Assembly (NCBI RefSeq): GCF_019634815.1
Contig: NZ_JAHCAP010000014.1
Span: 1-64,000 of the forward strand
DNA: 64,000 nt
Direction of reading: 5' to 3'
Origin: Dokdonella sp.
GTDB taxonomy: Bacteria > Pseudomonadota > Gammaproteobacteria > Xanthomonadales > Rhodanobacteraceae
Shown: positions 1-64,000 of the stretch, piece by piece
Numbering within the stretch: the first letter of the stretch is position 1
Layout of the letters: each line of letters begins with the position of its first letter
The notes under the pieces: model-generated
Seen by the model: only the letters and a program-made list of their open reading frames with translations
Told to the model about the DNA's origin: nothing
Databases searched by the model: none
Made by a program: the position numbers and the translations under genes

Positions 1-925
1 GATCCAGCTCGGCTTCCTGCCGCGCATGCAGGTGCAACACACCTCGGTCGAGCAAAAGGGCCAGGTTTATCTGCCGTGGGTCAATCGCCTGCTGCTGGTG
101 CTGACGTTGGCGGTGGTGCTCGGTTTCCAGTCTTCCAGCAATCTCGCCGCGGCCTACGGCATTGCCGTGGTCGGCACGATGACCATCGATGCGGTGCTGG
201 TGATGATCGTGTTCCGCAAGCTGTGGAACTGGAATCCGCTGCGCGTGGTTGTCGTCGGCTTGGTATTCCTTGCGGTCGATCTGGCCTTCCTCACCGCCAA
301 TGCCGACAAGGTCGAGCATGGCGGCTGGTTCCCGCTGGTGCTTGGCGCAGCGATGTTCACGGTGATGACGACCTGGCGGCGCGGGCGCGAACTTGTGATG
401 AGCAAGATCCGTCAGGCCGGCCTCGCGCTCGAGCCCTTCATTTCGTCGATCATCGCCCATCCGCCGCTGCGCGTACCGGGCACCGCGGTGTTCCTGACCT
501 CCAATGCCGAGGGCGTACCCAACGCGCTGCTGCATAACCTCAAGCACAACAAGGTGCTGCATGAGCGCAACATCATCCTCACCGTCGAAACCGTCGACAC
601 GCCCACGGTCGAGCCCGAGGAATGCGTCGAGGTGCAATCGCTCGGTGACGATTTCTACAGCGTTTACCTGCGTTTCGGATTTGCCGAGGACATGGACGTA
701 CCGCAGGCACTGGCCGCAATCAAGGGCTGCGGGCCCGCGCTCGACATGATGGATACGACCTACTTTCTCAGTCGCGAGAGCATTGTTGCCAACGATCGCT
801 CGGGCATGGCGCTGTGGCGCGACAAGTTGTTCGCCTTCCTGCAACGCAACGCGATGCCGGCAACCGCCTTCTTCCGCGTGCCGGGCAACCGCCTCATCGA
901 GCTGGGCACCCAAGTGGAAATCTGA
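1..925 (+). CDS. kup: Kup-family potassium uptake transporter, 3' part only
   Basis: C-terminal ~308 residues of a Kup/HAK/KT K+ transporter, a proton-coupled K+ importer of the inner membrane. The reading frame is already open at base 2, so the start lies upstream of the window. Visible are about four hydrophobic segments, including one with AAAYGIAVVGTMTIDA, the conserved region of the last membrane helices. A soluble cytoplasmic tail of about 170 residues follows. Full-length Kup proteins are near 620 residues, so about half is present. It ends 141 bp before ruvB on the same strand; no clear terminator is visible between them. Confidence 0.93.
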   Translation, partial: IQLGFLPRMQVQHTSVEQKGQVYLPWVNRLLLVLTLAVVLGFQSSSNLAAAYGIAVVGTMTIDAVLVMIVFRKLWNWNPLRVVVVGLVFLAVDLAFLTANADKVEHGGWFPLVLGAAMFTVMTTWRRGRELVMSKIRQAGLALEPFISSIIAHPPLRVPGTAVFLTSNAEGVPNALLHNLKHNKVLHERNIILTVETVDTPTVEPEECVEVQSLGDDFYSVYLRFGFAEDMDVPQALAAIKGCGPALDMMDTTYFLSRESIVANDRSGMALWRDKLFAFLQRNAMPATAFFRVPGNRLIELGTQVEI

Positions 926-1066
926 TGCGGGAAGGAGCGCCCGCGGCTTGCATTCGGCCGCGCCGCGCCGCCTGTTCATTCCCGGTATGGCTTGGCTCGC
1001 CTACCGATGCGCGGAACCCCGCATAATTGCGCCTTGTCCCGGCTTGCCAGAAACACGCCCGCTGCG

Positions 1067-2140
1067 ATGACCGACCGCCTCACCTCTGCCAGCGCCAGCC
1101 GCGATGACGATCTCGTCGAGGCGACGATCCGTCCGCAACGGCTGGCCGAATATCTCGGGCAGAACACCGTGCGCGAGCAACTCGGCATTGCCATCGAAGC
1201 GGCGCGCGCGCGTGGCGATGCGCTCGACCACGTGTTGATCTTCGGCCCGCCCGGGCTGGGCAAGACCACGCTCTCGCACGTGATCGCCAACGAACTGGGC
1301 GTGAACCTGCGGGCGACCTCGGGGCCGGTGCTCGAGCGTCCCGGCGATCTGGCCGCCTTGCTCACCAACCTGCAGCCGCGCGATGTGTTGTTCGTCGACG
1401 AAATCCATCGGCTGTCGCCGGTGGTCGAAGAGGTGCTGTATCCGGCGCTCGAGGATTTCCAGATCGATATCATGATCGGCGAGGGCCCGGCCGCGCGTTC
1501 GATCAAGCTCGACCTGCCGCCGTTCACCCTGGTCGGCGCTACCACCCGCGCGGGGTTGCTCACGGCGCCGCTGCGCGACCGCTTCGGCATCGTGCAGCGA
1601 TTGGAGTTCTACAGCCCGCTCGAACTGTCGGCGATCGTGCGTCGCGCGGCGAAGATTCTCGACATCGACTGCGATGCCGAAGGTGCGGCCGAGATCGCGC
1701 GGCGCGCGCGCGGCACGCCACGCATCGCCAATCGACTCTTGCGTCGCGTGCGGGATTTTGCCCAGGTGCGCGCCAGCGGCGTGATTACCCGCGAGGTTGC
1801 CGATGCCGCGCTGGCGATGCTCAAGGTAGATGGCGAGGGTTTCGATGCGCTCGACCGGCGCCTGCTCACCACCATCATCGAGAATTTCGATGGCGGCCCG
1901 GTCGGCGTGGAATCCCTGGCTGCGGCGATCAGCGAAGAGCGCGGTACGATCGAAGACGTGCTCGAGCCTTTCCTGATCCAGCAGGGATTTCTCGTGCGCA
2001 CCGCGCGGGGGCGCATGGTCACTGCACGCGCCTACCGTCATTTCGGCCTGGCCGCGCCACGCCGCGCCGTCGTCGAGGACCTGTTCGAGGGGGGCGATGG
2101 CGGCACCGGCGGGCCGTCGCCGGGCGGAACGCCCGCATGA
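1067..2140 (+). CDS. ruvB: Holliday junction branch migration ATPase RuvB
   Basis: RuvB hexameric AAA+ motor that works with RuvA to drive branch migration of Holliday junctions. The 357-residue protein has Walker [10 protein letters not shown] at about residues 60-68, Walker B DEIHRL at about 111-116, the ATTRAG sensor segment, and a C-terminal winged-helix region. The start is placed at ATG 1067 (MTDRL) because RuvB proteins begin just before the RPxxLxEYxGQ motif; the frame stays open upstream to 992 but that extension has no family similarity. The stop overlaps the ybgC start (ATGA), implying translational coupling to the tol genes. Confidence 0.97.
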
Positions 2141-2610
2141 GTCCGGTCGCCCGGCGCGGCCCAGCGCCCGCGTGCACGTCCGTCTCGTCCACATCCCCGT
2201 TTTGCTGGCCCTGCCGCGTCTACTGGGAAGACACCGATGCGGGCGGCGTCGTTTATCATGCGCGCTACCTGCACTTCCTCGAGCGTGCACGCACCGAATG
2301 GCTGCGTGCGCTGGGTCACGGCCAGCAGCAGTTGCGCGAGCGTGACGGCGTGTTGTTCGTCGTGCATCGCATGGAACTGGCGTTCAATGCCCCGGCGCGG
2401 CTCGACGATGCGCTCGTCGCCAGCGTCGAGGTCGTCGAGCGGCGCAGTGCGAGTTTCACCGTCTGGCAGACGCTGCGTCGTGAAGGCGAGGCCGTGATCC
2501 TGCTCGATGCGCGGGTGCGCATCGCTTGCCTCGACGCGGCGCGGTTCCGGCCGCGTCCGATTCCCGTCCACCTGATTGAAGAGATCGTCCAACCATGTCC
2601 AACGACCTGA
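2137..2610 (+). CDS. ybgC: YbgC-like acyl-CoA thioesterase of the Tol-Pal cluster
   Basis: Hotdog-fold thioesterase, 157 residues. The family signature [16 protein letters not shown] contains the catalytic Asp found in 4-hydroxybenzoyl-CoA/YbgC thioesterases. In E. coli YbgC acts on acyl-CoA or acyl-ACP at the inner membrane and is always linked to tolQ. The first ~26 residues precede the usual family start and look like low-complexity filler, but no alternative in-frame start exists downstream before the conserved domain. It overlaps ruvB by 4 nt and tolQ by 16 nt. Confidence 0.92.
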
Positions 2611-3275
2611 ACATTTTCGCGCTTGCGCTCGGCGCAAGTCTGCCGGTCAAGCTCGTGCTTGCCCTGCTGGTCGGATTCTCGGTCGCCTCGTGGTTCATCA
2701 TCTTCCGCAAGAAGGCGATGCTCGATCGCGCCAACAAGAGTGCCGATGAATTCGAGGAGCGCTTCTGGTCGGGCGCCGATCTGGCCGGGCTGTTCCGCGA
2801 GCTGAGCGCGCGCAGCGACCAGCTCAGCAGCTCGGCGGCGATCTTCGAGGCGGGATTCCGCGAGTTCGCGCGCCTGCGCCAGCGCCGCGGCGTCGATCCG
2901 CGCGGCCTGCTCGAAGGTGCGCAGCGGGCGATGCGGGTGTCGGCCACGCGCGAGGTCGACCGCCTCGAGCGCAATCTCGAGTTCCTCGCCAACGTCGGCT
3001 CGATCAGCCCCTACGTCGGCCTGTTCGGTACCGTCTGGGGCATCATGATCGCGTTCCAGGGATTGGCCAACGTCAAGGAAGCGACCATCGCGATGGTCGC
3101 GCCGGGCATTTCCGAGGCGCTGGTCGCCACCGCGATGGGTCTGTTCGCGGCGATTCCCGCGGTGTGGGCCTACAACCGCTTCGCCACCAAGCTCGAGCGC
3201 ATCGGCCTGCGCTACGACACCTTCGTCGAGGAGTTCTCCTCGATCCTCGCGCGCCAGTCGCACGTTGAGGAGTAG
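2595..3275 (+). CDS. tolQ: Tol-Pal system proton-channel protein TolQ
   Basis: Inner-membrane MotA/TolQ/ExbB family protein, 226 residues. TolQ and TolR form the proton channel that energises TolA during outer-membrane constriction at division. There is an N-terminal hydrophobic helix at about residues 15-35 and two further helices in the C-terminal half, with the family signature NVGSISPYVGLFGTVWGIM between them. The start lies inside the end of ybgC. A 123-bp gap with a strong stem-loop separates it from tolR, longer than the spacing elsewhere in the operon. Confidence 0.96.
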   Translation: MSNDLNIFALALGASLPVKLVLALLVGFSVASWFIIFRKKAMLDRANKSADEFEERFWSGADLAGLFRELSARSDQLSSSAAIFEAGFREFARLRQRRGVDPRGLLEGAQRAMRVSATREVDRLERNLEFLANVGSISPYVGLFGTVWGIMIAFQGLANVKEATIAMVAPGISEALVATAMGLFAAIPAVWAYNRFATKLERIGLRYDTFVEEFSSILARQSHVEE

Positions 3276-3282
3276 CCGGCTG

Positions 3283-3306
3283 CGTCGCCCGTTTGCGGGT
3301 GACGCG
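3283..3306 (+). other. Intercistronic stem-loop between tolQ and tolR
   Basis: Ten-base-pair stem (arms 3283-3292 and 3297-3306, one G.U wobble) with a TTTG loop, starting 8 nt after the tolQ stop. It has no following T tract, so it does not look like a simple intrinsic terminator. It could stabilise the upstream mRNA or attenuate tolR onward. The stem is seen in the sequence; any role is inference. Confidence 0.55.
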
Positions 3307-3398
3307 GCCTGACGCCGGACGCTGTCGCGGAGACGATTCGCGCGGGCAAATCCGGCAAACCCCGAACCCTTGCCGCAGACGTTTCCAAAGATCACGCC

Positions 3399-3839
3399 AT
3401 GTCACTCGCCAATCGCCGCCGCAAGCACAAGCTCAAGGCCGAGATCAACGTCGTGCCCTACATCGACGTCATGCTCGTGCTGCTGATCATCTTCATGGTC
3501 ACCGCGCCGCTGATGAACCTTGGCGTCGACATCGAACTGCCGCAGTCGGCCGCCAAGTCGATCCACAACGACAAGGAGCCCGCGGTGGTCAGCGTCGATC
3601 GGGGTGGCAAGCTCTACCTCTCGCTGGCCAATGCGCCGCGCGAGGAGATCGACGCCGCGACCCTGCAGAAGAAGATCGCCGCCTTCGTGCGCCAGAATCC
3701 GCAGATCCCGGTCTACGTCGCCGGCGACACCGCGGCTGATTACGGCACGATCTACCAGGCCATGGTGCTGCTGCAGCAGGCCGGTGTACCCAAGGTCGGC
3801 CTCATGAGCAAGCCGCCCGAAACGGCGAAGGCGCGCTGA
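3399..3839 (+). CDS. tolR: Tol-Pal system protein TolR
   Basis: ExbD/TolR family protein, 146 residues, with one N-terminal transmembrane helix (about 19-39) and a periplasmic domain. The helix carries the conserved channel aspartate at Asp23 in NVVPYIDVMLVLLIIF, which is required for proton flow in TolQR/ExbBD/MotAB. The start is ATG 3399, right before the positively charged cytoplasmic end. It lies 4 bp before tolA. Confidence 0.96.
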   Translation: MSLANRRRKHKLKAEINVVPYIDVMLVLLIIFMVTAPLMNLGVDIELPQSAAKSIHNDKEPAVVSVDRGGKLYLSLANAPREEIDAATLQKKIAAFVRQNPQIPVYVAGDTAADYGTIYQAMVLLQQAGVPKVGLMSKPPETAKAR

Positions 3840-3843
3840 TCGG

Positions 3844-4788
3844 ATGGCTGCGAGCCTGACCCGCAAGCGCGAGCCCTGGAGCGATGACCTGCGTGCGCTG
3901 GTGCTGTCGCTGGGCGTGCATGCGTTGTGCGTGCTGGTCGCGGTGGTCGGTTTGTGGTGGACCAGCACCGCCAAGCCGGTACTCATGCCCGGGCCGGTGA
4001 TCGAGGCAACCCTGGTCGGCCCGACGGCCGCGCCCAGGCATCCCGTTCGCGCCGCGCAGGCAGCACCCAAGCCGCAGCCGTTGCCCACGCCGCCCAAGCC
4101 CGAGCCCGAGCCACCGCAGCCACAAGTGCAAAAGCTACAGCCGCAGCCCGAGCCGCCCAAGCCGGAAATCAGCAAGCCGACCGAGGTAGTGAAGCAGGAT
4201 CGCGTCGATCAGGAGAAGATCGCCGCGCTCGCGCAGGAGAAGGCCGAGCAGGAGCGCAAGGAGCAGGAAGCCAAGGTGCGCCAGCAGCAGGTCGAACTCG
4301 AGGAAGAAAAGACACGCAAGCTGCGCGAGGAGCAGAAGAAGCAGCTGGCCGAGATCAAGCAGCAGCGCGAGGCGGCCGAAAGGAAGCTCAAGCTCGAGAA
4401 ACAGCGCCTCGCGCAGATCGAGGATCGCAATGCGCGCGAAGCCGCGCAGGCGCAGCCGCAGGCCGAGCATGAGGCGCCGCAGGCGCAGACGGGCGCCAAT
4501 GGTGCCGATGACGATCTCGCGGCACGGTATGCGGCGGCGATCCAGGCTGCGGTCACCAACAACTGGAACCGGCCCGAGAGTGCGGTGCCGGGCCTGCTTT
4601 GCCGCATCAACGTCACCCAGATCCCGGGCGGCGATGTCATCAGCGTTGCCATCGGTTCACCGTGCAATGCCGATGATGTCACGCGCAATTCGCTCGAACA
4701 GGCGGTCAAGCGCGCGCCGCTGCCCTATCAGGGTTACGAGAAGGTCTTCCAGCGCAACATCACCTTCAATTTCAGATACGACGGATAG
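3844..4788 (+). CDS. tolA: Cell-envelope integrity protein TolA
   Basis: TolA links the inner-membrane TolQR motor to TolB/Pal. The 314-residue protein has a single membrane helix at about residues 15-37 and a proline-rich stretch at about 65-110. A long Lys/Glu/Gln/Ala-rich helical domain II follows (about 115-215). The globular C-terminal domain III has the paired cysteines of TolA in LLCRINV and SPCNADD. The helical domain is shorter than that of E. coli TolA (421 residues). It sits 12 bp upstream of tolB. Confidence 0.94.
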   Translation: MAASLTRKREPWSDDLRALVLSLGVHALCVLVAVVGLWWTSTAKPVLMPGPVIEATLVGPTAAPRHPVRAAQAAPKPQPLPTPPKPEPEPPQPQVQKLQPQPEPPKPEISKPTEVVKQDRVDQEKIAALAQEKAEQERKEQEAKVRQQQVELEEEKTRKLREEQKKQLAEIKQQREAAERKLKLEKQRLAQIEDRNAREAAQAQPQAEHEAPQAQTGANGADDDLAARYAAAIQAAVTNNWNRPESAVPGLLCRINVTQIPGGDVISVAIGSPCNADDVTRNSLEQAVKRAPLPYQGYEKVFQRNITFNFRYDG

Positions 4789-4800
4789 GAATCACACGAC

Positions 4801-6111
4801 ATGTCCCAGCCATTCATCAGCCGTGTGCTCCTCGTACTTGCCGCTTTGCTGCTTGCAGGCGCGGCGCACGCACAGGGGCTCAACATCGACATCGTCAACG
4901 GCACCGCGACGGCGACGCCGATCGCGGTGGTGCCGTTTGGATATGACGGCACGGCGCTGCCGCCGGAAGGCAATCCCGGCGAGATCGTGCGTGCCGACCT
5001 GGCGCGTTCGGGGCAGTTCCGCACCTTGCCCAAGAACGACATCGTCGAGTACCCGACGCGCCAGAGCGAGATCAAGTTCCCTACCTGGAGCCTGCTCAAG
5101 CAGGACTATCTCGTGGTCGGCCACATGAGCGACAGCGGTGACGGTGTGCGCGTGGAGTGGGAGCTCTTCGATGTGCCGCGGCGACAGCGTCTGGCCGGCA
5201 GCGCGATCAGCGGTCAACGCAGCGGCCTGCGCGACATTTCGCATCAGGTCGCCGATGCCATCTACGAGGCAATCCTGCATGTGCGAGGTGCGTTCTGGAC
5301 GCGCATCGCCTACATCACCGCGACGGGTGTCGCGCCCAACGCGCACTATGCGCTGATGGTGGCCGATTCCGACGGCTACAACCCGCAAGTGGTGGTGCGC
5401 TCGCGCGAGGCCTTGCTGTCACCGAGTTGGTCGCCTGATGGTCGCCGCATCGCCTACGTGTCATTCGAGAGCGGCAATTCCGCGGTCTACGTGCAGGACC
5501 TGGCCACCGGCGCGCGCCAGGTCGTGTCCAACAGCCGCGGCATCAACAGCGCACCCTCGTTTTCGCCCGACGGCAAGCAGCTCGCCTTGAGCCTGTCCAA
5601 GGGGGGCAATCCCGACATTTACGTGATGGACCTGGGCAGCCGCGCGCTCAGGCAGATCACTCGGCATTTTTCCATCGACACCGAGCCGCAATGGGCGCCC
5701 GATGGCCAGTCGATCTATTTCACCTCCGACCGTTCCGGCAAGCCGCAGATCTATCAGGTACCGGCCGGCGGAGGCGAACCCACGCGCGTGACTTTTCAGG
5801 GGCAGTACAACGCCAGCGTGAGCGTCGTCGAAGCCAAGGGCATCAAGCTCGCAATGGTGCAGGGCAGCGGAAACGTGTATCGTATTGCGGTTTTGGATCG
5901 GGCCAGCAACCAGTCGACTCTGGTCTCGCCGGGCAGTCAGGACGAATCGCCCAGTTTCGCGCCCAATGGCAGCATGCTTCTGTACGCCGCGAGCGAGGGC
6001 ACGCGCGGAGTGTTGTTTGCCGCATCGGCCGATGGCCGGGTACGCCAGCGACTGGGGTATGCGGAAGGCGACGTGCGCGAGCCGGCTTGGGGCCCGTTCA
6101 GGCCACGCTGA
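4801..6111 (+). CDS. tolB: Tol-Pal system beta-propeller protein TolB
   Basis: Periplasmic TolB, 436 residues. A Sec signal peptide is visible at residues 1-24 (cleavage after AHA). An N-terminal alpha/beta domain follows, then six WD40-like beta-propeller repeats with the recurring SPSWSPDG, APSFSPDG and EPQWAPDG blades. TolB binds Pal and the TolA C-terminus. Fifth gene of the ybgC-tolQRAB run; a 118-bp gap precedes pal. Confidence 0.96.
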   Translation: MSQPFISRVLLVLAALLLAGAAHAQGLNIDIVNGTATATPIAVVPFGYDGTALPPEGNPGEIVRADLARSGQFRTLPKNDIVEYPTRQSEIKFPTWSLLKQDYLVVGHMSDSGDGVRVEWELFDVPRRQRLAGSAISGQRSGLRDISHQVADAIYEAILHVRGAFWTRIAYITATGVAPNAHYALMVADSDGYNPQVVVRSREALLSPSWSPDGRRIAYVSFESGNSAVYVQDLATGARQVVSNSRGINSAPSFSPDGKQLALSLSKGGNPDIYVMDLGSRALRQITRHFSIDTEPQWAPDGQSIYFTSDRSGKPQIYQVPAGGGEPTRVTFQGQYNASVSVVEAKGIKLAMVQGSGNVYRIAVLDRASNQSTLVSPGSQDESPSFAPNGSMLLYAASEGTRGVLFAASADGRVRQRLGYAEGDVREPAWGPFRPR

Positions 6112-6229
6112 TCATAATTGTGAAGTTTTCGTTGCGGGTGGCGGGCAGTGGCCCGTCACGGTTTCAGCGATTGCTGTGTCAAACCGATTCGTTCCCATCC
6201 ACTTTTCCTGAGTTCGAGGCTCCACATCC

Positions 6230-6739
6230 ATGAACAACACCATTCGTATTGCGTTCTCGGTTCTGCTCGTTGCGGGCGTCGCGGCGTGTGCGAAGAAAAA
6301 CGTCAAGCCGGCGCCGACCGAGGAAGTCCCGACGACCACGCAGACGCAGCCCGCCGACACCGGTGGTCGCTACACGCGTGACAGTCTCGATACCGACTCC
6401 TGCCTGCGCCAGCGCGTGGTCTACTTCGATCTGGACAAGAGCGAGATCAAGTCCGAGTTCCAGGCGCAGATCGCCTGTCATGCCGAATACCTGCGCCAGT
6501 TCCCCGATGCGCGCGTGACGCTGGAAGGCAACACCGACGAGCGCGGTTCGCGTGAATACAACCTCGGTCTGGGCGAGCGTCGTGGCAATGCCGTGCAGGG
6601 TGCCCTCAGCGCCGCCGGCGCCTCGTCCTCGCAGCTCAATGTCGTCAGCTATGGCGAAGAGCGTCCGGTCTGCCGTCAGCATGACGAGTCGTGCTGGTCG
6701 AAGAACCGCCGCGTCGAGATCGTCTACACCGCCAAGTAA
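6230..6739 (+). CDS. pal: Peptidoglycan-associated lipoprotein Pal
   Basis: Outer-membrane lipoprotein, 169 residues. The signal peptide ends in a lipobox with the lipidated cysteine at residue 20 (GVAAC). An OmpA-like peptidoglycan-binding domain occupies about residues 55-167, with the signature TLEGNTDERGSREYNLGLGE; its Asp and Arg contact meso-diaminopimelate. It completes the Tol-Pal complex and is followed 6 bp later by cpoB. Confidence 0.96.
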   Translation: MNNTIRIAFSVLLVAGVAACAKKNVKPAPTEEVPTTTQTQPADTGGRYTRDSLDTDSCLRQRVVYFDLDKSEIKSEFQAQIACHAEYLRQFPDARVTLEGNTDERGSREYNLGLGERRGNAVQGALSAAGASSSQLNVVSYGEERPVCRQHDESCWSKNRRVEIVYTAK

Positions 6740-6745
6740 GCCGGC

Positions 6746-7612
6746 ATGACGCGCAAGTTGCACCTGTTGATCGCAACGGCAGCCCTGGCGGCTGCCGTTG
6801 TCATGCCTGCCTCGGCGCAGGACCGGCTGTCCCTGTCCGAGCGCGTCGCCCGGCTCGAAGCACAGGCCAACCCCGCCCAGGGTGGCGCGGTCGATCTGGT
6901 CAACCAGATCAATGCGCTGCAATCACAAGTGCAGACCCTGCAAGGCAAGGTCGAAGAATTGCAGCACGCGCTCGACCAGGCCCAGCAGCGCAACCAGCAG
7001 CAGTATCTCGATCTGGATTCACGGCTTGGCCGTCTCGAAGGCCGTGCGCCCGGTGCCGCGCCTGCGGCAGCCCAGCCGCCCAAGGCGAACGAAGCCTTGC
7101 CCGATGTGCAGCTCGGTGGCGGCGGTGCAGCCAATGCAGCCGCGGCGGGCAATGACACCCTGACCGCGGCCGATCGTGCCGCCGGCAGCCCTGCCGCATC
7201 TGCGCCCGCACCAGCCGACCCGGCTGCTGAATCGTCGAGCTACAACGAAGCCTTCAGCGCGCTCAAGGATGGCCGCTACGCCGAATCCGCGCGCCGCTTC
7301 CAGAGCTTCATCGACCAGTATCCCGCGAGCGATCTCGCCGCCAACGCGTATTACTGGCTCGGCGAGTCCTACTACGCAACGCAGAATTACCCGATCGCAC
7401 TGGAGTCATTCCAGACCTTGCTCACGCGCTTTCCGCAAAGCCAGAAGGCACCCGATGCCCTGCTCAAGCTCGGCTACAGCCAATACGAGCTCAGGCAGTT
7501 CGATGCGGCGCGCGACACGCTGACCCAGGTGACGCAGAAATATCCCGACACCACCGTTGCCCGTCTCGCGCAGGGTCGCCTGCGCGCGCTGGCGGTCGAC
7601 GCGGCGCACTGA
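6746..7612 (+). CDS. cpoB: Cell division coordinator CpoB (YbgF)
   Basis: Periplasmic protein of 288 residues with signal peptide 1-24 (ending ASA). An N-terminal coiled-coil trimerisation segment (about 30-100) is followed by an Ala/Pro-rich linker and a C-terminal TPR region (about 160-280) with repeats such as AYYWLGESYYATQNYPIALESF. In E. coli CpoB coordinates PBP1B activity with Tol constriction. Last gene of the Tol-Pal cluster; queE follows after 11 bp. Confidence 0.94.
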   Translation: MTRKLHLLIATAALAAAVVMPASAQDRLSLSERVARLEAQANPAQGGAVDLVNQINALQSQVQTLQGKVEELQHALDQAQQRNQQQYLDLDSRLGRLEGRAPGAAPAAAQPPKANEALPDVQLGGGGAANAAAAGNDTLTAADRAAGSPAASAPAPADPAAESSSYNEAFSALKDGRYAESARRFQSFIDQYPASDLAANAYYWLGESYYATQNYPIALESFQTLLTRFPQSQKAPDALLKLGYSQYELRQFDAARDTLTQVTQKYPDTTVARLAQGRLRALAVDAAH

Positions 7613-7623
7613 GCGCGGCAGCG

Positions 7624-8331
7624 ATGGGGATCGCCGCGGCCACTTCCGTCGCCGACGGCGGACTCGACGAAAGCGATTGCAGCGCGGCAACGCCGCGCCT
7701 GCGCATCACCGAAGTCTTCCATTCACTGCAGGGCGAAGCCGATGCCATCGGCTGGCCGACGGTCTTCGTGCGTCTCACCGGCTGCCCGCTGCGTTGCAGC
7801 TGGTGCGACACCACCTATTCCTTCCACGGCGGCGCCTGGCGCACGATCGACTCGATCGTCGAGGAAGTTGCCGGCCATCGCGTGCGCCATGTCTGCGTGA
7901 CTGGTGGCGAGCCACTGGCGCAGAAGCGCTGCCTGCTGTTGCTCGCGCGATTGTGCGATGCCGGTTACGAGGTTTCGCTCGAAACTTCGGGCGCACTCGA
8001 TGTCTCGGCGGTCGATGCGCGTGTGCGCAAAGTGGTCGATCTCAAGGCGCCCGGCTCGCGCGAAGTCGCGCGCAATCTGTGGAGCAATCTCGAACACCTG
8101 CTGCCGCATGACCAGCTCAAGATCGTGATCGCCGATCGCGGCGACTACGACTGGGCGGTCGCATGCCTGCGCGAACACGCGCTCGATGCGCGCTGCCAAG
8201 TGCTGTTCTCGCCCGTGCATGGCGCGCTCGCGCCGCGTGTGCTCGCCCAGTGGATACTCGACGACCATCTGCCGGTGCGCTTCCAGATGCAATTGCACAA
8301 GCTGCTATGGGGCGATGCGCCCGGACATTGA
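7624..8331 (+). CDS. queE: 7-carboxy-7-deazaguanine synthase QueE
   Basis: Radical SAM enzyme, 235 residues, that contracts 6-carboxytetrahydropterin to 7-carboxy-7-deazaguanine in queuosine synthesis. The 4Fe-4S cysteine motif is C-x3-C-x2-C ([10 protein letters not shown], Cys54/58/61), as in most QueE proteins. Other QueE features are FHSLQGEA before the cluster and the VTGGEPL motif that contacts SAM. About 20 extra residues precede the conserved start. Next to queC, the following pathway enzyme. Confidence 0.95.
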
Positions 8332-8332
8332 G

Positions 8333-9016
8333 ATGACGCCTGCGAGCAAGCCACAACACGCTGTCGTGCTCGTTTCGGGCGGCATGGATTCGGCGGTCAC
8401 GCTGGCGCTTGCGCGCGAGCGCGGTCTGGTCTGCCATGCGCTCGGGGTCGACTACGGCCAGCGCCACGCTTCCGAACTCGCTGCAGCGCGCCGCGTCGCC
8501 GACGATCTCGGCGCGATCGAGCACAAGCTCGTGCGGGTGGACCTGCGCAGCATCGGCGGCTCGGCGCTCACCGCCGACATCGACGTCCCCGACGAAGGCG
8601 GCGCCGGCATTCCGATCACCTATGTGCCGGCGCGCAACACCATCATGCTGTCGATCGCGCTGGGTTGGGCCGAAGTGCTCGGTGCGCGCGAGATCTGGTG
8701 TGGCGTCAACGCGGTCGACTATTCGGGTTATCCCGACTGCCGGCCCGAGTTCATCGCTGCCTTCGATGCGCTTGCCAATCTGGCGACCAAGGCCGGCGTC
8801 GAAGGCGCGCGCATCCACGTGCAGGCACCGCTGATGGCGCTGGGCAAGGCCGACATCGTTCGCGAAGGCCTGCGTCTGGGTGTGGACTTTTCGACCACGG
8901 TGTCGTGCTATCAGGCCGACGCCGAAGGGCGCGCCTGCGCGCATTGCGATGCCTGTCACCTGCGCGCCGAGGGTTTCCGCGCTGCCGGTGTCGACGACCC
9001 CACGCGCTACCGCTGA
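8333..9016 (+). CDS. queC: 7-cyano-7-deazaguanine synthase QueC
   Basis: ATP-dependent enzyme of 227 residues that converts 7-carboxy-7-deazaguanine to preQ0. It has the PP-loop SGGMDS at residues 15-20 and a C-terminal zinc-binding cysteine cluster in [22 protein letters not shown] 8333 is chosen because it directly precedes the conserved PP-loop segment and sits 1 nt after the queE stop; the frame is open upstream but overlaps queE without similarity. A 6-bp inverted repeat (9024-9040) lies between its stop and the tRNA gene. Confidence 0.95.
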
Positions 9017-9092
9017 AGGCGCGGCGCAGGTAAACTGCGCGACCCCCGATGCCTGCAGCGCAGCAGCCGCAGTCAGCACCAGTTTCAAATCC

Positions 9093-9167
9093 GGGCCGTT
9101 AGCTCAGCGGTAGAGCAGTGGACTTTTAATCCATTGGTCGATGGTTCGATCCCATCACGGCCCACCA
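9093..9167 (+). tRNA. tRNA-Lys (TTT anticodon)
   Basis: Complete cloverleaf of 75 nt including the encoded CCA. The acceptor stem GGGCCGT pairs with ACGGCCC, the D arm is GCTC/GAGC, and the anticodon arm GTGGA/TCCAT holds loop CTTTTAA with TTT at 9125-9127. The T arm is GATGG/CCATC with TTCGATC. The 3' end abuts an integrase remnant, the usual arrangement where an element has inserted in a tRNA 3' end. Confidence 0.97.
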
Positions 9168-9252
9168 GTCAAAACAGTGACTTGCAAGAAGTCGCAAGAT
9201 GCGAGAAGCGCTAACGGAACAGTTTCGGTGCAGCACCGAGACGCAACGACTG

Positions 9253-9690
9253 ATGGCGACGATCCGCAAGAAGGGTTGGCCGACCAGCGCCAAGATCTTT
9301 TGTACCAAACGCGATGCCGAGGATTGGGCGCGCCGTGCAGAGGATGAAATGGTCCGCGGCGAATATATCGACCGTTCGCGCTCGGAGCGCATGAGCTTCT
9401 CCGATGCGATCGACCGGTATGTGTCTGAAATGCTACCGACCAAGAGACTGAGCACGCAGTAGTCGGAGATGCAATGCGCCGACCGACAACGCGAATTTTT
9501 CGGTGCGCACTCTCTGGCGGCGATCACTCCAGATTTGGTGGCGCGCTTCCGTGACGAACGCCTCGTCACGCCCGGTCGGCGCGCGCATCGCCTTCCCGGC
9601 CGGCCGACGCCATTGAGTCCCAACACCGTGCGACTGGAGTTGGCGCTGCCAAGTCACCTGTTCAACACCGCCATCCGCGCTGCTACTGAA
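9253..9690 (+). pseudogene. Tyrosine integrase remnant, N-terminal half with an in-frame stop
   Basis: From ATG 9253 the frame reads an arm-type DNA-binding domain typical of phage/island integrases (TIRKKGWPTSAKIFCTKRDA, DEMVRGEYIDRS). It is interrupted by TAG at 9460-9462 and then continues in the same frame with core-binding-domain residues (LAAITPDLVARFRDERL, LSPNTVRLELALPSHLFNTA). Similarity ends near 9690, and no catalytic domain with the R-H-R-Y residues follows. The position 85 bp after the tRNA-Lys 3' end fits integration there followed by decay. Bases 9691-9805 show nothing recognisable. Confidence 0.82.
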
Positions 9691-9798
9691 CGGCATGCTG
9701 CTTGTGCCGATCATCGGCGCTGCGGCGCGTCTGGCCGAGACAGCGCCAGGCTGGCTGGGACAGTAGTCCCGGCCCGTAGGGACGGCGATGGTGTATTC

Positions 9799-9830
9799 TT
9801 GACGCGTACGGAAAAGTTCCGTACCCGGAG
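9799..9830 (+). promoter_or_regulatory. Operator palindrome and RBS of the RHH/PIN module
   Basis: A perfect 8-bp inverted repeat (GTACGGAA at 9806-9813, TTCCGTAC at 9817-9824, 3-nt spacer) sits just upstream of the antitoxin start. TTGACG at 9799-9804 could be a -35 element. GGAG at 9827-9830 is the RBS, 6 nt before ATG 9837. A ribbon-helix-helix antitoxin binding such a dyad to repress its own operon is the usual TA pattern; that role is inferred. Confidence 0.65.
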
Positions 9831-9836
9831 ACCACC

Positions 9837-10238
9837 ATGACCACGACCGACGCCCGCCTCGACCTGCGCCTGAACACCCGCGACAAGGATCGCATTGCCC
9901 GTGCTGCCGCACTGCGCGGCGTGCCGGTGTCGGCCTTCGTGCGCGATGCTGTCCTGCGCGAGGCCGAAGCCGCGATGGCCGCCGACATGACCATCACTCT
10001 GTCGCCCGAAGAGACGCGTCGTTTCCTCGCCGCGCTGGATAAACCGTTCAAGCCCAACGCCAAACTGAAGCAGGCGATGGAGCGCGGCCTCACGCTGGCG
10101 GTCCGGAGCGCCGAGACCGATGCCGCGCCGGCCGGCCCGACCCCAAGCTGGACCGGTTCGCTCGCCGATCGCCTGCGCGGCCGCGCCAGCTCGCGCATGA
10201 GCACCGACGACATCATGAAGCTGACGCGCGGCGCATGA
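9837..10238 (+). CDS. Ribbon-helix-helix antitoxin (DUF1778-like) with an extended tail
   Basis: The 133-residue protein begins with a DUF1778-type ribbon-helix-helix domain (about 5-45: ARLDLRLNTRDKDRIARAAA). The conserved DUF1778 segment LSPEETRRFLAALDKPFKPN follows. DUF1778 antitoxins normally end near residue 95; this one adds about 40 residues finishing SLADRLRGRASSRMSTDDIM, which resembles toxin-binding tails of antitoxins paired with PIN toxins. Its stop overlaps the PIN gene start (ATGA). DUF1778 proteins usually partner GNAT acetyltransferase toxins, so the pairing is unusual. Confidence 0.8.
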   Translation: MTTTDARLDLRLNTRDKDRIARAAALRGVPVSAFVRDAVLREAEAAMAADMTITLSPEETRRFLAALDKPFKPNAKLKQAMERGLTLAVRSAETDAAPAGPTPSWTGSLADRLRGRASSRMSTDDIMKLTRGA

Positions 10239-10639
10239 GCCGCGTCCTGGTGGATGCCAACGTCCTGCTGGACGTGCTGACCGAAGATCCACGCTGGTAT
10301 GCGTGGTCGGCCGGCCAGCTCGATGCCTGCGCCGAGCGCGCGCAACTGTGCATCAATCCCATCGTCTATGCCGAAGTCTCGGTCGGGTTCGAGCGCATCG
10401 AGCAGCTGGACGACGCGCTGCCGCCGGATGCCTTCATCCGGCTGGAATTGCCATGGGAAGCCGGCTTTCTCGCCGGCAAGGCGTTCCTGCACTACCGCCG
10501 TGCCAAGGGCGCGCGCACCTCGCCGCTGCCGGATTTTTACATCGGCGCCCATGCTGCGATTGAGGGCATGACGCTGCTGACACGCGATGCGCGGGGCTAC
10601 CGCACCTACTATCCGAAGCTGGAAATCATTAGCCCGTGA
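10235..10639 (+). CDS. PIN-domain (VapC-like) ribonuclease toxin
   Basis: PIN-fold endoribonuclease, 134 residues. The acidic active-site residues are placed as in VapC toxins: Asp in LVDANVLLDVL near the N-terminus, Glu in INPIVYAEVSVGF, and Asp in SPLPDFYIGAHA, followed by the LLTRDARGYRTYYPKLEI ending common in this subfamily. VapC-type toxins cleave tRNA or rRNA and are neutralised by the adjacent antitoxin. Translationally coupled to the upstream antitoxin gene. The substrate cannot be told from sequence. Confidence 0.88.
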   Translation: MSRVLVDANVLLDVLTEDPRWYAWSAGQLDACAERAQLCINPIVYAEVSVGFERIEQLDDALPPDAFIRLELPWEAGFLAGKAFLHYRRAKGARTSPLPDFYIGAHAAIEGMTLLTRDARGYRTYYPKLEIISP

Positions 10640-10897
10640 CCCGGCACCTTCGCCACGTCACCCGACCATCCCCATTCGTTCCGGTATCGCGCTCTTCCGG
10701 TGCGTGATGCTCGCGGGTTGCCGGTTGTCGCGGCCGTTTGATTTCCCCCAGCGGAAAAATGATCTGCGCGTGCGGGAACGTGCGGTTTCGAGCGCAAACA
10801 TCCGCAGACTTTGCAACGTCCCTGCCCGATACGTGCTCCCCGCGTCAGTCTGGGAAGGTGCCTGGTGCTCGGTGATCAGCCTGGGCGCGGTGCTCGG

Positions 10898-11185
10898 TCA
10901 TGTACGCGCGTGTCCGCCAATCGGGCGCACCTTCGCGCGGAACCGGCGCTGCGCTTGCCACAAGTCCTGGTCGGCTTGCATGGCATACCAGCTTCCGGGG
11001 ATCGTGCCCAGCGCCTTCGATAGCCGCGAGTCCATGTCTGCGCTGACAGCGGCGGAACCGTTCAACACGCGCGACAACGCAACGCGTGTCACGCCCAAGC
11101 GGTTCGCCGCTTCAGTCACGGTGATTTCAGTCAGCCATTCGCGCAGCACTTCGCCGGGGTGTGGGGGGTTGTGCATGGTGGCCAT
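10898..11185 (-). CDS. higA: HigA-family helix-turn-helix antitoxin
   Basis: HTH_XRE antitoxin of 95 residues. It has the HigA hallmark HNPPHPGEVLREWL at the N-terminus and the DNA-binding segment TVTEAANRLGVTRVALSRVLNG, followed by the MDSRLSKALG helix. The start is placed at ATG 11185 (MATMHNPPHPG) by family length; the frame is open further upstream into higB. It lies downstream of a HigB-like gene in the toxin-first order typical of higBA. The 258 bp between it and the PIN gene (10640-10897) shows no recognisable gene. Confidence 0.87.
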   Translation of the reverse strand: MATMHNPPHPGEVLREWLTEITVTEAANRLGVTRVALSRVLNGSAAVSADMDSRLSKALGTIPGSWYAMQADQDLWQAQRRFRAKVRPIGGHART

Positions 11186-11450
11186 GATGTTTGCCCTGGT
11201 GATAGTCCTGATAGTCCACAAGTATCGCGTCGCCATTCTCGAAGGTGAAGGTCAACCGCCAGTTGCCGCTAACCCAAACCGCCCAATGGTCGGCAAGCCT
11301 GCCGTGCAGCGGATGCAGCTTCCAACCGGGTGCGGCCGTGCCGCTTTGCATCGCGTGCGTCGCGCCCAGTGCAGCGGGAAGATGGGCGCATGATGCGGCG
11401 CGTGTGCCCGCGTGGATCATCGCGTGCCATGCAGCCAGCAGGCAGGGCAC
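11127..11450 (-). pseudogene. higB: HigB-like RelE-superfamily toxin, probably N-terminally truncated
   Basis: The C-terminal half matches HigB toxins (PGWKLHPLHGRLADHWAVWVSGNWRL, DAILVDYQDYH). Upstream of about residue 20 the expected start (a basic Met-Ile-x-Ser-Phe type segment leading to the first strand) is missing; the frame opens at 11450 or 11420 with unrelated residues. Normal family members stop right after the DYH motif. Here translation runs 23 residues further and overlaps higA by 59 nt, so the native stop has been lost. It may be inactive. Confidence 0.62.
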
Positions 11451-11474
11451 TGCCCTGGCGTGTCGCTCGATGCG

Positions 11475-11906
11475 TCAATCGACGCACAGGAAGTCAGTCA
11501 ATTTCCCGTTCCTGATTTCGACAAAGCAGCCGAACGGGTTGTCGTTCCTGCTGCATTGCCCGACAGCGGCTTGCGCAAGGGGTCGTTTCTGCTCGTCGCC
11601 CTCGAACAGGCACCTGCCCTTGCACTGACCTGAATCGGTGCATGGCTGGCCGCCATCGGCGTAGGGCGTGATGCAGCGGAACCTTCCCATCCTGCCGGCC
11701 TGCGCCATTTTCCCGCCGCCTTTCTCGCAGGCGGTTCTGGCGTCCGTTGCGGGTTCGCATCTCTCTTTCTCCGCGTTCCAGATGCCTCCCCATTGTTCCG
11801 TGCACTGGCTGGCGTCGGACGCCTTGCACGGACTCGGCGTGGTCGCGATGAGGCAGATCAGGGCGAAAGCGGATGACAGCCGGCGGAAGAACCCACGGGT
11901 CGACAT
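11475..11906 (-). CDS. Small secreted cysteine-rich protein, function unknown
   Basis: 143-residue protein with a clear signal peptide (RRLSSAFALICLIATTPSPCKA) and a mature part with about nine cysteines. It includes the motif GGQPCTDSGQCKGRCLFEG, found in secreted proteins of Xanthomonadales, probably forming disulfides in the periplasm. ATG 11906 is supported by GAGGAG 7 nt upstream; the frame is open to 12053 without similarity. It follows the Mur-ligase paralogue on the same strand after 152 bp. No function can be assigned. Confidence 0.7.
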   Translation of the reverse strand: MSTRGFFRRLSSAFALICLIATTPSPCKASDASQCTEQWGGIWNAEKERCEPATDARTACEKGGGKMAQAGRMGRFRCITPYADGGQPCTDSGQCKGRCLFEGDEQKRPLAQAAVGQCSRNDNPFGCFVEIRNGKLTDFLCVD

Positions 11907-12058
11907 GGACGCGCTCCTCGAGAAAACCAATCCACGGGAAACCCGCAGCAGCGGCGCCACGGCGGGGCGCCGGACGAGCAGCAAGCGGGCATGGACAGCG
12001 TGCAACGCCTTCATGCGTGTAGCGGGGTTCACGGGAGCGTCGCGGCTGGGCACACGAC

Positions 12059-13840
12059 TCAGCCAGGCGCGGCGGGCAGCGGCGTGCCCGGCGCCCAGTG
12101 CTGCGCCTGCATCGCCGCGAGCAAGGCGCCCACCTTGGGTCGCTCGAGCTTGCCGTGGATCGGCAAGACCAGAAGATCACCCGGCCGTGCCCAAGTGAGC
12201 AGGGTGCGCACGGCGGTGTATTCGTCGAGGCAGGTGACGAGCTCTTCATCGCGCAGTCCGCGGCGCAGCAGTTCCTCGCGCAGCAGCGCGGGCACTTCGC
12301 CGACTGCGCGTCCGCGCAGCATGCCGCTCATGTCCTTGAGCACGATGCGGTTGGGTGCGAATTCGGCGGCGACGCCCGCCAGTTCGCGGATCTCGCCATC
12401 GGCGCGGTTGCCGGCCTGGCCGAGCAGCAGCGCCAGGCGTCCGCCTGAGGTCGGCCTCGCCAGTTGCAGCAGACCGCGCAGGCCGTCGGGATTGTGCGCG
12501 TAGTCGACGAGCACGCGCACACCGCCCAGTTCGAAGTCCTGCAGGCGTCCCGGATTGTCCTGCGGCGAGTGGCCGAAGCGTTCGAGCACGCTGCGCAGCT
12601 GCGCGTCATCCACGCCGAGCAGGTGCGCGGCGATTGCCGCGGCGGCGATGTTGGCGATGTTGTAGCGCGCGCTACCGCGCAGGGTGAGCGGCATCTGCTC
12701 GATCATGCCTAGGTCGTGCGTGTCGGCGCCGTGTTCGAGCACGAGACGATCATCGCGCACGCCGCAGGTGATGCCGCCCCGCGCGCGATGCTCGCGCAGC
12801 AGCGGTGCGTCGGCATCGAGCGCGAACCACGCCAGCGGCACCGAGATGTTGGCTGCGTGGCGTACGAGCAGGGCATCGTCGGCGTTGAGGATCAGCATGC
12901 CGTGTGCATCGAGTGCGCGCGCGACCGCGAACTTGGCGAAGGCCAGATCGTCGAGGTCATGCACGCCGTATTCGCCGAAGTGATCGTCGCTGAGGTTGGT
13001 GATGATCGCGCAGCGCGCATGCGTCGGCGCCAGACCGCGACGCAGCAGGCCGCCGCGCGCGGTTTCCAGGATCGCCATCTCGACACCGGCTGCGCGCAGC
13101 GCCTCGCGCGCGCCGGCGGGGCCGGAATAGTCGCCCGCGGCGAGTTCGCGCGTGTCGACATGGACACCGTCGGTGCAGGTGTAGGCGGTGTGCCAGCCCT
13201 GGGCGCGCGTGAGCGCGGCGAGCAGGCGCGTGGTGGTGGTCTTGCCATTGGATCCGGTCACCAGCGCCACCGGCACGTCGTGCAGCGCGGACCAGTCGAG
13301 CGTTGCCGGGTCGGGCAGGGCGTTGCGCGCGAAACTCCGGCAGCCATTGCCCATGCCGATCGACAGCGTGTCCTCGTCGATCAGCACGCCGAGCCCTCGC
13401 GCTTCGGACGCGGCGACCAGTGCGCACAGCGTCGGATCCCGCTCGGCGCGCGCGTGCGCCTGGAGCGTATGCAAGGCCAGCTGCGTGTCCCATGCCGCCG
13501 GATGGCCGGGCGCGAACAGCAGGGGCGGTTCGTGGTCGGCGGCGAGCAAGGCGGCCAGCCAGGCCCATTCATTGACCTCGGTCGCGCTGAGCAACTGATC
13601 GAGCGGCGCGCTGAATGCGAGCGAGGCATCGCGCGCATGGGCACGCGCGACCAACACCTGCTCGGGCCAGTCCAGCCGGCGGGACATCTCGACGACGCGC
13701 TCGCGCCAGCCAGACACCAGCGCAGCGTCGATCGCAACGCCGCAGGTCTCGAGCACGGCGCCGACCTCGGCGAAATACGGGTTGGGGCCGGTGAGACGGC
13801 GCGAATCCTCGAAGGGCAGGGACGGCGTGGCGGTGTTCAG
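12059..13840 (-). CDS. Mur-ligase-like cyanophycin synthetase paralogue
   Basis: About 593 residues related to the C-terminal ligase half of cyanophycin synthetase and lacking its ATP-grasp domain. It has an N-terminal domain of about 190 residues, the P-loop TGSNGKTTTTRL at about 194-205, ETARGGLLRRG, the LSDDHFGEYG region and DYAHNPDGL in the C-terminal domain. It is thus probably an active ATP-dependent amide ligase, substrate unknown. No ATG, GTG or TTG exists at the expected N-terminus. A CTG at 13840 sits 6 nt after the strong ribosome site GGGAGGG and overlaps the cphA stop as CTGA, so CTG may be the start. Confidence 0.82.
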   Translation of the reverse strand: MNTATPSLPFEDSRRLTGPNPYFAEVGAVLETCGVAIDAALVSGWRERVVEMSRRLDWPEQVLVARAHARDASLAFSAPLDQLLSATEVNEWAWLAALLAADHEPPLLFAPGHPAAWDTQLALHTLQAHARAERDPTLCALVAASEARGLGVLIDEDTLSIGMGNGCRSFARNALPDPATLDWSALHDVPVALVTGSNGKTTTTRLLAALTRAQGWHTAYTCTDGVHVDTRELAAGDYSGPAGAREALRAAGVEMAILETARGGLLRRGLAPTHARCAIITNLSDDHFGEYGVHDLDDLAFAKFAVARALDAHGMLILNADDALLVRHAANISVPLAWFALDADAPLLREHRARGGITCGVRDDRLVLEHGADTHDLGMIEQMPLTLRGSARYNIANIAAAAIAAHLLGVDDAQLRSVLERFGHSPQDNPGRLQDFELGGVRVLVDYAHNPDGLRGLLQLARPTSGGRLALLLGQAGNRADGEIRELAGVAAEFAPNRIVLKDMSGMLRGRAVGEVPALLREELLRRGLRDEELVTCLDEYTAVRTLLTWARPGDLLVLPIHGKLERPKVGALLAAMQAQHWAPGTPLPAAPG

Positions 13841-16635
13841 TCGTCGCCCTCCCGCGACAGGCGGATGCCGCGTTCGTCGCGCACGATGTTGCCGAGCGCG
13901 GCGAAGCTCGCCTCGTCGAACACCGGTTCGGGCGTGGCCACGGGTGCCGGCGCCGGAGCGGGTGCGACCTTGCGCGGCGCGCCATCGGCCTGGAAGCGGA
14001 TGATCTGCTTCCACGAGCGCACCAGCGAATCGGCAAAGATCAGCAGCAGGTCACCGGCGCGGCCCATCGCCAGAGCGGCGTCGATCGCCTTCTGTTCGTC
14101 GGGGATTTCCTCGATCGCCTCCTTGGGCACGCCTGCGGCAACCAGCGCGCGCGCGATGATGCGCGGCACTTCATCGCCATCGCGCCCGCGCAAGGCATCG
14201 TCGCGCCGGCAAATGTAGTGGTCGAAGCGACCCGCGACCGCCTGCGCGATCGCCACCAGGTCCTCGTCGCGGCGATCGCCGGGGCCGGCGACCACGACGA
14301 TGCGCCGCCCGCTGACGTCCAGCCGCGTGGCCAGATCGGCCATCGCAGACACCGCGGCGGCATTGTGACCATAGTCGAACAGCACCTTGAACGGATGCTC
14401 GTCATAGACGTTCATGCGCCCCGGCGCCTGGAAGAACGTCGTGTCGAAGGTGCGCAGGCCCTGGCGGATCGCGTCGAGCTTGATCCCGAGCGAATACGCC
14501 ATCGCCGCCGCGAACATCGCGTTCTGCACGTTGTGCAGCGCGCGGCCCTCGAGCGTGGCCGGGATCAGGTGCGTCCACAGCAGCGGGATGTGGCTGTTCT
14601 TGTCGTAGAGCGTGATCATCGCGCCGTTGACGCCGGCTTCGAGCGCGCAGGCGCGGCCACCTGCGCGCACGTGCTCGCGTACCAGGGCGTGCGAGGGATT
14701 CATCGTCACGTAGCAGATGATCTTCGCGTCGGTGTAGCCCGACATCTTGAGCACATTCGGATCATCGGCATTGAGCACTGCGCAATCCTGCGCCACCTCG
14801 ACGACGATGCGCTTGACTTCGGCGAGTTGCTCGAGCGAGTCGATTCCCTTCATGCCCAGATGGTCGGACTGGATATTGAGCACCGCGCCGACGTTGACGT
14901 GGCGCACGCCCATGCCCGCGCGCAGCAGGCCGCCGCGCGCGGTTTCCAGCACGGCGACGTCGATGCTCGGATCGGCCAGCACCATGCGCGCCGAGACCGG
15001 CCCGGTCATGTCGCCCTCGACGGTGCGCTGCCCGTCGATGTAGACGCCGTCGGTCGAAGTCAGGCCGGGCGTATGTCCGGCCATCTTGGTGATGTGCGCG
15101 AGCATGCGCGCGGTGGTGGTCTTGCCGTTGGTGCCGGTGATCGCCGCGATCGGCACGCGCGCGGGCGTGCCCGGCGGAAACAGCATGTCGATCACCGGGC
15201 CGGCGGCATCGCGCGGCGTACCTTCGCTCGGGCTCACGTGCATGCGAAATCCCGGTGCGGCATTGATCTCGCAGATGCCGCCACCGGCCTTGCGGTAGCT
15301 CTCGGCAATGTTGGGGCTGAGGAAATCCACGCCACCGACGTCGAGCCCGATCGCGCGCACCGCGCGCTCGGCCATGTCGCGATTGTCGGGATGGATGATG
15401 TCGGTGACATCGGTGGCGGTGCCGCCCGTGGACAGGTTCGCGGTCGAGCGCAGGTAGACGATTTCACCGGCCCTGGGCACCGAATCGGCCGTGCTGCCGA
15501 TGCGTGCAAGCATCATCTCGGCCTCGCGGTCGAGGTTGATGCGCGTGAGAACCTTCTCGTGGCCGATGCCGCGGCGCGGATCCTGATTGACGATGTCGAT
15601 CAGCTCGCGGATCGTGCGCGTGCCATCGCCAACCACGTGACCGGGCGTGCGACGCGTCGCCGCGACCAGTTGACCATTGATCACCAGCAGGCGGTGGTCA
15701 TCACCCTGCAGGAAGGTTTCGACGATCACCGAACGCGAATGCTCGCGCGCGGCGACAAAGCCCGCGCGCACTTCCTCGTCGGTGTTGAGGTGGATCGAAA
15801 TCCCGCGGCCGTGATTGCCGTTGTAGGGCTTGGTCACCACCGGGTAGCCGAGCCGGCGCGCCGCACGTACCGCCATGTCCTCGCTCTGCACCAACTCCTG
15901 CTGCGGCACCGGCAGGCCGAGCGAGCCGAGGATCTTGTTGGTCTCTTCCTTGTCGCTGGCCAGTTCCACCGCGATGTGCGAGGTCTTGCCGGTCACCGTG
16001 GCCTGGATGCGCTGCTGGTACTTGCCATGCCCCAGTTGCACCAGCGACTGGTCATTGAGGCGCAGCCACGGAATGTCGCGCTGCTCGGCGGCGCGCACCA
16101 GCGAGGCGGTCGAAGGTCCGAGCGCACGCCGCTGCGCGTAGCGGATGAACTCATCGCGCGCCTGCGGCCACGACCAATCGGCCTCGATGTCGCTCGCGCT
16201 GCGCAGCTTCACCGGCAGCAGCGAGGTGATGAGCTTGAGCGCGAGCTCGCCCGCGGCAATGCCTTCCTCGCGCTGCGTGTATTCATAAACCACGCTGTAG
16301 ATGCCCGGCCGATCATCGCTGATGCTGCGCGTCTTGCCGAAGGTCACGTCTTCGCCGGCGATGTTCTGCAATTCCAGCGCGACGTGCTCGAGCACATGGC
16401 CGAGCCAGGTGCCTTCGTCCTCGCGCATGCGGCGCAGGAAGCCGCCGGGTTCGCGGTAGGAACAGCCATGCTCGGCCAGGCCGGGCAGGGCCTCGACAAG
16501 ACCACCGATGAAGGATTCGCCGAGGCGGGCGGTGGGCCAGTGCTCCAGCTCGCCCAGATCCAGTTCCAGTTTTATGACCGGAAAATGCGCGTAGGTCGAT
16601 GGGCCGACGTAGACCGAACGATTGAGGACGCGCAT
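13837..16635 (-). CDS. cphA: Cyanophycin synthetase CphA
   Basis: 932 residues, within the range of characterised CphA1 enzymes (about 870-900), with three modules. These are an N-terminal domain (1-160), an ATP-grasp domain (about 210-480; TKPYNGNHGRG near 267, EINAAPGFRMH) and a Mur-ligase-like domain (P-loop GTNGKTTTARM near 498, IQSDHLGMKG, DYGHNAAAV). The enzyme adds Asp to the backbone and Arg to its side chain, making the cytoplasmic reserve polymer multi-L-arginyl-poly-L-aspartate. The C-terminus has an Ala/Pro-rich linker. All catalytic loops look intact. It lies 76 bp after cphB. Confidence 0.96.
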   Translation of the reverse strand: MRVLNRSVYVGPSTYAHFPVIKLELDLGELEHWPTARLGESFIGGLVEALPGLAEHGCSYREPGGFLRRMREDEGTWLGHVLEHVALELQNIAGEDVTFGKTRSISDDRPGIYSVVYEYTQREEGIAAGELALKLITSLLPVKLRSASDIEADWSWPQARDEFIRYAQRRALGPSTASLVRAAEQRDIPWLRLNDQSLVQLGHGKYQQRIQATVTGKTSHIAVELASDKEETNKILGSLGLPVPQQELVQSEDMAVRAARRLGYPVVTKPYNGNHGRGISIHLNTDEEVRAGFVAAREHSRSVIVETFLQGDDHRLLVINGQLVAATRRTPGHVVGDGTRTIRELIDIVNQDPRRGIGHEKVLTRINLDREAEMMLARIGSTADSVPRAGEIVYLRSTANLSTGGTATDVTDIIHPDNRDMAERAVRAIGLDVGGVDFLSPNIAESYRKAGGGICEINAAPGFRMHVSPSEGTPRDAAGPVIDMLFPPGTPARVPIAAITGTNGKTTTARMLAHITKMAGHTPGLTSTDGVYIDGQRTVEGDMTGPVSARMVLADPSIDVAVLETARGGLLRAGMGVRHVNVGAVLNIQSDHLGMKGIDSLEQLAEVKRIVVEVAQDCAVLNADDPNVLKMSGYTDAKIICYVTMNPSHALVREHVRAGGRACALEAGVNGAMITLYDKNSHIPLLWTHLIPATLEGRALHNVQNAMFAAAMAYSLGIKLDAIRQGLRTFDTTFFQAPGRMNVYDEHPFKVLFDYGHNAAAVSAMADLATRLDVSGRRIVVVAGPGDRRDEDLVAIAQAVAGRFDHYICRRDDALRGRDGDEVPRIIARALVAAGVPKEAIEEIPDEQKAIDAALAMGRAGDLLLIFADSLVRSWKQIIRFQADGAPRKVAPAPAPAPVATPEPVFDEASFAALGNIVRDERGIRLSREGDD

Positions 16636-16711
16636 GGAGCCTCCGCTGTGAGATCAGGTTTGGATGATGCCTGCAATCGTGGTCTTGGGCATGTTGCGAG
16701 TGCAGCGGTGC

Positions 16712-17563
16712 TCAGGAATCGAGCTTGCTTGCGGCGAGCGAACCCGACGAGGCGCGGCGCGTGTGCAGATTGAAGGTTGCGCCGGCGACGAGGATGTGGA
16801 TCTTGAGACCGAGCAGGCACACTGGCTCGCTTTCGCCGGCCTGATCCATCGAGGAGAACTCCAGTTCGCTGGCATCGACCACGGTGATCCCGCCCGAGCC
16901 CTCGACTTCGAGCGTGTTGTCGGGGCGGATGAACGCGGCGGTGTCCTCGTCCAGACCGATGCCGACGGCGAAGGGGTTGTAAGCCAGCGCCGCGAGCAGG
17001 CGCCCGAGGCGATCGCGCTGGCGAAAATGCTGGTCGATGACGAAGCGGTTGGTGAGGCCCAGGCCAGGCGCGAGACGCACGCTCGATGCGGTCGGCGAGC
17101 CGCCTTCCTTGCCGAACGCGATCATGTGTTCGGACAGGATCGCCGCGCCCGCACTGGTGCCGGCGACGTGCACGCCCTTGGCGTTCTGCAGGCGGATGAG
17201 TTTCGCGATCGGCGTGCCACCGAGCACGGTCGACAGGCGCAACTGGTTGCCGCCGGTGAAGAAAATGCCGTTGGCGCGTTCGAGACGTTCGAGGCGGTTC
17301 TGTTCGGCGGCATCGCGGCGGGTATCGAAGTCGAGCGCGGTGACCTGGCCCGCGCCGAGCTCGGAAAAAATGTGCTCGTAGCGCTTGCCGGTATCGGCGC
17401 GCTGGCTTGCGGTCGGGATCACCACGATGTCGGCGTCATCGCCGCCGCACAGTTCGACGAAGCGCGTGAGGATGCGCGTGTCGTGTTCCTTGTGCTCGGC
17501 GCCGCCGATCGGCACGATCCAACCGCGCTCGCTTCCCTCACGTACCCTGCTTGGACACATCAT
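16712..17563 (-). CDS. cphB: Cyanophycinase CphB
   Basis: Peptidase family S51 serine exopeptidase, 283 residues, that cuts cyanophycin into beta-Asp-Arg dipeptides. The nucleophile is in GTSAGAAILSEHM at about residue 136. Other S51 features are IGGAEHK near the N-terminus, FFTGGNQLRL and the RDRLGRL substrate-binding region. Start at 17563 (two Met codons in a row, either possible). It follows iadA after 17 bp and precedes cphA, so synthesis and breakdown genes share one transcription unit. Confidence 0.94.
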   Translation of the reverse strand: MMCPSRVREGSERGWIVPIGGAEHKEHDTRILTRFVELCGGDDADIVVIPTASQRADTGKRYEHIFSELGAGQVTALDFDTRRDAAEQNRLERLERANGIFFTGGNQLRLSTVLGGTPIAKLIRLQNAKGVHVAGTSAGAAILSEHMIAFGKEGGSPTASSVRLAPGLGLTNRFVIDQHFRQRDRLGRLLAALAYNPFAVGIGLDEDTAAFIRPDNTLEVEGSGGITVVDASELEFSSMDQAGESEPVCLLGLKIHILVAGATFNLHTRRASSGSLAASKLDS

Positions 17564-17580
17564 CTACCCCGGTTTCAATC

Positions 17581-18762
17581 TCAGGTTTCTCGGCGTGCGC
17601 TTTCGAAGGTTCCACGAATCTGCAACTGGCCATCGCGCACATGCACGACACCGCCGGCGATCACGAGATCGGCCTTGCCATCGGTGTCGAGTGCGACGAG
17701 ATCGGCATCGGCGCCGACTTCGATGCGGCCCTTGCGCGCCAGACGCAGCAGTCGCGCGGGATTGCTGGTGAATGCCGGCAGCGCCGTCGCGAGCGGCACG
17801 CCGCGCGCGAGCAGGTCGTTCAGCGTGGTCAGCAAGGCGCCGGAATCGCCCACGTCCATGTGCATCATGTGGCCGTCGGCGTCGAAGCAGGGCAGTGAGC
17901 CACCCGCATCGGAGCTGATGCTGACGCGCTCGCCGGGTGCGCCGCTGTCGAGATAGCGGATCAATGCGTCGCTCGCGCTCCAGGCATCTTCGCCTTCCTC
18001 GACCGGGAATGCGGTGAGGTCGATGTGGCTTCCGCCGCGCGCGAGCGCGATGGCTTCCTCGAACAGCGCCTTGCGCCGATTGACATGCGTGGGCTGGAAC
18101 ACGCGCGCGGGCAATTCGCTGCCCGCCAGTGCCTGACGCACGAGTTCGAGGCCACGTGGACCGTCACCCAGATGCAGGTGGACGATGCCCGCCTTGCCGG
18201 TGAGCAGGCCCGCGACATGCACTTCGGACGCCAAGCGCAGCAATTCATCGAGCGTAGGCTGGCTCGAACGGTGATCGCTCAGTGCCACCTCGCCCGCGCC
18301 GATCAATGCGTCGATGCAGACCAGATCACTGCGCACGGTGCCGGTGAGCGTTGCCAGCGGCAGGTGATAGCCGCCCGCGTAGGCGAACGCCGACAGGCCT
18401 TCCTCGCGCAGCGCATGCACGCCGGCGAGCAGCTCGCGCGGCCCGCGCATGACATCGTCGGTGCCCAGCAAGCCCACCACGGTGGTGATGCCGTGGGCGG
18501 TGTAGCGCGACAGCCCCAGCGGCGGCACGCGCGTGTGATAGCCGCCTTCGCCGCCGCCACCGGTCACATGCACATGACCGTCGATCAGGCCGGGGATCAG
18601 GCGTCGGCCTTCGAGGTCGATCTCCTGCACCGCGAGCGCGGCGGGCAGGTCCGGGCGTTCGTTGCCGAGCCAGAGGATGCGCCCGCCACCCAGCAGCAGG
18701 TGGCACACACCCAGCGCGGCGGGCGCAAAAACCTCGGCGTTGTGGATCAGCAGCAGGCTCAT
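17581..18762 (-). CDS. iadA: Isoaspartyl dipeptidase, likely beta-Asp-Arg hydrolase
   Basis: Amidohydrolase-superfamily zinc peptidase, 393 residues. Metal ligands are visible at HVHVTGG (His63, His65), in the HLHLGDG and QPTHVNR segments, and at the catalytic Asp in SISSDAGGS, matching E. coli IadA. IadA cleaves beta-aspartyl dipeptides; beside cyanophycinase its natural substrate is probably beta-Asp-Arg, releasing free Asp and Arg. First of the cyanophycin genes in transcription order, 18 bp after rnk. Confidence 0.93.
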   Translation of the reverse strand: MSLLLIHNAEVFAPAALGVCHLLLGGGRILWLGNERPDLPAALAVQEIDLEGRRLIPGLIDGHVHVTGGGGEGGYHTRVPPLGLSRYTAHGITTVVGLLGTDDVMRGPRELLAGVHALREEGLSAFAYAGGYHLPLATLTGTVRSDLVCIDALIGAGEVALSDHRSSQPTLDELLRLASEVHVAGLLTGKAGIVHLHLGDGPRGLELVRQALAGSELPARVFQPTHVNRRKALFEEAIALARGGSHIDLTAFPVEEGEDAWSASDALIRYLDSGAPGERVSISSDAGGSLPCFDADGHMMHMDVGDSGALLTTLNDLLARGVPLATALPAFTSNPARLLRLARKGRIEVGADADLVALDTDGKADLVIAGGVVHVRDGQLQIRGTFESARRET

Positions 18763-18780
18763 CCGCGCAAACGCCTCCGC

Positions 18781-19200
18781 TCAGCGGTGCAGTTGTCCCG
18801 CCGCTTCGGGCTGGAAGGTGACTGCCTTCACGCGCAGGCGCAGCGGTTGCCCGTCGGGTGTCTTCCAGTCGATCGTCTGGCCGACGGTGAGTCCGAGCAA
18901 GGCCGCGCCGACCGGGGCGAGCACCGAAACACGGCCCTTGGCGGCATCGGCTTCGGCCGGATAGCACAGCGTCAGGGTGTGTTCCTTTCCACCCAGCTCC
19001 TCGACACAGGTCACGGTCGAGTTCATCGTCACGAGATTGCCGGGGATCTTGTCCGGCGCCAGCACCTGGGCACGATCAAGTTCCGCGCGCAGCGCCTGCG
19101 CGGTCGCGTTGTGCTGCCATTGCGGCGTGTCGAGCAGCGCATCGAGGCGATCGAAATCGCGGCTGCTCAAAGTGATGCTGGGTGACGCCTGCTTGGACAT
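18781..19200 (-). CDS. rnk: Rnk-like nucleoside diphosphate kinase regulator (GreA/B C-terminal domain)
   Basis: 139 residues with an N-terminal helical segment and a C-terminal GreA/GreB FKBP-like domain (VTCVEELGGKEHTLTLCYP, VSVLAPVGAALLGLTVGQTI), the architecture of Rnk. Rnk binds RNA polymerase but lacks the antipause acidic tip. ATG 19200 (MSKQASPS) is chosen by family length; the frame is open to 19248. It appears to lead the cyanophycin operon, which is suggestive but may be simple adjacency. A 7-bp inverted repeat (19221-19240) lies in its 5' leader. Confidence 0.85.
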   Translation of the reverse strand: MSKQASPSITLSSRDFDRLDALLDTPQWQHNATAQALRAELDRAQVLAPDKIPGNLVTMNSTVTCVEELGGKEHTLTLCYPAEADAAKGRVSVLAPVGAALLGLTVGQTIDWKTPDGQPLRLRVKAVTFQPEAAGQLHR

Positions 19201-19522
19201 GGTCCGCTCCAATGCGAAAAGCGGCGCAACAAGGCGCCGCCCGGGCAAAATCTAGTCGGGATGACACTAGCTGCTGCAGCGGCCTGATTCAAGAATTGAC
19301 TTTGGCAGTGGCGCCCCCAACGCAAACCGGCTCCGGGAGGCGGTTTTTGGGGGGCGGGGTTGGTTCGGCGTGCGCGCGGCGTGGTTGAGCGGCAGGTCAA
19401 AGGATCGGGGCGATATTGGCTCCGGTCGGTGTGCCTCGTGCACCGCATGGGGCGCGGCAATGCGTCAGACCATCCGAATTCGGTCATCAAGTTTGCCGTT
19501 GGCAAACGCTAAACTGACGGGC
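19201..19522. promoter_or_regulatory. Divergent rnk/dusA intergenic region with three dyads
   Basis: 322 bp without a gene. It holds a 7-bp inverted repeat (19221-19227/19234-19240) in the rnk leader. An orphan terminator-like hairpin follows (AAACCG 19324-19329, CGGTTT 19341-19346, with two further T). A perfect 7-bp repeat (GTTTGCC 19491-19497, GGCAAAC 19501-19507) lies next to TAAACT at 19510-19515, a possible -10 element for dusA. Roles are inferred. Confidence 0.45.
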
Positions 19523-20566
19523 ATGCATCCCCGACTTGCCGACCCGCCGCCGATCAATGGCGCGGCCAATCCCATCGCTGCGCCCGATCGCAGGCTTTGC
19601 GTCGCGCCGATGATGGACTGGACCGATCGGCATTGCCGCTACTTCCATCGCCTGCTCGCGCCGCATGCCTTGCTCTACACCGAGATGGTGACTGCGGCGG
19701 CGGTGATCCACGGTGATCGTGCGCGCTTGCTCGGGCATGACGCGGCCGAGCATCCCTTGGCTTTGCAGTTGGGCGGCAGCGAGCCGTCGCAACTGGCGCA
19801 GGCGGCGCGGATCGGTGCCGACTTCGGCTACGAGGAAATCAATCTCAACGTCGGTTGTCCGTCGGATCGCGTGCAGTCGGGGCGCTTTGGTGCCTGCCTG
19901 ATGCGCGAGCCGGCGCTGGTGGCCGACTGCGTGCGCGCGATGCGCGAGGCGCTGGCGGGGCGCGCAGTCGAGGTCACGGTCAAGTGCCGCATCGGCGTCG
20001 ACGAGCAGGACGAGTACGCGGGCTTGGCCGATTTCGTCGAGCACGTGCATGCGGCCGGCTGCGCGACCTTCATCGTGCATGCGCGCAAGGCCTGGCTGCA
20101 GGGTCTGTCGCCGAAGGAAAACCGCGAGGTGCCGCCGCTCAACTACGAGCGCGTGTACCGACTCAAGCACGAACACCCGCAACTCACGATCATCATCAAC
20201 GGTGGCATCACCCGCGTCGATGCAGTGTGCGAGCACCTGCAACACGTCGATGGCGTGATGCTCGGCCGCGCGGCCTATCACGAGCCCTGGATTCTGGCCG
20301 AGCTCGAACAGACCTTGTTTGGTGCGCCCTTGCCCACGCGCGACGAGGTGTTGGCACGCCTGCGTCCGTATGTGGAGGCGCATCTGGCGGCGGGCGATCG
20401 CCTGCAGCATGTCACGCGCCACATCCTCGGCCTGTATCAGGGATTGCCCGGCGCGCGCGCGTTCCGTCGCGTGCTCAGCGAGCAGGCGCATCGCAGCGAC
20501 GCCGACTGGCGCGTGGTCGAACAGGCCATGGCGGCGCGTCGCGGCGAACTCAGTCGCGCAGCATGA
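19523..20566 (+). CDS. dusA: tRNA-dihydrouridine synthase DusA
   Basis: FMN-dependent enzyme of 347 residues that reduces U20/U20a in tRNA D-loops. The flavin-binding start is CVAPMMDWTDRHCRYFHRLL. The catalytic cysteine is in NLNVGCPSDRVQSGRFGACLM, and FIVHARKAWLQGLSPKENR is specific to the DusA subgroup. IINGGITRVDA and MLGRAAYHEPW bind FMN phosphate. ATG 19523 gives normal length; the frame is open to 19370. It lies 15 bp upstream of uup. Confidence 0.96.
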   Translation: MHPRLADPPPINGAANPIAAPDRRLCVAPMMDWTDRHCRYFHRLLAPHALLYTEMVTAAAVIHGDRARLLGHDAAEHPLALQLGGSEPSQLAQAARIGADFGYEEINLNVGCPSDRVQSGRFGACLMREPALVADCVRAMREALAGRAVEVTVKCRIGVDEQDEYAGLADFVEHVHAAGCATFIVHARKAWLQGLSPKENREVPPLNYERVYRLKHEHPQLTIIINGGITRVDAVCEHLQHVDGVMLGRAAYHEPWILAELEQTLFGAPLPTRDEVLARLRPYVEAHLAAGDRLQHVTRHILGLYQGLPGARAFRRVLSEQAHRSDADWRVVEQAMAARRGELSRAA

Positions 20567-20581
20567 GGATCAACTGAAAAC

Positions 20582-22492
20582 ATGGCACTGATCCAGTTGC
20601 TCGGCGTCGACTACGGAGTCGGCGGTCCCTTGCTGCTCGAACAGGTCGATCTCACGATCGAACCGGGCGAGCGCGTCTGCATCGTCGGCCGCAACGGTGC
20701 CGGCAAGTCGACCTTGCTCAAGCTGATCGCGGGCGAGTTGCGCCCTGATGATGGCGAAGTGCGCGTGCAGGGTGGCGTGCGCATTGCCCGGCTCGGTCAG
20801 GAAGTACCGCATGAGGTTTCCGGTTCGGTGTTCGACGTGGTCGCGGGCGCGCTCGGCGAACTGGGCGCACTGCTCGCGCAGTTCCATCATCTCACCCACC
20901 ATCTCGAAGTCGAGGGCGCTGCCGCGCAGCTTGCCGCGGTGCAGGCGCGCATCGACGCCGGCAATGGCTGGAACCTCGACCAGCGCGTGACGCGCGTGCT
21001 CGCCCGCCTCGAACTCGACGAAGAACGCGAGTTTGCCGTGCTTTCGGGCGGCATGAAGCGCCGCGTGCTGCTTGCGCGCTCGCTCGTGCTCGAACCCGAT
21101 CTGCTGTTGCTCGACGAGCCGACCAATCATCTGGACATCGAGGCGATCGATTGGCTGGAAGGCTTCCTGCGCGAATTCACGGGCAGCATCCTGTTCGTCA
21201 CCCACGACCGCCGCTTCCTGCGCGCGCTCGCCACGCGCATCGTCGAAATCGATCGCGGACAGGTCACGAGTTGGCCGGGCGATTACGCCAACTACCTGCG
21301 CCGGCGCGAGGAACGCCTGCATGCACAGGCGCAGGCCAATGCACTGTTCGACAAGAAGCTCGCGCAGGAAGAAGTGTGGATCCGCCAGGGTATCAAGGCG
21401 CGGCGCACGCGCAACGAAGGTCGCGTGCGTGCACTCGAAGCGATGCGTCGCGAGCGCGCGCAGCGGCGCGAAGTGCAGGGCCGCGTGCGCCTGCGCACGA
21501 GTGACGCGGGGACCTCGGGTCGGCGCGTGGTCGAGGCCGAGGATGTGGGCTTTGCCTTTGCCGGGCGGCCGATCGTGAAAGGATTTTCTACCACGATCCA
21601 GCGCGGCGATCGCATCGGCCTGATCGGGCCCAATGGCTCGGGCAAGACCACCTTGCTCAAGCTCCTGCTCGGCGAGCTCAGGCCTCAATCGGGCGAGATC
21701 ACACTTGGCACCAACCTGCAGATCGCGGTGTTCGACCAGCATCGCGCGAGCCTGCGCGAGGACTTGTCGGCGCTCGACAATGTCGCCGAAGGGCGTGAGT
21801 ACATCGAGATCGACGGCAGCCGCAAGCATGCACTCGGCTATCTGCAGGACTTTCTGTTCAGGCCCGAACGCGCACGCGCACCGATCACCGCGCTCTCGGG
21901 TGGCGAGCGCAACCGCCTGCTGCTGGCCAAATTGTTCGCCAAGCCATCCAACCTTCTGGTGATGGACGAGCCGACCAACGATCTCGATGTTGAAACGCTT
22001 GAACTGCTCGAAGAACTGCTCGCGGCCTACCGCGGCACCTTGCTGCTGGTCTCGCACGACCGCGAATTTCTCGACAATGTGGTGACCTCGACGCTCGCGC
22101 TCGAAGGCGAGGGCGGGGTCGGCGAATACGTCGGCGGCTACAGCGACTGGTTGCGTCAGCGGCCGGCCGCACGCGCGCGCAACGATGCGGCCGCAACCGG
22201 GAAGAACGCCGCGTCGCAAGAAGGCACGCCTGCCATTGCGCTGACTGCAGCACCGGCGGACGCCACACCCGCCAGGCGCAAGCTCGGCTTCAACGAGACG
22301 CGCGAACTGGCGCAGTTGCCGCAGCGAATCGAAGCGCTCGAGACGCGCATCGCCGAACTCGGCGCGCGCATGCAGGAGCCGGCGTTCTATCAGCAGGATG
22401 GCGCCCTCATCCTCAGCGCGAACACGCAATTGTCTGCCTGGCAGGTCGAGCTCGACGCGGCCTACGCACGCTGGCAGGAGCTTGAAGGCTGA
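20582..22492 (+). CDS. uup: ABC-F family ATPase Uup
   Basis: Soluble tandem ABC ATPase of 636 residues without membrane domains. The two nucleotide-binding domains have Walker A GRNGAGKST (about 38) and GPNGSGKTT (about 350), signature loops LSGGMKRRVLLA and LSGGERNRLLLA, and DEPTNHLD/DEPTNDLD Walker B motifs. A C-terminal coiled-coil region of about 80 residues after an Ala/Thr-rich linker marks Uup rather than EttA. ABC-F proteins act on ribosomes; Uup also affects precise transposon excision in E. coli. Confidence 0.94.
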   Translation: MALIQLLGVDYGVGGPLLLEQVDLTIEPGERVCIVGRNGAGKSTLLKLIAGELRPDDGEVRVQGGVRIARLGQEVPHEVSGSVFDVVAGALGELGALLAQFHHLTHHLEVEGAAAQLAAVQARIDAGNGWNLDQRVTRVLARLELDEEREFAVLSGGMKRRVLLARSLVLEPDLLLLDEPTNHLDIEAIDWLEGFLREFTGSILFVTHDRRFLRALATRIVEIDRGQVTSWPGDYANYLRRREERLHAQAQANALFDKKLAQEEVWIRQGIKARRTRNEGRVRALEAMRRERAQRREVQGRVRLRTSDAGTSGRRVVEAEDVGFAFAGRPIVKGFSTTIQRGDRIGLIGPNGSGKTTLLKLLLGELRPQSGEITLGTNLQIAVFDQHRASLREDLSALDNVAEGREYIEIDGSRKHALGYLQDFLFRPERARAPITALSGGERNRLLLAKLFAKPSNLLVMDEPTNDLDVETLELLEELLAAYRGTLLLVSHDREFLDNVVTSTLALEGEGGVGEYVGGYSDWLRQRPAARARNDAAATGKNAASQEGTPAIALTAAPADATPARRKLGFNETRELAQLPQRIEALETRIAELGARMQEPAFYQQDGALILSANTQLSAWQVELDAAYARWQELEG

Positions 22493-22577
22493 AGGGTGTG
22501 CCAAGGCGCGTGGCGTGTGCGTGGCGCGAAACCGGTGTGAGGACGAGGCCGCGGGCAAGCGGGCCTGCGCGCAGCAC

Positions 22578-23294
22578 TCAGGTCGGCATTTCCGCGGTGA
22601 GCGCCCGCAATTGTGCATGCGACGAGGCGGCGAGCTGCGCGCGCAACTGAGTCAGAAAGGAAGGCGAGCCGTTGACGATTGCACGGCGCAACCATGCTGC
22701 GGCCTCATCGATTTCGCCGGCGTGGGCGAGGATCGCGGCGAGGCTGGCCTGACCACGAAAATCGCCCGCCTGCGCCGAGCGCCGATACCATGCGAGTGCG
22801 GCCCGTGGATCGGCTGCGACCTCCCAACCTTCCTCGTGGAAGCGGCCGACGAGATTCATTGATTTGGCGTGACCCAGTTCCGCTGCCTGCCGGTACAGCG
22901 CATAGGCGCGTGCACGGTCGGGCGCCACGCCGCGGCCGGTGGCGAGCAGGTTGGCGAGGTTGTACATGCCCCAGTCGAGCCCCTGATCGGCGGCCTTGCG
23001 ATACCAGGCGGCCGCAAGCGACGCATCGACGGGCGTGCCACTTCCCAATTCGTGGCAACGTCCGATCATGTTCATCGCCAGCGCATGCCCGCCGCTGGCG
23101 GCGAGCGAATACCAGTACAGGCCTTCGCCTTCGTCGCGCTCGCCCGCGCGACCTTCGCAGTACATCTGCCCGCACAGGAATTGCGCATCGGTGTCGCCGC
23201 GTCGCGCCGCAGCCAGCAGATGCTCGCGCGCCGCGCGCGGGTCGCTGCTCAGCATGCGCTCCAGTTCAGCGCGTTCGATGGCCTGCTCAGGCAT
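22578..23294 (-). CDS. Sel1-repeat protein of the fiu-piuC cluster
   Basis: 238 residues consisting mainly of Sel1-like (SLR) helical repeats, for example [40 protein letters not shown] and [20 protein letters not shown]. No signal peptide is seen. ATG 23294 overlaps the end of piuC by 8 nt, which supports this start and translational coupling. A Sel1/TPR protein next to PiuC recurs in proteobacterial iron clusters, but its job is not established. Confidence 0.85.
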
Positions 23295-23973
23295 CGCTCC
23301 ATTCGCGCAGCAGGTTGTGGTAGACGCCAGTGAGCTGCACCAGCTCGCGGGCGTCGGGAAGTTGCATGGTGAGTTTCTGGATCGCGACGTCGAGATCGAA
23401 CAGCAGGCGCCGGTGCGCCTGCGATCGCACCAGGCTCTGGATCCACATGAACGATGCGACGCGGGCACCGCGCGTCACCGGCCGCACCTCGTGCAGGCTG
23501 GAACCGGGATAGAGCACGAGATCGCCCGCCGGCAACTTGACTTCGTGCGTGCCGTAGGTGTCCTCGATCACGAGTTCGCCGCCGTCATATTCATCCGGCG
23601 CGGCGAGAAACAGCGTGGCCGACAGATCGGTGCGGATCGGCATGGCCGGTTCGACACGGCGGTCATAGCGCACCGCATTGTCGACATGCCAGCCGAAGGC
23701 CTGGCCGCCGGCGTAGCGGTTGAACAGCGGCGGATAGATCCGTCTTGGCAAGGCGCCCGCAAAGAACGTGGTATTGCGTGAGAGCGCATCGACGATGATG
23801 GCGCCCAGTTCCTGTGCAATCGGATCGCTTTCCAGCAGTTGACCATTGTGCTTGGCGCGCGCCGATTGATAGCCCGCGGTCACGCGACCATCGGCCCAGT
23901 CCGCGGCGGCCAGGCGCGTGCGGCACTGGCCGAGCTGATCGGCGTCGAGCACCTTTTCGATATGCAGCAACAC
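23287..23973 (-). CDS. piuC: Fe(II)/2-oxoglutarate-dependent dioxygenase PiuC/YbiX
   Basis: PKHD-type hydroxylase of 228 residues. The iron ligands are His and Asp in [12 protein letters not shown] and a distal His in [12 protein letters not shown], with the 2-oxoglutarate-binding Arg in [15 protein letters not shown]. In Pseudomonas and E. coli this gene sits beside a catecholate siderophore receptor and is iron-regulated. It starts 34 bp after the receptor gene and is probably co-transcribed from the Fur-controlled promoter. Confidence 0.93.
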
Positions 23974-24007
23974 GATGCTTGCTCCTGGCCGACGCGCGCG
24001 TTCGAAA

Positions 24008-26374
24008 TCAGAACTTCAGGCTTGCCGAGAGGATTGCCGTGCGGCCCGGGGCCATCGCCGCGAAATGTACCGGATAGGCCTTGGTGTAGTAGGTCTCGTC
24101 GGTGAGATTCTGCAGGTTCAGGCGCAGATCCAGGTTCTCATTGATGTGCCAGCTCGCCATGGCGTCGAAGCGCCAGTACGAGGGCACGCCGTATTGGGTG
24201 ATCTGCCGGTCGGCGGCGTTGACGCGATAGCTGCCCGCGACTTCGCCGACATGGAAGGCACCCCCGGCGAGGCTGATCGCCGGTGTCAGCTGCCAGTTGG
24301 TCCATAGACTCAGGCTGTGCCTGGGCGTATTGGCCAGCGGCGTGCCATTGAGCGGGTTGGGCCCGCCGTTGACGAAGCCGCCATCGAGCAGCTTGCCGTG
24401 CATGTAGGCATAGCCGGCGAACACGCTCCAGCGCTCGGTCAGCTGGCCGTTGGCCGATAGTTCCACGCCTTGCACGCGGGTCTTGCCGATGTTGGAAAAG
24501 CCGCCCTCGGCATTCTGCTGGCGCGCATTGGTCTTCTCGGTCTGGAAGATGTCGGCGCTCACCGCGAGTCGTTCGCCGAGCAGGTTCCATTTCACGCCCA
24601 GTTCGAGATTGCGAGTGTGTTCGGCATCCAGATCGATCTTGCCGAGCGGGTTGGTGTCGCTGCCTTCGCCGAGGAAGCTGCCCGGCGGGGTCGCCGAGGT
24701 CGCCCAGGAAAAATAGACGCTCGCCGGTTCAACAGGTTTCCACACCACACCCGCTTGCCAGCTCCATTGGCCACTGGTCGAACGGTGATCCTCGGTGATG
24801 CGTGTGCCCTGATAGCCGCGCGGGCAGACGTAGCCGGGAAGGTCCGGGCACCAGGTGACTGGTGCGGTGGTCGAGAAGCGGTCGTAGCGTGCGCCCAGAT
24901 TGAGCAGCCACTGCTCGGCCAGCTGCACGGTATCGAGCGCGTACACGGCCTGAGTGGCCGAGCGGGTGCGGATCGGCGCATTGGCTCGCGTGATCGCAGC
25001 CGGTACGAAGCTGCCATTGGTCCAGGTGCCCGGCTGCCACGGATCGTGAGGATTGGCATTGCCGAGCAGGGTGCAGTTCCACATCGAAGCCGCGCCGGGC
25101 CCGAGCTGGCCGCAGGCGGTGGCGGCATTGAAATAGGGCACGACAAAGCTGTCACGATGGGATTTTTCGTTCGCCAGTTCCAGACCCGTGCTGAAGCGGT
25201 TGTCGAAACCACCGAGCTGGAAGGTGCCGGACAGATCGGTCTGGTTGATCGCGCTCACGGTATTGCCCGCACGCGTGTTGACGCGGCGCCAGACCTCGCC
25301 GTGCACGACATTGCCCTGACTGTCGTCGGGCTGGGTGAGGATGTAGTCCTGCTGTGAGCGACCGTAGCGTGTGGTGTTGCGCAAGCTCAGGCCGCCGTCG
25401 AATTCGTGGCTGAGGATCAGGGTGCCGATGTTGGTGTCGCTACGGCGGAAATCACGGTCGAGCAAGCCATAGAAGGCATCGCGATTGCCGCCATCGTCGG
25501 GGCGCACCACGCGCACGCCGGCCGGCAGATTGCTCATGCCGAAGTGATACGGCACACCCGAGTCGGGCACTTCATCGGTGTCGAGATGGTAGAAGCTCAA
25601 GGTGGCCTGGGTCGGGCCGCCGAGGCCGAAGCTGAAGGAAGGCGCAAGGCCGAAGCGGCGACCATGCACCGCATCGCGCCCGGCAACGCCTGCATCATGG
25701 CCAAGCAGGTTCACGCGCAGTGCGGCATTGCTGCCGATCTGCAGATTGCTGTCGATGGTGGCGCGCCGGTAACTGCCATTGCCGATGCCGACATCGATGC
25801 GGGTGAAGTCGTCGGCCTGCGGCAGTTTGCTGATCAGGTTGATGCTGCCGCCGCCGTTGGAGCGGCCGTTGAACACCGAGTCGGGCCCCTTGACGACTTC
25901 GACCTGCTCGATTGCGAAGGTCTCGCGTGACTGCGCGCCGACATCGCGCACGCCATCGACGAAGATCGAGCTCTGCGCATCGAAGCCACGCAGGAATGGC
26001 CGATCGCCCTGCGGGTTGCCGCCTTCGCCGGCGCCGAAGGTGATGCCGGGAACCACGCGCAGGGCGTCGATGAGGTCGGTCGCGCCCATGTCGGTGATGA
26101 GCTTTTCGGGAACCACGCTCACGGCGCGCGGGGTATCGAGCAAGGGCGCGGTGAACTTCGGTGAGGCCGGTTCGCGCACGAACTTGCCTTCGACCGTGAC
26201 GCGTTCGAGCTGCTGGGTGTCGCGCGCATCCGGATCGGGCGCAGCAGCGTCGTTCGGCGCTGCGGCAGCCGGGTTCGCGGCGGCCGGGCCGGCGATCAGG
26301 ACGGCGCCGATCGCAGTGGCGAACAGGCGGGTGGGCGGAAGGGCGCGGGTCGTGATGAACGAAGTCGATGACAT
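24008..26374 (-). CDS. TonB-dependent siderophore receptor (Fiu/PiuA-like)
   Basis: Outer-membrane ferric-siderophore receptor, 788 residues. A signal peptide (about 1-33) precedes a TonB-box/plug region ([53 protein letters not shown]). A 22-strand barrel follows, ending in the aromatic terminus [13 protein letters not shown] 26374 places the signal peptide at the N-terminus; the frame is open upstream without similarity. Linkage to piuC suggests a catecholate receptor like Fiu or PiuA. Confidence 0.92.
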
Positions 26375-26487
26375 GAATGGATCCGTGGAAAGGACAGGAC
26401 GGGCACGCCCAATCGCCCGGCGCAGCGCGGTTTGAACGCGCAACCGGTCGGCCAGCACCCAAGCGAAACTCGATTGAATTGTATAGC

Positions 26488-26506
26488 AATGCGAATCACT
26501 CGCACT
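26488..26506 (-). promoter_or_regulatory. Fur-like box upstream of the siderophore receptor
   Basis: A 19-bp window centred on 26497 contains the perfect palindrome TGCGA-ATCAC-TCGCA (26490-26504), close to the AATGCGAAT-type Fur half-sites of pseudomonads and xanthomonads. On the minus strand a TATACA/TACAAT -10 candidate lies just downstream, so a bound repressor would block the receptor promoter about 115 nt before the ATG. Fur binding is inferred. Confidence 0.6.
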
Positions 26507-26554
26507 ACCGTTTGCGAGTCGAGCCCAAACTCGGCATGGCCGCGTTTCGAGCGT

Positions 26555-26606
26555 GTCCGCAGATCGTCCGCAGGGTGCGCGGACGCTGTCCACGACAAGC
26601 GGACAG
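26555..26606 (+). promoter_or_regulatory. Putative enhancer (UAS) for the sigma-54 activator
   Basis: A cluster of GTCC/GGAC half-sites. GTCCGCAG is directly repeated at 26555-26562 and 26566-26573, 11 bp apart. A dyad GTCCGC/GCGGAC covers 26566-26584 and a dyad CTGTCC/GGACAG covers 26586-26606. The dyad centres are 21 bp apart, about two helical turns, and lie roughly 70 and 91 bp before the predicted start site, the usual place for enhancer-binding proteins. Binding by the local response regulator is inferred. Confidence 0.6.
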
Positions 26607-26639
26607 TCATAAAGACGTTTATTATCAATTAGATGGCGT

Positions 26640-26655
26640 TGGCACGGTGCTTGCT
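26640..26655 (+). promoter_or_regulatory. Consensus sigma-54 promoter of the efflux operon
   Basis: TGGCACG (26640-26646), 4-nt spacer, TTGCT (26651-26655). This matches the RpoN consensus TGGCACG-N4-TTGCW exactly, with GG and GC 12 bp apart. It lies 44 bp before the adaptor ATG at 26699. A sigma-54 activator response regulator is encoded at the end of the same gene cluster. Confidence 0.85.
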
Positions 26656-26698
26656 GGATTTGGATCATCGAAATCGATCCACCCGGAGTTCCAACACC

Positions 26699-27967
26699 AT
26701 GATCCGCGATACCTCTGCCCAGGATCGGACCATTACCGCACCGAAGAATCGCCGCAAGCCGGTCCTGCTGGGGGCCGCTGCGCTAGCGCTGATTGCGGTC
26801 CTCGCCCTGTTGGCGCCGACGGTGCTGCGACTGTTTTCCGCCGATTCGACGGCCAGTACGGCGCGCCTGCGCATTGCCGAGGTCAGGCGTGGTGACTTGG
26901 TGCGTGATGTTTCGGTGCAGGGCACCGTGGTCGCCGCCAACAGCCCGACCCTCTATGCGCGCAACGGCGGCACGGTGAATCTTGAAGTGCAGGCTGGCGA
27001 CAAGGTGGAAAAGGGCGAGGTGCTGGCGGTGATTGATTCGCCCGAACTGAGCAATCGCCTGCAGCAGGAACAGGCCACACTCGATGGCCTGGAGCTGGAA
27101 GTCGAACGCGCGACCATAGCCAACCGCAAGGCCGAGGCCGCCTCGCAGACCGCCTACGAACAAGCGGTGATCGACCGCGAAACCGCCGAGCGTGAGGTCG
27201 AGCGCAATCGCCGCGCCTTCGAAATGGGCGCGCAGGCGGAAATGCCGGTGTTGCGCGCCAAGGATGCACTGGCCAAGGCCCGGCTCGGAGAGGCCAATGC
27301 GCGCCGCAACGTCGGTCTGGATCGTGAAACGCTCGCGTTTGAACTCAAGACCAAGCGCTTTGCGCACGATCGCCAGAAGTTGCTGGTCGATGATCTCACG
27401 CGCCAGGTGGACGAGCTCAAGATGCGCTCGCCGGTCGATGGTCAGGTCGGTCAATTGCTGGTGCAGCAGCGCGCCAATGTCGTTGCGGGTGCGGGCGTGC
27501 TCAGCGTGGTCGATCTGAGTGCCTACGAAATCGAAGTGCGCGTGCCCGAAACCTTCGCGCGCGAACTGGGGCCCGGCATGAGTGCGCAAATCCAGGATGC
27601 CAATGGCAAATACGCCGGCAAGGTCAGCGCGATCTCGCCCGAGGTGGTCGATGGCCAGGTCGTGGGCCGCATCCGCTTCAGCGGCGACCGGCCCGAGGGG
27701 CTGCGCCAGAACCAGCGACTGACCACCCGCATCCTCATGGATGAGCATCCGGGCGTGCTGATGGTCGAGCGCGGTCCGTTCGTGGACACCGGCGCCGGTC
27801 GCGTTGCCTATGTCGTGCGCGGACAGGTCGCCGAGCGCACACCAATCCAGATCGGTGCCACCAGCCTCGATGCCGTCGAGATCGTCAGTGGTGTCAAGGA
27901 AGGCGACCGCATCGTGATTTCCGGCACCGACGAGTTCAAGGGCGCGCAGCGCGTCGCGCTCAACTGA
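26699..27967 (+). CDS. MacA/HlyD-like periplasmic adaptor of an ABC efflux system
   Basis: Membrane-fusion protein of 422 residues with one N-terminal membrane anchor (about 22-46). A lipoyl/barrel-sandwich half follows (GTVVAANSPTLYARNGGTV), then a long coiled-coil hairpin (about 105-215) and the second lipoyl half with beta-barrel (MRSPVDGQVGQLLVQQ). It would join the ABC permeases to an outer-membrane channel. ATG 26699 directly follows the sigma-54 promoter with GGAG upstream. The transported substrate is unknown. Confidence 0.9.
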   Translation: MIRDTSAQDRTITAPKNRRKPVLLGAAALALIAVLALLAPTVLRLFSADSTASTARLRIAEVRRGDLVRDVSVQGTVVAANSPTLYARNGGTVNLEVQAGDKVEKGEVLAVIDSPELSNRLQQEQATLDGLELEVERATIANRKAEAASQTAYEQAVIDRETAEREVERNRRAFEMGAQAEMPVLRAKDALAKARLGEANARRNVGLDRETLAFELKTKRFAHDRQKLLVDDLTRQVDELKMRSPVDGQVGQLLVQQRANVVAGAGVLSVVDLSAYEIEVRVPETFARELGPGMSAQIQDANGKYAGKVSAISPEVVDGQVVGRIRFSGDRPEGLRQNQRLTTRILMDEHPGVLMVERGPFVDTGAGRVAYVVRGQVAERTPIQIGATSLDAVEIVSGVKEGDRIVISGTDEFKGAQRVALN

Positions 27968-28030
27968 TTGCCTGCGCCGCTTGCCCACACCCACGCATCC
28001 CACCCGACGCACCCAGACGAGGCCCGCTCC

Positions 28031-28753
<723 letters not shown>

Positions 28754-28763
28754 GGAACGGACC

Positions 28764-30068
28764 ATGTTCGCCTACTACCTGCAGCTGGGCCTGCGCAGCC
28801 TCCGGCGCAATCCCGTTCTCACTGCGCTGATGGTGGCCGGTATTGCACTGGGCATCGCCGCCAGCATGACCACGCTCACCGTGATGCACCTCATGGGCAG
28901 CGACCCGATCCCGTGGAAGAGCGACCGGCTGCATTATGTGCAACTGGACAACTGGGGTCCCGACCAGCCTTACAGCGAAGATGGCCGCCCCCCGGACCAG
29001 GTCACCTACCGCGATGCCACCGCGCTGATGGCGGCAGGCAAGGCCGACAAGCAGACGGCGATGTTCAAGGTCGTGCTGCCGGTGCAGCCGGAAAATACGC
29101 AGCTCAAGCCGTTCCGCGCCTTGGGCCGCGCGACCTACGCCGACTTCTTTTCAATGTTCGAGCCGCCGTTCAAGTACGGCGCCGCGTGGAATCGCGATCA
29201 GGACGCCGGCCATGCGCGCGTCATCGTGCTGGGCAAGGAGCTGAACGAGAAGCTGTTTGGCGGACAGGACAGCTCTGGCAGGACCGTGCGCATGGATGGT
29301 ATCGACTACCGCATCGTCGGGGTGCTCGATGACTGGAACTTGCGCATCAAGTATTACGACCTCACCGTGGGCGCCTTCAGCAGTGCCGACGAGTTCTACA
29401 TGCCGTTCACCAGCGGCGTCGACCTCAAGCGACGCTCCAGCGGCAACAACAGTTGCTGGAAATCGCCCGGCGACGGCTGGGATGCATACCTGCAATCGGA
29501 TTGCGTATGGATCCAGATGTGGGCCGAGCTCGATACGCCGGCGCGACTGGCCGACTACCGGTCGTTCCTCGACAGCTACGTCAACGAGCAGAAGAAGCTC
29601 GGCCGCTTTGCCAGGCCGCTCAACAATCGCCTGCTCGACGTCAATCAGTGGATGCGCGATCAGAAGGTCGTCTCACGCGATGTCCAGGTGCAGACGGGGT
29701 TGGCTTTTGCGTTCCTGCTGGTGTGCCTGATCAATACCGTCGGTTTGCTGTTGGCCAAGTTCACGCGCAAGTCCGGTGAAATCGGCCTGCGTCGCGCACT
29801 CGGTGCGAGTCGGCGCGAGGTGTTCACGCAATTCTTCATCGAATCGGGTGTGATCGGCTTGAGCGGCGGCGTGCTCGGCCTGATGCTGACCGCGCTCGGC
29901 CTCATGACGGTGCGAGCGCTGTACACCAGCTACAAGACCGTGGCGCATCTGGATTGGGCAATGGTCGCGGCAACCGTTGTGCTTGCGGTCGTGTCGGCGC
30001 TGCTGGCGGGTTTGTATCCGACCTGGCGCGCGTGTCGGGTGCAACCGGCCGCCCAGCTCAAGCTGTGA
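28764..30068 (+). CDS. MacB/FtsX-like ABC transporter permease, first copy
   Basis: 434 residues: an N-terminal transmembrane helix (about 16-42), a large MacB_PCD periplasmic domain (about 45-300) and three C-terminal helices forming the FtsX domain. That domain has the diagnostic KSGEIGLRRALGASRREVFTQFF. It begins 10 bp after the ATPase gene. The periplasmic domain has two cysteines (NNSCWKSPG, QSDCVWIQM) that could pair. Probably a heterodimer with the next permease. Confidence 0.91.
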   Translation: MFAYYLQLGLRSLRRNPVLTALMVAGIALGIAASMTTLTVMHLMGSDPIPWKSDRLHYVQLDNWGPDQPYSEDGRPPDQVTYRDATALMAAGKADKQTAMFKVVLPVQPENTQLKPFRALGRATYADFFSMFEPPFKYGAAWNRDQDAGHARVIVLGKELNEKLFGGQDSSGRTVRMDGIDYRIVGVLDDWNLRIKYYDLTVGAFSSADEFYMPFTSGVDLKRRSSGNNSCWKSPGDGWDAYLQSDCVWIQMWAELDTPARLADYRSFLDSYVNEQKKLGRFARPLNNRLLDVNQWMRDQKVVSRDVQVQTGLAFAFLLVCLINTVGLLLAKFTRKSGEIGLRRALGASRREVFTQFFIESGVIGLSGGVLGLMLTALGLMTVRALYTSYKTVAHLDWAMVAATVVLAVVSALLAGLYPTWRACRVQPAAQLKL

Positions 30069-30206
30069 GCCTTGCGCGGTGTGGTGCGCAGCGCCGCGGC
30101 TGGCAATGGCGCAGCACGCTGCGAGTCTGCCGTCAAGCGATGATTTTTCGCCATCAACCCTGCCGGCATCGTCTCTCGCCGGGAGCAGAAAGAACAGGAG
30201 AATCCC

Positions 30207-31430
30207 GTGGAAATACGCCCCATCCTTTCCGCACTGCTGCGCAGCAAGGTATCGATGATCCTGATCGGCTTGCAGGTCGCCTTGACGCTGGCGATCGTGT
30301 GCAACGCGTTGTTCATCATCGGCCAGCGCTTCGAGCGCATGCAGCGGCCAAGCGGGATGAACGAAACAGACACGTTCGCAGTGTCGAGCGTCGGCTTCGG
30401 CGAAGGGTTTGACGTGCGCGCCGTGCAGGCGGCCGACCTCGCCCTGCTGCGCCGGCTGCCCGGCGTCGTCGCAGCCACCTCGATCAATTCAACTCCGCTC
30501 AGTGGCAGCGGCTGGTCCAGTGGCGTGCAGTTGACGGCGGAGCAGAAGACCCAGAGCGCCAACGCCGCGTTCTACATGGTCGACGATCACGGATTGGACG
30601 CGCTGGGCGCCAAATTGATCGCCGGGCGCAATTTCCTGCCTACCGAGGTCGGCATTCGCACGCTCGACGAGACGGTCGCGCCGGCCAGCATCATCATCAG
30701 CCAGGCGCTGGCCAAGAGCTTGTTTCCGGGCGAGAGCGCGGTGGGCAAGCAGATCTACATCGACGACCCGCAGACCACGCCCAAGGCCACCATCGTCGGC
30801 GTCGTCGAGCGCCTGCAGACGCCGTGGGTCAATGACGGCTATGCGGATATCGAAAACTCGCTGATCCAGCCGCAGATGCTGGTCATTGGCACGGCCTCCC
30901 AATACCTGATCCGCGCCGAGCCCGGACGACGCGACGAAGTGATGAAGGCGGTCGAGACGCAGTTGGCGGCAGCCAACCCGAGTCGCATCGTCGGCAAGTT
31001 GCGCGACATGGAGGCGCAGCGGCGTGATGCCTATGCGAACGATCGCGCAATGGCGATCATCCTCGGTGCCGTGATCATCGCCCTGCTTGCGATCACCGCG
31101 CTGGGTATCGTCGGCATGGCCAGCTTCTGGGTCGCCCAACGCACGCGTCAGATCGGAACGCGGCGCGCGCTCGGCGCCACGCGCGGTGACATCCTGCGCT
31201 ATTTCCAGACCGAGAACTTCATCATCACCACGTTGGGACTCATCCTTGGCAGCATTCTCGCCTATGCGCTCAGCCTGTGGATGATGCAGGCCTATCAGTC
31301 GCCGCGCCTGCCCTGGCATTACGTGCCGATCGGGTTCCTGTGCCTGTGGGCACTGGGCCAGATTGCGGTACTCGGCCCGGCCTTGCGCGCCTCACGCGTG
31401 CCGCCTGCGGTGGCGACACGGACCTTGTGA
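30207..31430 (+). CDS. MacB/FtsX-like ABC transporter permease, second copy
   Basis: 407 residues with the same layout as the first permease: helix (about 17-38), MacB_PCD periplasmic domain (about 40-275) and three terminal helices with RTRQIGTRRALGATRGDILRYF. It starts with GTG at 30207, preceded by AGGAG with suitable spacing. The 138-bp gap before it has no gene. Two diverged permease genes with one ATPase indicate an asymmetric transporter. Confidence 0.91.
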   Translation: MEIRPILSALLRSKVSMILIGLQVALTLAIVCNALFIIGQRFERMQRPSGMNETDTFAVSSVGFGEGFDVRAVQAADLALLRRLPGVVAATSINSTPLSGSGWSSGVQLTAEQKTQSANAAFYMVDDHGLDALGAKLIAGRNFLPTEVGIRTLDETVAPASIIISQALAKSLFPGESAVGKQIYIDDPQTTPKATIVGVVERLQTPWVNDGYADIENSLIQPQMLVIGTASQYLIRAEPGRRDEVMKAVETQLAAANPSRIVGKLRDMEAQRRDAYANDRAMAIILGAVIIALLAITALGIVGMASFWVAQRTRQIGTRRALGATRGDILRYFQTENFIITTLGLILGSILAYALSLWMMQAYQSPRLPWHYVPIGFLCLWALGQIAVLGPALRASRVPPAVATRTL

Positions 31431-31482
31431 GTGAGGACGGGCGTGAGCGATTCAGGTCGTTCAATGCGGACACCACGCCGCG

Positions 31483-31582
31483 CCGGGCGCGACGGCTTGC
31501 GGCGCGCCCGGACCGCATGCCACGCTCGCCATCGTTGCCTGCAACCCTTCGCCGCCTTGCCGCATCCAAGTCTGGATGCGGC
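31483..31582 (+). other. Two strong stem-loops before the response-regulator gene
   Basis: In the 175-bp gap after the second permease there are two perfect inverted repeats. CCGGGCGCG at 31483-31491 pairs with CGCGCCCGG at 31503-31511. GCCGCATCCA at 31559-31568 pairs with its complement at 31573-31582 around the loop AGTC, ending 23 nt before the regulator ATG. Neither has a T tract. They may damp read-through or set mRNA processing between transporter and regulator genes. Confidence 0.6.
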
Positions 31583-31605
31583 GAAACCGACACAGCGATG
31601 AACCC

Positions 31606-32955
<1,350 letters not shown>

Positions 32956-33071
32956 TGCAAAGGCAAATGATCGAGGTGCGCGAACGGGGGCGTCGACCCC
33001 GGGGCGCGGCGATCGGTCATTGCCAGCAGCATCGCGGCCTGCGATCTTGGCAGGCCTCGCAGCTTGACCGT

Positions 33072-34397
33072 ATGCAGATGCGCTTGTACTCGCTCGAAGG
33101 AAAACTCGCCGCGGCATTGGCCTTGGCGATCCTCGCCGCGGCCATGTTGGCAGCATGGCTGGCGATGGTCACCGGATCGCCTTGGCTCGGTGCGGGCGTG
33201 ACGATCCTGTTGCTGATCCTGCCGGTCATGCTCGCCGCGCGATTCCTGGCGCGACCGGTCGCGGCCTTGATTCGCGCCTTGTCGGGCAGCGTGAGTGCGT
33301 TCCGCGACGGCGATTTCAGTTTCGCCATCGCCGTCCGCCGCCGCGATGAAGTCGGTGATCTGGTCGCCGCCCACAATGAATTGGGACAGGTCCTGCGTGA
33401 GCAGCGGCAACACCTGTTTCAGCGTGAATTGCTGCTCGACACAGTCGTGCAGAACACGCCGACCGCCTTGGTACTGATCGACCCGCGCGGCAAGATCGTC
33501 CATGCCAATCTTGCCGCGCGCCATCTGCTCAATGGCGGGCGACCGTTGTTGGGTCTGGCCTTCGATGCCCTGGTGGCCGCGGCACCGCCGACGCTAGCGC
33601 AAGCGCTGGCGCGTGGGGACGAAGGGCTTTTCAGCGTCGAGCACGAAGGTGATGAGGAAACCTTCCATCTGTCCACGCGACGCTTCGTGCTGCAAGGACG
33701 CGCGCATCGCCTGTTGCAGGTCAAGCGATTGACGCGCGAGCTGGCGCGTCAGGAAGTGGCGACCTGGAAGAAGGTCATTCGCGTGATCAGCCACGAACTC
33801 AACAACTCGCTCGGCCCGATCCGCTCGCTTGCGCACAGTGGTCGCCAGCTTGCGCAGCGCGGCGATCTGACACGCTTGACGACCGTGTTCGACACCGTCG
33901 AGGAACGCACGCGCCATCTGGAAAGCTTCATCCAGGGCTATGCGCGCTTCGCGCGCCTGCCTGCACCGCGGCCCGAGTGGGTCCAGTGGCCGGCATTTCT
34001 GGCGGCGCTCGAGCGGCATTACCCGTTCGAGTTGCGCGATCCGCTGCCGTCGGCTGCGGCGTGGTTCGATCGTGGCCAACTCGAACAGGCCCTGATCAAT
34101 CTGCTGAAGAACGCGCACGAGTCCGAAGGCGCGCCCGGACAGGTGGAGCTGGCGGTTGCTCAGCTCGGCCACGGCGTGCGCATCGAAGTTGCCGACCGCG
34201 GCAGCGGGATGAGTGAAACCGTGCTTGCCCACGCCCTGCTGCCGTTTTATTCGACCAAGCGTGCCGGGACCGGGCTTGGCCTTGCCCTGGTGCGTGAAAT
34301 CATCGAGGCCCACGGCGGCCGTGTGCATCTGGCCAACCGCAGCGGCGGCGGGCTGCGCGTGACGCTGATGCTGCCGGGTCCGTCGCCATCCGCCTGA
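33072..34397 (+). CDS. NtrY-like membrane sensor histidine kinase
   Basis: About 441 residues: two N-terminal membrane helices with almost no periplasmic loop, a HAMP domain, a PAS-like segment (LLLDTVVQNTPTALVLIDPRG), the HisKA phospho-acceptor in VISHELNNSLGPI and an ATPase domain with NLLKNAHES, VADRGSGMSE and STKRAGTGLGLAL. The start is uncertain: the frame is open from GTG 32952, overlapping the regulator stop, but residues before 33072 look non-protein-like. Presumed cognate kinase of the adjacent regulator; the signal may be sensed within the membrane. Confidence 0.88.
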   Translation: MQMRLYSLEGKLAAALALAILAAAMLAAWLAMVTGSPWLGAGVTILLLILPVMLAARFLARPVAALIRALSGSVSAFRDGDFSFAIAVRRRDEVGDLVAAHNELGQVLREQRQHLFQRELLLDTVVQNTPTALVLIDPRGKIVHANLAARHLLNGGRPLLGLAFDALVAAAPPTLAQALARGDEGLFSVEHEGDEETFHLSTRRFVLQGRAHRLLQVKRLTRELARQEVATWKKVIRVISHELNNSLGPIRSLAHSGRQLAQRGDLTRLTTVFDTVEERTRHLESFIQGYARFARLPAPRPEWVQWPAFLAALERHYPFELRDPLPSAAAWFDRGQLEQALINLLKNAHESEGAPGQVELAVAQLGHGVRIEVADRGSGMSETVLAHALLPFYSTKRAGTGLGLALVREIIEAHGGRVHLANRSGGGLRVTLMLPGPSPSA

Positions 34398-34482
34398 GTC
34401 CGCGCGCCGCTGCGCGGGCCGCGCCTTTGCCGCGCCGATGCCGTTTATACTGCGGGCACATACTGGGGTTCGGGAGAGCGTC

Positions 34483-35433
34483 GTGGGTGGATATGTAGCC
34501 GTTGTCGTCTTCATCTTTGCCATCGTGCTGGTCACCAAGCTGGTACGCATCGTGCCGCAGGGTTTCGAGTGGACAGTGGAGCGTTGGGGCAAGTACACGC
34601 ATACGCTTTCGCCGGGATTCCATCTGCTGATTCCGGTCATGCAGAACGTCGGCCGCAAGATGAACATGATGGAACAGGTGCTCGAAGTGCCTTCCCAGGA
34701 TGTCATCACCAAGGACAACGCGGTGGTGCGCGTGGATGGCGTGGTGTTCTATCAGGTGCTCGACGCGGCGCGCGCGGCCTATGAGGTCTCCAATCTCGAG
34801 AACGCGGTCATCAATCTGGTGATGACCAATATCCGCACCGTGCTCGGCGGGCTGGATCTCGACGAATCGCTGTCCAAACGTGACCAGATCAATGCCGCCC
34901 TGCTCAAGGTCGTCGACGAGGCGACCCACCCGTGGGGTCTGAAGGTCACGCGCATCGAGCTCAAGGACATCCAGCCGCCGCGCGATCTGGTCGATTCGAT
35001 GGCGCGGCAGATGAAGGCCGAACGCGAAAAGCGCGCCAACATTCTCGAGGCCGAGGGCTTGCGCCAGGCGGCGATCCTCAAGGCCGACGGCGAAAAGCAA
35101 TCGGCGATCCTCGCCGCCGAGGGCCAGAAGGAGGCCGCATTCCGCGAGGCCGAGGCGCGCGAGCGCTTGGCCCAGGCCGAAGCCAAGGCCACCGAGGTCG
35201 TCTCCACGGCGATTGCCGGCGGCGACGTCAACGCGCTCAACTACTTCGTCGCCAACAAGTATGTCGAGGCACTCAAGGCGATGGCGGGCTCGCCCAACCA
35301 GAAAATGCTGCTGCTGCCGATCGAGGCGAGCGGCATCATCGGTTCGATGGCCGGCATCGCCGAACTGGCCAAGAATGCGCTCGACAAGCAGGTCGATTCG
35401 CGTCAGGCGCAGCCACGCACGCCGCCGCGCTGA
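34483..35433 (+). CDS. qmcA: SPFH/stomatin-family membrane protein (QmcA-like)
   Basis: 316 residues: an N-terminal membrane helix (about 2-20), an SPFH/band-7 domain (VRIVPQGFEWTVERWGKYTHTLSPGFHLLIP) and a long Ala/Glu-rich coiled coil (about 190-270). GTG 34483 is preferred over the open frame from 34438 because GGGAGAG lies 5-11 nt upstream and the membrane helix then starts at the N-terminus. TATACT at 34446-34451 is a -10 candidate inside that upstream stretch. Paired with an NfeD gene 39 bp downstream. Confidence 0.9.
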   Translation: MGGYVAVVVFIFAIVLVTKLVRIVPQGFEWTVERWGKYTHTLSPGFHLLIPVMQNVGRKMNMMEQVLEVPSQDVITKDNAVVRVDGVVFYQVLDAARAAYEVSNLENAVINLVMTNIRTVLGGLDLDESLSKRDQINAALLKVVDEATHPWGLKVTRIELKDIQPPRDLVDSMARQMKAEREKRANILEAEGLRQAAILKADGEKQSAILAAEGQKEAAFREAEARERLAQAEAKATEVVSTAIAGGDVNALNYFVANKYVEALKAMAGSPNQKMLLLPIEASGIIGSMAGIAELAKNALDKQVDSRQAQPRTPPR

Positions 35434-35472
35434 TCGGAGGCGTGAAATGACCTTGGTTGATCGGGACGGGCC

Positions 35473-35916
35473 ATGAACGAGTTTCTCGACCATTACGGCT
35501 GGTGGGTGCTGGCCTTGGTGCTGGTTGGCGCGGAAATGATCGCGCCTGGCTATTTCCTGCTTTGGATCGGTATCGCCGCCGGTTTCATGGGCTTGGTCAC
35601 CCTGGTGTTTCCCGACCTTTCCGCATTGCCGCAGGCGGTGATCTTCGGCGGGTTGGCAATCGGCACCTGCTACGGCTACTGGAAATACCTGCGGCCGCTG
35701 GCCGAGCGGCGCAATGACCAGCCCCTGCTCAACCGGCGCGGCCAACGCATGATCGGCCGACACGTGCTGGTGTGCGAGGCAATCGTCAACGGTCGCGGCA
35801 AGGTTGCGGTCGGCGATGGCGAGTGGCTCGCCGAAGGCCCCGATCTGCCGGTGGGCAGCGAAGTCGAAGTGGTCGCCGTCAACGGCACCACGTTCACCGT
35901 GCGCGCGGTCCCCTGA
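35473..35916 (+). CDS. NfeD-like membrane protein
   Basis: 147 residues with two to three hydrophobic segments in the first 75 residues and a C-terminal OB-fold NfeD domain (NRRGQRMIGRHVLVCEAIVNGRGKVAVGDGEW). This is the short NfeD1b type that pairs with stomatin/SPFH proteins, as E. coli YbbK does with QmcA. The conserved partnership suggests a role in membrane microdomain organisation or protein quality control. Confidence 0.9.
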   Translation: MNEFLDHYGWWVLALVLVGAEMIAPGYFLLWIGIAAGFMGLVTLVFPDLSALPQAVIFGGLAIGTCYGYWKYLRPLAERRNDQPLLNRRGQRMIGRHVLVCEAIVNGRGKVAVGDGEWLAEGPDLPVGSEVEVVAVNGTTFTVRAVP

Positions 35917-36036
35917 GCACGGCGCGGTCGGGCCGAACCCGGCACTTTTCCGTGTCTGCGCGCACGCAGCGGACAAGACAAGGTCGCGCCGCGCCGCGAT
36001 AATGGGCGACTCCCCATCCACCAGGCCGCCTCAGCC

Positions 36037-37122
36037 ATGACCCAGAAGACCGTCCTCAACGACACCCACCGTGCGCTCGGCGCGAAGATGGTCGATTTCG
36101 GTGGCTGGGACATGCCGATCCACTACGGTTCGCAGATCGAGGAACATCATGCTGTGCGTCGCGACGCCGGCATGTTCGACGTTTCGCACATGACCGTGGT
36201 CGATCTGCATGGTGCGCGCTGCCGCGAATTCCTGCGCCACCTGCTTGCCAACAACATCGACAAGCTCAAGGTCACCGGCAAGGCGCTGTATTCGTGCATG
36301 CTCAACGAGCAGGGCGGCGTGATCGACGATCTGATCGTCTACTTTCTCGGCGAAGAGTTTTTCCGCGTCGTCGTCAATGCCGCCACGCGCGACAAGGACC
36401 TGGCGTGGATCAGCCGCCAGGCGGCGAGTTTCTCGGTGCAGGTCGAGGAGCGCCCCGAGTTCGCGATGATTGCGGTGCAAGGTCCGCACGCGCGCGACAA
36501 GGTGCTGGGTCTGCTGTCGCCGGCAACGCGCGAAAAGGCCGCCAAAATCGGCAAATTCGTCGCCGCCGAAGGCGATGGCTTGTTCATCGCACGCACCGGC
36601 TACACCGGCGAGGACGGCTTCGAGATCATCGTGCCCGAAGCACAGGCCATCGACTTGTGGAATCGCCTGCGCGATGCCGGTGTTGCGCCTGCGGGTCTTG
36701 GCGCGCGCGACACCCTGCGTCTGGAAGCGGGCATGAACCTTTACGGCCAAGACATGGACGAGACAGTCACGCCGTGGGAAGCCAACCTCGGTTGGACGGT
36801 ATCGCTCGATGCCGGGCGTGATTTCATCGGCCGCGCCGCACTCGAAGCGCAAAAGGCGCAGGGCGTGCCGCGCGAGATGATCGGTCTGGTGATGGATGAC
36901 AAGGGCGTGCTGCGCCACGGCCAGCGCGTGGCGACGCCGCAGGGCGATGGCGAGATCCTTTCGGGCAGCTTCTCGCCGACGCTTGCCTGCGCGATTGCCT
37001 TTGCGCGCGTGCCCAGTGGCGCGCGCGACGCCCTGCAGGTCGACATCCGCGGTCGCTTGGTGCCGGTGCGCGCGGTCAAGTATCCATTCGTGCGCGACGG
37101 CCGCAGCCAGCTCGGGGCCTGA
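36037..37122 (+). CDS. gcvT: Glycine cleavage system aminomethyltransferase (T protein)
   Basis: 361 residues. The T protein moves the methylene group from aminomethyl-lipoyl GcvH to tetrahydrofolate, releasing ammonia. Family features: [18 protein letters not shown] at the N-terminus, [22 protein letters not shown] and [20 protein letters not shown], which includes folate-binding residues. GATAAT at about 35998-36003 could be its -10 element. No glycine riboswitch core is visible in the 120-bp leader. Confidence 0.97.
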
Positions 37123-37132
37123 GCGGCTCCTG

Positions 37133-37161
37133 CTTGGCGTTTCGCCAAGGCGATGTAGAAT
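37133..37161 (+). promoter_or_regulatory. Candidate gcvH promoter over an inverted repeat
   Basis: A perfect 7-bp inverted repeat (CTTGGCG 37133-37139, CGCCAAG 37143-37149) follows the gcvT stop by 10 nt. TTGGCG at 37134-37139 and TAGAAT at 37156-37161 are separated by 16 bp and resemble a sigma-70 promoter, so gcvH may have its own start overlapped by an operator or a hairpin. Inferred. Confidence 0.45.
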
Positions 37162-37213
37162 CGCTGCCGTTCGTGTGCAACGGTTTCATCCAACCCACCA
37201 TCAGGACCGTGTC

Positions 37214-37612
37214 ATGCAAGAAATCCCAGGCGATCTCAAATTCATGAAGTCCCACGAGTGGGCGCGCGTGGAGGATCAGGGCACGGTCACGATCGGCATT
37301 TCCGATCATGCGCAGGGTCTGCTCGGCGATCTGGTCTACGTTGAACTGCCGGGAGTCGGCGACACGGTCAAGGCCGGTACCGCCTGCGCGGTGGTCGAGT
37401 CGGTGAAGGCGGCTTCCGATGTCTACGCACCGGTGTCGGGCGAGGTCGTGGCGGTCAATGAGGCACTCGCCGACAAGCCGGAGACGATCAACGAAGACGC
37501 CTACGGTGATGGCTGGTTGTTCGTGGTCAAGCCCGACAACCTCGCCGAGGAACTCGACGAATTGCTCGATCCCGATGCCTATGCCGAGCAGCTCGAGGAA
37601 GACGAATCCTGA
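37214..37612 (+). CDS. gcvH: Glycine cleavage system H protein
   Basis: 132-residue lipoyl-carrier protein. The lipoylated lysine is Lys65 in [26 protein letters not shown] and [19 protein letters not shown] are family-standard. ATG 37214 gives the normal length. It shuttles the aminomethyl intermediate between the P, T and L proteins. A P-protein gene (gcvP) is not in this window. Lipoyl attachment could use the split ligase encoded at 61501-62567. Confidence 0.97.
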
Positions 37613-37635
37613 GTCTGCTGATCCGAAGCAAGGAA

Positions 37636-37662
37636 AAAAAGGGCGCTTTTGGCGCCCTTTTT
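37636..37662. terminator. Bidirectional intrinsic terminator between gcvH and a DUF1905 gene
   Basis: GGGCGC (37641-37646) and GCGCCC (37652-37657) form a stem with loop TTTTG. It is flanked by seven A on the left and five T on the right that extend the pairing. The T tract serves gcvH, and the A run gives a U tract for the convergent minus-strand gene ending at 37709. Confidence 0.9.
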
Positions 37663-37708
37663 CGTCTCCGCGGCCTCGTCGGGGCAGTGCAGCGGCTGAA
37701 GCGGGAGG

Positions 37709-38260
37709 CTACTGTTCGGCCTCGGGCGAGCGGAAGCTCTTGCTGTAGTAGCCGGATGGATCGAAGCAACACACGCGCTGCTTGCCGCTGGCAAGCATCT
37801 TGCGGGCAGTGTCCACGCGTGACTTTCGTGTCGCCGCCTGCTTCGCGGATTCGACCCAGTGAACCCAGTCGATGCGCGCAATGGTTGTCGTGGACTCCCA
37901 CGCGCGCGTGGCTTGGGGGCACGCCGCAATCGCATTGCGCAGATCAACCGGAACGCTTGGTTCGAACTCGGATTTCGCGCGAGACACTTGCAGCTTGACC
38001 ACGTCCCCGAACTCGATGCCCGCAGCCTTCCGCAACGGCTCGTCCACGCGGAGCCAGTGGCTCAGCTGGCCATCCGGCTCAAGCGTGGCCTGGAACGGAT
38101 GGCCATTGATGGTGCCGACCACCGAGGTTCTGCCACGCCTGGGCAAGAGCGCGCTTGCTTGCCTTGGCAAGACGAGGAACGCCCACGAGTCGTCCATGCC
38201 TGGCTGCGCCGGACGCAAGACCTTTGCTTCGAAGCTGATCGAGTCCGACTTTGCCACCAT
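37709..38260 (-). CDS. DUF1905/YdeI-OmdA family protein
   Basis: 183 residues: an N-terminal DUF1905 beta-barrel domain (ISFEAKVLRPAQPGMDDSWAF, VVGTINGHPFQATLEPDG) and a C-terminal OmdA/YdeI-like helical domain (ARIDWVHWVESAKQAATRKSR, MLASGKQRVCCFDPSG). These proteins are common and uncharacterised. ATG 38260 (MVAKSDSIS) fits the domain start; the frame is open to 38362. Convergent with gcvH across the shared terminator. Confidence 0.83.
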   Translation of the reverse strand: MVAKSDSISFEAKVLRPAQPGMDDSWAFLVLPRQASALLPRRGRTSVVGTINGHPFQATLEPDGQLSHWLRVDEPLRKAAGIEFGDVVKLQVSRAKSEFEPSVPVDLRNAIAACPQATRAWESTTTIARIDWVHWVESAKQAATRKSRVDTARKMLASGKQRVCCFDPSGYYSKSFRSPEAEQ

Positions 38261-38325
38261 GAGCCTCCCGAGACAGTGTGCGCACGAGCTGCGGTGAGCC
38301 GTCAGGTCGAACGGCTTGTGCCGCA

Positions 38326-38520
38326 TCAATCTCGATCCGGCGCGCCAAGCGGAAACAGGCAACGGCCGGGCTGCGCTTCGTCAACGACGCGCGCAAGCGA
38401 AGGATGCCGGAGCACCTGCGCACGATAGACCTTGAGCGCGCCGGAAGGAATCGGCTGCGCCCAATCGGAATGGAACGGTGTCGGCGCCGCGGCGCAGTCG
38501 GTGATGCTGAAGCGGTCGCG
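38326..38520 (-). pseudogene. Glutathione S-transferase C-terminal fragment
   Basis: Between prfC and the DUF1905 gene the minus strand encodes about 64 residues without a start codon. They read RDRFSITDCAAAPTPFHSDW, then ALKVYRAQVLRHPSLARVVDEAQPG, then LFPLGAPDRD and a stop at 38326. This matches the end of the GST C-terminal helical domain (the RFSxADCAAAP and YRxRLxxRPSxARxxDEA segments). The N-terminal thioredoxin fold is absent and readable similarity begins shortly after the prfC stop, so this is a deletion remnant. Confidence 0.75.
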
Positions 38521-38565
38521 GTGGGCGCGAAGGAGTCTGCGCCCGCCACTGCGAAACAGGACGGA

Positions 38566-40173
38566 TTACTCGGCGCCGAGCGTGGCGCTGGCATGCTCGC
38601 GCGTGGCCGAGAATCCCACGCCGGGCGAGCGCTCCTGGGTGAGTTGCAGGTTGACGCGGGTCGGCGCGAGATAGACCAGTTCGCCTGCGGCATCGATCGC
38701 GAGGTGGCTGGCGTTCTTCTCGCGGAATTCCTCGAGCTTTTTCGCATCCTCGCAATGCACCCAGCGCGCGGTCGTGACGGCGACGTTCTCGAACACCGCT
38801 TCCACGCCGTATTCGTCCTTGAGTCGGTAGGCAACCACGTCGAACTGCAGCACGCCGACCGCGCCGAGGATGAGATCGTTGGACATCAGCGGGCGGAAGA
38901 ACTGCGTCGCACCTTCTTCCGACAACTGCGCCAGCCCCTTCTGCAGCGCCTTCATCTTGAGCGGATCCTTGAGGCGCGCGCGGCGGAACAGCTCGGGCGC
39001 GAAGTTGGGAATGCCGGTGAACGACAGCGCCTCGCCGTCGGTGAAGGTGTCGCCGATCGAGATCGTGCCGTGGTTGTGCAGGCCGATCACATCGCCCGGC
39101 CAGGCGGTGTCGACGATCTCGCGATCGGAGGCCATGAAGGTGAGTGCATTGGCGATGCGCATGTCCTTGCCGCTGCGCACATGCAGCATCTTCATGCCGG
39201 CGTCGTAGCGGCCGCTGCACACGCGCAGGAAGGCGACGCGATCGCGGTGCGCTGGATCCATGTTGGCCTGGATCTTGAACACGAAACCGCTGAATCTTTC
39301 CTCGGTCGGCTCGACCTGCCGCGTGGTGGTCGCGCGACTGCGCGGCGCGGGGGCGTGTTCGACGAAGAAATCCAGCAGCAACTGCACGCCGAAATTGTTG
39401 ACTGCCGAACCGAAGAACACCGGCGTGAGCCTGCCGGCGAGGTATTCGTCGGCATCGAAGGCGTGCGAAGCGCCGCGCACGAGATCCAGTTCTTCGCGCA
39501 GTTCGACCAGCGCCTCCGCGCCGATGCGCGCAGCCAGCTGCGGATCGTCGAGCCCCTTGAAGATCGTCGAATCCTGACGGGTGAAATTGCGCCCCGGCTC
39601 GAACAGGTGCACCTCGTCGAGCAACAGGTGATATACGCCCTTGAGCCGCGAGCCCATGCCGATCGGCCAGGTGATCGGTGCACAGGGAATCTTCAGCACC
39701 GACTCGACTTCATCGAGCAGTTCGATCGGCGCGCGCCCCTCGCGGTCGAGCTTGTTGATGAAGCTCATGATCGGCGTGTCGCGCAGGCGGCACACGTCCA
39801 TCAGCTTGATCGTGCGCTCCTCCACGCCCTTGGCGCAGTCGATCACCATCAGCGCCGAGTCGACCGCGGTGAGCACGCGATAGGTGTCCTCGCCGAAATC
39901 GGCATGGCCGGGTGTGTCGAGCAGATTGACGATCTTGCCCTCGTAGGGGAACTGCATCACCGAGCTGGTGACCGAGATGCCGCGCTCCTTCTCCAGCGCC
40001 ATCCAGTCGGAGGTGGCGTGGCGTGCGGCCTTGCGGCCCTTGACGCTGCCGGCCATCTGGATCGCGCCGCCGAACAGCAACAGCTTTTCGGTCAGCGTGG
40101 TCTTGCCCGCGTCGGGATGCGAGATGATCGCGAAGGTACGGCGGCGCGCGGTCTGGCTGGCGTGTTCGGACAT
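38566..40173 (-). CDS. prfC: Peptide chain release factor 3
   Basis: Translational GTPase RF3, 535 residues, which recycles RF1/RF2 from the ribosome. The G1 loop is [15 protein letters not shown]3 is [14 protein letters not shown] and G4 is [33 protein letters not shown] is the RF3-specific switch region. ATG 40173 gives the standard length; upstream codons lack similarity. It lies 67 bp downstream of the M20 peptidase gene on the same strand. Confidence 0.97.
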
Positions 40174-40240
40174 GGGGCAGGGCAAGGGGACAAACCGTGC
40201 ATTGTAGCCTCTGCCGCGCCATGGCGACCGCGCAGTTTGA

Positions 40241-41650
40241 TCAACGCGGTGCGGAGGGGCGATCCAGCAGTTTGAGCAGTCGATACCAGTAGTCGAGCGC
40301 GGCTGGTACTTCGGCGGTGGGCAGGCGCTCGTTGAGTCCGTGCGCAAAGGTGTCGTTGGGTTTGGCGAAGTTCGGGCTCACACCGAAGCTGGGCACGCCG
40401 GCGACGCGGAAGTACATGCTGTCCGTCGCGCCCGCAGACATTCCCGGCACCACGTCCAGCCCGGGAAAGCGAGCGCGGATGGCCGTGGTGACTGCCGCGA
40501 GCACGTCGGCGCGCAAGGGCGAGCTGGGGCTTTCCACCGGCGGTGGCGGGCGCACCGTGATGGTCACGCTGGAATCGCCAATGACCTGCTCCAGCGTGTG
40601 CTTGACCGCCGCCACCCCGGTGCCGGGGAAGATGCGGCAATTGATGTTTGCCTGAGCGTGCTGCGGCAACGCGTTGAGTGCATGGCCACCCTCGAGCGTC
40701 GTCGCAATGCAAGTGGTGCGGATCTGGCCGACGTAGGCTGGATCCGCCGTGATGGTCGCGGCCGCCTGGGCGTTGTCAGGCGTGGCGGCAAAGTCGCGCA
40801 TCGCCTGCGCCAGAGGTCCTTGCCCGCGGGAGCCGAGCGCCTTGAGCGAGGCGAGTGTGATGTCGCTGTGCTGCACCGGGAACTGGTAGGCGGCAATCGC
40901 TTCGAGCGCGCGCGCTAGGTGGTAGATCGCATTACGAGCCGGGTCGGGTTCGCTGGAATGGCCGCCGGCCGAGGTCACCGTGAGCGTGAAGTCGGCGTAG
41001 CTTTTTTCGGCTGCCTGGATCTCGTAGCCGATCGGCTTGCCATCCGCATCGAGCGTGCCACCACCTGCGTCGGCATTGAGCAGGAAGCGTGCCTGATGAA
41101 AGCGGCGCGCCAGTTCGCGTGTCGAAGCCATCTGCGTTTCCTCGTCGCCGGAAAACAGCAGGATCAAGTCCTGTCGCGGAACGAAGCCTTCGCGCTTGAG
41201 TCGCATGAAGGTCGCCACCAAGGTCACCAGATTGGTTTTCATGTCGGCGACGCCGCGCCCGTAGAGGTAGCCGTCTTCCTCGATCAGGGTGAACGGATCG
41301 CGCTGCCAATCGGCTGGATTTGCAGCGACCACGTCCATGTGCCCGGATATCAGGATGGGTTCGCCTTTGCCCTTGCCGCGGTAACGCACCACCAGTGCGG
41401 CGGTTTCGCCGACCGGGATGATTTCGATGTCGGCCTTGGCGAAGCCGGCCGATTCGAGCTGGTCGGCAAGACGGCGCGCAAGCGCGGGTACCTGGCCCTT
41501 GCCTTCAACCGTTTGAGTGGAAATCGCCTCGCGCAGCAGCTGCATCGTTGCCGGCAGGGTCGGCCCGCTGGTCCGCGCATGCAGCGGAGTAAGGCCGGCC
41601 AAGGTACAGGACATCAAGGCGACGAGCGCGGCGCATGAACGTGGTGACAT
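40241..41650 (-). CDS. Secreted M20-family zinc metallopeptidase
   Basis: 469 residues with an N-terminal signal peptide ([20 protein letters not shown], probable cleavage near LHA-RT). Di-zinc M20 motifs: [23 protein letters not shown] (bridging Asp), SGDEETQ (catalytic Glu) and LLNADAGGG, with a dimerisation domain containing [11 protein letters not shown]. Related to carboxypeptidase-like M20 enzymes acting on peptides or N-acyl amino acids in the periplasm. ATG 41650 is chosen to place the signal peptide first. Confidence 0.92.
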
Positions 41651-41790
41651 GGCAGACCTTCGCAGGCAATGGCGGCGCGACAGTATACGCGCCGTGCCGG
41701 CGCGCCGGCGGCGACGGGGCGTTTCCATGGGTTTGCTGCCGAAGGTGGCGCAAATCACCACTCGACATATGGGTGGATGGACGGCTATAT

Positions 41791-41824
41791 GGCCGTTGAC
41801 AGGAACGGCCGGGATCACTACAGT
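41791..41824 (+). promoter_or_regulatory. Sigma-70 promoter of the metX operon with an overlapping dyad
   Basis: TTGACA at 41796-41801, 17-bp spacer, TACAGT at 41819-41824; the predicted start near 41831 leads straight into the riboswitch P1 stem at 41835. A perfect 7-bp inverted repeat (GGCCGTT 41791-41797, AACGGCC 41804-41810) overlaps the -35 element and could be an operator. Confidence 0.8.
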
Positions 41825-41834
41825 GCGCGCACTG

Positions 41835-41950
41835 CTCATCAAGACCGGCTGAGGGACAGGCCCTTTGACGCCGGGGCAACCAGCGCAACGCATTCGCGCC
41901 ACGGTGCCAACTCCCGCGGGGACGTGACCAGCGTCCAGCCGAGAGATGAG
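41835..41950 (+). promoter_or_regulatory. SAM-I (S-box) riboswitch
   Basis: Leader RNA with S-box landmarks: P1 arms CTCATC (41835-41840) and GATGAG (41945-41950), GAGGGACAGGCCC, the CCGGGGCAACC core, the CACGGTGCCAACTCC segment and the final GAGAGATGAG. SAM binding should lower expression of the downstream methionine genes. No U-rich terminator follows. GGCTTCC (41994-42000) can pair with the metX ribosome site GGAGCC (42021-42026), suggesting translational control. Confidence 0.93.
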
Positions 41951-42031
41951 TCGCAAGACGCGCCGTGCCGGCGCGCGCTGCGATGCACTCGAAGGCTTCC
42001 TCGGGGCGATGGGCCCAACCGGAGCCTAGCG

Positions 42032-43075
42032 ATGTCACTGCACGCCAGCCAGATCGACCAAGCCGCCGCACCCGCCGACAGCGCGCGCTTCGAGGCCTTC
42101 TCTGCGCCTGCCGCGCAGGAACGCCGGCAGGGCGAGGCGCGCGTGTGCATGACGCCGCGATACGGCGAGGGCGAGCGTGAAGTGCGCGTGCACTGGCGCC
42201 TCGAAGGCGCCGCGGGTGCTCCGGTCATCATCGTTCAGGGCGGCATTTCGGCCGATCGCAATGCCTTGCCCAGCGCAACCCATCAAGGCTGGTGGCGCGG
42301 CTTCGCCGGTGCCGGTTGTGCAATCGACACCGCGCGTTGGCGCGTGCTCGGCATCGACTGGCTCAGTCGGCGTGATCTCGGAGCTGCACGTGCGATCGAC
42401 ACCGCCGATCAGGCCAGCGCGATCGCGGGTGTGCTCGGTGCCCTCGGTATTGCGCAGGTGCATGCCTTCATCGGGGCTTCCTATGGCGCGATGGTCGGGC
42501 TGGCCTTTGCGGCCCGGTTCCCGGCGCGGCTGGCGCGCCTGTGCGCGATTGCTGGTGCGCACCGTGCACATCCGCTGAGCGTTGCCCTGCGCAACATCCA
42601 GCGCGACATCGTGCGTCTGGGCGCACGCAGCGGCGATGGGCTGGGCGGCCTTGCCCTGGCAAGGCGCCTGGCCATGACGACCTACCGCAGCGATCGCGAG
42701 TTCGCCGAGCGCTGCAGTGATGCGCCGGTATATGCCGATGGCCGCTTCCAGTTTGCCGAGGAGCCGTGGTTGCGTGCGGCGGGCGAGCGCTTTGCGGCAC
42801 GCTTCGACGCCCAGCGTTACCTTGCCCTGTCCGAATCGATCGATCTGCATGCGGTCGAGCCCGAACGCATCGGCGTGCCGGTGACCCTGGTAGGCATATC
42901 GTCCGACCGCGTGGTGCCACTGGCCGATGTCTGCGAATTGCAGCGCCGCTGTGGCAGCAGCGCGACCCTGCATGTGATCGATTCGCTGTACGGACACGAT
43001 GGCTTCCTCAAGGAAGACGCGCAGATCGGCGCGATCGTCAGCGAAATTCTTGAATCCCGTGGAGGTGTGCAGTGA
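42032..43075 (+). CDS. metX: MetX-family homoserine O-acyltransferase
   Basis: Alpha/beta-hydrolase acyltransferase, 347 residues, first committed step of methionine synthesis. The nucleophile is Ser150 in FIGASYGAMVGLA, the Asp lies in GISSDRVVPL (about 289) and the His in LYGHDGFL (about 321). Classic acetyl-transferring MetX has GGSLGGMQ at the elbow; the divergent GASYG elbow is like the Xanthomonadales MetX group reported to use succinyl-CoA. The donor here is inferred. ATG 42032 follows GGAG by 7 nt. Confidence 0.9.
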   Translation: MSLHASQIDQAAAPADSARFEAFSAPAAQERRQGEARVCMTPRYGEGEREVRVHWRLEGAAGAPVIIVQGGISADRNALPSATHQGWWRGFAGAGCAIDTARWRVLGIDWLSRRDLGAARAIDTADQASAIAGVLGALGIAQVHAFIGASYGAMVGLAFAARFPARLARLCAIAGAHRAHPLSVALRNIQRDIVRLGARSGDGLGGLALARRLAMTTYRSDREFAERCSDAPVYADGRFQFAEEPWLRAAGERFAARFDAQRYLALSESIDLHAVEPERIGVPVTLVGISSDRVVPLADVCELQRRCGSSATLHVIDSLYGHDGFLKEDAQIGAIVSEILESRGGVQ

Positions 43076-44253
43076 GCCCTGGTGCCCAGACCCGTGCCGT
43101 GCGTGCCGGCATTGAGAGCGACACGCAACATGGCGCGGTGGTGCCGCCGCTGCACTTGAGCACGAACTACACGTTCGATGGCTTTGGCCGCAAGCGCACC
43201 TACGACTACTCGCGCAGCGGCAATCCCACGCGCGACCAGCTCGCCGGCGCACTCGCCGATCTCGAAGGCGGCGCCGGCGCGGTGGTGACCGCGAGCGGCA
43301 TGGCTGCGGTGGCGCTGGCACTCGAACTGGTGCCGTCAGGTGGCCGCGTGGTCGCCGCGCACGATTGCTACGGCGGCACCTGGCGTTTGCTTGATGCATG
43401 GGCGAAGAAGGGACGCTTCCAGGTCGAGTTCGTCGACCTCACCGATCCGGTGAAGCTCGCCGCGGCACTGGCGCAAAAGCCCGCGCTGGTATGGGTGGAA
43501 ACACCGTCCAATCCACTGCTGCGCATCACCGACATTCGCCATGTCGCCCAGGCCGCGCATGCGGCGGGCGCGTTGTGCGTGGTCGACAACACCTTCCTCT
43601 CGCCAGCCTTGCAGCAGCCGATCGCGCTCGGCGCCGACGTGGTCGTGCATTCGACCACCAAGTACATCAATGGCCACAGCGATGTCGTCGGCGGCGCCGT
43701 GATCGCGCGCGACGCCGCGCTCGCCGAGCAGCTCAAGTGGTGGGGCAATTGCCTGGGTTTGACCGGCGCGCCGTTCGACAGCTTTCTCACCCTGCGCGGC
43801 TTGCGCACGCTTGGCCCGCGCCTGCGCGCGCATTGCGAAAACGCCGCACGCATCGCCGCGCTGCTCGATGCGCATACTGCCGTGACGCGCGTGTATTGGC
43901 CGGGGCTCGCCGATCATCCGGGGCATCTACTCGCCGCGCGCCAGCAGACAGGCTTCGGTGCCATGCTCAGTTTCGAGCTGGCCGGCGGCGTGGAAGCGAT
44001 CGCCGCCTTCGTCGATGGCCTGCAGTTCTTCTCGCTGGCCGAGTCGCTGGGCGGCGTGGAAAGCCTGATCGCGCATCCGGCGAGCATGACCCATGCCTCG
44101 ATGGCGCCCGAAGCGCGGCGCAATGCGGGCATCAGCGACGACCTGCTGCGCCTGTCGGTGGGCATCGAGGACGGCGAGGACCTGTGCCACGACCTGACCG
44201 CAGCCCTGCAGCGCGCGCAGCGCGCCGACAAGCTCAAACCGGTGTGTGCATGA
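43072..44253 (+). CDS. metB: Trans-sulfuration family PLP enzyme (MetB/MetZ-like)
   Basis: 393-residue Cys/Met metabolism PLP-dependent enzyme. The PLP lysine is Lys197 in HSTTKYINGHSD. YDYSRSGNPTRDQL, ETPSNPLL and the C-terminal SLGGVESLIAHPASMTHASM are typical of cystathionine gamma-synthase and O-succinylhomoserine sulfhydrylase. It acts on the MetX product; which sulfur donor is used (cysteine or sulfide) cannot be settled from sequence. It starts with GTG 43072, overlapping the metX stop by 4 nt. Confidence 0.92.
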   Translation: MSPGAQTRAVRAGIESDTQHGAVVPPLHLSTNYTFDGFGRKRTYDYSRSGNPTRDQLAGALADLEGGAGAVVTASGMAAVALALELVPSGGRVVAAHDCYGGTWRLLDAWAKKGRFQVEFVDLTDPVKLAAALAQKPALVWVETPSNPLLRITDIRHVAQAAHAAGALCVVDNTFLSPALQQPIALGADVVVHSTTKYINGHSDVVGGAVIARDAALAEQLKWWGNCLGLTGAPFDSFLTLRGLRTLGPRLRAHCENAARIAALLDAHTAVTRVYWPGLADHPGHLLAARQQTGFGAMLSFELAGGVEAIAAFVDGLQFFSLAESLGGVESLIAHPASMTHASMAPEARRNAGISDDLLRLSVGIEDGEDLCHDLTAALQRAQRADKLKPVCA

Positions 44254-45329
44254 GCGCCGTTCCACGTTCGCTTGCGCCGGCGGTGGCAGACACCGCACTG
44301 GTCCTGCTCGGCACGGGTGTCGTTGGCGGCGCCTTGCTCAAGCTGCTTGCCACGCCGTCCGCGGAGCGGCTGTATTTGGTCGGCGCCGCCAATTCAACAC
44401 GGCAGATCGCCAATCCGCGCGGCATCGTGCCGGCCCAGGTGGTGGCGCAGCTTGGTCAGGCCGAAACCGGTCGCGACGACGCCAGCCTGCTCGCTGCGCT
44501 CAACGCCAGCGGCGCGCCGCGCCGCGTGATCATCGATGCCACCGCCTCGTCCGACGAGGCTGCGCGTCACGCGACCTGGCTTGCCGCGGGCTATCACGTC
44601 GTCAGCGCGAACAAGGCCGCCACGGGCGAGGCGCTGGCCGGCTGGACTGCGCTCAGGCGCGCCAGCGAACGCGGCGGTGTCGCCTATGGCGATGCAGCGA
44701 CGGTTGGCGCGGGTCTGCCGGTGCTCTCCACGTTGCGCCGCCTGCGCGATTGTGGCGATCGCCTGCTCGCGCTCGATGGCGTGTTCTCGGGGTCGCTGTC
44801 GTGGCTGTTCAACCAGTTCGATGGCAGTCGGCCGTTCTCCGACCTGCTGCGCGAGGCGCGCGCGTTCGGCTACACCGAGCCCGATCCGCGCATCGACCTC
44901 GGCGGCGCCGATGTCGCGCGCAAGTTGCTCATCCTTGCGCGCACCGCCGGCCATGCGCTGGATGTGCGCGATGTCGATGTGGAAAGCCTGGTGCCGAAGC
45001 AGCTGCGCACGCTGCCGCTGGATGAATTCCTGTCGCGCCTGGACGAGTTCGACGGTGTGCTGGCCCGGCGCCAGCACGAAGCTGCGGCGCAGGGCAAAGT
45101 GCTGCGCTTCCTCGCGCGGCTCGACGAGCATGGCCATGCCCGCGTCGGCCTCACCGAAGTCGCCACGACGCATCCGGCCGCGCGTCTGGCGGGTGCCGAC
45201 AATCTCTTTGCGCTCACCACCCAGCGTTATCGGGCGCAGCCCTTGGTGATCCAGGGCGCGGGCGCCGGCCCCGAGGTCACCGCGCAGGCCCTGCTGGGCG
45301 ATGTGCTCGCGCTGCGCGTGGCGCCGTGA
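44250..45329 (+). CDS. hom: Homoserine dehydrogenase, single-domain type
   Basis: 359 residues. NAD(P)-binding start ALVLLGTGVVGGALL; catalytic region VSANKAATGEALAGW, DAATVGAGLPVLSTL and GVFSGSLSWLFNQFDG. The closing AGPEVTAQALLGDVL is the usual HSD end. It resembles the dehydrogenase half of ThrA without aspartokinase or ACT domains, so it is probably not feedback-inhibited through ACT. It supplies homoserine to MetX. ATG 44250 overlaps the metB stop as ATGA, completing the SAM-controlled operon. Confidence 0.95.
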   Translation: MSAVPRSLAPAVADTALVLLGTGVVGGALLKLLATPSAERLYLVGAANSTRQIANPRGIVPAQVVAQLGQAETGRDDASLLAALNASGAPRRVIIDATASSDEAARHATWLAAGYHVVSANKAATGEALAGWTALRRASERGGVAYGDAATVGAGLPVLSTLRRLRDCGDRLLALDGVFSGSLSWLFNQFDGSRPFSDLLREARAFGYTEPDPRIDLGGADVARKLLILARTAGHALDVRDVDVESLVPKQLRTLPLDEFLSRLDEFDGVLARRQHEAAAQGKVLRFLARLDEHGHARVGLTEVATTHPAARLAGADNLFALTTQRYRAQPLVIQGAGAGPEVTAQALLGDVLALRVAP

Positions 45330-45335
45330 GTGCGC

Positions 45336-46244
45336 TCAGCGTTCGGCCTTGCGGATCTCGATGTCGCCACTGAAGGTCTCGATCTTGATCTCGCCGCCGG
45401 CACTTCCCAGTTGCAGCTCGAGATGGCTGCCGGGACCGTGATCGGGCTTGCTGGCGGCACCAAAATCGCTGCGGATGTCGCCACTGAAGGTTGATGCGTC
45501 CAGCTTTGCCGAGACACCTTCGGGCAAACGCAGATTGATATCCCCGCTCATCGATTCAACATCGATCTCGGCATTGCTGGCGGGCACGCCGCGAAGCTTG
45601 ATGTCGCCCGAGACACTGTCAGCCGACAGCCGCTGATAGCCGCCATTGTCAGCGTCGATGTCGCCAGACACTGTTTCGAAGTGGATCTCGCCGCCGAGAC
45701 CGCGGCTGAGGATGCTGCCCGAAACGGTCTCCACGTGCGTCTTGCTGGCCTTGCCGTTGATTTCGACGCTGCCGCTGATGCTGTCGACTTCTAGTTCGCC
45801 GGCACCACTGTCCAGCCGCAGCTTGCCGCTTACCGAATTCACCGAGAGGCTACGGCCATTGACCTCGCTCAGATCGACATTGGCGCTCACCGTTTCGAGT
45901 TTGAGTTGAGCGTTGCGCGGCACCTTGAGTTCGAGGGTGGTGTCGCCCATCGCGGTGTCGGCGCCCCAGCTGAACCAGCTTGTGCTGCCGGGGGCTTCGA
46001 CCTTGATCTGCAGATGCGCGGCGTCGCCTTCGATGCTCAGGCCCTTGGCGCGTGCGCCGAGCGTGCCGCTGATCGCGACTTCGTCCTTGTCCCAGCCGTG
46101 GACGCTGATCGAGCCCTTGATGTTGGAGACATCGATGCGTGCATCGGAATTGACCGGGCGCGTCTGATTGATCTGGGTCTGCGCGCTGGCAAGTCCGGCC
46201 ACGAAAAGAAACGGCAGGATGAGCGGGAATGCGATGGCTTTCAT
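45336..46244 (-). CDS. DUF4097 beta-helix protein, exported
   Basis: 302 residues with signal peptide 1-21 (ending ASA). The body is a repetitive right-handed beta-structure with many copies of a VSG[DS]I-like turn, such as ETVSGDIDADNG, DSVSGDIKLRG and ESMSGDINLRLP, each about 20-22 residues. DUF4097/LiaG-like proteins are linked to envelope stress loci. Third gene of the sigma-factor operon, 21 bp after the membrane protein gene. Convergent with hom, 6 bp apart. Confidence 0.86.
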   Translation of the reverse strand: MKAIAFPLILPFLFVAGLASAQTQINQTRPVNSDARIDVSNIKGSISVHGWDKDEVAISGTLGARAKGLSIEGDAAHLQIKVEAPGSTSWFSWGADTAMGDTTLELKVPRNAQLKLETVSANVDLSEVNGRSLSVNSVSGKLRLDSGAGELEVDSISGSVEINGKASKTHVETVSGSILSRGLGGEIHFETVSGDIDADNGGYQRLSADSVSGDIKLRGVPASNAEIDVESMSGDINLRLPEGVSAKLDASTFSGDIRSDFGAASKPDHGPGSHLELQLGSAGGEIKIETFSGDIEIRKAER

Positions 46245-46265
46245 GGGCTTGGGCTCCGTGGTGGG

Positions 46266-46706
46266 TCAGCCGGTCTGGTGGCCGAATTGTTCGAGTCGAT
46301 CACGTCGCGTCTGCGTGCGCTTGAGCAGATCGCGCAACAATGGATGATCCGGATCGATGCGCAGTGCCTGCTCGATCTGTGCCTGTGCGGCGTCGAGCAC
46401 GATCGCGCCGGCGAGCAGGCGCGGATCCTGATTCGGCGCCTGACTGCGGGCAAGCGGGAAGGTGCTTGGCAGGTCGACCGACGGCGTCACGTCCGCCGCC
46501 AGCCAGCGATGCGCAAGGGCAGCGGCGGCCAGTGCCAGCGGCAGGCAGGCAGCCAGCGCCAGCGCGGGTCTGTGCCAGGCACGTCGGCGTGGCCGCTTGC
46601 TGTCCGGAGCGCTGATGCGCTGGGCGATCGCCGGCCACGGATCGTGTTGCGGCTGGCGTTCGATGCGCATTGCTTGCAGCTGCCGTTGAAGCTCGAGCTC
46701 GTTCAT
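46266..46706 (-). CDS. Single-pass membrane protein, putative anti-sigma factor
   Basis: 146 residues: a cytoplasmic part of about 45 residues (ELELQRQLQAMRIERQ), one membrane helix at about 47-67 and a periplasmic tail predicted helical (LDAAQAQIEQALRIDPDHPLL). There is no zinc anti-sigma HxxxCxxC motif and no strong family match. Its ATG overlaps the sigma factor stop by 4 nt. Position and topology suggest it holds the sigma factor; this is inference. Confidence 0.68.
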   Translation of the reverse strand: MNELELQRQLQAMRIERQPQHDPWPAIAQRISAPDSKRPRRRAWHRPALALAACLPLALAAAALAHRWLAADVTPSVDLPSTFPLARSQAPNQDPRLLAGAIVLDAAQAQIEQALRIDPDHPLLRDLLKRTQTRRDRLEQFGHQTG

Positions 46707-47317
46707 GGCTTGCCTCTCGTCGCGGCAGGCGCGGCGTGATTGTCGAGCATGGCGCGCAGCAAGCTGCGCGCCCGGTGCAGTTGCGCTTTGGACGAACCCA
46801 CGGCCATGCCCAGTTCGCGGCCGATTTCCTCGTGCTTCCAGCCTTCGACATCATGCAGCACGAGCACCGCGCGCGCGCGCGGTGGCAGGTTCGCCACCGC
46901 CTGTTCGAGATCGGCGCGCTCACCGGCGCAAAATGGCTGATGACTGCCGCCGCAGGCTTCGAGCAGGGCTTCGTCGCAAACTTGCTCCGGCGGTTCGCGG
47001 CGCAGGTCCATCAAGGCGATGTTGACCGCGAGCCGATGCAGCCAGGTGGCGAACGCGCTCTCGAAGCGGAAGCCGGGCAGGCTCTGCCAGGCACGCACGA
47101 AGGCCTCCTGGGTGAGGTCCTCGGCGCGCGCGCCGTTCATGCCGCAGATGCGCCACACCACGCCGTGCACGCGCGCGACGTGACGACGATACAGGCTTTC
47201 GAAAGCGCGCAGGTCGCCGGCCGCCGCGAGGCGCGCCAACCGCGCATCGTCATCGCCGGCTTGGTGGTCCACCGCGGCTTGGCTCATCGGCATCGGCAAG
47301 GTCAGGCAGGCGTTCAT
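46703..47317 (-). CDS. ECF (sigma-70 family) RNA polymerase sigma factor
   Basis: 204 residues. Region 2 includes LRAFESLYRRHVARVHGVVWRI and AEDLTQEAFVRAWQSLPGF with the core-binding DLTQEAF. Region 4 includes LPPRARAVLVLHDVEGWKHEEIGRELGMAVGSSKAQLHRAR. The start could be 47317 or the second Met at 47287 (MSQAAVD). It leads a three-gene operon with a membrane protein and a DUF4097 protein, the layout of an envelope-stress regulon. Confidence 0.93.
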   Translation of the reverse strand: MNACLTLPMPMSQAAVDHQAGDDDARLARLAAAGDLRAFESLYRRHVARVHGVVWRICGMNGARAEDLTQEAFVRAWQSLPGFRFESAFATWLHRLAVNIALMDLRREPPEQVCDEALLEACGGSHQPFCAGERADLEQAVANLPPRARAVLVLHDVEGWKHEEIGRELGMAVGSSKAQLHRARSLLRAMLDNHAAPAATRGKP

Positions 47318-47367
47318 CTTGCCAGCTTGGATGCGGATGCGAGGCCGCGGGTTTAAACGGCCCGCAA

Positions 47368-48990
47368 TCAGCCGGCGGCAGATGGTTCGGCAAAGTCACT
47401 CGCCGGCAGGTGCTCGCGCAGCAGTGCGGCCGCGCCGGCCAGCGGCCCGGCGTAACGCCGCCAGGCGCCGATCGAGCGGGCATGCAGCGGCTGGCGCACC
47501 TGCGAGGTGCTGGCTGTTGCCGACGGCGCGGCGTTGCGTGCAAGTTCGGCGCACGCCGGCTCGAACGGCAGGCCGCAGAACCCGAGCGCGTCGCGCATGA
47601 CCCGCTCAGGTTCGCCTACCAGGTCCTCATAGCGCACTTCGTGGATCGCGCCGGGCATGACCTCGTGCCAATGGGCGAGCAAGTCGCGGAAGCGCACGAT
47701 GTGCGCCGCTGTTTCCAGCGGATCGTAGCTGTAGGGATAGAAATCGCCTGCGAACAGTTCCTTGAGATTGGACAGGCAGCTGTCGAGCGGATCCCGCACG
47801 AGGCAGATCATCTTCGCCTGCGGCAATGCCTTGTGGATCAGCCCGGCATGGAGGAAGTTGCGCGGGAACTTGTCGATCAGATGGGTCGATCCCGCGGCGC
47901 GCCAGTCGGTGCGCTGCAGATAGCCGCGGCCGAGGGCGCCGAAGTCGATCGTCCTGCAGGCTTCGAGCAAGCGTGGGTCGAGCAGCTCGGGCGTGCCGAA
48001 ATCGGCCTCCCAGCACAACTGCAGATGGAAGTCGTTGAGCTCCCCCGCGCTTGCCACGCCAGTGTGGTTGCCGAGCAGGCGCTCGAACACGGTGGTGCCG
48101 CTGCGCGGCAAGCCAAACACGAACACCGGCGTGCAGGCACTGGCTTCGGCCGGAGCGCTGGCGTTGACGAACTGCGCATCGCACAGCGCCTTGACCGCCG
48201 CGAAACCGGCTTCCTCGCGAGCGCCGTCCCAATCTAGCCTGGCGCGCTTGGCGCGCATGCCTTCGGCGAGTGCGTTCCAGGCGTTTTCAACATCGCCGGC
48301 GGCATCGAGCTGGATGAACAGTGCGTACTGCAACATCGCATACTGCAGACTGTCGGTTTGCGCGCGGGTGAGCGCGGCGCGGATGCGCGCAAGCTGGCCG
48401 GCGGCGTCGGCGTGGGGGTCGTGGCCGGCGAGCATGAGCATCGCCGCGGCATAGTCGGGCGCAAGCGCAAGGCAGCGCTCGAATTCGGCGGTGGCCTCGG
48501 CGCCGCGCCCGAGGTGGCGCAGGGTGGTTGCCCGCGTGTAACTGAGCATCGGCGTCGGTGCGTGGCGCGCAAGCGCCAGATCGAGCAACTGCAGCGCATC
48601 GCCGTGGCGGTCGGCCAAGCCCAGGCATTGAGCAAGCAGGGCAGCTTCGTCCGGGTGCGTCGAAACGCGCGACCAACCCGCGCGTTCGATGATGTGCGTG
48701 GCAAATCGCGTTTCACCAAGCGCCTGCAGGTGGTGGGCAAGTTCGTTGAGGCCCTCGAAACGGCCGCTTTCGCGCATGCCCAAGGCAGCCGAGCGGGCAT
48801 GCTCGACCGCGGTGCGGAATTCGCCATTGGCGTTTGCCGCCGAGGACAGCGCAAACCAGGCCATCGGGTGGGAACGGTCTATTTCGACGACCGCGGCAAA
48901 TGCGGCGAGCGCATTGGCGTAGTCGGCGTTGCGCATGCATTCGTTCGCGCGCTGCCAATGGCGGGCGACTTCGGCTTGGGGATTGGTCAC
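47368..48990 (-). CDS. TPR-sulfotransferase fusion protein
   Basis: About 540 residues: N-terminal TPR-like helices (about 1-260; ADYANALAAFAAVVEID, RHLGRGAEATAEFERCLAL) fused to a sulfotransferase domain (about 285-520). The PAPS-binding loop is FGLPRSGTTVFERLLGNH near residue 292 and the 3'-phosphate motif is LVRDPLDSCLS. The acceptor is unknown; such fusions are common in Xanthomonadales. GTG 48990 is taken as start because residues before it look unstructured; the frame is open to 49041. Confidence 0.86.
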   Translation of the reverse strand: MTNPQAEVARHWQRANECMRNADYANALAAFAAVVEIDRSHPMAWFALSSAANANGEFRTAVEHARSAALGMRESGRFEGLNELAHHLQALGETRFATHIIERAGWSRVSTHPDEAALLAQCLGLADRHGDALQLLDLALARHAPTPMLSYTRATTLRHLGRGAEATAEFERCLALAPDYAAAMLMLAGHDPHADAAGQLARIRAALTRAQTDSLQYAMLQYALFIQLDAAGDVENAWNALAEGMRAKRARLDWDGAREEAGFAAVKALCDAQFVNASAPAEASACTPVFVFGLPRSGTTVFERLLGNHTGVASAGELNDFHLQLCWEADFGTPELLDPRLLEACRTIDFGALGRGYLQRTDWRAAGSTHLIDKFPRNFLHAGLIHKALPQAKMICLVRDPLDSCLSNLKELFAGDFYPYSYDPLETAAHIVRFRDLLAHWHEVMPGAIHEVRYEDLVGEPERVMRDALGFCGLPFEPACAELARNAAPSATASTSQVRQPLHARSIGAWRRYAGPLAGAAALLREHLPASDFAEPSAAG

Positions 48991-49074
48991 GGTTCGAACC
49001 TGATGCGAAAAAGGAAACCGCGGCCGCGCGCGCCTGCGCACGGCCGGGAGCGGATCATTTTGACGCGACGGCGC

Positions 49075-50862
49075 TCAGGATGCGACTGCAGCGTGCTTCG
49101 GCGGTGCCTGCTCGCTGGCCAGTGCCGCGGCGACGCGGCGCTGTTCCGCGTGCAGGCGCGCTGGGGTGTGCGTGCCGAAGGAGTCGAGATAGCGGCCGAT
49201 GTCCTCGACTTCGGCGGCCCAGCGCGGGACGTCGATCGCAAGCAACTCATCGAGCGCGCCTTCGCGCAGGTCGAGGCCCTGCGTATGCAGATCCTGCGCG
49301 CGCGGCAGCAGGCCGATCGCGGTTTCCTGCGCGCCGGCACGGCCCTCGCAGCGTTCGATGATCCACTCGAGCACGCGCAGGTTCTCGCCGAATCCCGGCC
49401 ACAGGAACTTGCCATCGGCACCCTTGCGGAACCAGTTGACGTGGAAGATCTTCGGCAGCTTCGCGCCGGCCTTGTCGAACGAGAGCCAATGCGCGAAGTA
49501 GTCGCCGTAGTTGTAGCCGCAGAATGGCTTCATCGCCATCGAGTCGCGCCGCATCACGCCGACTGCGCCAGTTGCCGCGGCGGTGGTTTCCGAGCCCATT
49601 GCGGCACCGACGAGCACGCCATGCGCCCAGTCGCGCGCCTCGAACACCAGCGGCACCAGCGAGGGCCGGCGACCGCCGAACACGATTGCGCTGATCGGCA
49701 CGCCCTGTGCGTCCTCGGCCTTGGGTGACCAGCTGGGGGCCTGTTTGGCCGAGACGGTGAAGCGCGAATTGGGGTGTGCGGCCGGACCATTGGCGGGATC
49801 AAAGGGACGGCCTTGCCAGTCGGTGACCGGTGCGCCTTCCTTGAGGCCTTCCCACCACGGCTGCATGTCGGTGGTGACCGCGACATTGGTGTAAATCGTG
49901 TCGCGCTGGATCGAGGCGAGCGCATTGGGGTTGGTGCCGTGGTCGGTGCCCGGCGCGACGCCGAAGAAACCGGCCTCGGGATTGATCGCGTACAGACGCC
50001 CATCGGCGCCGGGTCGCATCCAGCAGATGTCATCGCCGATCGTCCACACCTTCCAGCCGGCCTGACGATAGCCTTCGGGCGGAATCAACATGGCCAGGTT
50101 GGTCTTGCCGCAAGCCGATGGAAAAGCGGCGGCAATGTAATGGGTCTGCCCCTGCGGGTTCTGGATGCCGACGATCAGCATGTGTTCGGCGAGCCAGCCT
50201 TCGCTGCGTGCCTGCCACGAGGCGATGCGCAGCGCATGGCATTTCTTGCCGAGCAGGGCATTGCCGCCGTAGCCCGAGCCATAGGACTTGATCGTGAGTT
50301 CTTCGGGGAAGTGCATGATGAAGCGGCGCTCGGGATCGAGTTCGCCGGTCGAATGCAAACCCTTGACGAAGCTGCCTTCGCGCTCGATGCGCGCGAGTGC
50401 CGCGCTGCCCATGCGCGTCATGATGCGCATGTTGGCGACCACGTACGGCGAGTCGGTGATCTCCACGCCGCAACGAGACAGTGGCGAGTCGATCGGGCCC
50501 ATGCAGTAGGGAATCACGTAGAGCGTGCGGCCTTTCATGCAGCCGGCGAACAGCGCGTCGATCTTGGCATGGGCCTGGACCGGCTCCATCCAGTGATTGT
50601 TGGGACCGGCATCGGCCTGGTTTTTCGTGCACACCAGGGTCAGGTGCTCGACGCGGGCGACGTCCGATGGATGCGAGCGGTGCAGGGTGCAGCCCGGGTG
50701 GGTGCTCTGATTGAGTTCGATCAAGGTGCCATCGGCGAGCATCTGCGCGCGCAGGGCGGCGGCCTCGGCATCGGAGCCGTCGCACCAGTGGATCTGGTCG
50801 GGTTGGGTGAGGTGGGCGACGTCGTCGACCCAGCGGTTGAGCGCTTCGAGTGTGCTTGGCAT
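49075..50862 (-). CDS. pckG: Phosphoenolpyruvate carboxykinase, GTP type
   Basis: 595 residues. GTP-dependent PEPCK converts oxaloacetate to PEP in gluconeogenesis. Motifs: the kinase P-loop FPSACGKTNLAML with the hyperreactive Cys (about 250), SYGSGYGGNALLGKKC, the metal site TIGDDICWMRPG and NWFRKGADGKFLWPGFGEN for guanine binding. ATG 50862 gives standard length; the frame is open to 50949. The GTP form is usual in Xanthomonadales, unlike ATP-type PckA in E. coli. Confidence 0.97.
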   Translation of the reverse strand: MPSTLEALNRWVDDVAHLTQPDQIHWCDGSDAEAAALRAQMLADGTLIELNQSTHPGCTLHRSHPSDVARVEHLTLVCTKNQADAGPNNHWMEPVQAHAKIDALFAGCMKGRTLYVIPYCMGPIDSPLSRCGVEITDSPYVVANMRIMTRMGSAALARIEREGSFVKGLHSTGELDPERRFIMHFPEELTIKSYGSGYGGNALLGKKCHALRIASWQARSEGWLAEHMLIVGIQNPQGQTHYIAAAFPSACGKTNLAMLIPPEGYRQAGWKVWTIGDDICWMRPGADGRLYAINPEAGFFGVAPGTDHGTNPNALASIQRDTIYTNVAVTTDMQPWWEGLKEGAPVTDWQGRPFDPANGPAAHPNSRFTVSAKQAPSWSPKAEDAQGVPISAIVFGGRRPSLVPLVFEARDWAHGVLVGAAMGSETTAAATGAVGVMRRDSMAMKPFCGYNYGDYFAHWLSFDKAGAKLPKIFHVNWFRKGADGKFLWPGFGENLRVLEWIIERCEGRAGAQETAIGLLPRAQDLHTQGLDLREGALDELLAIDVPRWAAEVEDIGRYLDSFGTHTPARLHAEQRRVAAALASEQAPPKHAAVAS

Positions 50863-50965
50863 TGGAATGGCGCGAAATGACTCGCGCGACAAATCAGGAC
50901 AGGGGACGGTAACGAGCAGCCCCGGGCAATGCAAGGCGGGGCGCGACAAAGGCAGGATTGGCGCG

Positions 50966-51550
50966 CTAGCGCGGGATCAGGGTGGCGATGAAATCGCGAA
51001 TGTAGTCCTCGAACTCCTCATGCGTCATGCGTGGTTGGCCGATTTGGGCGAGCTGAACGAAACCGACATAGGCCGAGAACGCAAGCCGCGCACGGTTTGC
51101 CGCGGTGTTGGCATCGAAGCCCGCATGGCGGAAGGCTTCGGTGAGGAAGGCGATGCGCCGCGCCGAGACGCGCTCGACCAGCGGGCCGACCAGGGGCTGG
51201 TCGAGCGTGCGGAACAGGGCTGCGAACACCGCATGCGACTGGCGCTTGCGACTGACCTGACGGATCAGCTCGCGCAGGCGCTCGCGTGGGTCGGCAACGG
51301 CGGCGGCGGGTGCGATCACCTGATCTTCGTCGCTTTTCTCCCAGCGCTCTATCGCGGCCTGGATCAGGGCCTCGCGGGTGGGGAAATGCCAGTAGAAGCT
51401 GCCCTTGGTCACGCCCAGACGCCGCGCGAGCGGCTCGACCGCAACCGCGGCAAGGCCGCTTTCGGCGAGGGCCTCGAGCGCGGCCAGTTCCCAGTCCTGC
51501 GCGTTGAGGCGTGCCTTGGGTTCGGATTTGCGGGTCTTGCGGAGCATCAT
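50966..51550 (-). CDS. TetR/AcrR-family transcriptional regulator
   Basis: 194 residues with an N-terminal HTH (about 18-65; ALAESGLAAVAVEPLARRLGVTKGSFYWHFPTREALI) and a helical ligand-binding domain. It is divergent from fadE, with a palindrome over the fadE promoter between them. It is therefore the likely repressor of this acyl-CoA dehydrogenase and possibly of itself, with an acyl-CoA a plausible ligand. Two adjacent Met codons (51550, 51547) could start it. Confidence 0.91.
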   Translation of the reverse strand: MMLRKTRKSEPKARLNAQDWELAALEALAESGLAAVAVEPLARRLGVTKGSFYWHFPTREALIQAAIERWEKSDEDQVIAPAAAVADPRERLRELIRQVSRKRQSHAVFAALFRTLDQPLVGPLVERVSARRIAFLTEAFRHAGFDANTAANRARLAFSAYVGFVQLAQIGQPRMTHEEFEDYIRDFIATLIPR

Positions 51551-51620
51551 TGCAGTGTGCCGCAGCCTCGCTGCCTGCGAAAGACCGCAATGTGACTCGA
51601 CACGCTTTGCTGCAATTAGA

Positions 51621-51661
51621 TTGACAGCTCGAAATCGGCAATCCCATACTGTGCCGTATGG
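51621..51661 (+). promoter_or_regulatory. fadE promoter with overlapping TetR-type operator
   Basis: TTGACA (51621-51626) and CATACT (51645-51650) are 18 bp apart, a near-consensus sigma-70 promoter. The perfect inverted repeat CCATAC (51644-51649)/GTATGG (51656-51661) covers the -10 element, so a bound dimer would block transcription. It lies between the divergent TetR gene and fadE. Binding by that TetR is inferred. Confidence 0.7.
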
Positions 51662-51702
51662 TGCATTCCTGCCCGTGATTCCTCGATGCGGAGGGCCGCG
51701 TG

Positions 51703-54174
51703 ATGATCGTGCTGATTCCTTTCCTGTGTGGTGTGGTGGCGCTGCTGGTGGCTGCGTATCTGCGCATGCGCCTGCCGCTGTGGTCGCTGATGACGGCGGT
51801 GGTGATCGTGGCCGCGGGCTGGTTCGCCAACGCGGGGTTCTGGGCAACTGCCTTGCCGCTCGTTGCGCTGGGCCTCGTGGCGCTGCCGCTCAACCTGCCG
51901 CGGTTCCGCCGCACACGCCTGTCCGCGCCGCTGCTCGCGTTGTTCCAGAAAGTCACGCCGCAGCTGTCGGAAACCGAGCAAGTCGCGCTCGATGCGGGCA
52001 CGGTTGGCTTCGAGGGTGAGCTGTTCAGCGGCAAGCCCGACTGGCGCAAGCTGCTCGACCAGCCCAGGCCGCAGCTTTCTGTCGAGGAGCAAGCCTTCCT
52101 CGATGGCCCGGTCGAAGAGTTGTGCGGGATGATCAATGACTGGCAGATCAGTCACGAGCTGGCCGACCTGCCGCCCGAGGTCTGGGACTTCCTCAAGCAG
52201 CATCGCTTCTTCGGCATGATCATTCCCAAGGCCTATGGCGGCCTGGGATTCTCTGCGCTTGCGCATTCGATGGTGCTGCAGAAGATCGCCGGGCTTTCCA
52301 CCACGCTGTGCTCGACCGTGGCGGTGCCCAATTCGCTCGGTCCGGGCGAGCTGCTCGTCCATTACGGCACGCAGGAACAGAAGGACTACTACCTGCCGCG
52401 GCTCGCCGATGGCCACGAGATTCCCTGCTTTGCGCTGACCGGCCCGTATGCGGGTTCCGATGCGACCTCGATTCCCGACTACGGCATCGTCTGCATGGGG
52501 GAATGGGAAGGCGCGCGCGTGCTCGGCGTGCGACTGACATTCGACAAGCGCTACATCACCCTGGCGCCGGTGGCGACGATCGTGGGCCTGGCCTTCCGCA
52601 TGCACGATCCCGAGCACCTGCTCGGCGATGTCGATGATCTGGGCATCACGCTGGCGCTGTTGCCGCGCGACACCAAGGGTCTGGAAATCGGTCGTCGCCA
52701 CATGCCACTCAACAATCCGTTCCAGAACGGCCCGGTGCGCGGCAAGGACGTATTCGTGCCGCTCGCGCAATTGATCGGCGGGCCCGAGATGGCCGGCCAC
52801 GGCTGGCGCATGCTGGTCGAGTGCCTGTCGGTCGGGCGTGCAATTTCACTGCCGTCCAACACCAGTGGCGGCGCCCGCTTCGCGGTGGCCGCGACCGGCG
52901 CCTACGCGCGCGTGCGCAAGCAGTTTGGCCTGGCGATCGGTCGCTTCGAAGGCGTCGAGGAAGCGCTCGCGCGGATTGCCGGCTACACCTACCAGATCAG
53001 CGCCTTGTCACTGGAAACTGCCGCGGCGGTCGATCGCGGTGAGAAACCCTCGGTGCCTTCGGCGATCGCCAAGTACCACGCCACCGAGCGAGCGCGTGAG
53101 GTCGCCAAGGATGCGATGGACGTGCATGGCGGCAAGGGCATCGTGCTCGGGCCGGGCAACTGGCTCGGTCGCGGCTGGCAGGGTGCGCCGATCGCGATCA
53201 CGGTCGAAGGCGCCAACATCCTCACGCGCAGCCTGATGATCTACGGTCAGGGCGCGATCCGTTGCCATCCCTTCGTGCTCAAGGAAATGCAGGCGCTCAA
53301 GATCGCCGATTACGGCGAGCGCCTGCGTGCCTTCGATGCGGCACTGTTCGGCCACATCGGGTTTTCCATTTCCAATGGCGTGCGCAGCTTCGTGCTCGGC
53401 TTGTGCATGGCGCGGATCGGCAGCGTGCCGGGCACCACCTACACGCGCCGCTACTACCGCAAGCTCAACCGCTATGCGGCGGCGCTCGCGCTGGTGTCCG
53501 ATGTCTCGATGCTGGTGCTCGGCGGCAAGCTCAAGTTCAAGGAAAAGCTCTCGGCAAGGTTGGGCGATGTGCTGTCCAACCTCTACATCGCCAGTGCGAT
53601 GCTCAAGCGCTTCAATGACCAGGACAATCCGGTCAACGATCAGCCGCTGCTGGCCTGGGGCATCCACGACAGCATGTATCGCATGCAGGAGGCGCTCGAT
53701 GGCGTGCTGCGCAACTTCCCGTTGCGGCCGGTGGCATGGTTGCTGCGCATGCTGGTGTTCCCGCTCGGTCGTCGCGAAGTGCCGCCGTCCGATCGCCTGG
53801 GGCGCCGGGTCGCTGCGATCATCGCTGCGCCGGGCGAGGCACGCGCGCGCCTGCTCGGGCCGATCTACCTCACGCCCAGCGCGAACAATCCGGTCGGTCG
53901 CATGAACGCGCTGCTGCCCGACGTGATTGCCGCCGAGCCGATCGAACGCAAGTTCCTCAAGGCGGTCAAGGCTGGCGAGCTCGCGGGCTACGACTACGAC
54001 AGTCAGCTCGCCGATGCGCTCGCCAAGGGCGTGCTCGACGCGGCCGAACATGCGCTGCTGGCGCGCGTGCGCAAGGCCAGCTTCGAGTTCATCTCGGTCG
54101 ATGACTTCGATGCCGAAGAACTCGTTGCCGGCGCACGCGGCAGGGCCAGGCGTGATTTGCGGCCTGCAGCCTGA
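51703..54174 (+). CDS. fadE: FadE-type acyl-CoA dehydrogenase, membrane-anchored
   Basis: 823 residues, similar in size to E. coli FadE (814). Two or three hydrophobic helices fill residues 1-65. An acyl-CoA dehydrogenase core follows (about 130-540; HRFFGMIIPKAYGGLGFS, CFALTGPYAGSDATS, KDAMDVHGGKGIVLG). A C-terminal DUF1974 helical domain of about 280 residues ends it. It catalyses the first step of fatty-acid beta-oxidation. ATG 51703 is preferred over GTG 51700 because GGAGGG (51690-51695) then lies 7 nt upstream. Confidence 0.95.
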   Translation: MIVLIPFLCGVVALLVAAYLRMRLPLWSLMTAVVIVAAGWFANAGFWATALPLVALGLVALPLNLPRFRRTRLSAPLLALFQKVTPQLSETEQVALDAGTVGFEGELFSGKPDWRKLLDQPRPQLSVEEQAFLDGPVEELCGMINDWQISHELADLPPEVWDFLKQHRFFGMIIPKAYGGLGFSALAHSMVLQKIAGLSTTLCSTVAVPNSLGPGELLVHYGTQEQKDYYLPRLADGHEIPCFALTGPYAGSDATSIPDYGIVCMGEWEGARVLGVRLTFDKRYITLAPVATIVGLAFRMHDPEHLLGDVDDLGITLALLPRDTKGLEIGRRHMPLNNPFQNGPVRGKDVFVPLAQLIGGPEMAGHGWRMLVECLSVGRAISLPSNTSGGARFAVAATGAYARVRKQFGLAIGRFEGVEEALARIAGYTYQISALSLETAAAVDRGEKPSVPSAIAKYHATERAREVAKDAMDVHGGKGIVLGPGNWLGRGWQGAPIAITVEGANILTRSLMIYGQGAIRCHPFVLKEMQALKIADYGERLRAFDAALFGHIGFSISNGVRSFVLGLCMARIGSVPGTTYTRRYYRKLNRYAAALALVSDVSMLVLGGKLKFKEKLSARLGDVLSNLYIASAMLKRFNDQDNPVNDQPLLAWGIHDSMYRMQEALDGVLRNFPLRPVAWLLRMLVFPLGRREVPPSDRLGRRVAAIIAAPGEARARLLGPIYLTPSANNPVGRMNALLPDVIAAEPIERKFLKAVKAGELAGYDYDSQLADALAKGVLDAAEHALLARVRKASFEFISVDDFDAEELVAGARGRARRDLRPAA

Positions 54175-54219
54175 ACCCGGTCCCGGCGGCCGCCACTGCG
54201 GTTGCCGGAAGCCGTGCGC

Positions 54220-55068
54220 TCAGGGCAGCAGCGCGGATGCGTGATGGCGCAGGTGATCGGCGATGAAGCTCTGCACAAACCAGTAGCTGTGGTCGTAGCC
54301 GGCATGCACGCGCAGGGTCAACGGCTGCCGCGCGACGCGCGCGGCTGAATCGAGGCGCCAGTACTGCAACTGGGTGTCGCGGAACTTGTCGGCCTGTCCC
54401 TGATCGATCAGCGCCGTGCCCGGAAAACGCTGGCGATCTTCGATCAGGGCCACCGCATCCCAGGCGCGCCAGAGTTTGCGATCCTCGCCGAGATATTTGC
54501 GCAACGCCTTGTGACCCCACGGTACCTGACTCGGTGCAACGATCGGCGCGAACGCCGATACCGAGCGGTAGCGGTGCGGCAGCTTGAGCGCGATCGTGAG
54601 TGCGCCGTGGCCGCCCATCGAATGCCCGCAAATCCCGGCACGTTCGATGTCGAGCGCGGGAAAGTGCGTGCCCAGCAGGTAAGGCAGCTCCTTGGTGAGG
54701 TAGCTGAACATGCGAAAGCGCGGCGCGAATGCCGGCGTGGTCGCGTCGAGATAGAAGCCTGCGCCTTCGCCGAACTCCCAATCGCCGGTGGCGCCCTCGA
54801 TGCCGGTGTCGCGCGGGCTGGTGTCTGGCGTGACGAGCGCGATGCCGAGCTGCGCGGCAATGCGCTGTGCGCCGGCCTTGATCGCGAAGGTTTCCTCGTT
54901 GCAGGTGAGGCCGGCGAGGAAATACAGCACCGGCGCGCGCTGACCGCGCGGCAGCGGCGGCACGTACACACCAAAGCGCATGCAGCCGCCGGTCTCCAGT
55001 GAATCGTGCCGATAGAAGCCCTGCTCGCCGCCGAAACAGCATTGTTCGGAAATGGTGTCGATGCTCAT
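54220..55068 (-). CDS. fghA: S-formylglutathione hydrolase
   Basis: 282-residue esterase-D-type alpha/beta hydrolase that completes glutathione-dependent formaldehyde detoxification. The nucleophile is Ser150 in CGHSMGGHGAL, the Asp lies near IDQGQADKF and the His is in HAGYDHSYWFVQSFIADH. GLTCNEETFAIKAGAQ forms the oxyanion region. No adhC-type dehydrogenase gene is adjacent. Convergent with fadE, 45 bp apart; the gap has a GGCGGCCGCC palindrome but no clear terminator. Confidence 0.95.
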   Translation of the reverse strand: MSIDTISEQCCFGGEQGFYRHDSLETGGCMRFGVYVPPLPRGQRAPVLYFLAGLTCNEETFAIKAGAQRIAAQLGIALVTPDTSPRDTGIEGATGDWEFGEGAGFYLDATTPAFAPRFRMFSYLTKELPYLLGTHFPALDIERAGICGHSMGGHGALTIALKLPHRYRSVSAFAPIVAPSQVPWGHKALRKYLGEDRKLWRAWDAVALIEDRQRFPGTALIDQGQADKFRDTQLQYWRLDSAARVARQPLTLRVHAGYDHSYWFVQSFIADHLRHHASALLP

Positions 55069-55174
55069 GGTCTTGCTTTGGGCAACTGCAATGCGTGGCG
55101 TGAGTGGGGTGGGGGCAACGGTGACGGCTTGCCTTGGGCTACTCTACCTGCGCTTGCCCATTTGCAGAAATCCA

Positions 55175-55663
55175 ATGCCCTATACGCCGATCCTCGCCAC
55201 CCTGGGTTACGTGCTCTCACCCGATCGCAGGCAGGTACTGATGATTCACCGCAATGCCCGCCCCGACGATCCGCATCTGGGCAAGTACAACGGTCTGGGC
55301 GGCAAGCTCGATCCACTGGAGGACGCAGCTGCGGGCATGCGCCGCGAGATTGGCGAGGAAGCCGGCATCGAATGCACGCAGATGCAACTGCGTGGCACCT
55401 TGAGTTGGCCGGGATTCGGCAAGCAGGGCGAGGATTGGTTCGGTTTCATTTTTCTTGTCACGCAGTTCCGCGGCACGCCGCTGGCACACAATGCCGAAGG
55501 CACGCTGGAGTGGATCGAGCGGGAACGGTTGGACGAGCTGCCAATGTGGGAAGGCGATCGCCACTTCCTGCCGCTGGTGTTCGATGACGATCCGCGCCCA
55601 TTTCACGGCGTGATGCCCTACCGCGATGGCCGCCCGCAAGCCTGGAGCTATTCGCGCGTCTGA
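55175..55663 (+). CDS. NUDIX hydrolase (MutT-like)
   Basis: 162 residues with the full Nudix box GKLDPLEDAAAGMRREIGEEAGI (about residues 43-65), preceded by LGYVLSPDRRQVLMIHR. Such proteins hydrolyse oxidised or non-canonical nucleoside diphosphate compounds; 8-oxo-dGTPase activity is plausible but not shown. ATG 55175 is taken because the conserved strand begins at once; the frame is open to 55052. Its 3' end overlaps the convergent carrier gene by 16 nt. Confidence 0.9.
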   Translation: MPYTPILATLGYVLSPDRRQVLMIHRNARPDDPHLGKYNGLGGKLDPLEDAAAGMRREIGEEAGIECTQMQLRGTLSWPGFGKQGEDWFGFIFLVTQFRGTPLAHNAEGTLEWIERERLDELPMWEGDRHFLPLVFDDDPRPFHGVMPYRDGRPQAWSYSRV

Positions 55664-56922
55664 GTCGGGTTGCGTTCGGCCAGTCGCGCCGCGGTCCAGC
55701 CGATGCGCGCCGAACAGGCGGCTGCAATCACGGTGAGTGCGGCGACCAGCGGCAGGCTCGCGCCGAGCGCGCGCACACCGTTGAGCCCGCTGGTGACCAC
55801 CACGTCGCCGAATCGCCAGACCGAGGTGTCTATGAAGTTCTTGGTCTTGTAGCGCGTTTCGGCATCCACGCGCGTATACAGCGAGTCGGAGGCGGGCTTG
55901 AAGATGCCGTAGGCGCTCGCGCGGGTGAGCACCGCGACGGCGGCGATCCACGCGCCACCAAAAACCGCGAACAGGCCGAGCATGACCGCCTTGACCAGGC
56001 CGTCGAGCACCAGCGGCGCGCCGGGGCCGAAGCGCACCATCAAGGCGCGCGTGACGCCGATCTGCAGCAACATTTGCAGTACATTGGTGGACAAGTCGAT
56101 GTTGGCCTGAAAGTTGATGCGCGCCTCGCGCGTGAGATTGACCGCGCCGTTGTAGTCGGCGAGCAGGGCATAGATCACCGTGCCCACGGCGTCGCCGAGC
56201 AGCATGAGCAGCGCCATGCGCCGCATCAGAGGCGACTTGAAGGTCTCAACCGCGCCGGCCAGAAAGCCGCCACCGATGATGCGTTCATCGCGGCGCTCGT
56301 CACCGGCGACCGGATGACGCCGGCCCCAGTCGGCGAGAGCCATCATCGCAAGGATCGCCGCGCCCAACAGCAGCGCCGATACCACCAGCAGGCCGCTGAC
56401 ACCGAGCTGTTGATTGAGCAATTTGGTGAGCAGCGGGCCGACGATCGCGCCGATCGCGCCGCCCAGCGCAATCACCGGGAACAGGCGATGCGCCTGCTCG
56501 GCATCGAACAAGTCCGCCATGAAACTCCAGAACACCGCAACCACGAACAGGTTGAACACGCTGATCCAGACGAAGAAGGCCGAGCCGAGCAGGCGTGCGC
56601 CGATCGCATCCTGCATCTGGAACAAGGGGATGAAGGCGATCGTGCCAAGGATGAAGAAGAGATACACCAAGGGCACGAACACGCGGCGCGGAAAGCGCGC
56701 GACCAGTGCGCCGAACGGCGGCGCCAGCAGCAGGGTGGCGACGAAGGTGGCGAGATAGAAGATCGGCAGCGCAGTCGAGCCGACCGCGGCGGACAGCTGG
56801 TCGCGCACCGGCCGCAGCACGTAGTAGGCCGCCAGCACGCAGAAGAAATAGACGAAGGCGACGACGACGGCAAACCATTCGTGACGCGCAATGGCTGGGG
56901 TCTTCGGCAAGGCTCGGGGCAT
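55648..56922 (-). CDS. MFS / Tlc-like transporter, substrate unknown
   Basis: 424 residues with about 12 hydrophobic segments. The start (FAVVVAFVYFFCVLAAYYVLRPVRDQL) is typical of Tlc/NTP-NTP exchanger-like and related MFS proteins found in free-living proteobacteria, where they are not known to be ATP/ADP exchangers. Other conserved pieces are FWSFMADLFDAEQAHRLFP and KPASDSLYTRVDAETRYKTK. No partner gene indicates a substrate. Confidence 0.82.
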   Translation of the reverse strand: MPRALPKTPAIARHEWFAVVVAFVYFFCVLAAYYVLRPVRDQLSAAVGSTALPIFYLATFVATLLLAPPFGALVARFPRRVFVPLVYLFFILGTIAFIPLFQMQDAIGARLLGSAFFVWISVFNLFVVAVFWSFMADLFDAEQAHRLFPVIALGGAIGAIVGPLLTKLLNQQLGVSGLLVVSALLLGAAILAMMALADWGRRHPVAGDERRDERIIGGGFLAGAVETFKSPLMRRMALLMLLGDAVGTVIYALLADYNGAVNLTREARINFQANIDLSTNVLQMLLQIGVTRALMVRFGPGAPLVLDGLVKAVMLGLFAVFGGAWIAAVAVLTRASAYGIFKPASDSLYTRVDAETRYKTKNFIDTSVWRFGDVVVTSGLNGVRALGASLPLVAALTVIAAACSARIGWTAARLAERNPTQTRE

Positions 56923-56991
56923 CCGTGGCGAAACGACCGCGCAAGCCTAGCATGCGTGTCGCGCCATCTCGCGCATCGCTATCATCGGCAG

Positions 56992-57792
56992 ATGATTGCA
57001 AGGGTTTCCGCGCTTCACGTCTATCCGATCAAGTCCTGCGCGCCGTGGACGGTGGACGAGGCCGTGGTCGGGCCGCGCGGATTCGATGGCGACCGGCGCT
57101 GGATGGTCGTCGATGCGCAAGGTCGCTTCATCACCGCGCGCAAGCAGCCGCGCCTGGTGCTGATCCGCGCCGAGGCGGCGGGCGCAGGCTTGCGCCTGCA
57201 GGCACCGGCGATGCCATCGCAGCGGCTTCACGCTGCGCCCGACTTGCCGCGCATCAGCGCGCAGGTGTGGGAAAGCACGGTGCAGGCGCAGGCGGGCTGT
57301 CCCGAAGCCGATGCCTGGATCAGCCGATTTCTCGGGCAGAGCGCGCGCTTCGTGCACATGGATGCGGCCTGCGTGCGGTCCGTCAGTGCCGACTATGGCG
57401 ACGAAGGCGATGAAGTCAGTTTTGCCGATGGCTTTCCGCTGCTGCTGATTTCGCAAGCCGCGCTCGACGGACTCAACGAGAGGCTTGCCATGCCGGTGCC
57501 GATGCTGCGCTTCCGTCCCAGCCTCGTCGTTGCCGGCACCGCGCCGCATGCAGAGGACGATTGGTGCCGGATCCGCGTCGGTGCGATCGAGTTCGACGTG
57601 GTCAAGCCATGCACGCGTTGCGTGTTCACCACGGTCGATCTCGAACATGGCACGTTCGATCCCGCGGGCGAACCACTCAAGACGCTGATGGGGTATCGCC
57701 GCACGCCCAAGGGTGTGCGCTTCGGCCAGAACCTGATCCCGCGCGGTCGCGGCGTGCTGCGCGTCGGCGATGCCGTGGAGGTGCTGCAATGA
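56992..57792 (+). CDS. MOSC-domain protein (YcbX-like)
   Basis: 266 residues: an N-terminal MOSC beta-barrel domain (ALHVYPIKSCAPWTVDEAVVG, GFDGDRRWMVVDAQGRFITAR) and a C-terminal MOSC domain. The conserved cysteine in FDVVKPCTRCVFTTVD is the molybdenum-cofactor ligand in this family. It lacks the ferredoxin domain of E. coli YcbX and so resembles the mARC-like form. Likely reduces N-hydroxylated compounds with an external electron donor. ATG 56992 is chosen at the start of the conserved strand. Confidence 0.9.
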   Translation: MIARVSALHVYPIKSCAPWTVDEAVVGPRGFDGDRRWMVVDAQGRFITARKQPRLVLIRAEAAGAGLRLQAPAMPSQRLHAAPDLPRISAQVWESTVQAQAGCPEADAWISRFLGQSARFVHMDAACVRSVSADYGDEGDEVSFADGFPLLLISQAALDGLNERLAMPVPMLRFRPSLVVAGTAPHAEDDWCRIRVGAIEFDVVKPCTRCVFTTVDLEHGTFDPAGEPLKTLMGYRRTPKGVRFGQNLIPRGRGVLRVGDAVEVLQ

Positions 57793-57913
57793 TGGCGATC
57801 CGTATTCGTCGACAGCCGCGCTGCCTGCGGCAAGAACGGCTGGTGCAGTGCGATGGAGCCTTTGCTCTAGCGCGTCGCAATATGCTCGAAGCAGTCCTGT
57901 GACGGAATCGCCC

Positions 57914-59500
57914 ATGACCTACGACTACCTCATCGTCGGCGCCGGCTCAGCCGGTTGCACGCTCGCCAATCGCCTGAGCGAAAACCCGGCCAAGCGCGTG
58001 CTGCTGCTGGAAGCCGGCGGGCGCGACTGGCATCCCTTCATCCACATGCCTGCGGGGCTGGGCAAGCTGGTTTCCAACCGTCGCATCAATTGGGACTACC
58101 TCACCGAAGCCGAGCCCAATCTCGAAGGCCGGCGCCTGTGGTGGCCACGCGGCAAGGTGCTCGGCGGATCGAGCTCGATCAACGCGATGTGTTACGTGCG
58201 CGGCGTTGCTGCCGACTACGCGCGCTGGGCCGAGCAGACGGGTGATCCGCGCTGGGGCTGGGACAGCGTGCTGCCGGTGTTCAAGCGCAGCGAAGGCAAT
58301 GCGGAGGGCGCCGATGCCTGGCATGGCGCCGATGGTCCGCTCACGGTGTCGCCGCTGCGCCACCACAACGTGCTGTCGCGGGTTTTCGTCGATGCTGCGT
58401 GCGCCGCCGGTTTTGTCGGCAACCAGGATTTCAATGCGGGAGCGCAGGATGGTTTCGGCTTCTACGCAGTAACCCAGCGCAACGGTGCGCGCTGCTCGGC
58501 CGCGGTGGCCTATCTGCGCCCGGCGCTTGCGCGCGGCAACCTCGTCGTGCACACCCATGCGCAGGCCACGCGCGTGCTGCTCGACGGCGCGCGTGCGGTC
58601 GGTGTCGAGTATCGGCGTGGAGGGCAGCTCGAACGCGCCGAGGCCGGTTGCGTGATCCTCGCCGGCGGCGCGATCAATTCACCGCAACTGTTGCAGCTTT
58701 CGGGGATCGGACCGGCCGACGCGCTGCGCGGCCACGGCATCGAGGTCGCGCATGAATTGCGCGGCGTCGGCGCCAATTTGCAGGATCATCTCGACATTTG
58801 CACCCTGGTCGGTTCGACCCAGCCGGTGACCTACGACAAGGTCAACGATCTCGCGGTGGCGCTGCGTTTCCTGTTGCGCCGCGATGGCATCGGCACTTCG
58901 AATGTCGCCGAGGCCGGCGGTTTCGTGCGCTCGCGCCTGGCGAGCGACGAGCGCTGCGACCTGCAGTTTCATTTCGTGCCCGCGATGCTCGACAACCACG
59001 GCCGCAACCGCCTGCCCGGCAATGGTTACACCGTACACGCCTGTTTCCTGCATCCGCACAGTCGCGGCACGATCAGCCTGCTCAGCGCCGATCCGCTGGC
59101 GCCACCGGCGATCCGCCCGAACTACCTGGGCGATGCCGAAGGCTTCGATCTCAAGATGCTGATCGAAGGGGCACGCATCTCGCGGCACATCCTCGCCCAG
59201 GCGCCATTTGATGCCTTCCGTGGTGCGCCGATCCTTCCCGCGGCGGGCGTGGAGAGCGATGCCGACTTCGAAGCCTTCATCCGGCACAAGGCCGAGACGA
59301 TCTATCACCCGGTCGGCACCTGCCGCATGGGCCGCGCCGACGATGACGAGGCCGTGGTCGACAGCGAGCTGCGCGTGCGCGGCATTGACGGCCTGCGCGT
59401 GGTCGATGCCTCGGTGATGCCCGAACTCATCACCGGCAACACCAATGCGCCGACGATCATGATCGCCGAGCGCTCGGCGGATTTGTTGCTGGCTGGGTGA
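57914..59500 (+). CDS. GMC-family FAD-dependent oxidoreductase (choline/alcohol dehydrogenase-like)
   Basis: 528 residues. The FAD site is YLIVGAGSAGCTLANRLSE at the N-terminus; the GMC signatures are RGKVLGGSSSINAMCYVRG and GAINSPQLLQLSGIGP. The catalytic His lies in TIYHPVGTCRMG, and GNTNAPTIMIAERSAD closes the fold. It is close in length to BetA, but no betB or betI is near, so an alcohol other than choline is possible. The 121-bp gap before it holds nothing clear. ATG 57914. Confidence 0.91.
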   Translation: MTYDYLIVGAGSAGCTLANRLSENPAKRVLLLEAGGRDWHPFIHMPAGLGKLVSNRRINWDYLTEAEPNLEGRRLWWPRGKVLGGSSSINAMCYVRGVAADYARWAEQTGDPRWGWDSVLPVFKRSEGNAEGADAWHGADGPLTVSPLRHHNVLSRVFVDAACAAGFVGNQDFNAGAQDGFGFYAVTQRNGARCSAAVAYLRPALARGNLVVHTHAQATRVLLDGARAVGVEYRRGGQLERAEAGCVILAGGAINSPQLLQLSGIGPADALRGHGIEVAHELRGVGANLQDHLDICTLVGSTQPVTYDKVNDLAVALRFLLRRDGIGTSNVAEAGGFVRSRLASDERCDLQFHFVPAMLDNHGRNRLPGNGYTVHACFLHPHSRGTISLLSADPLAPPAIRPNYLGDAEGFDLKMLIEGARISRHILAQAPFDAFRGAPILPAAGVESDADFEAFIRHKAETIYHPVGTCRMGRADDDEAVVDSELRVRGIDGLRVVDASVMPELITGNTNAPTIMIAERSADLLLAG

Positions 59501-59547
59501 CGGCAAGACGAGTCGAATTCCGATCGACCCGCCCCCGCGACGCGCAG

Positions 59548-60492
59548 CTACAGCGCGGCGGTCAGCTCAGGCACGAGCTGGAACAGGTCACCGACCAGAC
59601 CGAAGTCGGCGACCTCGAAGATCGGCGCTTCGGCGTCCTTGTTGATCGCGACGATGGTGCCGGCATCCTTGATGCCGGTGAGGTGCTGGATCGCACCGGA
59701 AATGCCGATCGCGATGTACAGCTCGGGTGCGATGATCTTGCCGGTCTGGCCGACCTGCAGGTCGCTGGGCACGTAGCCGGCATCGACCGCGGCGCGCGAG
59801 GCGCCCACGGCCGCGCCGAGCTTGTCGGCCAAGGCGTAAATGATCTTGAACGCATCGGACGAGCCGAGCGCGCGACCACCGGAGACGACCTTGGCGGCGC
59901 TTTGCAGGTCGGGGCGATCGCTCTTGCCACTGCTGAGTTCGACGAAGCGCGTGTGCGTGGGCAGGGCCACGTCGAGCGCGAGCGCCTTGATCGGCGCGGC
60001 GCCTGCGCCTTGGCCGGCGGCGGCATACGAGGCGGTGCGCACGCTGCCGACGAGGATCCGATCGCCGGGTGCGCTCACGGTGATGATGGCGTTGCCGGCA
60101 TAGATCGGGCGCTTGAAGCTGTGTGCGCCTTCGACTGCGCAGATGTCCGAGACCTGGGCCACGCCGAGCAGGGCGGCGACGCGTGGCAGCACGTCCTTGC
60201 CGAAGGTGGTCGAAGGTGCGAGCAGGTGGCTGTAGCCGTCCTTCGCCGCTGCGGCGATTTGCGGGGCGTAGATCGCCGCGAGTGCATGCGCATTCTCGCT
60301 GCGTGCGATCGTGAGCACGTTCGAGACGCCATCGATCTGCGCGGCCTGCGCGGCGACGGCAGCTGGGTCCGCGGCGAGCACGAGCACGTCGATTGCTTCG
60401 GCGCCGATCTGTTTGGCGCAGCTCACGCAGCGCGCGGTGCTCGAATTGAGAGTGCCGTCGAGATGTTCGGCGACGATCAGGATCTTGCTCAT
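59548..60492 (-). CDS. etfA: Electron transfer flavoprotein alpha subunit
   Basis: 314 residues. Alpha subunit of ETF, which takes electrons from acyl-CoA dehydrogenases and passes them to ETF-ubiquinone oxidoreductase. The C-terminal FAD domain carries [37 protein letters not shown] and [26 protein letters not shown], the family signature. Its ATG overlaps the etfB stop by one base (TGATG), so the subunits are translationally coupled. Confidence 0.97.
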
Positions 60493-61238
60493 CACACCAA
60501 CCCCTTGCTCTTGAGTGCCGAAACCAGTTCGGCAACGTCCTTCACCATCACGCCCTTGCTGCGCTTGGCCGGCGGCGCGTAATGGGTGGTCTTCAGATGG
60601 TCGCCCGATTCGACAGCGAGGCTGGCCAGTTCGATCGTCTCGATTGGCTTGGACTTGGCCTTCATGATGTCGGGCAGCTTGATGAAGCGCGGCTCGTTGA
60701 GACGCAGGTCGACGGTGATCACCGCGGGCAGGTCGACTTCGAGCGTCTCCAGCCCGGCATCGACCTCGCGCGTGACGCGCGCGGCATTGCCGTTGACCTC
60801 GACCTTGGAAGCGAAGGTCGCCTGCGGGCGATCCCACAGCGCGGCGAGCATCTGCCCGGTCTGGTTGCAGTCATCATCGATGGCCTGCTTGCCCAGCAGC
60901 ACCAGGCCTGGCTGTTCCTTTTCCACGAGTTTGAGCATCGCGCGTGCGGCGGTCAGCGGCTGGATCGCCTCGGCGGTCACCACATGGATCGCGCGGTTGG
61001 CACCCATCGCCAGACCGTTGCGGATGTGGGCCTGGGCGTCAACCGGGCCGATGGTGACGACCACGACTTCGCTGGCGATGCCCTTCTCGCGCAGCCGCAG
61101 CGCTTCTTCGAGTGCGATGTCGTCGAAGGGATTGGCCGAGAGCTTGACGCCATCGGTGACCACGCCCGAACCATCGGGCTTGACCTGGATGCGCACGTTG
61201 AAATCGACGACGCGCTTGTAGCCGACCAGGATCTTCAT
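60492..61238 (-). CDS. etfB: Electron transfer flavoprotein beta subunit
   Basis: 248 residues, binding AMP as structural cofactor. Family features: MKILVGYKRVVDFNVRIQVK, the ETF-beta signature region VTREVDAGLETLEVDLPAVITVDLRLNEPR and KLPDIMKAKSKPI. ATG 61238 gives standard length. It heads the etfBA operon. The 262-bp upstream region carries a cluster of DnaA-box-like repeats. Confidence 0.97.
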   Translation of the reverse strand: MKILVGYKRVVDFNVRIQVKPDGSGVVTDGVKLSANPFDDIALEEALRLREKGIASEVVVVTIGPVDAQAHIRNGLAMGANRAIHVVTAEAIQPLTAARAMLKLVEKEQPGLVLLGKQAIDDDCNQTGQMLAALWDRPQATFASKVEVNGNAARVTREVDAGLETLEVDLPAVITVDLRLNEPRFIKLPDIMKAKSKPIETIELASLAVESGDHLKTTHYAPPAKRSKGVMVKDVAELVSALKSKGLV

Positions 61239-61358
61239 CGGAGTACGGACCTCGCTGGATGTCGCGCGGCAACGCGGCCGGCGCAAAGAAGCGGGATTTT
61301 AGCGGAAAGCGTGTGACCCGTGCGTTCTGCAACTGCCTGTCCGGCTTGGCAGCGAGAG

Positions 61359-61404
61359 TTTTCCACAGTTGCCGTGGACAAGCCTGTGGACAAGTCGTGG
61401 AACA
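61359..61404. repeat. Cluster of DnaA-box-like motifs upstream of etfBA
   Basis: Four 9-mers in 46 bp: TTTTCCACA (61359-61367, plus) and three on the other strand, seen on the plus strand as CGTGGACAA (61373-61381), TGTGGACAA (61385-61393) and CGTGGAACA (61396-61404). The last three are tandem copies of GTGGA-A-AG spaced 12 and 11 bp, about one helical turn. They resemble the DnaA box TTWTNCACA with one or two mismatches. A 6-bp hairpin CCCTGT/ACAGGG (61421-61437) follows. No dnaA or dnaN is present. Confidence 0.55.
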
Positions 61405-61500
61405 GAGGCTGACAGCGGGGCCCTGTGCGGGACAGGGAGCAGTGCGCAGAAATCGACCAGCCCGGCGGGCTGCAGGAGGATCGCCAATTGACGTGATCGC

Positions 61501-62277
61501 TCAGGGCAGCTCGGCGGTCCACGATGCGTTGGCGAACTTGCTCGCGGCCAACGTCGATGCGCGTGCAAGTTCATCCTCGCGCAGGTGATCGTCACGCAAA
61601 CCGTGGCGTTGGCGGAAGGTGTCGATCATGTGCGCGATGATCGCCTCGCGCGGCAAGCCGGTCTGGCTGCGCAGCGGATCGACGCGCTTGGCCGCGCTCT
61701 GCGTGCCCTTGTCGGCGAGTTTCTCGCGGCCGATGCGCAGCACCTGCAGCATCTTTTGCGCGTCGATGTCGTAGGCCATCGTCACGTGGTGAAGCACCGC
61801 ATTGCCGCGACGTGCCTGCGCCGCGCCGGCGATCTTGCCGATGTGCGAGGTGATGTCATTGAGCGGCTGATACCAGGCCATGATGCCCAGTTCGAGCAGG
61901 GCCGCGATCACCCAGGCATCCATCTGCGCATAGGACTGTTCGAAGGACAGGCCTTCGACCAGCGAAAGCGGCGCATAGACCGAATACGTGATCGTGTTGC
62001 CGGGTTCGATGAACATCGCGCCGCCACCGCTGATGCGGCGCACGACTTCGATTCCGTGCGCCGCGGCATTGGCGGCATCGACCTCGTTGCGCAGCGACTG
62101 GAATCGTCCGATCACCACCGCGGGCCCCGCCCATTCCCAAATGCGCAAGGTGGGTGGTCGCCGACCGGCGGAAACTTCCTCGACCAGCACCTCGTCGAGC
62201 GCCATGTGCAGGGCCGGCGCCTGCGGCACGTCGTGGATCAATTGCCACTCATGCTCGCGCCAGTTCGTGCGGGTCAC
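61501..62277 (-). CDS. lplA: Lipoate-protein ligase, catalytic domain protein
   Basis: 258 residues of the BPL/LplA/LipB fold: RIWEWAGPAVVIGRFQSLRNEV, the lipoate-binding RRISGGGAMFIEPGNTITYS and the conserved Lys region KIAGAAQARRGNAVLHHVTM. It activates lipoate with ATP and transfers it to carrier-domain lysines such as GcvH. It lacks the small C-terminal accessory domain of E. coli LplA, which is encoded by the preceding overlapping gene (ATGA, 62274-62277). Confidence 0.9.
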   Translation of the reverse strand: MTRTNWREHEWQLIHDVPQAPALHMALDEVLVEEVSAGRRPPTLRIWEWAGPAVVIGRFQSLRNEVDAANAAAHGIEVVRRISGGGAMFIEPGNTITYSVYAPLSLVEGLSFEQSYAQMDAWVIAALLELGIMAWYQPLNDITSHIGKIAGAAQARRGNAVLHHVTMAYDIDAQKMLQVLRIGREKLADKGTQSAAKRVDPLRSQTGLPREAIIAHMIDTFRQRHGLRDDHLREDELARASTLAASKFANASWTAELP

Positions 62278-62567
62278 GTGCTGTTCCCGCCATCGATCGC
62301 ACGGCGCACCGCGATGGCCACCGCTTCGGCGCTGATGCCGAAAGTCTGCACCGGAGCAGACAGCGCCGGACTCACCCGCATGGCCAGTTCCTCGACGCTG
62401 GCCGAGTGCGGCGCACCGAGCAAGGCGCAGTCGATGTCCGCCAGCGCGCTGTCGGGTTCGAGAAAGAAGTCGCCGCTGACCTGCACCGCTGCGATCTGCC
62501 CGTCGCGCAGGTCGAGGTCGACGACGACCAGTTTGCCGCCGGGCATCTTGTATTCACCGTGCCGCAT
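62274..62567 (-). CDS. Lipoate-ligase accessory (C-terminal) domain as a separate protein
   Basis: 97 residues matching the LplA C-terminal accessory domain: YKMPGGKLVVVDLDLRDGQI, VSGDFFLEPDSALADIDCALLG. In Thermoplasma and some bacteria the two domains are separate proteins and both are needed for adenylation. ATG 62567 (MRHGEYK) is preferred; the frame extends to 62585. It precedes and overlaps the catalytic-domain gene, the reverse of the domain order in fused LplA. Confidence 0.87.
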   Translation of the reverse strand: MRHGEYKMPGGKLVVVDLDLRDGQIAAVQVSGDFFLEPDSALADIDCALLGAPHSASVEELAMRVSPALSAPVQTFGISAEAVAIAVRRAIDGGNST

Positions 62568-62755
62568 TGATCGAGTGTACGACATTCAAGACGGGATCCT
62601 TGCAGTCGGGTGCGAGGTGGCCGCCGCGATGTCGAAGATGCGGGTGGACGGTCAGCGGCGGGCTCATCACCCTTTACGCGAAATGGCGCCCAAACCAGTC
62701 AGGTACGAGCGCCACTGCGGATGAAACACGGAGCGATGCCGCTTGCCGATGGCGG

Positions 62756-64000
62756 TCAAAGGTTCTGGTAGTTCGGCCCCGAGCCGCCCTCGGGCGTGAC
62801 CCAGTTGATGTTTTCGTAAGGATCCTTGATGTCGCAGGTCTTGCAGTGCACGCAGTTGGCGGAATTGACCTGCAGGCGCGTGCCGGCCTCGTCCGCGACG
62901 ATCTCGTAGACGCCAGCCGGGCAGAAGCGCGTACAGGGGTTCGCATATTCGAGCGTGCAGCGCGTGACGCACAGATCGGTGTCGGCCACCTTGAGATGGA
63001 TGGGTTGATCCTCGTCGTGTTGGGTGGCGGCAAAGTAGACGCCGGCCAGGCGGTCGCGCGGCGGCAGTGCACGCTCCACGTAAGCGGGCTGCTGCGGCGA
63101 GGGCGCGTTCGGACCCGGATGCGTGGCCGCGGTCGCGGCGTCGAGCTTTTCCAGCGACGACCAGTCGGCGTGATTGCGCAGCGTCCATGGTGACAGCCCC
63201 GCAGTGATCGTCTCCCAGCCGGCGTTGGCCAGACCCAACCACAGGCCCTTGTGGAAGCCGGGGCGGATGTTGCGCACCTTCCTGAGTTCGCTCACCACCG
63301 CCGAGCCGCGCAGCGCGGAATCCCAGCCTGCGCTCGCGCCGTGCTCGGCAATGTGCTGCGCGGCGAGCATGCCGGAGCGGATCGCCTGATGCGTGCCCTT
63401 GATCTTGGGCACGTTCATGAGGCCCGCGCTGTCGCCGATCAGCATCGCGCCGGGCATCTCCACGCGCGGCAGCGACTGGTAGCCGCCTTCGATCAGCGCA
63501 CGCGCGCCGGCGCTGATGATGCTGCCGCCTTCGAGCAGTTCGCGGATCATCGCGTGGTGCTTGAATTGCTGGAAGGCTTCCCACGGCCGGAACAGCGGAT
63601 CGGCATAGTCGAGACCGACCACGAAGCCGATCGCGAGCCGGTCCTGATCGAGCTGATAGAGAAAGCTGCCGCCATAGGTTGCGGAATTGAGCGGCCAACC
63701 CAGCGTGTGCATGACCTTGCCGGTGTCGATGCGGCCAGCGGGCACCTGCCACAGTTCCTTGATGCCGATGCCGTAGGTCTGCGGATCGCAGTCCCTGTCG
63801 AGCCGGTATTTGGCGATCAGCTGCTTGGACAAGGAGCCACGACAGCCTTCGGCGAGCACCGTGACCTTGGCGCGGATGTCGATGCCCTGGGTGTAGCCGG
63901 GCTTGTGTGATCCATCCTTGGCCACGCCCATGTCGCCGATGCGCACGCCGCACACCGCGTCCTTGTCGTCGAACAGGGGCTGCGCCGCGGCAAAGCCGGG
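62756..64000 (-). CDS. Electron transfer flavoprotein-ubiquinone oxidoreductase, 3' part
   Basis: The C-terminal ~414 residues of ETF-QO; the frame runs off the right edge of the window, so the FAD-binding N-terminus is missing. Visible: GYTQGIDIRAKVTVLAEGCRG, MLIGDSAGLMNVPKIKGTHQAI with the second FAD segment, and the 4Fe-4S domain cysteines in TRFCPAGVYE and NCVHCKTCDIKDPYENINW. It is an inner-membrane enzyme passing electrons from ETF to ubiquinone. It lies upstream of the lipoate ligase and etfBA on the same strand; the 188-bp gap to the lipoate gene shows no gene. Confidence 0.95.
   Translation of the reverse strand, partial: PGFAAAQPLFDDKDAVCGVRIGDMGVAKDGSHKPGYTQGIDIRAKVTVLAEGCRGSLSKQLIAKYRLDRDCDPQTYGIGIKELWQVPAGRIDTGKVMHTLGWPLNSATYGGSFLYQLDQDRLAIGFVVGLDYADPLFRPWEAFQQFKHHAMIRELLEGGSIISAGARALIEGGYQSLPRVEMPGAMLIGDSAGLMNVPKIKGTHQAIRSGMLAAQHIAEHGASAGWDSALRGSAVVSELRKVRNIRPGFHKGLWLGLANAGWETITAGLSPWTLRNHADWSSLEKLDAATAATHPGPNAPSPQQPAYVERALPPRDRLAGVYFAATQHDEDQPIHLKVADTDLCVTRCTLEYANPCTRFCPAGVYEIVADEAGTRLQVNSANCVHCKTCDIKDPYENINWVTPEGGSGPNYQNL

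Follow-up and report, generated by a model that had tools for sequence, protein, structure and literature searches.

Two kinds of cyanophycin synthetase have been described, CphA1 and CphA2. The cyanobacterial CphA2 polymerises beta-Asp-Arg (PMC9262961, PMC9427784) and has lost the P-loop and the lid of its M domain (PMC9427784). In the M domain of TeCphA1, contacts to ATP or Mg are made by the P-loop, K499, T500, T522, E558 and, in the lid, R731 and H748, the adenine being sandwiched by F692 and N497 (PMC9427784); in SuCphA1, D585 and H586 were mutated to inactivate the M domain (PMC9262961). The primer-making motif of the N domain has been published as Cx19HxxEH (PMC9262961). With regard to gene organization, a complete-genome survey (PMC10206079) gives cphA1 and cyanophycinase genes as clustered in 81% of the genomes having both, and cphA1-cyanophycinase-iadA as clustered in 37 of the 231 genomes carrying all three; in Lysobacter, the cphA-cphB pair was reported as a two-gene cluster (PMC4742617), and a CphA1-CphA2 pair was noted in Sideroxydans (PMC5178258).

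The window analysed here (64,000 nucleotides of contig NZ_JAHCAP010000014.1 from Dokdonella sp.) contains a genuine gene cluster for the synthesis and recycling of cyanophycin, a nitrogen-storage polymer. This interpretation has good support, each of the catalytic families scoring above its curated cut-off. As in the Leucothrix mucor-type cphA1-cyanophycinase-iadA clusters of the survey, the three enzymes are encoded by adjacent genes (PMC10206079). Since cphA-cphB-iadA clusters were already published there, their occurrence in the window is ordinary; the new part of the cluster is a CphA paralogue, termed CphM, that consists of an N-domain-like region and an M domain. The available text of the survey makes no mention of an M-only CphA paralogue (PMC10206079), and no description of such a protein was found in the open-access literature, where an earlier mention is nevertheless possible.

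Organization of the locus

The genes follow each other in the order rnk-iadA-cphB-cphA-CphM on the minus strand (window positions 19200-12059; see Table 1), in agreement with the original prediction of five genes on one strand, their families being assigned by curated models. The intergenic gaps from rnk to cphA measure 18, 17 and 76 nt, and cphA and CphM overlap by 4 nt: at the junction, GGGAGGGCGACGACTGA, the cphA stop codon TGA overlaps a CTG triplet (window positions 13837-13840). No ATG, GTG or TTG was found close to the point where the family homology of CphM begins, leaving this CTG, with GGGAGGG upstream, as the only plausible start. The CTGA junction recurs in several congeners (L004, L005, L007, L010) and is replaced by TTGA in L033, so that in these related species CphM would start with CTG or TTG. 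A scan for sigma-70 promoter-like sites, which is weak in GC-rich DNA, gave 0 sites inside the cluster versus 0.7 expected; two terminator-like sites were detected, fewer than in shuffled sequence, and an Rfam search of the window from 11 to 20 kb returned no match.

Table 1. Features of the cyanophycin locus (positions in the window).
Feature	Position	Strand	Remarks
rnk-like gene (nucleoside diphosphate kinase regulator family)	18781..19200	-	PF14760, PF01272 and NF004396 above cut-off
iadA, isoaspartyl dipeptidase	17581..18762	-	TIGR01975
cphB, cyanophycinase, peptidase S51	16712..17563	-	TIGR02069; GTSAGA nucleophile motif
cphA, full-length cyanophycin synthetase 1, N + G + M domains	13837..16635	-	TIGR02068
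CphA N-domain motif codons, C58-x21-HVLEH, putative primer-making endo-cyanophycinase site	16384..16464	-	
CphM, CphA paralogue without ATP-grasp domain, 593 aa	12059..13840	-	CTG start overlapping cphA stop
CphM P-loop GSNGKTTT, residues 196-203	13232..13255	-	
CphM amino-acid-site loop KDMSGMLRGR	12308..12337	-	equivalent of MurE DNPR and CphA DDxLRGR

The cyanophycin synthetase and the degradation pathway

The CphA of the window is a CphA1 as defined by N, ATP-grasp G and Mur M domains together with a TIGR02068 score of at least 850 bits, the cut-off of the model (1113 bits, model positions 2-861), and aligns over its full length with TmCphA1, AbCphA1 and SuCphA1. Its N-domain residues C58, H80, E83 and H84 align with C59, H79, E82 and H83 of SuCphA1. 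The C-x19-HxxEH motif is present in most, not all, CphA1; the spacer of 21 residues in the window (a shared two-residue insertion compared with the published 19) is common to most CphM-associated CphAs. As the residues of the N motif, the ATP-grasp domain and the M residues are all kept, a replacement of a missing CphA activity by CphM is ruled out.

Among the degradative enzymes, CphB matches TIGR02069 with 263 bits (cut-off 126.6) and carries its nucleophile serine within GTSAGA, and IadA matches TIGR01975 with 398.8 bits (cut-off 331). The metal ligands of IadA (HxH, His, His) are present, and Glu replaces the carboxylated Lys when the protein is read against LmIadA: the latter has E159 at this position, so that both proteins share a Glu at the bridging position (PMC10206079). 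Of the two isoaspartyl dipeptidase types known, the window's genome yielded IadA only; because no gene of the IaaA family was matched there, IadA is the likely beta-Asp-Arg dipeptidase. The three enzymes make up the known route of synthesis and degradation, in which CphA extends the chain and adds Arg, CphB cuts cyanophycin to beta-Asp-Arg, and IadA splits the latter into Asp and Arg. The original prediction had taken the joint presence of synthesis and breakdown genes as a sign of turnover rather than storage. This does not follow: such co-location is common (see the above-mentioned 81% of genomes with both genes; PMC10206079) and in consequence no argument for turnover over storage.

The Rnk protein contains Rnk_N (PF14760) and GreA_GreB (PF01272) domains, scores 162.5 bits against NF004396 (cut-off 109) and is encoded by the only rnk of the genome. 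Its assignment to the operon in the original prediction did not hold beyond the closest relative: rnk adjoins the cluster in 2 of 31 loci, i.e. the window and its nearest relative (L138), which rules it out as a conserved operon part. Its inclusion is probably incidental because the adjacency is limited to these loci.

Domain architecture and structural model of CphM

The original prediction had listed the last gene product as a second Mur-ligase-like protein. Mur_ligase_M and Mur_ligase_C domains are indeed present, and are its only domain matches, but this description falls short of a protein that is a CphA paralogue without ATP-grasp domain: the domain search gave no ATP-grasp match in CphM, and its TIGR02068 match is confined to model positions 477-846 (333 bits, below the cut-off of 850), so that it lacks both the G domain and the score that define a CphA1. 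The M domain itself is complete with regard to P-loop, Mg ligands, DH pair and lid Arg/His.

An AlphaFold model of CphM (based on 28 orthologues; pLDDT 93, pTM 0.93) contains the lid. In structural alignments it matched TeCphA1 first (Z 38.1, 3.0 Å over 547 of 592 residues), CphM residues 7-577 spanning the TeCphA1 chain 1-877, whereas MurE structures ranked behind with Z 26.5 and lower. In the profile alignment, CphM 114-168 joins CphA 152-209 (E 3e-5) and homology resumes at the P-loop; the N-terminal model of CphM also picks up the N-terminal region of the complete CphA at L101 (E 4e-5). The N-terminal alignment of CphM and CphA rests on profile and structure, as plain pairwise MAFFT misaligns that part. 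From the structural and profile alignments, CphM therefore looks like a CphA without the roughly 280-residue ATP-grasp domain, in which the N-domain scaffold is kept. The HxxEH peptidase motif is absent from the N-terminal 190 residues of 28/28 CphM sequences, and a function of CphM as primer supplier via an N-domain peptidase is thus ruled out.

Compared with the CphA1 structures (PDB 7wae, 7lg5, 7lgn), CphM shares the N-domain scaffold, the M core and lid, the P-loop, the DH pair and the ETARGG motif; it differs by the lack of ATP-grasp and HxxEH, by a changed amino-acid loop and by its length (about 593 versus 870-930 residues). CphA2 is likewise a reduced CphA paralogue; however, it keeps an active ATP-grasp domain and is devoid of the M-domain P-loop and lid, while CphM shows the opposite pattern with a full M domain and no ATP-grasp. 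Next to CphA1 and to CphA2 with its lost side-chain half, CphM would represent a third kind of cyanophycin synthetase, without the backbone half. CphA2-like paralogues, with an M match ending before the lid, were observed directly upstream of cphA at betaproteobacterial loci (L065, L067, L069, L071, L072, L073, L082, L083, L089, L099, L101). With MurE ligases, CphM has the Mur fold and the ATP chemistry in common, but it possesses the CphA-type ETARGG and LRGR motifs. A MurE-like cell-wall ligase is ruled out by score (119.5 bits against the MurE subfamily model, cut-off 257), by motif (loop MLRGR instead of DNPR) and by the tree, in which CphM groups with CphA and not with MurE.

Distribution, linkage and evolution of CphM

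Matches were present in 113 of the 299 genomes sampled from the order, and about 89 of the 113 carry CphM, which in this sample was told apart from CphA by score only. A second match, corresponding to CphA, was found in 88 of the 89 CphM genomes; the remaining genome (G047) contains a CphA N-terminal fragment at a contig end, and an occurrence of CphM without CphA is thereby ruled out for it. In the wider class sample, seven other genomes contained both genes and ten CphA alone; none contained CphM alone. This obligate co-occurrence with cphA, like the gene content, the domain architecture and the conserved catalytic residues, was established by computation. At all 31 loci whose contig includes cphA, the next gene downstream of it on the same strand is CphM (cphB is present at 26 of these loci and iadA at 17). 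In G047 and G056 (L159 and L160; one family), CphM adjoins an ABC-transporter-like ORF away from cphA.

CphM was also found in Acidobacteriota, Myxococcota and Actinomycetota; named carriers include a Lysobacterales MAG, an Acidobacteria MAG and Plesiocystis pacifica. The contig pattern scan, which employed generic P-loop and ETARGG patterns only, returned mostly CphA and MurE. In Nocardioides and Terrabacter, M-only proteins are encoded convergently to cphA (L068, 7527-9248; L081, 9723-12020); they are members of the CphM clade with a more divergent N-terminus. CphM forms a single clade including these actinobacterial proteins (SH-aLRT 98). CphA as one clade was not rejected in the tree test (p-AU 0.62), CphM having arisen before or within CphA1.

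CphM evolves faster than CphA: identity to the nearest relative amounts to 85% for CphM and 97% for CphA, and the dN/dS ratio against this relative is 0.22 for cphM versus 0.065 for cphA. cphM is thus under purifying selection that is weaker than that on cphA, and its reading frame is intact in nearly all genomes.

Active site and proposed function of CphM

Across 35 CphM sequences from several phyla, N198, K200, T223, E259, D286, H287, R432 and H449 are invariant. This set corresponds to N497, K499, T522, E558, R731 and H748 of TeCphA1 plus the D585/H586 pair; the position of TeCphA1 T500 is occupied by Thr or Ser. Likewise, the P-loop residues G196, N198, G199, K200 and T202, aligned with the TeCphA1 P-loop 495-501, are invariant in the 35 M domains. 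The amino-acid site deviates: the DDxLRGR loop of CphA lines up with the DNPR motif of MurE, and its CphM version is two residues longer and often reads xxYLRGR; CphM has other residues in place of H508, S542, R778 and D781 (TeCphA1 numbering), which are conserved in CphA; and R268 is invariant in CphM only, CphA having mostly Ala, Glu or Ser at that position. The Arg equivalent to that of the MurE DNPR motif is kept (R509).

From this residue pattern, CphM is inferred to be an active ligase whose amino-acid or acceptor site has changed. An ATP-dependent ligase with a catalytic role on cyanophycin is, on the sequence evidence, a reasonably probable assignment. Beside CphA, CphM would spend ATP on activating the carboxylate of an Asp side chain, or a similar one, and would join an amino acid to it; the acceptor would most likely be the beta-carboxyl of Asp, in cyanophycin or in a CphA-made precursor, with e.g. 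chain ends or unsubstituted Asp as alternatives. Since CphM has no ATP-grasp domain, it should not extend the Asp backbone; and because its M-domain loop differs conservedly from that of CphA, it probably works with another amino acid or another acceptor. A more specific proposal can be put forward only tentatively: as a functional counterpart in mirror image to CphA2, CphM would be a second side-chain ligase dedicated to cyanophycin metabolism and would equip the polymer or the chain ends with a non-arginine amino acid. Against the main interpretation count the faster evolution of CphM compared with CphA and its separation from cphA in G047 and G056, and a change in the loop is in itself no proof of another substrate; furthermore, a second M domain is not obviously needed beside the intact one of CphA.

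Alternatively, CphM might duplicate the reaction of the CphA M domain, i.e. the addition of Arg onto Asp, and provide extra capacity or repair of unsubstituted Asp. The shared fold, the identical ATP and catalytic residues and the retained R509 are consistent with such a duplicate, which we consider possible but doubtful in view of the replaced H508, S542, R778, D781 and DDxLRGR loop and of R268, invariant only in CphM. A non-catalytic partner, for instance a subunit that modulates CphA by binding the polymer or forming a complex, would agree with the CphA-like N domain, with the observation that CphM was never seen without CphA and with its faster evolution; it is nevertheless unlikely, because invariant ATP, Mg and catalytic positions (one of them Thr or Ser) in 35 sequences from several phyla are unexpected in a dead enzyme. 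More improbable still is that the product of CphM is some other small molecule or dipeptide, with nothing but the operon in common with the cyanophycin genes: the amino-acid loop unlike that of CphA and the absence of linkage in two genomes would fit this explanation, yet the co-occurrence with cphA is strict and the linkage is kept despite another, convergent orientation in the Actinobacteria (L068 and L081). That the locus is just a usual cphA-cphB-iadA cluster ending in a duplicate under decay, as might be suspected from the published clusters (PMC10206079) and from the faster evolution of CphM, is highly improbable given the purifying selection (dN/dS 0.22), the frames intact in nearly all genomes, the wide distribution and the invariant catalytic residues.

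Conserved with most of this CphA clade, a CphM acting as ligase on cyanophycin would alter the view of polymer composition, priming or repair in heterotrophs. If the decoration with an amino acid other than Arg were true, many heterotrophic Lysobacterales and several other phyla would make an undescribed cyanophycin variant, and CphM could offer a route to cyanophycin with other side chains.

Neighbouring genes

Directly downstream of CphM, the minus strand encodes a small protein rich in cysteine (11475-12053), which probably has a signal peptide and gave no Pfam match. Further downstream of the cyanophycin operon, a HigB-like toxin (PF05015) and a helix-turn-helix antitoxin form a HigBA-type pair (10898-11450, minus strand). 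A TacA1-like antitoxin (PF08681) followed with a 4-nt overlap by a PIN-domain protein (PF01850) constitutes a toxin-antitoxin pair on the plus strand (9837-10639).
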